Virus record (IMG/VR): IMGVR_UViG_3300030012_001208
Location: 1-26,501 of that record
Source: a virus
Reading direction: 5' to 3' (one strand)
Length of the DNA stretch: 26,501 bases
In this document: piece by piece, positions 1-26,501 of the stretch
Layout: each line of letters opens with the position of its first letter
Numbering within the stretch: the stretch's first letter is position 1
The notes under the pieces: model-generated
The model's input: only the letters and a program-made list of their open reading frames with translations
What the model was told of the DNA's origin: nothing
The model's database searches: none
Made by a program: the position numbers and the translations under genes

Positions 1-17
1 ATGTACATAAATATCGG

Positions 18-245
18 TTAAACTTTTTCGCCCCCCCCCATAACATCTATATAATCCTTAGTAATGGTCTCTAATTCTTCTTGTAAGTCTGCTAGTTGTT
101 TCTTAAGTAGTAACTCATTTAGTTCTACTCCTTGCAGTCCTTGTTGCATTGTCTTTATTAATGATTGTTGCATCTTTATTAGTTGCTCTTGCTTGTCTAT
201 TATTCTTTTAGCCTCGTCAAATAAGTCTAGTAGTTCGCTTGTCAT
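18..245 (-). CDS. Small coiled-coil protein of unknown function
   Basis: I do not recognise this 75-residue protein. It is strongly helical and rich in Q, K, L and E, with leucine/isoleucine spacing typical of a coiled coil from about residue 5 to 60, and no membrane segment. It starts with ATG overlapping the stop of the preceding gene by 4 bases, so it belongs to the same transcript as the early genes. The last codons contain a run of nine G (ATG GGG GGG GGC), after which the frame closes within a few codons. A one-base change in that run would replace the C-terminal residues and carry the frame past the window edge. It is the last gene before the left edge. It could be a scaffold-like or regulatory small protein, but nothing in the sequence settles that. 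Confidence 0.6.
   Translation of the reverse strand: MTSELLDLFDEAKRIIDKQEQLIKMQQSLIKTMQQGLQGVELNELLLKKQLADLQEELETITKDYIDVMGGGEKV
31..39 (-). repeat. Poly-G (nine G) homopolymer inside a coding end
   Basis: Nine consecutive G on the minus strand (C on the plus strand) lie within the last codons of the small coiled-coil gene. I noticed no comparable G/C run elsewhere in this AT-rich window. Both alternative reading frames downstream stay open to the window edge, so a slip of one base in either direction would extend the protein. It may be a natural length-variable tract or a sequencing or assembly error. Confidence 0.8.
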
Positions 246-484
246 TCTTCTTCGTTTAGATGTTTTATTTTATTATTAGTTTCTGCTATCCTTTTGTCTA
301 ACTCAATAGCTAGTTCTTCAACAGACTTTTTATTGTTTATTATTGAATCTAATGTATATATGTCTATCATATTCATTAAGTCCGAAAGTATTATACCAGT
401 ACCATCACTTTTATATAGTACGGTAGTATCTAATAGTCTATTTAGTATTTTATCTTTAGTAATCTCTTTTATTTTATCTATCAT
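242..484 (-). CDS. Hypothetical small acidic/helical protein
   Basis: An 80-residue protein with no family I recognise. It is mostly helical, with a hydrophobic middle around residues 20 to 45 that is too polar for a membrane span, and a charged lysine/glutamate-rich C-terminus ending in three glutamates. Its ATG overlaps the stop of the DUF3310-like gene by 4 bases, and its own end overlaps the next gene by 4 bases, so translation is probably coupled along the transcript. Codon use and base content match the neighbours. Function unknown. Confidence 0.6.
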   Translation of the reverse strand: MIDKIKEITKDKILNRLLDTTVLYKSDGTGIILSDLMNMIDIYTLDSIINNKKSVEELAIELDKRIAETNNKIKHLNEEE

Positions 485-768
485 TGTTCTCTATTGTTTA
501 GTTTATCTAATTCAAAGTTAAGATGATTGATTGCTTTCTGTATGTCATCATAAGGTGAGTCGTGTTTATAATTACAACGAAGTAGATAACTGACAGCAAC
601 CCCAACATTATAACTTAAATCCCAATCCTCACATACTTTTCTTGCCTCATATCCATAAGTACTACCGATATAGTAGTTTGGTATAGGATTACTCTTTAAG
701 TCTTGTATAACTTCTTTAGCTTCGTCTATGTTCCTTGTATAATCGTAATAATACTTTGAATGTTTCAT
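481..768 (-). CDS. DUF3310-like protein
   Basis: A 95-residue protein whose central part, about residues 30 to 90, has the pattern of the DUF3310 family: a PNYYIG start, then a tryptophan-containing helix, a segment with NVGVAVSYLLRC where DUF3310 members usually have a G-x-A-x-K-Y-L-x-R core, a lysine after it, and a helix with DDIQKAINHL near the end. DUF3310 occurs in many phages; T7 gp1.7, a nucleotide kinase, carries a related domain. The usual lysine of the KYL core is not present here, so enzymatic activity should not be assumed. It sits directly after the HNH nuclease gene, with a 4-base overlap. Confidence 0.6.
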   Translation of the reverse strand: MKHSKYYYDYTRNIDEAKEVIQDLKSNPIPNYYIGSTYGYEARKVCEDWDLSYNVGVAVSYLLRCNYKHDSPYDDIQKAINHLNFELDKLNNREQ

Positions 769-1097
769 TTCTTTTTCCTTTTAGCTTTTGCCCAAGCTGT
801 CTTTTGATTGTGATGTGGTAGACATAAAGTCATTAAGTTATCTTGGTTTAGTCTATCTCCACCATCTTTAATCTCTATAATGTGGTCAATGATTATCTTA
901 TCTTTATAATTAACTTTGCCTTCTTCTGTACACCATCTGCAATGTGGTTCTCGTTCTATATGCCACTTTCTAAGGTTTCGCCAAGCTCTACTATTATAAA
1001 AGTCATAGTTCTCGCTCTTATGCTTATCAGTAAAGCCAGTAGCTTTCTTACTACTTGCTATCCATTTCTTTTTCTTTCCCTTTGGTAGACTTGGCAT
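765..1097 (-). CDS. HNH endonuclease
   Basis: A 110-residue HNH nuclease. Visible motifs are the zinc-binding pair CRWC (residues 53-56), the catalytic D-H at residues 71-72 in IIIDHIIEI, the asparagine of the DNL turn (residues 86-88), and the C-terminal CLPHHNQ (from residue 92), which completes the zinc site and the third HNH histidine. Both ends are lysine-rich and likely bind DNA. The length is typical of phage HNH proteins that work with the terminase in packaging. In many HK97-type phages this gene lies just upstream of the terminase small subunit. Here only three genes separate it from the left window edge, so that relation would hold if the two window ends join. Confidence 0.9.
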   Translation of the reverse strand: MPSLPKGKKKKWIASSKKATGFTDKHKSENYDFYNSRAWRNLRKWHIEREPHCRWCTEEGKVNYKDKIIIDHIIEIKDGGDRLNQDNLMTLCLPHHNQKTAWAKAKRKKK

Positions 1098-1294
1098 TAG
1101 TTTAAAAATTCTATATCGTTGTCATCGTATTCTGGTAGCTTATACTCAATAGATATTATTGGTGGTATTCCGTTATTGTTTAGCCAATCATCTAGGTTAT
1201 CAACTAAGGTATCTACAGCTCTATCTTTTGCATCGTCTAGTAGTTCTGTATCTTCTACTTTTAATTCTATACTAATACTCGCAACTATCTTCAT
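1097..1294 (-). CDS. Hypothetical small acidic protein
   Basis: A 65-residue, very acidic protein (many D and E) starting with a beta-strand-like segment (MKIVASISIEL) followed by a helix and a second strand region. I do not recognise the family. The gene ends exactly where the HNH gene begins (the bases overlap at the stop/start junction), and its start lies inside the end of the small membrane protein gene, so it is part of a coupled run. The acidity and alternating strand pattern are similar to small phage proteins that mimic DNA or bind a host enzyme, but that is only a resemblance in composition. Confidence 0.6.
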   Translation of the reverse strand: MKIVASISIELKVEDTELLDDAKDRAVDTLVDNLDDWLNNNGIPPIISIEYKLPEYDDNDIEFLN

Positions 1295-1427
1295 TTCTTT
1301 TATTTTCTTCTGCTATAAAGCCTACTATAAAATAGTGTATAAATATTACAGCAAATATAGGTAAACAGCTTAATAGTATTATTAAAGCTATCAATGTTCT
1401 AAAAATACTTTTCCCTATCTTCATCAT
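1272..1427 (-). CDS. Small membrane protein
   Basis: A protein of about 51 residues with one or two hydrophobic segments (about residues 9 to 37, containing LIALIILLSCLPIFAVIF) and a charged C-terminal tail rich in E, N and K. The open frame reaches back to 1469, but I chose the ATG at 1427 because the longer form would lie deep inside the preceding gene. The first residues are MMKIGKS, so the next ATG (1424) is equally possible. The context is a string of tiny overlapping early genes. Such phage membrane peptides often affect the host envelope or exclude other phages, but no motif identifies the role here. Confidence 0.5.
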   Translation of the reverse strand: MMKIGKSIFRTLIALIILLSCLPIFAVIFIHYFIVGFIAEENKRNEDSCEY

Positions 1428-1629
1428 CCCAAAATCGTTTGTAGGTTTTAGCATTGTATCTGTTAGCATTATCTTCTAATCTTTGTTCTTCTAATCTGTA
1501 GTCCTCTCTATATCCAAACATTAATTGAAATCCTATATCTGATGTTATCTTTTTTGGCAATACTAATTCTAGTCCGTTCTCCGTTCTTTTGTATATCTCT
1601 TGGTGTCTGGTTGCCCTATTAGACTTCAA
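1399..1629 (-). CDS. Hypothetical charged protein
   Basis: A 76-residue, hydrophilic protein with many R, E, D, Y and N residues, predicted largely helical, ending in DDEDREKYF. No family recognised. The start overlaps the end of the preceding gene by 11 bases, and its end overlaps the small membrane protein gene. The N-terminal part (MKSNRATRHQEIYKR) resembles the basic arm of small nucleic-acid-binding proteins, but there is no recognisable fold signature. Confidence 0.55.
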   Translation of the reverse strand: MKSNRATRHQEIYKRTENGLELVLPKKITSDIGFQLMFGYREDYRLEEQRLEDNANRYNAKTYKRFWDDEDREKYF

Positions 1630-1984
1630 GAGTTGATTTATATTTATTTATTATCCTTTCCATCTGTGTTTCATACCATATAGGAAAATCATAAGCTTGT
1701 TCTCCTTGTTCCCATACTCTATACAATACAGCTCTTAATCTTTGTGAGGATGTCTTAGTCTTACCCACTTCAAAGTCTGTGGTAAAATTCTCGACTTCCT
1801 CTTGCTCTGCTTTACTAATATCATCAGAACTAATTAGAACCATTCCAGGAGATTTGCGTAAGCTAAAAACTCTCATCATTGTTTCTTCTGGTAGCTCTTG
1901 AGTATGTATGTTAATACTAAGAGTTCCGTCTGCTAGAGTGCTTACCTTGTTCACTCCTCCTTCGAATATTACTGTTTTCTTCAT
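1619..1984 (-). CDS. Conserved-looking phage protein of unknown function
   Basis: About 121 residues from the ATG at 1984. The frame can be read from a TTG at 2011, but the ATG with its A-rich leader (ACAAAG) is the better start. The N-terminal half is beta-rich. The C-terminal half contains KTKTSSQRLRAVLYRVW followed by a helix with FPIWYETQMERIINKYK. This SQRLRxVLYxxW pattern is one I associate with a recurring small protein in the DNA metabolism regions of phages, next to NinG-like genes. I cannot give it a function. Here it follows directly after the NinG-like gene, which fits a recombination or replication accessory role (inference from context only). Confidence 0.6.
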   Translation of the reverse strand: MKKTVIFEGGVNKVSTLADGTLSINIHTQELPEETMMRVFSLRKSPGMVLISSDDISKAEQEEVENFTTDFEVGKTKTSSQRLRAVLYRVWEQGEQAYDFPIWYETQMERIINKYKSTLEV

Positions 1985-2052
1985 CTTTGTAAATATATAA
2001 AATAGATTCAATTTCCCAATCTTTTGGGTCTAAAGTTTTGAACAACCGATTG

Positions 2053-2442
2053 TTAATCCAGCTCTCTAATCTTTTGCTTATACCTTTCGATTGATTCCTC
2101 ATAGTCTACTCTGTTTAGTTTTACTATTGTCTTTGCTCTGTATTCTAACTCTTCTGCTGTGCCATCTCCAAACTTTTGGTCTAAATACATACCAAACTTA
2201 TATTGCTCTCCTTGTCTATACATATTGCACTTAATACATTGCACTTGTACGTTTACCTCATCCCAACGAGTAGAGTGGTGGCTTCTACTTTGAAAGTGTC
2301 CAGCTTGTTGCTCTTTCCAATGTTTATCGACTCCACAAGTGAAGCACTTAACTCTACCTAAGTGGTCTGCATTTCTACGTCTTATGTACTGACTAAACAA
2401 AACGTCTAGCTTTTTCTTTAGTTTACTTATTGTTGTTGGCAT
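2053..2442 (-). CDS. NinG-like (Rap-type) recombination nuclease
   Basis: A 129-residue protein with the zinc-binding layout of the lambda NinG family: CFTC at residues 33-36, AGHF at 47-50 where the HNH-like histidine sits, a TRWDE turn at 58-62, QCIKC with cysteines at 69 and 72, then a GEQYKFGMYL helix. Lambda NinG (Rap) is a junction-specific endonuclease that acts on recombination intermediates. It is shorter than lambda NinG (about 200 residues) but keeps the whole conserved core. The gene starts at the very end of the cytosine methyltransferase gene. Its base content is visibly higher in G+C than that of the methyltransferase (25 of 60 bases in the line from 2281, against 10 of 60 from 2701), so the two have different histories. 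Confidence 0.85.
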   Translation of the reverse strand: MPTTISKLKKKLDVLFSQYIRRRNADHLGRVKCFTCGVDKHWKEQQAGHFQSRSHHSTRWDEVNVQVQCIKCNMYRQGEQYKFGMYLDQKFGDGTAEELEYRAKTIVKLNRVDYEESIERYKQKIRELD

Positions 2443-3035
2443 TAAAATAGTTCTGTTTGTTTAATTTTTCTGTCTTGTATTATACCTTGAGCTTGATTTA
2501 AAATATGTAAACCTAATTCAGAATTGACTGCATTTCTATCCTCTTGTGTCTTTTTATTTGCTCTGTTCGGATGTCCTTTTATCATTGTACCAATATCATC
2601 TTTTGGCTGTTTAATAGGTTTTATATAGAAGTTGCTCCAAAATAAATGCCTACCAACTTTTTGAGCTGGTATTAATGGCTCATAGTACGGTGTTACATTT
2701 TCAATACAGTATTTACCTTTGTAAAAATATTGTAAAAAAATAATTTCTTCATATAATTTCATACTTGGATAAACTGGTCTATTTCTTATATGCTGTGTAA
2801 AATAATTTGTTTTTGAATGTGTTGGACAAGGTGGACTACTCCAAATAAAATCAAACTCTTTATAGTGGTCTAGTAAATATTCGTGGGCATCAGAAACTAT
2901 AACATTGTCTAATGGATATAAATTAGCGTATTTATTAGCTATTTTAGCATCTAACTCTATTGCTGTAATTTCGTGTTCATTACCCCATAACTTTCTATTG
3001 CCACCAATTCCAGCATATAAATTTAATATTTTCAT
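2442..3035 (-). CDS. Compact DNA cytosine-5 methyltransferase
   Basis: A 197-residue protein with the core motifs of C5-cytosine methyltransferases: the cofactor-binding LYAGIGGNRKLW (residues 6-17, motif I), AIELD (motif II, 25-29), SSPPCPTHS (66-74, motif IV, with the catalytic cysteine at 70), and CIENV (110-114, motif VI). After this come HLFWSNF and a basic tail. It is much shorter than classical enzymes (above 300 residues), leaving almost no room for a target recognition domain, so it either has a minimal recognition loop or works with a partner. No restriction endonuclease partner is seen, so it is an orphan enzyme that probably protects phage DNA. The gene is strikingly AT-rich. Its start overlaps the preceding gene by 4 bases. 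Confidence 0.85.
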   Translation of the reverse strand: MKILNLYAGIGGNRKLWGNEHEITAIELDAKIANKYANLYPLDNVIVSDAHEYLLDHYKEFDFIWSSPPCPTHSKTNYFTQHIRNRPVYPSMKLYEEIIFLQYFYKGKYCIENVTPYYEPLIPAQKVGRHLFWSNFYIKPIKQPKDDIGTMIKGHPNRANKKTQEDRNAVNSELGLHILNQAQGIIQDRKIKQTELF

Positions 3036-3445
3036 TTGCCTATCTTTTTTATCTCTCTTTTATCTATTGCCTTGCTAAATGACTCAACACGCTTTTTATA
3101 GAGTTCGTATTGGTCAATCTGATTAGTTTGTTTTTTTAGTGCTTTTGACATCTTGTAACTTCTAAGAGCTTCATTCCACGTTGGTACATTAACAAAGTGT
3201 GGACCGTCATTCTCTCTTATGTGTTTATTTAATGCAAATCTAACCTCCTCTAATTCCATAGAGCCATAGTTAGTTGCTAAGTCGTTGCAAAATAGATTAG
3301 TCATCTGTACTATTATCTCAGCTTCTGGAGCTTGTCCTAGCTGAACATAAAGAGTAGATATAACGTCATAGCATTGTCTTTTAAGTTCTTTAATGTCATT
3401 GGCATATAAATACCAAACTTGATTAGTCTTATTTTTTTTCATCAT
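3032..3445 (-). CDS. Hypothetical protein in the replication region
   Basis: A 137-residue soluble protein, mostly helical, with a lysine-rich N-terminus and C-terminus and a central conserved-looking block (EEVRFALNKHIREN, then a P-T-W-N-EAL turn). I cannot place it in a family with confidence. The block resembles the helical N-terminal part of small phage helicase-loader or replisome proteins. Its place downstream of the initiator-like gene would suit a loader, as lambda P follows O, but two small genes separate them and there is no ATP-binding motif. It overlaps both neighbours (14 to 17 bases upstream, 4 downstream). Confidence 0.6.
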   Translation of the reverse strand: MMKKNKTNQVWYLYANDIKELKRQCYDVISTLYVQLGQAPEAEIIVQMTNLFCNDLATNYGSMELEEVRFALNKHIRENDGPHFVNVPTWNEALRSYKMSKALKKQTNQIDQYELYKKRVESFSKAIDKREIKKIGK

Positions 3446-3593
3446 TAGTTTGTTGTATGTGTTTCCATCCAGTTATTAAATAATGTGCATCCCAAGTTAT
3501 TTTGTTTCTATATTTACTATCAGTTTTGTAAATTTCAAACATCTTTTTGACTGTTACGTCTTTGCGCTCTTTTATATCTAAATAATTAATCAT
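3429..3593 (-). CDS. Small hypothetical protein (54 residues)
   Basis: A 54-residue frame read by hand: it starts MINYLDIKERKDVTVKKMF and ends in HIQQTNDEKK. ATG at 3593, stop TAA at 3429. It exactly fills the gap between the two flanking genes, overlapping the upstream stop by 8 bases and the downstream start by 17 bases, as the other small genes here do. The composition is basic with several aromatic residues (W, Y, H) in the second half. No family recognised. Without it, about 140 bases would be non-coding in an otherwise fully packed region, which supports it being real. Confidence 0.55.
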   Translation of the reverse strand: MINYLDIKERKDVTVKKMFEIYKTDSKYRNKITWDAHYLITGWKHIQQTNDEKK

Positions 3594-3834
3594 TAACTTG
3601 CTTTTTTACTTCTATTAATACTTCCATTAGGCTGTCATATATCAGCTCTAGTTCTTTACTACCCTCTGTCCATTGAGTTATCTCTCTCTCATATTGTGCT
3701 GCTACTTTTAAAAGTCTGTTAAACTTTAGTTTTACTTTTCCAACGTGTGAGCCTTTTAAACTGTATAGTTGCTCGTTAAAGCATCTAAACATAGCTATCA
3801 ATAAAAGTAAGTCTGTTGTGTGTTCTTTAGTCAT
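3586..3834 (-). CDS. Hypothetical helical protein
   Basis: An 82-residue helical protein with a hydrophobic N-terminal helix (LLLLIAMFRCF, residues 9-19) and a basic middle (GKVKLKFNRLLKVAAQYER). The first helix is too short and flanked by too many polar residues to be a convincing membrane span. The C-terminal half is acidic and coiled-coil-like. The ATG overlaps the end of the initiator-like gene by 8 bases, so it is co-translated with it. No family recognised. Confidence 0.6.
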   Translation of the reverse strand: MTKEHTTDLLLLIAMFRCFNEQLYSLKGSHVGKVKLKFNRLLKVAAQYEREITQWTEGSKELELIYDSLMEVLIEVKKQVND

Positions 3835-4531
3835 TGTGTTCTTTGTTTATCATTTCTAGTCCTTTGTGATAGTTAGATAGTATCTTTTGAACTTTGGTTT
3901 GTTTTTCTGTTTTAAGCTCAAACAATCCCTTCCATCCATTTTCAATAGACTGCTGGATAATTTGAGCCTGGTGTTCTTTGTTGTTGTTGGAGATTCTTAA
4001 TAGCTTAGAAATCGCAGCAGCTTCGCCTAGTGGTTTGTAGATAGTTCTGAATTGCTCTTTCCTAAATTCTTTCCATAAATTCCAAGCCTCTAAATTCAAT
4101 TCAAAAGGATAATCCCTTTCTGTTTTAGTATTATTAGTATTTAGTTTATTTAAGTATTTAGTATTATTAGTATTTAGTAGTGGTCGATTTTCAAAATCTA
4201 GAATTTCTACATCTTGATTTTCTACTTCTTGAAAATCGGTAAGTGGTTTCTCAAAGACTATATAATCCCAAGAAACTATCTTACCTTTCTCTCTTTTTTG
4301 CTCTCGTTTCATATAACCGTTAGATGTCAGCTCTTTAAACGCTGAGTAGATAGCAGATTTGCCATCTGTACTCCATTTCTCAACCTCCTCAACGTATAGC
4401 TTCCAATCGTTAGGCAAAGCCAATAGATGGCATAGCAATCCCTTAGCTTTTAGTGATAAATCTTTATTAAATATAAACTCGTTATTGATTGTGGTAAAGT
4501 TCTTAGACTTTTCTACTCTAATTCTTCTCAT
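3827..4531 (-). CDS. Winged-helix replication-initiator-like protein
   Basis: A 234-residue protein with an N-terminal winged helix of the kind found in phage replication proteins (helix-turn-helix domain of the HTH_36/replisome-organizer type). Residues 12-60 run FTTINNEFIFNKDLSLKAKG, then LLCHLLALPNDW and VEEVEKWSTDGKSAIYSAF, and a wing with KREQKREKGKIVSWDYIVF. The middle (about residues 118-137) is a low-complexity linker in which LNTNNTK is repeated, and the C-terminal part is helical with FELNLEAWNLWKEFRKEQ. Lambda O has a similar plan: a DNA-binding N-terminal domain, then a C-terminal partner-binding domain, with the origin iterons inside its own gene. Here a 22-bp direct repeat lies in the linker-coding part. 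Its start abuts the methyltransferase stop at 4531. Confidence 0.7.
   Translation of the reverse strand: MRRIRVEKSKNFTTINNEFIFNKDLSLKAKGLLCHLLALPNDWKLYVEEVEKWSTDGKSAIYSAFKELTSNGYMKREQKREKGKIVSWDYIVFEKPLTDFQEVENQDVEILDFENRPLLNTNNTKYLNKLNTNNTKTERDYPFELNLEAWNLWKEFRKEQFRTIYKPLGEAAAISKLLRISNNNKEHQAQIIQQSIENGWKGLFELKTEKQTKVQKILSNYHKGLEMINKEHND
4124..4178 (-). repeat. 22-bp perfect direct repeat, candidate origin iterons
   Basis: The 22-mer beginning TTTAGTATTATTAG occurs perfectly at 4124-4145 and 4157-4178, a 33-bp period, inside the linker-coding part of the initiator-like gene. Each copy is itself built from AGTATT-type sub-repeats and is almost free of G and C. The period of 33 keeps the reading frame, so the repeat also appears in the protein as a repeated LNTNNTK stretch. 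The position matches origin iterons inside initiator genes of lambdoid phages. Low complexity alone could also produce it. Confidence 0.75.
4185..4238. repeat. 10-bp inverted repeat next to the iteron-like repeat
   Basis: CGATTTTCAA (4185-4194) is followed after 34 bases by its exact reverse complement TTGAAAATCG (4229-4238). It lies 7 bases beyond the second 22-bp direct repeat, inside the same gene, and could be part of the same origin structure or a binding site. Confidence 0.6.
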
Positions 4532-5544
4532 TAAAATAATTCTTTTTGTTCTGAACTTTCTTTAAATCTTTTTTGAGCTTCCTTTATATTTAATATAGCT
4601 TGTTTAAAATAACTATCTTTTAATTCTATACCAATAGCTTTACGACCTAAAGAAACTGGGCTGTATACCTCACTGCCTACCCCCATAAATGGAGTAAATA
4701 CAACTTCATTAGGATTAGAGTATAATTGTACTATTCTGTCTATAACATCTAATTGCAATGGATGCACGTGTTTTTCATCATCTTCTTCTTTCGTTTGTTT
4801 AAAAGGTAATACATTGTCTATTCTGATATCATCCCATACACTAGATGCGTATCTTTGCCAGATATAATGACTTAATTTATTAGTTTTTGGGTTTTGATGT
4901 CCTTTGTACGTTTTGTTTAAATAATCCCATAATTGAGCAGAGTTTAATTCAGAATCATTAGCATTATTCCAAGCTCTTAAAATATTAGGTAAAATAGGTA
5001 TTTCTCCAGCATAATAATCTAATCCTTTTATATGTGTAACTGGTACTTCATTTTCCCCTTTTTTAGTAAAAATTAAAATATAATCTGGCATAGCTGTAAA
5101 ACATTTAGTAGAATCTTCAACAATAAATTTATGCATTAAAGACTGCACCATAGTTCTCATTCTGACTTTTAATGGCTCTTTCCATATTGTTATACGGTTT
5201 CTGTACTCAAATCCATATTTTTCGTGTAACCTTATTATCTCGTGTGGAAAATCCCATAATCTACAAGTATTATCAAAAACATCTGTACAGTGAACTGCGT
5301 TTATACGACCTTTTTTTGTTACTCTTGACATTTCTTTAATTAAATACTCATATTGTTCTAAAAATTGTTCTTTACTTTCACAGTTGCTAAAATCTTTTTC
5401 GCTACTTGAATAATTATATAGACCAGCAAATGGAGGCGAGTAAATTGATAAGTCTATACTTTCATTTGGTAAAGTTGTAATTACCTCCATACAATCACTA
5501 TTATAAATAGAAAAATTTTCTTCGTGTAGTTGTTCTTTTGTCAT
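4531..5544 (-). CDS. DNA amino-methyltransferase (N4-cytosine or N6-adenine, beta class)
   Basis: A 337-residue methyltransferase of the class in which the catalytic motif comes first: SPPF at residues 36-39 (in DLSIYSPPFAGLY), and the cofactor-binding motif late, FTPFMGVGSEVY at 283-294, followed by KAIGIELKDSYF (motif II). An H-P-L-Q stretch at 261-264 stands where HPTQKP usually is. The S-P-P form favours N4-cytosine, but the F in place of Y leaves the product base open. The long middle (residues 100-260) would hold target recognition. It starts one base after the stop of the SNF2 helicase gene, so the two form a tight pair. No restriction nuclease is next to it. Confidence 0.85.
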   Translation of the reverse strand: MTKEQLHEENFSIYNSDCMEVITTLPNESIDLSIYSPPFAGLYNYSSSEKDFSNCESKEQFLEQYEYLIKEMSRVTKKGRINAVHCTDVFDNTCRLWDFPHEIIRLHEKYGFEYRNRITIWKEPLKVRMRTMVQSLMHKFIVEDSTKCFTAMPDYILIFTKKGENEVPVTHIKGLDYYAGEIPILPNILRAWNNANDSELNSAQLWDYLNKTYKGHQNPKTNKLSHYIWQRYASSVWDDIRIDNVLPFKQTKEEDDEKHVHPLQLDVIDRIVQLYSNPNEVVFTPFMGVGSEVYSPVSLGRKAIGIELKDSYFKQAILNIKEAQKRFKESSEQKELF

Positions 5545-5545
5545 T

Positions 5546-6907
5546 TTATATAAATTTAGGTTTAATTATTTGTTTGTTAAATTGTTTACTTTTAATTTCA
5601 AAATTTTTATTGACATTTTTAGTCAAATTTTTATGTAATTCTATTGCTTTTTTTGTTTTCTTTTTTAATGATTCTAATACGCTAGTTTGTCCATCAGAAA
5701 TAACTATATCAATAGTAACTTTATTTTTTTGTCCAAATCTCCAAAACCTTCTAATTGATTGATAATATTGTTCATAAGAATAAGTTGGAAAAAATACAGA
5801 ATGATTACAGTGTTGCCAATTTAAACCCATTCCAGTCATTTTAGCCTTAGTAATAATTCTTTTAATTTTACCATTTGCAAAATCTAATAAAATTTGTTCT
5901 TTTTTTTCCATTGACTGACTACCTATAATTTCTACAGCTTCTGGGTCTAATTGCTTTAAAATTTTACTTTCTTCATTTCTATTACACCAATAAACAGACG
6001 TTTTACCCTTAGCTAATTCAACTGCTTTTATGCATCTTTCTTTTATTGTTTGTTTAACTTCTTGTCTTACTTCATTAAATCCTTTAGCTGGTCTATTAAA
6101 CATTTCGGTCTGTCCATTAAACTCTAATAAATTATTATTTTTTACTATATGAGTATTAACATTTAATTCAGGTAAAATATATTTATCATCACTAAAACCA
6201 ATATCGCTAGGCATTTTTATCATTAAAGCCCATTGATTTACCCAAGAAAAAAAATCTTTTTCAGCGTGTGGTTTTAAATACCATTTTTCTCCAGCGTGTT
6301 TAGGGTCTATACTGTTATTGTTATTTTTAAAAAACTTACCTAACATATCTGTATAACCCATATATCCTAAAGCTTCTGAACTTGTTCCTAATTCTATAAA
6401 ATCGTTAGGAGATGGAGTAGCTGTTGATAAAAATCTATATGGTAATTTTTTTACAAATGATGTAATTTGATTCTTTATTTTACCATCAAAGTTTTTTAAT
6501 ATACTGCTTTCATCTAAAATTACTCCTACAAAATCTGTACTATTAAAATAGTGTAGTCTTTCATAATTACAAATAACTATTTTTTTTGAGTGTGTACCAT
6601 CTTTAGAGTATTCTATATTATCTATTCCCATATTTTTAGCCTCCATAATAAATTGAAAAGCTACTGCTAAAGGAGTTAGTATTAATACTTTTTTATTAGT
6701 ATGATTAACAACATTTTGAGCTAAAGATAATTGTATTAAAGTTTTACCTAATCCAGTATCTGCAAAAACTGCCATTCTACCTTTTATACAAGCTCTATTA
6801 ATTATTTCTTTTTGGAAGTCAAAAGCCATATTAGGTATGTAATTAGATTTGAATCCATAATTACCTAATAAATGTTTTTTACTTTCTAAAAATTCTTTAT
6901 ACTGCAT
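5546..6907 (-). CDS. SNF2/DEAD-type superfamily 2 helicase
   Basis: A 453-residue SF2 ATPase with motifs in order: Q-like FDFQKEII (29-36), Walker A ADTGLGKT (49-56), motif Ia LILTPL (75-80), motif II DESS (132-135), motif III STATPSPND (161-169), motif V ITKAKMTGMGLNWQHC (352-367) and motif VI QSIRRFWRFGQ (383-393). The arginines in motif VI and the SNF2-like GLNWQ favour a double-strand DNA translocase over a strand-separating replicative helicase. Related proteins in phages and mobile elements are often paired with a methyltransferase, as here. It overlaps the winged-helix gene by 11 bases. The gene is extremely AT-rich (9 G+C of 60 in the line from 6121). Confidence 0.9.
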   Translation of the reverse strand: MQYKEFLESKKHLLGNYGFKSNYIPNMAFDFQKEIINRACIKGRMAVFADTGLGKTLIQLSLAQNVVNHTNKKVLILTPLAVAFQFIMEAKNMGIDNIEYSKDGTHSKKIVICNYERLHYFNSTDFVGVILDESSILKNFDGKIKNQITSFVKKLPYRFLSTATPSPNDFIELGTSSEALGYMGYTDMLGKFFKNNNNSIDPKHAGEKWYLKPHAEKDFFSWVNQWALMIKMPSDIGFSDDKYILPELNVNTHIVKNNNLLEFNGQTEMFNRPAKGFNEVRQEVKQTIKERCIKAVELAKGKTSVYWCNRNEESKILKQLDPEAVEIIGSQSMEKKEQILLDFANGKIKRIITKAKMTGMGLNWQHCNHSVFFPTYSYEQYYQSIRRFWRFGQKNKVTIDIVISDGQTSVLESLKKKTKKAIELHKNLTKNVNKNFEIKSKQFNKQIIKPKFI

Positions 6908-7124
6908 CTCTTAAAGTGTATTTAGATATATTAGTTTCTCTTCCTAGTCTAGTCTTTACTTTTATTCTTTCATCTGGTATTATATAGCCATCATTTCTAA
7001 GACAATAAATATGATGAGATAATCTAGTTATACCATATTCCATTATAGCATCCCAGCTTGTAATAGAATTATGACTTTTAAGATGGTTTAATACTTGTTG
7101 TTTCTGTGTTAGTTTGGTTTTCAT
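6897..7124 (-). CDS. Winged-helix DNA-binding protein (HTH_39-like)
   Basis: A 75-residue protein that is essentially a single winged helix: LTQKQQVLNHLKSHNSI (helix 1), TSWDAIMEYGITRLSHHIYC (helix 2, turn and recognition helix, residues 22-41), then a wing with NDGYIIPDERIKVKT. This is the usual layout of the small HTH_39 phage proteins. It starts inside the end of the DnaA-like gene (47-base overlap) and runs 11 bases into the helicase gene, so it is translationally coupled to both. It may regulate transcription or assist replication. The sequence gives no direct target. Confidence 0.75.
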   Translation of the reverse strand: MKTKLTQKQQVLNHLKSHNSITSWDAIMEYGITRLSHHIYCLRNDGYIIPDERIKVKTRLGRETNISKYTLRDAV

Positions 7125-7518
7125 CTTTGTTGTAAAATTTAGTTAATTTTTCTTTTAGTTCTAGTTGTGATTCTTTATTAGCTTGTAGTCTTTGTACGAG
7201 TTCCATTAACTCCTCTATTTCTACTAGATTTAAGTCGCTTTTCACCATCTGCAATATAGTATTATATTTTTTAAAGTAATAAGTATCTGTATCAACTAAC
7301 TGCATGTTTAGCTTGTAGTGGTGTATTACAGTAGCGTGATTTACTTTAAAATACTTTGCAATGTGCAGATAAGGCATTCTAAGAACATCTCTAGCAATTG
7401 CGTATGTCATACGCTTAATATCTACAATATGACGTTCTCTTGACCTACTTTTAAAGTCTTTTGTGGATATGTTACCAATGTAACAAGCTGTTTCTACTAT
7501 TCTATCTAATTTATTCAT
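7078..7518 (-). CDS. DnaA domain IV-like DNA-binding protein
   Basis: A 146-residue protein whose residues 22-72 match the C-terminal DNA-binding domain of DnaA: SRSRERHIVDIKRMTYAIAR, VLRMPYLHIAKYFKVN, then the signature helix HATVIHHYK (61-69), equivalent to DnaA's DHTTVLHA. The ATPase part of DnaA is absent. The second half is a helical, charged tail that may dimerise or contact another protein. A free-standing domain IV could occupy DnaA boxes on the host or phage genome, or recruit replication proteins to the phage origin. It sits between the SSB-like protein and the helicase genes. I found no perfect TTATNCACA box in the window, so its target is unclear. Confidence 0.75.
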   Translation of the reverse strand: MNKLDRIVETACYIGNISTKDFKSRSRERHIVDIKRMTYAIARDVLRMPYLHIAKYFKVNHATVIHHYKLNMQLVDTDTYYFKKYNTILQMVKSDLNLVEIEELMELVQRLQANKESQLELKEKLTKFYNKDENQTNTETTSIKPS

Positions 7519-7780
7519 TTACTTTTGTTTTGTAATACCATTCTTGTAGCTCTTGACATTGCTCTTGTCTAATTATTGTTTCTGAGATATATTTATCTCC
7601 TATATTTATATACCAATCTGCTAGTCTAAGCTCAAAGTGGTCATCGTGTTCTATTAGCTCTGTTGCTTTCTTGTTTAAGTGTAACCACCCTTTGCCACGT
7701 CTTAGTCTAAAGCAATAGCTAGTGTCGTAATCATAAACTTCGTCACGTGATTGTTTACTAAAAAGGTAAGTCTGTGCCAT
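7511..7780 (-). CDS. Hypothetical protein
   Basis: An 89-residue protein with many aromatic residues (Y, W, F) and alternating strands, containing CFRLRRGKGWLHLNKKA and FELRLADWYINIGDKY. It looks like a small compact beta or alpha-beta domain, and I do not recognise the family. It starts inside the end of the SSB-like gene (23-base overlap) and ends 8 bases into the DnaA-like gene, so it belongs to the replication cluster. Confidence 0.6.
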   Translation of the reverse strand: MAQTYLFSKQSRDEVYDYDTSYCFRLRRGKGWLHLNKKATELIEHDDHFELRLADWYINIGDKYISETIIRQEQCQELQEWYYKTKVNE

Positions 7781-8192
7781 TGTTTGTTGATTTTGGTTTT
7801 ACATCGTTTAAAACGTATTCTTTAAATGCGTCAGCTATTTCTATAATCTTGGGAATATCAGCCTCTCCGACTATGTTACAAGCGTTAGTTAGTGCGTTCT
7901 GCTTAATAATGTACTCTTGTGTCTTATTGTCCTTTGGAGCTGGTGTATAGCTTTTGCCTCCACCTTGAAACGTTGATGCTGGTTTAATCTTGTTTATTGT
8001 AGTACCGTTGTACTCTCTTGTTGTAACTTCTATTGAAGCTGTCTGACCTTCTATAAATTTGTTTTGAGTTTCTGTCTTAGAAAGGTACTCGCCCTTGAAT
8101 CCATCCTCAAACTCTAGTAACCATTTATAAAAAAAACCGTATTGGGAGTCAAATGAATCTACTTGTTTAACTGATTTCACTACTTTTTCCAT
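7758..8192 (-). CDS. Single-stranded DNA-binding protein-like (OB fold with SSB-type tail)
   Basis: A 144-residue protein. Residues 1-70 are a run of strands with aromatics (FFYKWLLEFEDGFKGEYLS, then ASIEVTTREYNG) compatible with an OB fold. A linker rich in G, P and K follows, then a helical region, and the protein ends in NNGTDLPF. An acidic/proline/phenylalanine terminus of this type is the hallmark of SSB proteins, where it binds partner enzymes. No alignment can be made here, so the OB fold is inferred from pattern. It precedes the DnaA-like and helicase genes, as expected of a replication cluster. It overlaps the preceding gene by 26 bases. Confidence 0.65.
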   Translation of the reverse strand: MEKVVKSVKQVDSFDSQYGFFYKWLLEFEDGFKGEYLSKTETQNKFIEGQTASIEVTTREYNGTTINKIKPASTFQGGGKSYTPAPKDNKTQEYIIKQNALTNACNIVGEADIPKIIEIADAFKEYVLNDVKPKSTNNGTDLPF

Positions 8193-8391
8193 AATTCATA
8201 AATTTAATTGATTTAACTTTGTTTTCATTTTCATTTTTAATTTTTAGATAATCATCAAAAACCTCAGTTAGTTCCTCATATAATTTATCTAAAATTATTC
8301 TGTCACAAGCATATCTATAGTCTAGTCTATTTCTTTCTATTCTATTTGCTATTACTCGTAGTTTTTCTACTAGTTTTTTTCTATCTTCCAT
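8167..8391 (-). CDS. Hypothetical helical protein
   Basis: A 74-residue, highly charged helical protein (many K, E, R, L, I) with coiled-coil character across residues 5-55, including LRVIANRIERNRLDYRY and LYEELTEVFDDYLKIKN. No family recognised. It overlaps the start of the SSB-like gene by 26 bases, so it may be translated together with it. The composition is AT-rich like its neighbours. Confidence 0.55.
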   Translation of the reverse strand: MEDRKKLVEKLRVIANRIERNRLDYRYACDRIILDKLYEELTEVFDDYLKIKNENENKVKSIKFMNYGKSSEIS

Positions 8392-8397
8392 ATTAGT

Positions 8398-8628
8398 TTA
8401 ATTAGTTCCATATTTAATATAAAATACTACCATAGTGATAAAAGAGCCACTATAAAGGCTTAACACCTCGCTGTAGTATGTAGGTATCAAATTCAATAGA
8501 AGTATCGTTAGAAACGCTAAAACCATTGTATAAGTACATAATTGAGTTAATGTAAAGCTAAAGAATTGTACTTGAGTACCTAATTCCATTTTAGCATCTA
8601 AGTAAGTTGGTTTGTTTAAATCTTGCAT
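8398..8628 (-). CDS. Small two-span membrane protein
   Basis: A 76-residue protein with two hydrophobic stretches, about residues 28-48 (with MVLAFLTILLLNLIP) and 58-72 (SLYSGSFITMVVFYI), and short charged ends. The N-terminus (MQDLNKPTYLDAKMELG) is polar and probably cytoplasmic. The leader is A-rich (AACTAACA before ATG). It is the first gene after a hairpin terminator, so it probably depends on readthrough from the upstream promoter or on a promoter I cannot see. It could modify the host membrane early in infection. No family recognised. Confidence 0.65.
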   Translation of the reverse strand: MQDLNKPTYLDAKMELGTQVQFFSFTLTQLCTYTMVLAFLTILLLNLIPTYYSEVLSLYSGSFITMVVFYIKYGTN

Positions 8629-8641
8629 TGTTAGTTGTTTT

Positions 8642-8664
8642 AAAAAGGGGAGATTGCTCTCCCC
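8642..8664 (-). terminator. Rho-independent terminator after the first early gene
   Basis: On the minus strand GGGGAGA pairs with TCTCCCC around a GCAA loop (a GNRA tetraloop), followed directly by five T. The stem is 7 bp, perfect and GC-rich in an AT-rich context. It lies 7 bases after the stop of the 78-residue gene and before the next start, so it likely ends or attenuates that short transcript. Confidence 0.8.
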
Positions 8665-8671
8665 ATTGTTA

Positions 8672-8908
8672 TTATCTTGCGATTGCTTGTGCTAAGTGTT
8701 TAAAGAAATCCATAATGTTACCATTTTGAAAGTCTATCTTAACTAAAATATTTTTTATTGCTTTTTGCTCATCTTTTGAAGTTGCAGAGATGTTGTCAAG
8801 AACAACTCCTAAAGGCATAATGTTTAAGCCACTTTGTCCTTGTACTTCTAAAATCATTTCTCTGTTTAATCCTTTTTCTGTGATTAGTGTGTTTAAGTAA
8901 TTTGTCAT
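8672..8908 (-). CDS. Hypothetical protein, first gene of the early region
   Basis: A 78-residue protein beginning MTNYLNTLITEKGLNREM and ending in DFFKHLAQAIAR. It looks like a small helical domain, and I cannot name its family. The frame is open further upstream to a TTG at 8983, but I chose the ATG at 8908 because a good Bacteroidota promoter (8941-8972) lies inside that extension and the bases before 8908 look like a normal A-rich leader (AAACACAAAACA). The gene has its own promoter upstream and its own terminator downstream, which is unlike every other gene here and suggests strong or early expression. Confidence 0.7.
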   Translation of the reverse strand: MTNYLNTLITEKGLNREMILEVQGQSGLNIMPLGVVLDNISATSKDEQKAIKNILVKIDFQNGNIMDFFKHLAQAIAR

Positions 8909-8940
8909 TGTTTTGTGTTTTAGTTTGTTAATTTCTTTGG

Positions 8941-8972
8941 CTAAAGTAATACATTCTAAACTTCTGTGCAAA
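8941..8972 (-). promoter_or_regulatory. Bacteroidota-type promoter
   Basis: On the minus strand the -33 element TTTG (8969-8972) is followed after 20 bases by TACTTTAG (8941-8948), which matches the -7 consensus TAnnTTTG at five of six fixed positions. The spacing is within the known 17-23 range. The expected start of transcription is about 30 bases before the ATG at 8908. It is the first site I find after the late-operon terminator, so it probably drives the early region. Confidence 0.6.
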
Positions 8973-9047
8973 CTTTTTAACAAAAAAAGTGTATTTTTTT
9001 TAGTTTACTAGAGTAAAAAAATGTTAAAGTTTTTTAAGTATAGGCAT

Positions 9048-9078
9048 AAAAAAAGAGGATATTCGCTAAAATATCCCC
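9048..9078 (-). terminator. Rho-independent terminator closing the late operon
   Basis: On the minus strand GGGGATATT pairs with AATATCCTC (9 bp with one G-T wobble) around a six-base loop, followed by seven T. It lies about 60 bases after the metallophosphoesterase stop. The 156 bases between that stop and the next start hold only this terminator and the early promoter. Confidence 0.85.
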
Positions 9079-9139
9079 TAAAAACAAACTAATAAACAAG
9101 TAAAAAACTATTTTTTTACACAAAAACGTTGCAAATATA

Positions 9140-10195
9140 TTAAAAAATATGAGTTAAGTGTGCTATTTGTCCAAATTCGTTATGAATAAATCCCTCAACT
9201 GCTTTAACACTACCAGTATAACCTTGAGTAAAATGCCAAGCATCACTACCACTAGGAGAGCGTAAAAATTCACAAGTGACACCGATATTATCAAAGCTAG
9301 TCATAAACTTATATCGTTGTTTATGGTGTAAGTGGTGTAAATACCAGTATCTATATTTTGTATCTGCCCACATCTTTGGCTGTTCTTGTGCCATATGTAA
9401 AGGTAAGTTAGGCAACTTAGCACCATCTCCGTGAGTCAATCCAATTAGACTATTTTTATATTTATAGTATTTTCTGTGCATTGGTTCAGCATCTACGCTA
9501 ACAGCTTCTGTATTTCTATACCAAGCCTTAAGAGCGTGTGCTAAATGAAAGCCAGACATATAATCGTGATTACTCATAGAGTGTACGCAATCGACTGGAG
9601 CTATCTGCATTAACATCTCTACAACCTCAACGTAAAGCTCTAAAGCCTCAGTAAAGTGTTTATGCCATTTACCGTCTTTATCTTGTGGAGTTCCTTTTGT
9701 TGTGTTTCCTTGTACGTTGTCTGTGTGTAGTATATCATTACCTATACAAAACAATATACGTTCTATTGGATAGCCCTCAGCGTTTCTTAGAATACCCTTA
9801 ACTCCATCTCTAACTCTGTTCTTAGCGATGTCTATATTGTATTCGTCACCAGTTTCACTAGCATCGGCATACTTGCCAATGTGTACGTCTGCTGGATTGA
9901 TAATTAGTAAATGACCATCTTGTCTAATAGGATAATCAATGGAGGGATATTTTGGAGAATAGTTAGAGATAAGCTCCTCAATAGATTGTAAAAATTCATC
10001 TTTAGTATATTGATTAGGTTTAGCAAATATTGAGAACTTCTGACTCTTATACCAATAATGAGAAACAGAGCCGACATCTATTCCGACTTCGTTACACTCA
10101 TCAGCTAGTAACGACTGCCTTTTTTTATCGTTTCTATATTCGTCTATTAATTTCCATTCATCTTCTTTAAGTCTATACCTCTTAAAGTCTTTCAT
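9140..10195 (-). CDS. Calcineurin-like metallophosphoesterase
   Basis: A 351-residue protein with the five metal-binding blocks of calcineurin-like phosphoesterases: D-V-H at residues 103-105 (PADVHIGK), G-N-D at 152-154 (CIGNDILHTDN), N-H-D at 209-211 (SMSNHDYMS), H-G-D at 255-257 (GLTHGDGAK) and a histidine cluster HHLHH at 287-291. The first 80 residues are a separate charged domain that may bind DNA (with a possible helix-turn-helix, ADECNEVGIDVGSVSHYW). Substrate unknown: nucleic acid, cyclic nucleotide or phosphoprotein are all possible for the fold. It is the last gene of the late operon, directly after the holin-like gene with a 4-base overlap, so it is made with the lysis and tail proteins and not with the replication proteins. 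Confidence 0.85.
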   Translation of the reverse strand: MKDFKRYRLKEDEWKLIDEYRNDKKRQSLLADECNEVGIDVGSVSHYWYKSQKFSIFAKPNQYTKDEFLQSIEELISNYSPKYPSIDYPIRQDGHLLIINPADVHIGKYADASETGDEYNIDIAKNRVRDGVKGILRNAEGYPIERILFCIGNDILHTDNVQGNTTKGTPQDKDGKWHKHFTEALELYVEVVEMLMQIAPVDCVHSMSNHDYMSGFHLAHALKAWYRNTEAVSVDAEPMHRKYYKYKNSLIGLTHGDGAKLPNLPLHMAQEQPKMWADTKYRYWYLHHLHHKQRYKFMTSFDNIGVTCEFLRSPSGSDAWHFTQGYTGSVKAVEGFIHNEFGQIAHLTHIF

Positions 10196-10587
10196 TGTCT
10201 TTTGATTTTTTCGTAAGACCTACCACCAAAGTATGCTCCAAAAGCTGTTATAGACAGCAATTGCCAAAGGTCAATCCAAGAGTCTTTTATATCTAAGTCA
10301 ATAAAACTAAAATCAACGAGAGTAAATACACTAAGAACAAAAAGCAGAAAAAGTAAGCTAAGAGGACGTACGGATTTCGCCAATACATTGTCTCCTTGGT
10401 TATCTGACTCCCAACGTTTTGTAACTTCTTGTTGTATTTTTTCTTCATAATCAAAAATGTGTTTTTCTATCTCAGCTTTTACAAGTTCTTTTTCTTCTGC
10501 CGATGTGTGTATTTTGTCAATTGCGTTACCTACGCTGTCAACTAGCTCTTTAGCTCCAGAGCTGAAAATTTTTTTTAGTAAAGCCAT
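10192..10587 (-). CDS. Holin-like membrane protein (GTA_holin_3TM type)
   Basis: A 131-residue protein with an amphipathic, charged N-terminal half (residues 1-70, helical, EKELVKAEIEKHIFDYEEK) and two hydrophobic spans at about 75-93 (after SVRP, LSLLFLLFVLSVFTLV) and 104-121. The C-terminus is basic after GGRSYEKIKRQ. The R-P before the first span and the G-x-x-x-G-R-S-x-E-K end are the pattern of the GTA-type 3TM holin family. Such proteins make the membrane lesion that releases the endolysin. It overlaps the endolysin gene by 13 bases and the metallophosphoesterase gene by 4. Confidence 0.75.
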   Translation of the reverse strand: MALLKKIFSSGAKELVDSVGNAIDKIHTSAEEKELVKAEIEKHIFDYEEKIQQEVTKRWESDNQGDNVLAKSVRPLSLLFLLFVLSVFTLVDFSFIDLDIKDSWIDLWQLLSITAFGAYFGGRSYEKIKRQ

Positions 10588-10982
10588 ATTGCATCAGTCT
10601 TTGGTGAATCGTCAGTGTGTAAAAATGATTTTGCAATGCCAAGTCTTCTTGTTAAGCCAACCTCATATAAAGCTCTTATAATCTTTTGTCTATTTATGCT
10701 ATTGTCACAAGCAATATCAACTGCTTTGCAAGGTATTAACGTATGTGCTGAATCTTGTACTCCTCCAACATCTAAATTATGTTGAGGACTTCTATAAGCA
10801 CTTGTAATAAAAAAAGGAATACCAGCTATAGATCTAGCTTTATCTAATTTTTTTAAGAATTTAGGACACATATTATTAACACCAGGTAAGTCGGGAGACT
10901 CAAACTCATTTAGCTTAAAATATTTCAATGCCATTTCTTTTTCTATCTTATCTATGCTTTTCTTCCAAATATTTAGATTCAT
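10575..10982 (-). CDS. Endolysin, M15-family peptidase
   Basis: A 135-residue peptidase of the M15_3 type. Visible residues: the substrate-side SAYRSP motif (61-66), the zinc ligands H80 (DSAH) and D89 (KAVDIA) and H122 (SFLHTDD), which is the usual S-x-H-x(n)-D ... H arrangement of D-Ala-D-Ala carboxypeptidases and L-Ala-D-Glu peptidases used as phage lysins. There is no signal peptide, so export depends on the holin next to it. The frame starts at 10982, with its ATG overlapping the preceding stop. A second ATG (residue 17, at 10934) just before YFKLNEFESP would match the usual family start better. Confidence 0.9.
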   Translation of the reverse strand: MNLNIWKKSIDKIEKEMALKYFKLNEFESPDLPGVNNMCPKFLKKLDKARSIAGIPFFITSAYRSPQHNLDVGGVQDSAHTLIPCKAVDIACDNSINRQKIIRALYEVGLTRRLGIAKSFLHTDDSPKTDAIWLY

Positions 10983-11095
10983 CCTTGCCCTCTAGTTGGT
11001 TTTTTTCTTTGTGATTTACTAAGGTTTTTTGAGTGTACTCCCTTACGTTTTACTTTAGTTTTTTTTCTAAATGTGTAACTTAATCCTTTAGCCAT
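10979..11095 (-). CDS. Very small basic protein (38 residues)
   Basis: A 38-residue frame read by hand: it begins MAKGLSYTFRKKTKVKRK, continues with GVHSKN and ends in TRGQG. About a third of the residues are K or R. The pattern KRKGVHSK ... RGQG is one I associate with a tiny basic protein that recurs in environmental phages, usually near late genes, with no known function. Start and stop fit tightly: its ATG lies 7 bases before the stop of the preceding gene and its TGA overlaps the endolysin ATG. A nucleic-acid or virion-interior role is plausible from the charge only. Confidence 0.6.
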   Translation of the reverse strand: MAKGLSYTFRKKTKVKRKGVHSKNLSKSQRKKPTRGQG

Positions 11096-11252
11096 TTTTC
11101 TTTTTGTTTTTAATTAGCTTATCGGCAGTATATATTATAGATAAAATCAATAGAATTATCTTTAGTAGCATTTCAACTTGTGTGAAGCTAATTGCTAATG
11201 TTGTTATGTTTAGGGTTAGAACGTCAGCGCATTCTTTTAATAAAGTTTTCAT
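11088..11252 (-). CDS. Small single-span membrane protein (54 residues)
   Basis: A 54-residue frame read by hand (starts MKTLLKECADVLTLNITT, ends KNKKKNG). It has one clear hydrophobic span (MLLKIILLILSIIYTA, about residues 28-43) followed by a basic tail, so the C-terminus probably stays in the cytoplasm. ATG overlaps the preceding stop as ATGA. It lies two genes before the endolysin. The position and topology would suit a second holin, an antiholin or a lysis regulator, but the family is not recognised. Confidence 0.6.
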   Translation of the reverse strand: MKTLLKECADVLTLNITTLAISFTQVEMLLKIILLILSIIYTADKLIKNKKKNG

Positions 11253-11374
11253 TTTTCTAGTTCTTCTATTTTATCAATAATTAATTTTAATACTACTACT
11301 ACACTTTCATAGTCTCCAGACAACATAGCTTCCTCAATGTCTATTTTTAGTTTTTCTATCTCTTGTTTTATCAT
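11249..11374 (-). CDS. Very small coiled-coil protein (41 residues)
   Basis: A 41-residue frame read by hand: MIKQEIEKLKIDIEEAM at the start and IIDKIEELEK at the end. It is one amphipathic coiled coil with a GDYESVVVV break in the middle, suggesting a helical hairpin. Its ATG overlaps the stop of the fibre-like gene and its TGA overlaps the next ATG. Several phages carry a short coiled-coil protein of this kind at the junction of tail and lysis genes. Function unknown. Confidence 0.6.
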   Translation of the reverse strand: MIKQEIEKLKIDIEEAMLSGDYESVVVVLKLIIDKIEELEK

Positions 11375-12186
11375 AATATGTTATTATTATTATGTATTGT
11401 TTTTAGTACTATTGTGTAGCTTATTCTAGCGTTACCACCGTTATCTGTAACACTATTAAAAGCTGGTAATATAATATCGCCCTTTGATAGTGTGTGATTT
11501 CTAGATAAATCTTCTACTTTCACTGGTCTTTGTGAATAGTTTGAATCTGGACCAGCAGAATTGTCAGCAGCAGCGTAAGCTCTTAATGTAAAGTTTTGAG
11601 TTGCATTGTCGTTATATGTTGGAGTTCCACAAAATAAACCAACAGCAGTTTGAAAATTACCTACTCTGTATACTATTGCTCTGAAGCCTACTAATATGCA
11701 ATCAAATGGAATAACAATACCAACCGATTGAATAGCTGTGGATATTGATGTAATTTGTGAAGAGCCAACCGTTGTTCCAGTGTCAGTTGTTGTAGTGTTC
11801 CAAGAGTGATTAGAAATACCACTAGAACTAAATGTTTTCCATTCTGCTGCTGCTGCTGCTTGACTTGAAAAAGTAATGTATTGTAAACTTGTATGCTTTC
11901 TTTGAAATGCTACATCTTTAGATTGAACAATAACACTTCCTTGTGGAATGTTAGTATCAAATGTCACAGAACTAAAAGTACATCTAGCAACAGAATTATC
12001 TAAGTCAGCAGTTAAAGTTAAATTGTATTCTCTACCAGTTCCTTTATGAATTAACTTAACAACATCACCACTAAATGCCATTTTTTGATTTAAAGCAAAT
12101 ATAGAAAGAGTAGTAGTAGCACCTCCCTCTGACGAATCTGAAACGGTAGCTAAGACTTTATTGTTTAGATATTGTTGTAGTGACAT
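11371..12186 (-). CDS. Tail fibre or tail tip-associated protein (putative)
   Basis: A 271-residue protein, beta-rich with many S, T, N and A residues. Residues 1-95 form one beta domain (MSLQQYLNNKVLATVSDSSE onward). A short alanine-rich helix (QAAAAAEW, about 109-116) follows, and the rest (about 140-270) reads as a single beta-sandwich with VIPFDCILVGFRAIVYRVG at its core. It ends in an asparagine run. The order (right after the large tail protein, last of the tail genes, before lysis genes) and composition suit a receptor-binding or fibre component. No named family is recognised. Confidence 0.55.
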   Translation of the reverse strand: MSLQQYLNNKVLATVSDSSEGGATTTLSIFALNQKMAFSGDVVKLIHKGTGREYNLTLTADLDNSVARCTFSSVTFDTNIPQGSVIVQSKDVAFQRKHTSLQYITFSSQAAAAAEWKTFSSSGISNHSWNTTTTDTGTTVGSSQITSISTAIQSVGIVIPFDCILVGFRAIVYRVGNFQTAVGLFCGTPTYNDNATQNFTLRAYAAADNSAGPDSNYSQRPVKVEDLSRNHTLSKGDIILPAFNSVTDNGGNARISYTIVLKTIHNNNNIL

Positions 12187-12187
12187 A

Positions 12188-14332
12188 TTACCAACTATTA
12201 GTAGATGAAGTGTTATTAGTGTTATTATTAAGACTTAAAGCGTCTAAAGAATCTGTTAATGTTACTGCGCTTGTATTAATCTCATACCATTCGCCATCCC
12301 AAGTATCTTGATTTGCAATAAATGAACATTCATAAGGAATATATAATTTACTATCAATTACAATACCATTATTAAACTTATAGCCATTTGTTAAAATATT
12401 GTTTGTTAGTATTTTTAGACTTCCATTAAATATACTTGCTCCATTATGCTGCCCTTTCATTATTTGATTAATTAATAAGTTGCTTATTTTTTTACCAGTT
12501 CCACTTCCATAAGCTACCCACGTACCAACGTTTCCATTATCATAACTACCAGTACTATGGTCAAAAACTTTTATAGCTCCTTGAGCTGATAATGGTCCAG
12601 TTCCTATAAAAACCTCGCCAACTTCATAGGTTACACCATTTGAGATATTTTGAGTAGTTTTAAAAAATTGTTGACTTGTTGACTCTCCGTTTATGAATGC
12701 TTGTATTAGTTGGTCGTTAGCATTTTCTGGTGCAGAGAAAATATAGAACTTTTGTTGGTCTGATAGTGTTGTGACCTCTGTTCCAGTATCTGGGTCGTTT
12801 TGACCGTAGTTGTGATATACTTTAGCGTAACAATCAAAAAACAAATCACCACCAAAAGGAACTTCGTTAGTTTCAAAATCTAATTCAAAAAAGTTAGAAG
12901 GAGTTACACCCAAAAATCCATTTATAAAAGTATAAGGTACATTATAGTCTGGAGCGTTACCAAAATCACTAAATGAAGTCCAAGTTGCTGCTCCTCCACT
13001 TGTATAATTAGAACGAGCATATACAGTAGAGCTTGTGCCTTCTAATCTTAGCCTATGGTAAAACAAAATAGAACCACTTCCAGTTAAAATAGCATCTAAT
13101 TGAGATGTTGTACCATTAAAAGCTCTGTTAAATCTTCTTTTAAATCTTATAGTTTGACCATCTAGCTGAGTTAATTCTCCTAAATAATATCTTACTCTGG
13201 CACTAAAATCGTCAGCTATGCCATAAATACCACCATCAGTATTAAAACCTTCTCCAACACTATGCCAACCATTCCAAGCAACCAAAGAATTGTTGACAGC
13301 ATTATTAGTACCTGGTGGTTGTTCAACAGTTATAGGTACTAAGTCATAAGCTCGAAACATTTCATATTTTAAATTAGCCTCTTTTAATATAGCTAATTTG
13401 TCAAACTCATTTCCAGCTAATCGTTGTATATTAGTGCCGTCTTCTGTTTTGTTTTCTGTATAAGTACCACTATCGTCTGGTGTAGATGAACTGTTGCCTT
13501 TCAAGTAATCTCTAAAGAATTGGTTTGATGATTGCATTTCATCATAAGTATTAACTTGTATAAAAGTCCATATGCCATTGCTTAAAAACAATCTAGCTCC
13601 GAACACCTTACAAATATCATTTAATAACTTAAAAGCAGTTACGGGTCGTCTTACTCCATTATCATCAATTGGAGCATAAGAAGAAATTTTAAATTTTGAT
13701 ATTTTGAGAGGGTCTCTATCAGAAGCTCTAGAAGCTGGGTATGGTGTCCAATCTACAACCGTTCTTATAAAAACGTCAGTTGAACTCCAGTTGTTATTAG
13801 TATTTGTGTCAGTATATAAAGAGTTATATATTATTAAATATATACCATACTCAAAGTTTAAATTATAATTTGTTTCTTCATTGAAAGGTATATTATCTAA
13901 AGCACCTAGACCACAAATTGCAGTTAATTTAATTTGTCTTGGCAAAGATATATCTTCTTCAGAGTTAATATCATTTAGCAAGTTACCAGCCCAAAATAAA
14001 TAATAAGTTGAATCGTTTGTTGAATTTTCAATCTTTAGCTGCCACCTTTTATAGTCGCTAGTTCTAATAGAGTTTATTAAAGCTATAATATTACTAGGAT
14101 TTCCAATTCCAGAATTATCATCAATAAAAAAACCTAATTCAACTTTAGATGGTATTAATCCAGTAAATCGGTCATCGTCATTAGTTTCATAAGTTAATTT
14201 GAAACCTTCATCGTTAGCAAATACATCATCAAATAATGTAGGGTTTGAGCTAAGAGTGTCAATGATTGTAATTCTGTAATAAGTTCCTCTATCGCTTCTA
14301 AACTTGTATTGTATTCTATTATTTATTGCCAT
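12188..14332 (-). CDS. Large tail tip/baseplate protein (putative)
   Basis: A 714-residue, beta-rich protein directly after the tape measure gene, the place of distal tail and tail-associated proteins in siphoviruses. The first 160 residues (with RIQYKFRSDRGTYYRITIID) look like a distal-tail type beta domain. A helix pair (AFKLLNDICKVFGARLFLSN, about 230-250), leading to WTFIQVNTYDEM, is the arrangement I associate with tail hub proteins of Bacteroidota phages. The rest is beta-rich with S/T/N/G repeats and could carry carbohydrate-binding parts. The start ATG shares a base with the tape measure stop (TAATG). A fused distal-tail plus hub protein is my best guess. Confidence 0.6.
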   Translation of the reverse strand: MAINNRIQYKFRSDRGTYYRITIIDTLSSNPTLFDDVFANDEGFKLTYETNDDDRFTGLIPSKVELGFFIDDNSGIGNPSNIIALINSIRTSDYKRWQLKIENSTNDSTYYLFWAGNLLNDINSEEDISLPRQIKLTAICGLGALDNIPFNEETNYNLNFEYGIYLIIYNSLYTDTNTNNNWSSTDVFIRTVVDWTPYPASRASDRDPLKISKFKISSYAPIDDNGVRRPVTAFKLLNDICKVFGARLFLSNGIWTFIQVNTYDEMQSSNQFFRDYLKGNSSSTPDDSGTYTENKTEDGTNIQRLAGNEFDKLAILKEANLKYEMFRAYDLVPITVEQPPGTNNAVNNSLVAWNGWHSVGEGFNTDGGIYGIADDFSARVRYYLGELTQLDGQTIRFKRRFNRAFNGTTSQLDAILTGSGSILFYHRLRLEGTSSTVYARSNYTSGGAATWTSFSDFGNAPDYNVPYTFINGFLGVTPSNFFELDFETNEVPFGGDLFFDCYAKVYHNYGQNDPDTGTEVTTLSDQQKFYIFSAPENANDQLIQAFINGESTSQQFFKTTQNISNGVTYEVGEVFIGTGPLSAQGAIKVFDHSTGSYDNGNVGTWVAYGSGTGKKISNLLINQIMKGQHNGASIFNGSLKILTNNILTNGYKFNNGIVIDSKLYIPYECSFIANQDTWDGEWYEINTSAVTLTDSLDALSLNNNTNNTSSTNSW

Positions 14333-16236
14333 TAATAACCTCTTGTTCTAGTTCTGTTATTTCTTGCTCTATCTGAGCTTAGTAATATATCTTGACCACT
14401 TATTGTTCCAAATACTTGAACAGCTCCACCACCATTAACTCCAATCATCGAACGTAATTTATCGAGTGGAGCGATGACCTCTGGATTGCTCATTGATGTT
14501 CCTGGTCCTTCTCCGACTAAACCTAATGTAGCTCCAGAAACCAATCCACCTTCTGCAAAGGCTGGAATTAAACTATTAAATGCTGTTTTAGCTAATCCTC
14601 CAGCTGCTCCAGCTATAACTGGAATCAATGCTGGATTCAAAGCAATAAGTGGATTTTTTAAAGCACTTGAAACAGCAGCAGCCACACCCTCTGCCAATAA
14701 AGCACCGATTGCACTTCTTACAGAAGATTTAACTTGGTCAGCAAAATCTTTAAAGTTTTCTGCACCAGCCATTAACACTCTACTCAAACTATCTCCAATT
14801 CTTTCAATTGATTCATCTAGTTGCATAAATACATCCATCAAACTAAGTGCTTCATTCTCTAAATCTTTAGGCAATACTGCTTGAGTCATAGCGCCAGCCA
14901 TCATTCCAGGCTGTTTTATTTGTCTTTTAGGTATTGCTGCTGGAATGGAGCTTGTTGAAGTTGTAACTTTACTAGGTCCACCTACATTTAGTGATTTTCC
15001 TAAGTCTTTAAAAGTTTTTTGAATTTTTTTGCCTTGATTTTCTAGAAAAGTTGTTAAGTCATCAAACTCTGTTTCGTAGTCATCAACTTCTGTTTTCATA
15101 TCTCGGAAAAAATCAGCCGTCTTTCCTTTAAATGGGTTTTCAATTTCTTTATCGAAAATCTTATTAAAAGCATCTAAAAGTAAACTAAATGGGCTATTTT
15201 GAGTGTCTAATAGAGTTGCAGTCATCTCAAGTAGAGTATTCTTCCACCATCTAATATCTTGAAATCTCTCTTTAAAAGCCTCCCAGTTATCATTTACAAA
15301 AAGAATACCTAAAGCTAATCCAGTAATCGCAGCAGCAATAGCAATAAATTTAATACTTAGAGCAGCGACAATAGTAACAATGCTTCCTAAAATAACTAGC
15401 AAAGGTCCTAAAGCTCCAGCTAGAATACCAGCAGTAACAATCATTTTTTTGACTTCTGGGTCAAGTTTTGCAAAACCCTCTAAAAAAGATTTAAACTGAT
15501 TTCCTAAGTCTATCACAATTGGCAAAAGCATCCCTCCAATTTCTTCCATCAAATCGCCAAATTGATTTTGTAGTTGCTTTAAGCCACCAGCACCAGCTTG
15601 TGCAGCAGCTTCAGCAGCTCCACCATATTGCTTATCTAATTCATCTAATATTAAAGTTTGAGCCTCTGCTAGTCTATTTGTTTCTGCTAGTTCTTTAATT
15701 ACTTTCTTTTGTTCCTCTGAGAATTGAATACCACTACGACTTAGAGCTGATAAGTTTGCTATTGGGTCGTTTAATGCTTTACCTAATTGAATACTAGCTG
15801 ATTTTAAATCTCCATCTAATCTAGTTGCTAAGTTTAACGCTGCTAGTTGTGTTCTTTCAAATTGCTCTCCAGCTATATTAGTAAATGTCAATAGTTGAGC
15901 AGTAGCATCTTTTAAAATTACCTCATCGCCAAATAAAGTCTTACCTTGCAACTCAGAAGCCATCTTTTGAAGTTGCTTAGAAGTAAAACCAGCAGCCATA
16001 CCCGTTGACTTAATACCAGCTTCTACTTGTGCTATTGCTTTTTGTTGTTTGTCAAAAGCAGCAATACTAGCTGCACCAAAAGCTAATAATGGTAAAGTTA
16101 AATTTCTGGAGAGTGTCTGTCCAGTCCTTTTCATAGAAGAACCAAATTTCTTCATTGACCTAGTAGCTCTTTTTAAGCTGCTCTGAAATTGCTTATCGTT
16201 AAGTGATAATTTTACGCTAAGATTCTTCTGTGCCAT
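14332..16236 (-). CDS. Tail tape measure protein
   Basis: A 634-residue protein with the standard layout: a basic helical N-terminus (SLKRATRSMKKFGSSMKRTG), long alanine-rich helices (QKAIAQVEAGIKSTG onward), a strongly hydrophobic block at residues 266-314 (IVTAGILAGALGPLLVILGS), and a C-terminal segment FAEGGLVSGATLGLVGEGPG followed by PEVIAPLDKL, a common tape measure ending. It sets tail length and helps DNA pass the host membrane; 634 residues fit a tail of roughly 100 nm by the usual 0.15 nm per residue rule. The start overlaps the end of the frameshifted chaperone product by 20 bases. Confidence 0.9.
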   Translation of the reverse strand: MAQKNLSVKLSLNDKQFQSSLKRATRSMKKFGSSMKRTGQTLSRNLTLPLLAFGAASIAAFDKQQKAIAQVEAGIKSTGMAAGFTSKQLQKMASELQGKTLFGDEVILKDATAQLLTFTNIAGEQFERTQLAALNLATRLDGDLKSASIQLGKALNDPIANLSALSRSGIQFSEEQKKVIKELAETNRLAEAQTLILDELDKQYGGAAEAAAQAGAGGLKQLQNQFGDLMEEIGGMLLPIVIDLGNQFKSFLEGFAKLDPEVKKMIVTAGILAGALGPLLVILGSIVTIVAALSIKFIAIAAAITGLALGILFVNDNWEAFKERFQDIRWWKNTLLEMTATLLDTQNSPFSLLLDAFNKIFDKEIENPFKGKTADFFRDMKTEVDDYETEFDDLTTFLENQGKKIQKTFKDLGKSLNVGGPSKVTTSTSSIPAAIPKRQIKQPGMMAGAMTQAVLPKDLENEALSLMDVFMQLDESIERIGDSLSRVLMAGAENFKDFADQVKSSVRSAIGALLAEGVAAAVSSALKNPLIALNPALIPVIAGAAGGLAKTAFNSLIPAFAEGGLVSGATLGLVGEGPGTSMSNPEVIAPLDKLRSMIGVNGGGAVQVFGTISGQDILLSSDRARNNRTRTRGY

Positions 16237-16902
16237 TGTCTTTATTTAGCAATTCGTATTTCTTTTTAATATATTCTGCTCTTTTTCTTTGTTTCTCGAT
16301 GTCGGTCTTTACTTTCTTTTTCTCCCAATCAAACTTAACAAGTTTCTGAGGGGTTAGGTTTTGTCCTTTCTTAGTGTGTGGCTGTAAATTAACACAAGCC
16401 AACCATCGCACTCGTTCCCACTCTTGACGTTGCTCTAGTTCAAATCGGTCATTAATACCTTTTTGAGTACATAGAAACTCGTGAAAAGTAAGATTCCAAA
16501 AGTCTCTAGGTAATAAACCGAGACCATAAGCGACAGCCTCTAATTTATCCCAAGTTACTTCTTTTTCTTCGCCCCTTTCGGAGCTTTCACGTTTCCCTCT
16601 GTCTCAAATTTAGCTGAGAATTGATTAGAGAATATCTCTAGCACTTTATTTAGTGCGTCAAAATCTTCGTCTAACATATCTGCAACATCATCAACACTTA
16701 AAGAACATTCTTGACCACTCACTCGTGAGCCGTCTTTTATTCCGTTTAGGATTAGATAACAAGCATCATCTAAGCTCATACCCTCTCCTAGCTTATCTAA
16801 GTCAGCTAAACTTCTATTAGTATCTCGGCAAAATAGTCTAAGACTATTCATTCCAAACCTTACACTATAATCTTTACCATTTATTATAACTACTTCGTAC
16901 AT
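16217..16902 (-). CDS. Tail assembly chaperone long form (gpGT) made by -1 frameshift
   Basis: Reading gpG to its penultimate lysines and then moving back one base gives a continuous frame to the TAG at 16217, a product of about 228 residues. The extension (114 residues) runs from EVTWDKLEAVAYGLGLLPRD to WNLTFHEFL, and on to a lysine-rich end. The W-x-x-L-E-A ... P-R-x-F-W-x-L-T-x-x-E-F pattern is that of gpT-like tail chaperone domains (TAC family). The extension is open for the whole stretch 16561-16217, although its only internal candidate start is a GTG at 16411, which would cut the conserved domain in two. This is the classic gpG/gpGT arrangement found before tape measure genes in long-tailed phages. 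It binds the tape measure protein during tail assembly and is absent from the finished virion. Confidence 0.85.
16555..16902 (-). CDS. Tail assembly chaperone short form (gpG)
   Basis: A 115-residue product ending at the in-frame TAA. It starts MYEVVIINGKDYSVRFGMN, has a helical middle (NSLRLFCRDTNRSLADLDKL and YLILNGIKDG) and an acidic helix, DDVADMLDEDFDALNKVLEI, then a basic end, APKGAKKKK. This suits the gpG family in size, position and acidic helices. The lysine-rich codons at the end form the frameshift site. The leader is AACTAACAAAGAT before ATG, part of which can pair with a sequence about 50 bases upstream (see the hairpin entry). Confidence 0.85.
   Translation of the reverse strand: MYEVVIINGKDYSVRFGMNSLRLFCRDTNRSLADLDKLGEGMSLDDACYLILNGIKDGSRVSGQECSLSVDDVADMLDEDFDALNKVLEIFSNQFSAKFETEGNVKAPKGAKKKK
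16561..16567 (-). other. Programmed -1 frameshift site G_AAA_AAG
   Basis: In the gpG frame the last codons read GCG AAG AAA AAG AAG TAA. A slip back by one base on AAA AAG places the lysine tRNA on AAA, and the next codons (GAA GTA ACT TGG) enter the conserved extension. The zero-frame stop follows one codon later. The AAAAAG core is the known slippery part of dnaX-type sites; the base before it is G where A would be ideal. A GGGG run lies 5 bases upstream. Confidence 0.7.
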
Positions 16903-16904
16903 AT

Positions 16905-16968
16905 CTTTGTTAGTTTAAGTTATTGCTAGTTGGGAGACGTGCCGTAGCACAATCCCCAACCAACAAAG
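16905..16968 (-). promoter_or_regulatory. Strong RNA hairpin and alternative stem before the chaperone gene
   Basis: Between the tail tube stop and the gpG start, the minus strand reads GTTGGGGATTGTGC, TACG, GCACGTCTCCCAAC (16929-16960): a long stem with two internal mismatches and a cUACGg tetraloop, an exceptionally stable loop class. No T-run follows, so it is not a terminator. A second, longer-range stem of 11 bp with one G-U pair joins CTTTGTTGGTT (16958-16968) to AACTAACAAAG (16905-16915), the leader next to the gpG ATG. The two structures share three bases and so partly exclude each other, which suggests control of gpG translation or mRNA processing. Confidence 0.7.
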
Positions 16969-16975
16969 AAATTAA

Positions 16976-17425
16976 TTAAGCTACTGTTTGAACTAAAGCT
17001 CCAGTTCCTTCAATACTTACAGAATAAGTTGGAGCATCTTCTGTACCTCCACTTATTTCTAAAGAAGTGATAAAACCACTACCACTATAACTATACTCTC
17101 CAGTTGCTGGAGAATCAAATCCAAAGGTAAATGTTACAGCAGTTCTACCAGTACCACCTACTGGTTGAAACATTTGATTGAATAACTCATCTACTTCTGT
17201 ATCACCAGCCACACCAGCAAAGTCCATTAGTCCATCTGCTGATAAGCTATAAGACATTTGACCAGCTAGTAAATCTCTAAAACCACTAGAGTCTTTTGTT
17301 GAGATGTCTATTGTATCTACGTTCATACTTAATGATACATTCTGAGAGTGCATCAATTTTACAGCCGTCCCTCCACTAGAAGGACTAACTTTTAGGATTA
17401 AATCCGTTCCGTTAAAAATTGCCAT
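16976..17425 (-). CDS. Major tail tube protein (TP901-1 family)
   Basis: A 149-residue protein with the tail tube pattern: an N-terminal strand (MAIFNGTDLILKVS), the block VSLSMNVDTIDISTKDS leading to GFRDLLAGQMSYSLSADGLM (residues 29-66), and beta-rich C-terminal part FTFGFDSPATGEYSYSGSGF and SLEISGGTEDAPTYSVSIEG. The D-x-S-x-K-D-S-S-G-F/W core is typical of the TP901-1/phage_tail_2 family. It forms the hexameric rings of the tail tube. It precedes the chaperone and tape measure genes as in all siphoviruses of this type. Many copies are needed per virion; the hairpin following it may protect its mRNA end. Confidence 0.9.
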   Translation of the reverse strand: MAIFNGTDLILKVSPSSGGTAVKLMHSQNVSLSMNVDTIDISTKDSSGFRDLLAGQMSYSLSADGLMDFAGVAGDTEVDELFNQMFQPVGGTGRTAVTFTFGFDSPATGEYSYSGSGFITSLEISGGTEDAPTYSVSIEGTGALVQTVA

Positions 17426-17450
17426 TTTCTTTTTATTTTAAAATTTATAA

Positions 17451-17615
17451 TTAGCTAATATCTAAATCTTTCTTTTTAGATTTTTTCTTTGTTGTATCTA
17501 TTGCATCGTTGATTTTTAAGAAGTTTCTTACAACACGACAAACCTTGTATGATTCACCTTCTTTGTATTCTACACCTCTACATTCAATGTCTTTTTTTAT
17601 CTTTACTTTATACAT
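17451..17615 (-). CDS. Small basic protein between tail completion and tail tube genes
   Basis: A frame of about 54 residues read by hand, from MYKVKIKKDIECRGVEYKEG through KVCRVVRNFLKINDAID to a lysine-rich end (TTKKKSKKKDLDIS). The first part looks like a small beta barrel (SH3-like) and has two cysteines. It fills the 190-base gap between the two structural genes, starting 3 bases after the upstream stop. The exact end may be off by a few bases. Small SH3-like proteins of this kind are common among the head-tail genes of phages, but I cannot name the family. Confidence 0.5.
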   Translation of the reverse strand: MYKVKIKKDIECRGVEYKEGESYKVCRVVRNFLKINDAIDTTKKKSKKKDLDIS

Positions 17616-17617
17616 AT

Positions 17618-18037
17618 CTATCTATTTATGTTAAATCTGTAATCTTGTGCTATTCCGTAAAACCCTTGCTCTCCAGCAGAATCATCAAATAACTCATTTT
17701 GACCTTGAAAAAATATCTTATCTACTTGTACTGCTCTAAATGTTCCACTAGTGTAATCTAAAGCTGTTCTAACTTTACCAGCTAATTCCACTAAACCACT
17801 ATATCTAATATCATATATACTTATTTGTACTGTAACATAGTCATAAGTGCTTACTCCGTTTTTTGTGTTGTTTGGCTCGTCTGATACTAATTGATAAGTA
17901 ATATAAGGCAATAAAACATTACTAGGAAAGTCATAACGACTTGGAAAGATTCTAGGATTAGAACCACTCTCAGAAACTAAAGCGATAACATCTGAGTCAT
18001 TAAATAATATTTCAAAAACTGCTTTTCCTACTTCCAT
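17618..18037 (-). CDS. Tail completion protein (DUF3168-like)
   Basis: A 139-residue protein with the DUF3168 pattern: an N-terminal helix (VGKAVFEILFNDSDVIALVS), RIFPSRYDFPSNVLLPYITY (residues 29-48), a VTVQISIYD strand and a LVELAGKVRTALDY helix, ending in a DYRFNI strand. This family (tail completion, gp17-like) sits at the junction of the head connector and tail tube. It follows the gp10-like gene with a one-base overlap and precedes the small basic protein and tail tube gene, the usual order. Confidence 0.85.
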   Translation of the reverse strand: MEVGKAVFEILFNDSDVIALVSESGSNPRIFPSRYDFPSNVLLPYITYQLVSDEPNNTKNGVSTYDYVTVQISIYDIRYSGLVELAGKVRTALDYTSGTFRAVQVDKIFFQGQNELFDDSAGEQGFYGIAQDYRFNINR

Positions 18038-18465
18038 TATTTAAATCTTTTGTCAATGATTTTTTTTATTTCAGATATTACGCTATTGATAGCTGTGTTA
18101 CCTTTACTAGCACCAGCTTTATCCAACATTCTCAGACCTGGTATTCCTCTAAATCCATACTCTAAGAAATAGAAATAAAATCCACTTTTATCCATATCAG
18201 AAAATGATTTTTTAACTCTTGGTCCTACAAAAACACTAGGAGGAACTCCCTTTCTGTTTTTACCATTTATAACAGCTAAAGATTTTCTAAGTTGTTTAGA
18301 TTCAACTGGTACAATATTTTTAAGCTCTTGTAAAATAGGCTTGGCAGCTTTACGCATACCTTGTTTAAGTAGTGTCTTGTTTTTACTATCAGACATATTA
18401 AGTTTCTCTAAATCCTTAATCAAAGAATTGAGTTGTTTTTTGTCTACTTGAGCTGATACTATCAT
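18037..18465 (-). CDS. Head-tail joining protein, HK97 gp10-like
   Basis: A 142-residue protein matching the HK97 gp10 family: an N-terminal helix with KKQLNSLIKDLEKL, then LLKQGMRKAAKPILQELKN (residues 29-48), IVPVESKQLRKSLAV, a basic strand region with GVPPSVFVGPRVKK, and YFYFLEYGFRGIPG (98-111). The YxxxxEYG/GFxG region is the family's most recognisable part. These proteins complete the tail end or neck. Both neighbours share one base with it. Confidence 0.85.
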   Translation of the reverse strand: MIVSAQVDKKQLNSLIKDLEKLNMSDSKNKTLLKQGMRKAAKPILQELKNIVPVESKQLRKSLAVINGKNRKGVPPSVFVGPRVKKSFSDMDKSGFYFYFLEYGFRGIPGLRMLDKAGASKGNTAINSVISEIKKIIDKRFK

Positions 18466-18803
18466 TATACCGTTAAATCTTGAGCATCAGTTTCCACCAA
18501 TGTAAGTATTAATTTATCTTTTCTTCCCACTTCTTTAATACTTTTGATTGAATAAACCGTATTACCAAAAGTTATTGCGTATTCTGGACTTACTCCAATG
18601 TCTGTTCTGTATCTTACTAGACATTCTATCATTTGTTTGTTGATTAATGCATCAGCATCATATTTAGTATCGCCACTTTTAAAATCAAAGCTACCATAGA
18701 TAGTAACAGAAGTTTGAACATTTACACTCCTTGCACCATATAAGTCGTTGTTGAAAGTTCTTTTGAATAGTCTTAACTTTCTATCTAGTTTGCCTATTAT
18801 CAT
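18465..18803 (-). CDS. Head closure (head-tail joining) protein
   Basis: A 112-residue protein of the phage head-tail joining family (gp16/HK97 gp7 type). It starts MIIGKLDRKLRLFKRT, has strand regions ARSVNVQTSVTIYGSFDFKS and KQMIECLVRYRTD, then EYAITFGNTVYSIKSIKEVG and ends in KLILTLVETDA, the usual small beta-barrel order ending in a L-x-L-x-x-x-E-T strand. It closes the connector after packaging. It overlaps the connector gene by 4 bases. Confidence 0.8.
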   Translation of the reverse strand: MIIGKLDRKLRLFKRTFNNDLYGARSVNVQTSVTIYGSFDFKSGDTKYDADALINKQMIECLVRYRTDIGVSPEYAITFGNTVYSIKSIKEVGRKDKLILTLVETDAQDLTV

Positions 18804-19429
18804 AGTTCAAGCAATCGGTAAGGAGTTAATAAGTGGTCTACCATTAATGGAAGTTCATTTACTTGAGTACCCATTACAACGTCTTGACGATTCTCATAGT
18901 AACGACCAACGATAATATAAACAGCTTGTACTATTGGGGCTGGTACGTCACTAGCAGCACCACCTACTACAAACTCAACTTCGACAGCGTTTGGTCTTTC
19001 GAAAGTATCTGGAAAATCACCAGTTTCCGATTGATATATTCTTCCTGGTCTTATCTTTGTATCTACATCGTATTCAGATGCAGCTAAAGTTTGTAATACA
19101 TTGTTGGTGTCGTAATATTTAACGTGAGTAACACTAGCAACATCGCCTATCTGTAAGTCAATGTAAGGAGGAAACTCATCGTAAAAAATATTATATGTTT
19201 GTGTAACTAATCTTCGTCTAGTAAATTCCTCAACTACACCAGTAGCAACATTAATTAAAGACGTGATATAATTATCATCATTATCGTAATCAGAGTCTAT
19301 TCTTAAAAATGCCTTAGCTTCTGCTAGTGATATAACAGTTGAAGATGGAGCAGTCTTTAGAACTAACTTACCATAAGGCACATAGTTAGTGCCTCTTAAT
19401 GTGTTAAAGTTGTAGTTGTAGTATTCCAT
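18800..19429 (-). CDS. Head-tail connector protein, gp6-like
   Basis: A 209-residue protein of the gp6/phage connector family. The core is VISLAEAKAFLRIDSDYDND followed by ITSLINVATGVVEEFTRRRL (residues 33-74), an all-helical pattern that is the hallmark of the family (L-x-E-A-K-x-x-L-R-I/V-D/E and A-x-x-x-x-E-x-x-T-x-R). A beta-rich insertion (residues 75-160) is followed by helices with PIVQAVYIIVGRYYENRQDV. It forms the ring under the portal. It follows the capsid gene after a terminator-like hairpin. Confidence 0.9.
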   Translation of the reverse strand: MEYYNYNFNTLRGTNYVPYGKLVLKTAPSSTVISLAEAKAFLRIDSDYDNDDNYITSLINVATGVVEEFTRRRLVTQTYNIFYDEFPPYIDLQIGDVASVTHVKYYDTNNVLQTLAASEYDVDTKIRPGRIYQSETGDFPDTFERPNAVEVEFVVGGAASDVPAPIVQAVYIIVGRYYENRQDVVMGTQVNELPLMVDHLLTPYRLLEL

Positions 19430-19431
19430 TT

Positions 19432-19468
19432 AAAAAAAATTAATGGAGAGAGTGTTTACACTCCCTCC
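19432..19468 (-). terminator. Terminator-like hairpin after the capsid gene
   Basis: On the minus strand GGAGGGAGTG pairs with CACTCTCTCC (10 bp with one G-U pair) around a TAAA loop, followed after five bases by eight T. It lies 15 bases past the capsid stop and before the connector start. It may reduce readthrough, or protect the capsid mRNA end, so that capsid protein is made in excess over connector proteins. Confidence 0.65.
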
Positions 19469-19483
19469 GTTAAAATAAACAAA

Positions 19484-20692
19484 TTATGCTTCAATTAAGT
19501 TAGCAAAAGCTGTAGCATTTTGTACAGCATCACCATCAACTAGAGAAGTTAATACGTATCTTGGCTCACCAGTTCCAGAATTCGTATATATATCATAGAT
19601 GACATCTAATCCTCCAAATTGAGCTATGTGTACTTTAGAGAAGTCTCCAAAGATAGCGTGGTCTTTTCCACCAGTTCCACCATTACCAACATTAGTAGAT
19701 TGGAAAGCAAAATAACCATTGACAGTTTTGTCAGTATTATCATACAATGGAGAAACGCTAGAAACTTGAGCAGCAGTTTTAGCAGCTCCATAAGAGTTCA
19801 AATCTAATAGATAAGCCATTCTAGCTCCTTCTACTTGTACACCAGCAGTCAATACAGCAGTCTCCAAAGCTAAAGCACTACCAGCACTAAATGCAGCAGT
19901 AGAACCAGCAGCAGCATCTGCAAAGATAGAAGCTGGAGCGTTACTTACATCAGAAGTACCTAATAAAGCAGCCTCTAAAGTAGCAGCAACAGACTGAGCC
20001 ATATTTTTTCTCAATGCAGCCTCGATAGAAGCGTTTTGAGCGATAGCCTCAGCAGAAACATTAACAATAGAAATTAATTTATGTGGCTCTAATGTAACGC
20101 TTGAAGCAGTACCATTAGCAGCTGGAGCTGAACCACCAGTTTCAGGAACGAAGCCAGAGTTGATTGAGCTAAACACGGGAAATTTCATTGAATCGACACC
20201 TGAGTAAAAATTGGCACCGGCAGAAGCTAAAACTAAGTTTGCTTCTAATTGGTCAGTCCAAGCCATAACCTCAGTTGCATTACCAGCAGCAGTAGCTACA
20301 GCAGCACGTGTTAGGATTGTAGATGGTATAGCGATACCTTTAAATGATTGACCAGTATAACGAGCCTCGTTACGAGCTTCTTGGTCCATTTCCTTAACTA
20401 AGCCAGATAGACGACCAGTAGCCGCTTGATTCATAGCCTCTTGGAAAGAATAATCTCTAATCTCTTTTGGAGTGTTTTCTGTTACTTCTTTAACAGCTTT
20501 TGTAGCTTGAAGTTTTTCAAAAGACTCAGCTCTTACAGCCATCTTGTTTAACTCCTCTACTTTTGAATTTAAAGAATCAAAGTTGCTTTGCTCATCAGAA
20601 GATAAGTCACGACCTTCAGCAGATGCTACAAGTCCTTCCATCTTTTCGATAACCTCAGCTCTTTCCTCTTTATAAAGTTTTGATGTTTTCAT
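19484..20692 (-). CDS. Major capsid protein (HK97 fold)
   Basis: A 402-residue major capsid protein. The first 110 residues are a helical, charged delta-domain-like scaffold (YKEERAEVIEKMEGLVASAE, and SSDEQSNFDSLNSKVEELNK) which the prohead protease would remove. The shell domain starts around GIAIPSTILTRAAVATAAG (119 on) and continues with FPVFSSINSGFVPETGGSAP, ISIVNVSAEAIAQNA, and a C-terminal GGLDVIYDIYT segment, the usual HK97-fold order. It follows portal and protease genes as in HK97. The fused scaffold explains why no separate scaffold gene is seen. Confidence 0.95.
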   Translation of the reverse strand: MKTSKLYKEERAEVIEKMEGLVASAEGRDLSSDEQSNFDSLNSKVEELNKMAVRAESFEKLQATKAVKEVTENTPKEIRDYSFQEAMNQAATGRLSGLVKEMDQEARNEARYTGQSFKGIAIPSTILTRAAVATAAGNATEVMAWTDQLEANLVLASAGANFYSGVDSMKFPVFSSINSGFVPETGGSAPAANGTASSVTLEPHKLISIVNVSAEAIAQNASIEAALRKNMAQSVAATLEAALLGTSDVSNAPASIFADAAAGSTAAFSAGSALALETAVLTAGVQVEGARMAYLLDLNSYGAAKTAAQVSSVSPLYDNTDKTVNGYFAFQSTNVGNGGTGGKDHAIFGDFSKVHIAQFGGLDVIYDIYTNSGTGEPRYVLTSLVDGDAVQNATAFANLIEA

Positions 20693-20709
20693 TTTATAGA
20701 AAATTAATA

Positions 20710-22392
20710 TTAATATTTATTTTTTAAGATTTTTAAACGCATTTCATTGAGGGAGCGTTGTTTTAAATCTTCTTGTTCTTTTATACCCTCTAATTTTTCA
20801 GCCTCTAAATTTTCTTCAAATTTTTTAGCTTCTTCTTTTTCTTGCCATTCTTTCATAGAACGTAAAGCGACAGAACTACTTGCAGAATTATATGCTGGAA
20901 AAGTCACAACGCTCGTATCGAAAAGACGTGCAACTTTATCAATGGTTCTGATATTCATTCCATCTTTAACTTCCCAACTATCTTCTTCAACGGTAAACGC
21001 AAAGCTAGATTGATTGATTGTACCATTCTTTAGTAGTTCCATCAAATCTCTAGCTGTTGATGTGTTTGGCATATCTGCCTCATATCTTAATCCCTTCTCA
21101 TCAACAGAAAGTCTTAGCGTTCCGTTTGTTGTTCTAGCTAATGGCATACCATCGTGATTAATTAGGAATCTTACATCATCCTCTAAACGACCTTCAAAAG
21201 CCTTAGGAGCTATAAACTCTCTAAATCCACCCAAGTCATTTGACATTGAATTAAACACAGCTCCATAACCGACAACCGTTGGCTTATCTCCATCCATTCT
21301 AAGCTCTAAGTCTTGAACGTCAAAAGTTCTTACCTCTTTATTTGGATTAGTTCTTATCTCTGACTTTTCTTCTTCCTCGTGTCCTGGATAGTGGTCAGCT
21401 TCATCCATCTCGTCATCTTGTTCGTCTATCATTTCAACGTCATTGACATTTTTACCATAGTAGATAATGATTGAGTCATCAGTTTCCTCAATCTTTTGAA
21501 TGTGTCTTAAATCGTGCTTTTTCATAAATCTATTATTTTCTTCCATTTCTTTTTTTACTGGATGATTGTCTGGTAGTAAGTCTGTGTCGTGCTTACCTCC
21601 TTGAAATCTACCTTTTTTTAGAGCAAATAAAAACGAATTAACTCTTGCTAAACCCCAACTCTCTGGAGTCATATTTGGTCTAACCGAGCCTGGATTTGTA
21701 TTGTATGCTCCAACTCCTCTATCAAAAACCTTTACAAGTTCAGCATAAGTAGTACGACCATTCCAAGCTAAATCAAGCTTTTTTATTTCTTCGTTATGTT
21801 TTTCAACTTTATTTTCTAAAGCCTTTTTAATTTTAGCAGTAACTTGGTTTTCTTCTTTTTTGCCTTCTAGCTTTTTAGTTAATTCTAAAATTACATCTTT
21901 CATTCCTTGCTCTCCAAGTGTTCCAATCGTACCCCATTTAATTTGAGCAACTACACCACCAACATTAGATAGATTAGGCTCTGTATCTCCTTTAAATTGT
22001 TTACCATCTTCAAAGTGTCTTTTTATCCAAGACTCTCTCTCTTTAATCCATTCTCTGATAGCCTCAGTATCTTGACCATCTCTAGCTCTTTCCCATAACA
22101 TAAAAGCCTCATTTCCTCTTATGTTACCTCCAGCTTTCCAAATCTCTGGAGTTTGTTCTTTTATAGTTTTAGCAAAGTTAAAGTCAAACTGTGGTTCTTC
22201 ACTATTTCTAAGACTTATCTTTTTATCATCTCCCTTGTTAGGAAAGTTTGTTTGTCTTTCTTCTTCTAATTGTAAAGAACAGATAGCTAACCTTTGGTCA
22301 TCTTCATACTCGTTTACCATAGTATCATCAGCCATACATCTCTCGATAAAATCCTCGTTAGTTTCGTCTATATTTTTAGTAGGTATCGGCAT
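20710..22392 (-). CDS. Prohead protease with a long N-terminal extension
   Basis: A 560-residue protein. Residues 353-510 are an HK97-type (S78/U35) prohead protease: strand VVGYGAVFNSMS, the catalytic histidine in FLINHDGMPLAR (H413), the serine in NQSSFAFTV (S462 or S463), and a FDTSVVTFPAY strand (491-501). Most such proteases have about 200 residues. The extra 350 N-terminal residues hold a short CMADD-type N-terminal motif (19-23), a helical module with EIWKAGGNIRGNEAF and VVAQIKWGTIGTLGEQGMK, a second module with RGVGAYNTNPGSVRPN and LARVNSFLFALKKGRFQGGK, and a very acidic linker (320-345). A coiled-coil tail (512-560) follows the protease. The extension modules recur in environmental phages, function unknown. 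Start overlaps the portal stop. Confidence 0.85.
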   Translation of the reverse strand: MPIPTKNIDETNEDFIERCMADDTMVNEYEDDQRLAICSLQLEEERQTNFPNKGDDKKISLRNSEEPQFDFNFAKTIKEQTPEIWKAGGNIRGNEAFMLWERARDGQDTEAIREWIKERESWIKRHFEDGKQFKGDTEPNLSNVGGVVAQIKWGTIGTLGEQGMKDVILELTKKLEGKKEENQVTAKIKKALENKVEKHNEEIKKLDLAWNGRTTYAELVKVFDRGVGAYNTNPGSVRPNMTPESWGLARVNSFLFALKKGRFQGGKHDTDLLPDNHPVKKEMEENNRFMKKHDLRHIQKIEETDDSIIIYYGKNVNDVEMIDEQDDEMDEADHYPGHEEEEKSEIRTNPNKEVRTFDVQDLELRMDGDKPTVVGYGAVFNSMSNDLGGFREFIAPKAFEGRLEDDVRFLINHDGMPLARTTNGTLRLSVDEKGLRYEADMPNTSTARDLMELLKNGTINQSSFAFTVEEDSWEVKDGMNIRTIDKVARLFDTSVVTFPAYNSASSSVALRSMKEWQEKEEAKKFEENLEAEKLEGIKEQEDLKQRSLNEMRLKILKNKY

Positions 22393-23582
22393 TATTCTTT
22401 ATCCTCCTCCTCTATATCTCCAACTGGAGCAAAATTTAATGGCATAAATAATTGGTCGCCTTCTGGACCTACTCTATTCAAGTCCTCCATTCGTCTAATC
22501 TCATTAATAGACAAAGCACCAATAGAAGCCATCTCTCTGTAATAACTTGCACGAGAAGCACTATCTCCTCTTAGTAAAGCATTAGCATCTAGCTTAATAG
22601 TAAACGAGCCAAACTCTGTTTCTCTAAATAGCTTTCTGTTAAGCTCTTGCTCTACCATTACCATATAAGGCATTAGGGTAAATCTTACAAAGTCAATACT
22701 TAAAGCCTCAATAGATGAATAGTTTGCAGCTTTCTCTAAGTGACCAATCAAAGATAATGGCACTTTAAATATTCTTGCTACTTCCTCAATCTGAAAACGT
22801 CTAGTCTCTAAAAGCTGATACTTATTAGCATCAATGTTAGTTTGCTCAAATGTCATACCTTCCTCAAGGATAGCAGTCTTACCAGCTACAAACGAGCCAG
22901 AGTAATTCTGATTCCAAGAGTTCTTTAATCTTGCAACAGCTTCTTTACTTAGTTTGCCAGGATGTTTAATAACTCCACCAACTTGTGCAGAGTTTCCTAG
23001 ATAACTATTAGCTGTATCGTTAGCAGCAATAGAAGTAGCTATTGTAGTGTTCTGTGCTTTTAATACGCTTACTCCCTCACATCCGTTAAACGATAGATTG
23101 AAAAAGTGTAGCATATCCTCTTTCATTACTCCAATCTCATAGTTTTTAATGTCGTAATATATTTGACCATCGTGCTTAATTACTTTGACATCTTCTGGAT
23201 TGATAGGAATAAGTGAGATTGGTCTTGCGTTGCCATCTCTCTCAATATAAAAATACGCATTCCCCTCTAGTAATAAGTTGGTCATTAGAGTATCTAGGAA
23301 TGTGTATGGTGTCATATACTCGTTAGGATTACGAGCTAGTAGTCGGTAGATTGGATGGCTAACGTCAGTTATCTTGTCGTCATCCTCCTCGACTCTGTAA
23401 ACTTTTATGGGTAGACTTGCTATTGATTCACTAATAACTCTAACACAAGCAAAGACTGCGCTGAATGTTAAAGATGTATCTCTATTAACTGCTGTTTTGT
23501 TGGCTGCACCATAACCACCAAACACAGCTCTTAAAAAATTATCTCCACGCTTTTCTGAACGTAGGAAGTCAAATAGTCCCAT
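22392..23582 (-). CDS. Portal protein (HK97 family)
   Basis: A 396-residue portal of the HK97 family, normal length. Recognisable parts: NRDTSLTFSAVFACVRVISE followed by SIASLPIKVYRV (residues 34-65), the NPNEYMTPYTFLDTLMTNLL helix with LEGNAYFYIERD, a GVSVLKAQNTTIA helix, and the C-terminal FKVPLSLIGHLEKA ... SSIEALSIDFVRFTLMPYMV region. It forms the twelve-fold ring through which DNA is packaged and leaves. The gene lies 42 bases after the terminase large subunit, one of the few real gaps in the late operon. Confidence 0.95.
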   Translation of the reverse strand: MGLFDFLRSEKRGDNFLRAVFGGYGAANKTAVNRDTSLTFSAVFACVRVISESIASLPIKVYRVEEDDDKITDVSHPIYRLLARNPNEYMTPYTFLDTLMTNLLLEGNAYFYIERDGNARPISLIPINPEDVKVIKHDGQIYYDIKNYEIGVMKEDMLHFFNLSFNGCEGVSVLKAQNTTIATSIAANDTANSYLGNSAQVGGVIKHPGKLSKEAVARLKNSWNQNYSGSFVAGKTAILEEGMTFEQTNIDANKYQLLETRRFQIEEVARIFKVPLSLIGHLEKAANYSSIEALSIDFVRFTLMPYMVMVEQELNRKLFRETEFGSFTIKLDANALLRGDSASRASYYREMASIGALSINEIRRMEDLNRVGPEGDQLFMPLNFAPVGDIEEEDKE

Positions 23583-23586
23583 AAAA

Positions 23587-23603
23587 TTGTAATTACATTA
23601 CAA
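23587..23603 (-). repeat. AT-rich inverted repeat just before the portal gene
   Basis: TTGTAAT and its reverse complement ATTACAA lie three bases apart, directly before the portal ATG, in the 42-base gap after the terminase gene. The stem is weak (mostly A-T). It may be a binding site or a leader structure. No other feature is seen in that gap. Confidence 0.4.
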
Positions 23604-23624
23604 AGATAAAAGAAATCGCAAAAG

Positions 23625-25193
23625 TCAAATCCACATTATACCTCTATCGTCATAGGTAGATGAGTCGCTAGAATCGTCATTCATATAACAGCCTAGAGCC
23701 ATTACAAGAGCAACCATTCCGTCAATCTTCTCAGTTGATTTACTTTTATCCATTTTAATATTACCAGCTGGGTCTGACTTCATAGCTAAGTTAGAACACA
23801 TCCACCTTAACACTTTGTTACCAGCGTGGTTAATCTGTTTGCCTAAAACTAACTTTTCTAGTTCTTTAGTTGGTGCTGACATACTAGCAAAGCCTTGACC
23901 ATAGCTCTCCATTGGTAATCCATCTTCTGTTAAATCAATCACTAGTTGGCTAGAGTTCCAACGGTCATAGGCTATCGACTTAATGTTTACAACCTCAGCA
24001 ACTTCTTTTATTCTACGTTTTATATAGTTGTAGTCTGTGACATCGCCCTCAGTTAGTTCCATCAATCCCTCTTTCTCCCAACCTATGTAGTCTACTTGGT
24101 CACGTCTTGAACGAATGAAAGCGTTTTCTTTAGGAGCAAAGAAGTAAGGGATTACCGTAAACCTATCATCCTCTGGAATAATTAACAGAAATGCACTAAT
24201 GTCCCTAACCGAAGCTAAATCTAAACCAGCATAAGCAGTCATCCCTTTGTAATCTTCTAAGTTGATTGGAGCTTTGTTACACTCCATCCATTGTTGGTCT
24301 GATAGCCACTTACTAGCTGATGACATCCATTGGTTGAGGTGTAACATTCTAAAAGTATTCTCATAGCTTGGTAATTTGATTGCTTTTTCTTGTTCTCTTT
24401 TGAGATAGTCTAATTTTACAACTCCACTTTCAAGTCCAGGATTTGCAATCTTGAGAGCCTCTTCACTTGTCCAATCTGTTTCTAAATCACAAGCATACTT
24501 GACATAGTAGAAACTAGAATCTTTGATTATACCCTCTGATACTTTACGACCATACTCCTCTGTCTTGTAGCATATCGACTCACGATTGTAACCAGCAGTA
24601 GTAATCGCTATTGTCAATGGTTGCCTCCTACTACCAACTGAAGTAGTCAAGGCATCCCATAGGCTAGAATCTTTCTGAACAAAAAACTCGTCCATACAAA
24701 TAAAACTAGCGTTGTATCCAAACTTAGAACTAGCCTCAGAACTGATAGCCTTAAATGCTGAGTTGCTTTTCTCGTGGATAATAGAGTTCTTAAATACTTT
24801 TAGATTTTTGTTTAGTTGATTGTCAGCTCTAACCATTCCACTAGCAACATCAAATATAATACCAGCTTGTTGTCTATCTCCAGCTGCAATATAACACTCA
24901 GCCGAAGGCTCGTTGTCGGCTAGTAACATATACAAAGCGATAGCACTAATTAGAGTAGACTTTCCGTTCTTTCTTGGTAGACAAATGTAAGCAGTTCTAA
25001 ATCTTCTTAGACCACTATCTCTATACTTCCAACCAAATAAATCTCTTACTATTGTTTTCTGAAATGGCTCTAACTTAAATGGCTGACCTCCTAACTCTCC
25101 TTTGATATGCTTGATGTGATTCTCTATAAAGTAGACAACTCTATCGGCTGCCTTATCATCAAAGTAAAAAGTCTTATCCTCTTTAAGTTTCAT
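23625..25193 (-). CDS. Terminase large subunit
   Basis: A 522-residue packaging ATPase-nuclease of the HK97/Terminase_1 type. ATPase motifs: Walker A PRKNGKST (73-80), Walker B FICMDEF (164-170, with the catalytic glutamate at 169), coupling motif TTAG (198-201). Nuclease motifs: first aspartate D325 in AYAGLDLASVRD, then YDRWNS (409-414) and a late aspartate D491 in KIDGMVAL. Length is normal. It cuts concatemeric DNA and pumps it into the prohead. It overlaps the methyltransferase gene upstream by 4 bases, which separates it from the small subunit gene. Base content is higher in G+C than that gene (23 of 60 bases in the line from 24301). Confidence 0.95.
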   Translation of the reverse strand: MKLKEDKTFYFDDKAADRVVYFIENHIKHIKGELGGQPFKLEPFQKTIVRDLFGWKYRDSGLRRFRTAYICLPRKNGKSTLISAIALYMLLADNEPSAECYIAAGDRQQAGIIFDVASGMVRADNQLNKNLKVFKNSIIHEKSNSAFKAISSEASSKFGYNASFICMDEFFVQKDSSLWDALTTSVGSRRQPLTIAITTAGYNRESICYKTEEYGRKVSEGIIKDSSFYYVKYACDLETDWTSEEALKIANPGLESGVVKLDYLKREQEKAIKLPSYENTFRMLHLNQWMSSASKWLSDQQWMECNKAPINLEDYKGMTAYAGLDLASVRDISAFLLIIPEDDRFTVIPYFFAPKENAFIRSRRDQVDYIGWEKEGLMELTEGDVTDYNYIKRRIKEVAEVVNIKSIAYDRWNSSQLVIDLTEDGLPMESYGQGFASMSAPTKELEKLVLGKQINHAGNKVLRWMCSNLAMKSDPAGNIKMDKSKSTEKIDGMVALVMALGCYMNDDSSDSSTYDDRGIMWI

Positions 25194-25948
25194 ATTAGAC
25201 TTAGTTGAGGTTGATGTTCTTTAATTCTTTTACTTGCAATCTCAAAATAGTTTTTATCTTTTTCTATCCCTATAAAATATCTATTTAAATTTTTACAAGC
25301 TACTCCAGTTGTTCCACTACCCATAGTGAAATCTAATACTGTTTCGTTTTCTTTGGTGTATGTTTTAATAAGATACTCTATTAAAGCCACTGGTTTTTGT
25401 GTTGGATGTTGTCTTTTTATACCCTTTTCAGTTGTATTAAATTTTTGAATAGATGAAGGTTGTCTTAATTCTTGTCCTTGTGTTGTACAAATTGTTTTTT
25501 TCATACGAATTGTATTACAAGCTTTTCCTATATTATAATTTGCTTTAATTCTTTCTAAACCGTTGCCTTTTCTTTTTTCTTTAATCGGATAATATTTATG
25601 AGTTTTATAACTAAATACACTTATAACTTCGTGTTCTTTCATTGGTTGATATTTTACCAAAGCAAAATTAGAACCTCTATTTTTTTCCCATATCCAGTCA
25701 TATTTAAAGTTTTTAATATTGCTCATTCTTAAAGCACTACTAAACGGCTCACTACCAAATAAAACTATAGCACCATTAGGTTTTATTATTCTATTTAATT
25801 GTTCCCACATTGCTTCAAAAGGAATTACATTATCCCACTTACACGCTGTCGTTCCATAGGGTGGGTCTGTAATTATAGAATCAATACTATTATCTCTAAT
25901 AGATTTCATTACCTCTAAACAATCTCCGTTATATAAGTCAATCATCAA
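25190..25948 (-). CDS. DNA adenine-type methyltransferase between the terminase genes
   Basis: A 252-residue methyltransferase of the beta class: DPPY at residues 28-31 (ITDPPYGTTACKWDN) comes first, a long central recognition region follows, and HPTQKPVALIEYLIKTY (181-197), then VLDFTMGSGTTGVAC (204-218) and RYFIGIEKDKNYFEIA at the end give the cofactor site. DPPY favours N6-adenine methylation. It is an orphan, with no nuclease partner. Its ATG overlaps the small subunit stop and its stop overlaps the large subunit start, so it is translated with the packaging genes and could mark DNA before it is packaged. The gene is clearly AT-richer than both terminase genes (14 of 60 bases G+C in the line from 25501). 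Confidence 0.9.
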   Translation of the reverse strand: MMIDLYNGDCLEVMKSIRDNSIDSIITDPPYGTTACKWDNVIPFEAMWEQLNRIIKPNGAIVLFGSEPFSSALRMSNIKNFKYDWIWEKNRGSNFALVKYQPMKEHEVISVFSYKTHKYYPIKEKRKGNGLERIKANYNIGKACNTIRMKKTICTTQGQELRQPSSIQKFNTTEKGIKRQHPTQKPVALIEYLIKTYTKENETVLDFTMGSGTTGVACKNLNRYFIGIEKDKNYFEIASKRIKEHQPQLSLI

Positions 25949-26418
25949 TCAAAGAAATTAAAATCATCAGTCCTTTCCTCATCTTGTTCTGGCATACTAA
26001 GGGATGCTCTTGAGCTTGGAGTGAAACCAAATTGCGTAGCAATTTTCATTGCGTTCTGTAAAGCGTTCTGCATTACTTTATATTTTGGAGCAATCTTACT
26101 AGACCTCAACCGACCATCTTTGTCAATGGTCTGCTCTGTGAAGTTGCCTTGTAACTCTTGAGCTATCTCTCTATAGATTCCTATCTCATTACAATAGGCT
26201 GCTAAGATTGATAAGTCAGTCAAGTGTAACATCTTAATATTGGCTAGTTCGTTAGTGACTAAGTCCCATTCATCTGCACCTTGTTTATTGAGAAAGGAGG
26301 GAGCTGAAGGCATACTAACAACTTGAGAAGTTTCCATTTCATTTCCCACCAATCTGGATTTCTCTAGTGTGCCTTTTAGCTCCTTTACTTTTGTTGGTAT
26401 TTTTTTTCTCCCTCTCAT
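25945..26418 (-). CDS. Terminase small subunit (P27 family)
   Basis: A 157-residue protein of the P27 family: basic start MRGRKKIPTKVKELKG, a MPSAPSFLNKQGADEWDLV segment (residues 36-54), a helix with LHLTDLSILAAYCNEIGIYR, a GRLRSSKIAPKYKVMQNALQ segment and QFGFTPSSRASLSM at the end (129-142). These are the standard conserved blocks. It recognises phage DNA and starts packaging. It is the first late gene in the window, 83 bases from the right edge; nothing else is recognisable in those bases except a small palindrome. Its end overlaps the methyltransferase start by 4 bases. Confidence 0.95.
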   Translation of the reverse strand: MRGRKKIPTKVKELKGTLEKSRLVGNEMETSQVVSMPSAPSFLNKQGADEWDLVTNELANIKMLHLTDLSILAAYCNEIGIYREIAQELQGNFTEQTIDKDGRLRSSKIAPKYKVMQNALQNAMKIATQFGFTPSSRASLSMPEQDEERTDDFNFFD

Positions 26419-26445
26419 TAACTGAACTTAAACTGGTTTTAGTTT

Positions 26446-26459
26446 GGTATATCTATACC
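26446..26459. repeat. 14-bp palindrome upstream of the terminase small subunit
   Basis: GGTATA, TC, TATACC form a perfect inverted repeat about 28 bases before the first late gene. The region 26419-26501 has no other recognisable element and no good Bacteroidota promoter. The palindrome could be an operator, part of a packaging site, or chance. Confidence 0.45.
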
Positions 26460-26501
26460 CACACGATTTAGATTTAATTATGCGTATAAAATATCGATAC
26501 A

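Follow-up and report, generated by a model that had tools for sequence, protein, structure and literature searches.

The tail genes of this phage pose the question of whether two overlapping frames, a short chaperone gene and an open stretch behind it, are joined into one protein by ribosomal frameshifting and, if so, at which site the ribosomes slip. The window analyzed here (26,501 nucleotides; positions 1 to 26,501 of IMG/VR virus record IMGVR_UViG_3300030012_001208) carries on its minus strand a siphophage-like structural module, recognized from ORFs and profile matches, with the order terminase, portal, protease, major head protein, connector proteins, tail terminator, tail tube, G, extension, and tape measure (Table 1). 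The G and extension frames are thus found in the lambda-type position, between the tail tube (Phage_tail_2) and tape measure (phrog_27166) genes, and the tape measure gene, from its ATG on, shares 20 nt with the end of the extension. The original prediction, of a gpG/gpGT-type chaperone pair made through a -1 frameshift, is well supported by this gene order, by a selected -1 frame, and by family matches; the slip site that it proposed, G_AAA_AAG at the end of G, gives way to G_GGA_AAC, 30 nt upstream.

Table 1. Coordinates of the frameshift cassette and its neighbors in the window
Feature	Coordinates	Strand	Basis
Gene G, short tail assembly chaperone (115 aa), 0-frame product	16555..16902	-	ORF, phrog_2115, model, BFVD
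Slippery heptamer G_GGA_AAC in the G frame (codons 103-104), proposed -1 slip site	16591..16597	-	Sequence, conservation
TGA, last -1-frame stop 5' of the slip site; 5' limit for the shift	16604..16606	-	
Spacer GTGAAA, 6 nt	16585..16590	-	6 nt in 30/30 distinct junctions
Presumed stimulatory hairpin GCTCC-GAAA-GGGGC (-8.4 kcal/mol)	16571..16584	-	Folding, conservation
G_AAA_AAG of the original prediction, lysine-rich gpG tail; unconserved as a slip site	16561..16567	-	
-1-frame extension (T part), 124 codons past the slip plus TAG	16217..16591	-	ORF, phrog_16333, diversity
Tail tube protein, upstream neighbor of G	16976..17425	-	Phage_tail_2, E 3.1e-16
Tail tape measure protein, downstream neighbor of the extension	14332..16236	-	phrog_27166, E 2e-69

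Elsewhere in the window, the large gene that follows the tape measure gene (12188-14332; 714 aa) gave no PHROG match at 1e-3, and three ORFs (2442-3035, 4531-5544, and 25190-25948) resemble DNA methyltransferases by eye, one of them directly preceding the gene for the terminase large subunit.

The -1 frame (16603-16219; 128 codons) is open from after the TGA at 16606 to the TAG ending at 16217. Its downstream limit had been predicted correctly; its beginning had been placed at the lysine codons that close G, and the frame is in fact open for about 36 nt further upstream. The residues quoted from it, WDKLEA ... PRDFWNLTFHEF, are present. Among 80 distinct relatives, nucleotide diversity in the extension (after the G stop) is 0.123, 0.060, and 0.283 at -1-frame codon positions 1, 2, and 3, and the values for G at the corresponding positions of its own frame are 0.072, 0.026, and 0.220. 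Stops in the -1 frame of related phages had been named beforehand as evidence that would count against the prediction; none occurs within the extension in any of the 80 distinct sequences, and the other two frames mostly contain four to eight each. Judged by codon-position diversity, the -1 frame shows protein-level selection. In all relatives the last -1-frame stop begins 1, 7, or 13 nt 5' of a GAG codon at the junction.

Read in the G frame, the junction of the window is ACA GAG GGA AAC GTG AAA GCT CCG AAA GGG GCG AAG AAA AAG AAG TAA. The codons GAG GGA AAC contain a perfect X_XXY_YYZ heptamer, G_GGA_AAC (16597-16591), just past the last -1-frame stop. In the other genes of the window, 0-frame heptamers of this form (X different from Y) have a frequency of 0.0052 per codon; at that rate the overlap should hold about 0.07 of them, and the presence of G_GGA_AAC there is not a matter of chance. 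Beginning 6 nt past the heptamer is a hairpin of 5 bp (16584-16571), a distance that fits the spacing of about 5-9 nt of -1 signals; the stem is short, and the hairpin of the window itself has a z-score of just -1.68. The GGGG that had been considered as a Shine-Dalgarno-like stimulator forms the 3' arm of this conserved hairpin. Proximity of the stop, which had been suggested to matter in its place, is not needed: the 0-frame TAA begins 40 nt past the first base of the likely heptamer, a distance of 37-46 nt in relatives.

When viral contigs were searched with the extension only, 201 relatives were found; in all 80 that were among the matches listed, GGGAAAC is invariant and occupies the same place, a few codons past the last -1-frame stop. 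The heptamer is likewise present in 80 further records retrieved by a search with the G protein, many of them from the same contigs, including four near contig ends in which the junction was not called automatically. The spacer keeps its length of 6 nt throughout the distinct junctions of the clade, and the stem is perfect in 29 of these 30, in the versions GCTCC/GGGGC, GCTCC/GGAGC, and GCCAC/GTGGC; one junction type has a mismatched stem (GCCAC/GGGGC). Pairing is maintained through U-G, U-A, or C-G at pair 3 and C-G or A-U at pair 4, a covariation that rests on few events, there being only four stem sequence versions within the clade. The loop has 4, 7, or 10 nt, so that whole codons have been gained or lost with the stem retained.

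These comparisons bear on where the frame is changed and on whether ribosomes change it at all. Slippage at G_AAA_AAG, or at the lysine codons by the stop with help from the nearby stop, has in its favor that the tetramer A_AAG slips very readily in E. coli (PMC5009743) and that some relatives do shift beside the stop (GGGAAAGTAG). The end of G, AAG AAA AAG AAG TAA, is as originally described, and G_AAA_AAG (16567-16561) is indeed an imperfect heptamer, its first base precluding perfect P-site re-pairing. However, just 13 of the 30 distinct junctions have G_AAA_AAG in frame (elsewhere the lysine run is AAGAAGAAG, ACAAAGAAA, etc.), the extension is intact in the 17 that have lost it, and the conserved heptamer and hairpin lie upstream. 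Because GGGAAAC is found in all 30, the choice between the two sites is decided; conservation eliminates G_AAA_AAG as a candidate, and we consider a shift there, or at the lysine codons by the stop, very unlikely.

If, on the other hand, the extension were a separate gene with a start of its own, for example the GTG at 16411, or were not expressed, no shift would be called for, and public relatives are in fact annotated with two distinct hypothetical proteins. This explanation is highly improbable, given that the -1 frame is conserved 5' of any start: ATG, GTG, and TTG are absent from the -1 frame of the window before 16411, and from the extension frame before codon 27 in all 80 distinct sequences, which led us to reject an independent start. 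The first start, at codon 27 or later, varies in place, so the conserved WDKLEA region can be reached only from G, and a separate gene would omit the conserved first helix that contains it. A fused message could also be produced by transcriptional slippage rather than ribosomal frameshifting, and runs of nine A in the overlap of several distant relatives could act in this way. To this explanation we give almost no credence, as the overlap in the clade lacks a long homopolymer (the longest in the window is A5) and GGGAAAC, spacer, and hairpin are all kept.

The proteins themselves were compared with known families. gpG matches the phrog_2115 tail protein (E 1.3e-4), as do 30 of 49 relatives; four of the 49 match the phrog_183 tail chaperone, six Phage_TAC_12, and three TAC_11. 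An AlphaFold model of gpG (pLDDT 83) has a beta hairpin followed by helices and is ordered through residue 102; this order ends before slip codons 103-104, so both products would share the whole folded domain. A fold search with this model among predicted viral proteins (BFVD) recovered tail assembly chaperones (E 1.7e-5, TM 0.74). The extension matches phrog_16333, a family of unknown function (E 1.3e-16), as do all 52 relatives tested, and the profile search against chaperone families that had been proposed as a check gave matches to Phage_TAC_6 for 13 of 56 relatives (E 9.3e-6 at best) and to the lambda-type Phage_tail_T for a single one (E 6.4e-5). The window's own G and extension proteins fall below the Pfam curated cut-offs for the TAC families. 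Searches of solved structures (PDB), by sequence and by fold, gave no usable match for G or the extension; gpG and the extension were not detectably related to each other; Rfam had no match in the region; and neither the tail module DNA nor the gpG protein matched deposited phages. Across relatives, a modest case can be made that G and the extension are homologous to tail assembly chaperone families.

From the gene order, the selected -1 frame, the invariant heptamer and spacer, the conserved hairpin, and the relatedness to chaperone families, we infer a lambda-type G/GT cassette with a shift at G_GGA_AAC aided by the hairpin, a reading that we hold to be very probable. Most ribosomes would read G to its TAA and release the 115-aa chaperone gpG. 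A minority would pause at the hairpin with GGA and AAC in the ribosomal sites; the two tRNAs would then slip in tandem, re-pairing with GGG and AAA one base back, and translation would continue from CGT in the -1 frame. The minor product, gpGT, would have 228 aa (gpG residues 1-104 followed by 124 extension residues). In lambda, the tape measure protein is bound by gpG as well as by gpGT, and recruitment of tail tube subunits falls to the T part (PMC5009743); by analogy, the G part may coat the tape measure protein here and the rarer T part recruit subunits of the tail tube.

Highly efficient slippage in E. coli requires an A-site codon made up entirely of purines or entirely of pyrimidines, and E. 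coli ribosomes accept re-pairing from AAC to AAA less readily than eukaryotic ones do (PMC4066793). By this rule AAC would be expected to slip weakly in E. coli, which counts against the proposed cassette. For mammalian ribosomes G_GGA_AAC ranks with the best sites, and the haloarchaeal virus HCTV-1 uses it in its g-t frameshift (PMC5009743); a heptamer ending in AAC is unusual for bacteria and is not unprecedented for tail chaperones. The phage host, judging from relatives, probably belongs to the Bacteroidota. It is conceivable, if doubtful, that ribosomes of the host (probably a marine member of this group), in contrast to those of E. coli, slip efficiently when AAC occupies the A site, so that the clade could fix a heptamer that is otherwise characteristic of animal viruses, and that slip site and stimulator have been exchanged many times around one chaperone, making a natural series of the wider family.

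Profile searches extended the comparison to viral relatives of mostly 29-46% identity and to Bacteroidota genomes, including Prevotella, Alistipes, Muribaculaceae, and Polaribacter. Each of about 50 distinct distant junctions has a perfect 0-frame heptamer in its overlap (GGGAAAG, GGGAAAC, AAAAAAG, AAAAAAC, GGGAAAA, or a run of nine A); heptamers have a higher base rate in lysine-rich ends than in average genes, and the number of distant junctions without one is zero. The direction of the shift is -1 in all of these junctions except that of Cellulophaga phage phi39:1. In phi39:1 (L082:2944-2960 and L243), G and the extension are joined by A8, which as deposited requires +1 or -2. We did not accept this as a true switch of direction, as it stands alone, nine A as in relatives would give -1, and the homopolymer may have been miscalled. 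The annotations of deposited Bacteroides and Cellulophaga phages (L083:2636-3288, L331:555-1207, and L082:2586-3312) list G and extension as two separate hypothetical proteins and miss the fusion.

The presumed stimulators differ among these relatives. In those from Polaribacter (L170-L172), G_GGA_AAG directly precedes the stop and is followed, after 4 nt, by a 12-bp hairpin (-18.4 kcal/mol), and the AAAAAAG group has stems of the form CCCAAG...CTTGGG or GGCCAAG...CTTGGCC. No clear hairpin was found in the gut-type relatives with nine A (L164, L165, L166, L168, L083, L227, and L231), where either a ribosomal slip or transcriptional slippage is possible, nor was a downstream hairpin found in the group whose GGGAAAG directly precedes TAG (L188, L192, L201, L215, and L244). 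Overall, folding is stronger in the 50 nt downstream of the heptamers than in controls taken upstream (mean z -1.56 and -0.58, respectively), with z below -2 in 32 of 77 downstream and 12 of 77 upstream segments (rank test p 0.004, the sequences not being independent). A tree of slip types calls for a minimum of 13-14 changes, but its branches are long, many of its forks are open, and the labels are ambiguous wherever GGGAAAAAAG contains two heptamers. On this comparison we claim no more than that the slip type has changed many times.

The corrected slip site can be tested with a small number of constructs. The analysis also suggests roles for two families: phrog_16333 as the T extension, and phrog_2115-like proteins as gpG. 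These roles would apply to marine and gut phages with Bacteroidota-linked relatives, in which public annotation misses the fusion. The relatives (GGGAAAC, GGGAAAG, AAAAAAG, and A9, with or without a hairpin) provide a ready series for studying the turnover of frameshift signals, and for asking whether ribosomes that rely little on Shine-Dalgarno pairing follow E. coli rules. Our literature search, of incomplete coverage, found no report of a GGGAAAC site in Bacteroidota phages.

Several known systems resemble the locus in part. The GTA/HK97-type families (Phage_TAC_6, TAC_11, and TAC_12) are linked to it through weak to moderate profile matches of G and extension across relatives, although the window's own proteins do not reach the curated cut-offs. 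Cellulophaga phage phi39:1 (gp19/gp20) and Bacteroides phages F2, F4, and Bacuni_F1 have a homologous extension in the same position and slippery A runs in the overlap; their signals are A8 or A9 runs rather than GGGAAAC and a hairpin, and phi39:1 departs from -1 in its deposited form. HCTV-1 has the identical heptamer in the same kind of gene pair, and its host is an archaeon. With lambda (G_GGA_AAG) the locus shares the position between tail tube and tape measure, a short chaperone with a -1 extension, and a GGGAAA-type X_XXY_YYZ heptamer, as well as the Phage_tail_T match of one relative's extension; it differs from lambda in having AAC rather than AAG in the A site, a conserved downstream hairpin, and proteins with little similarity to those of lambda. 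The locus is a well-supported new case of the known lambda G/GT mechanism.
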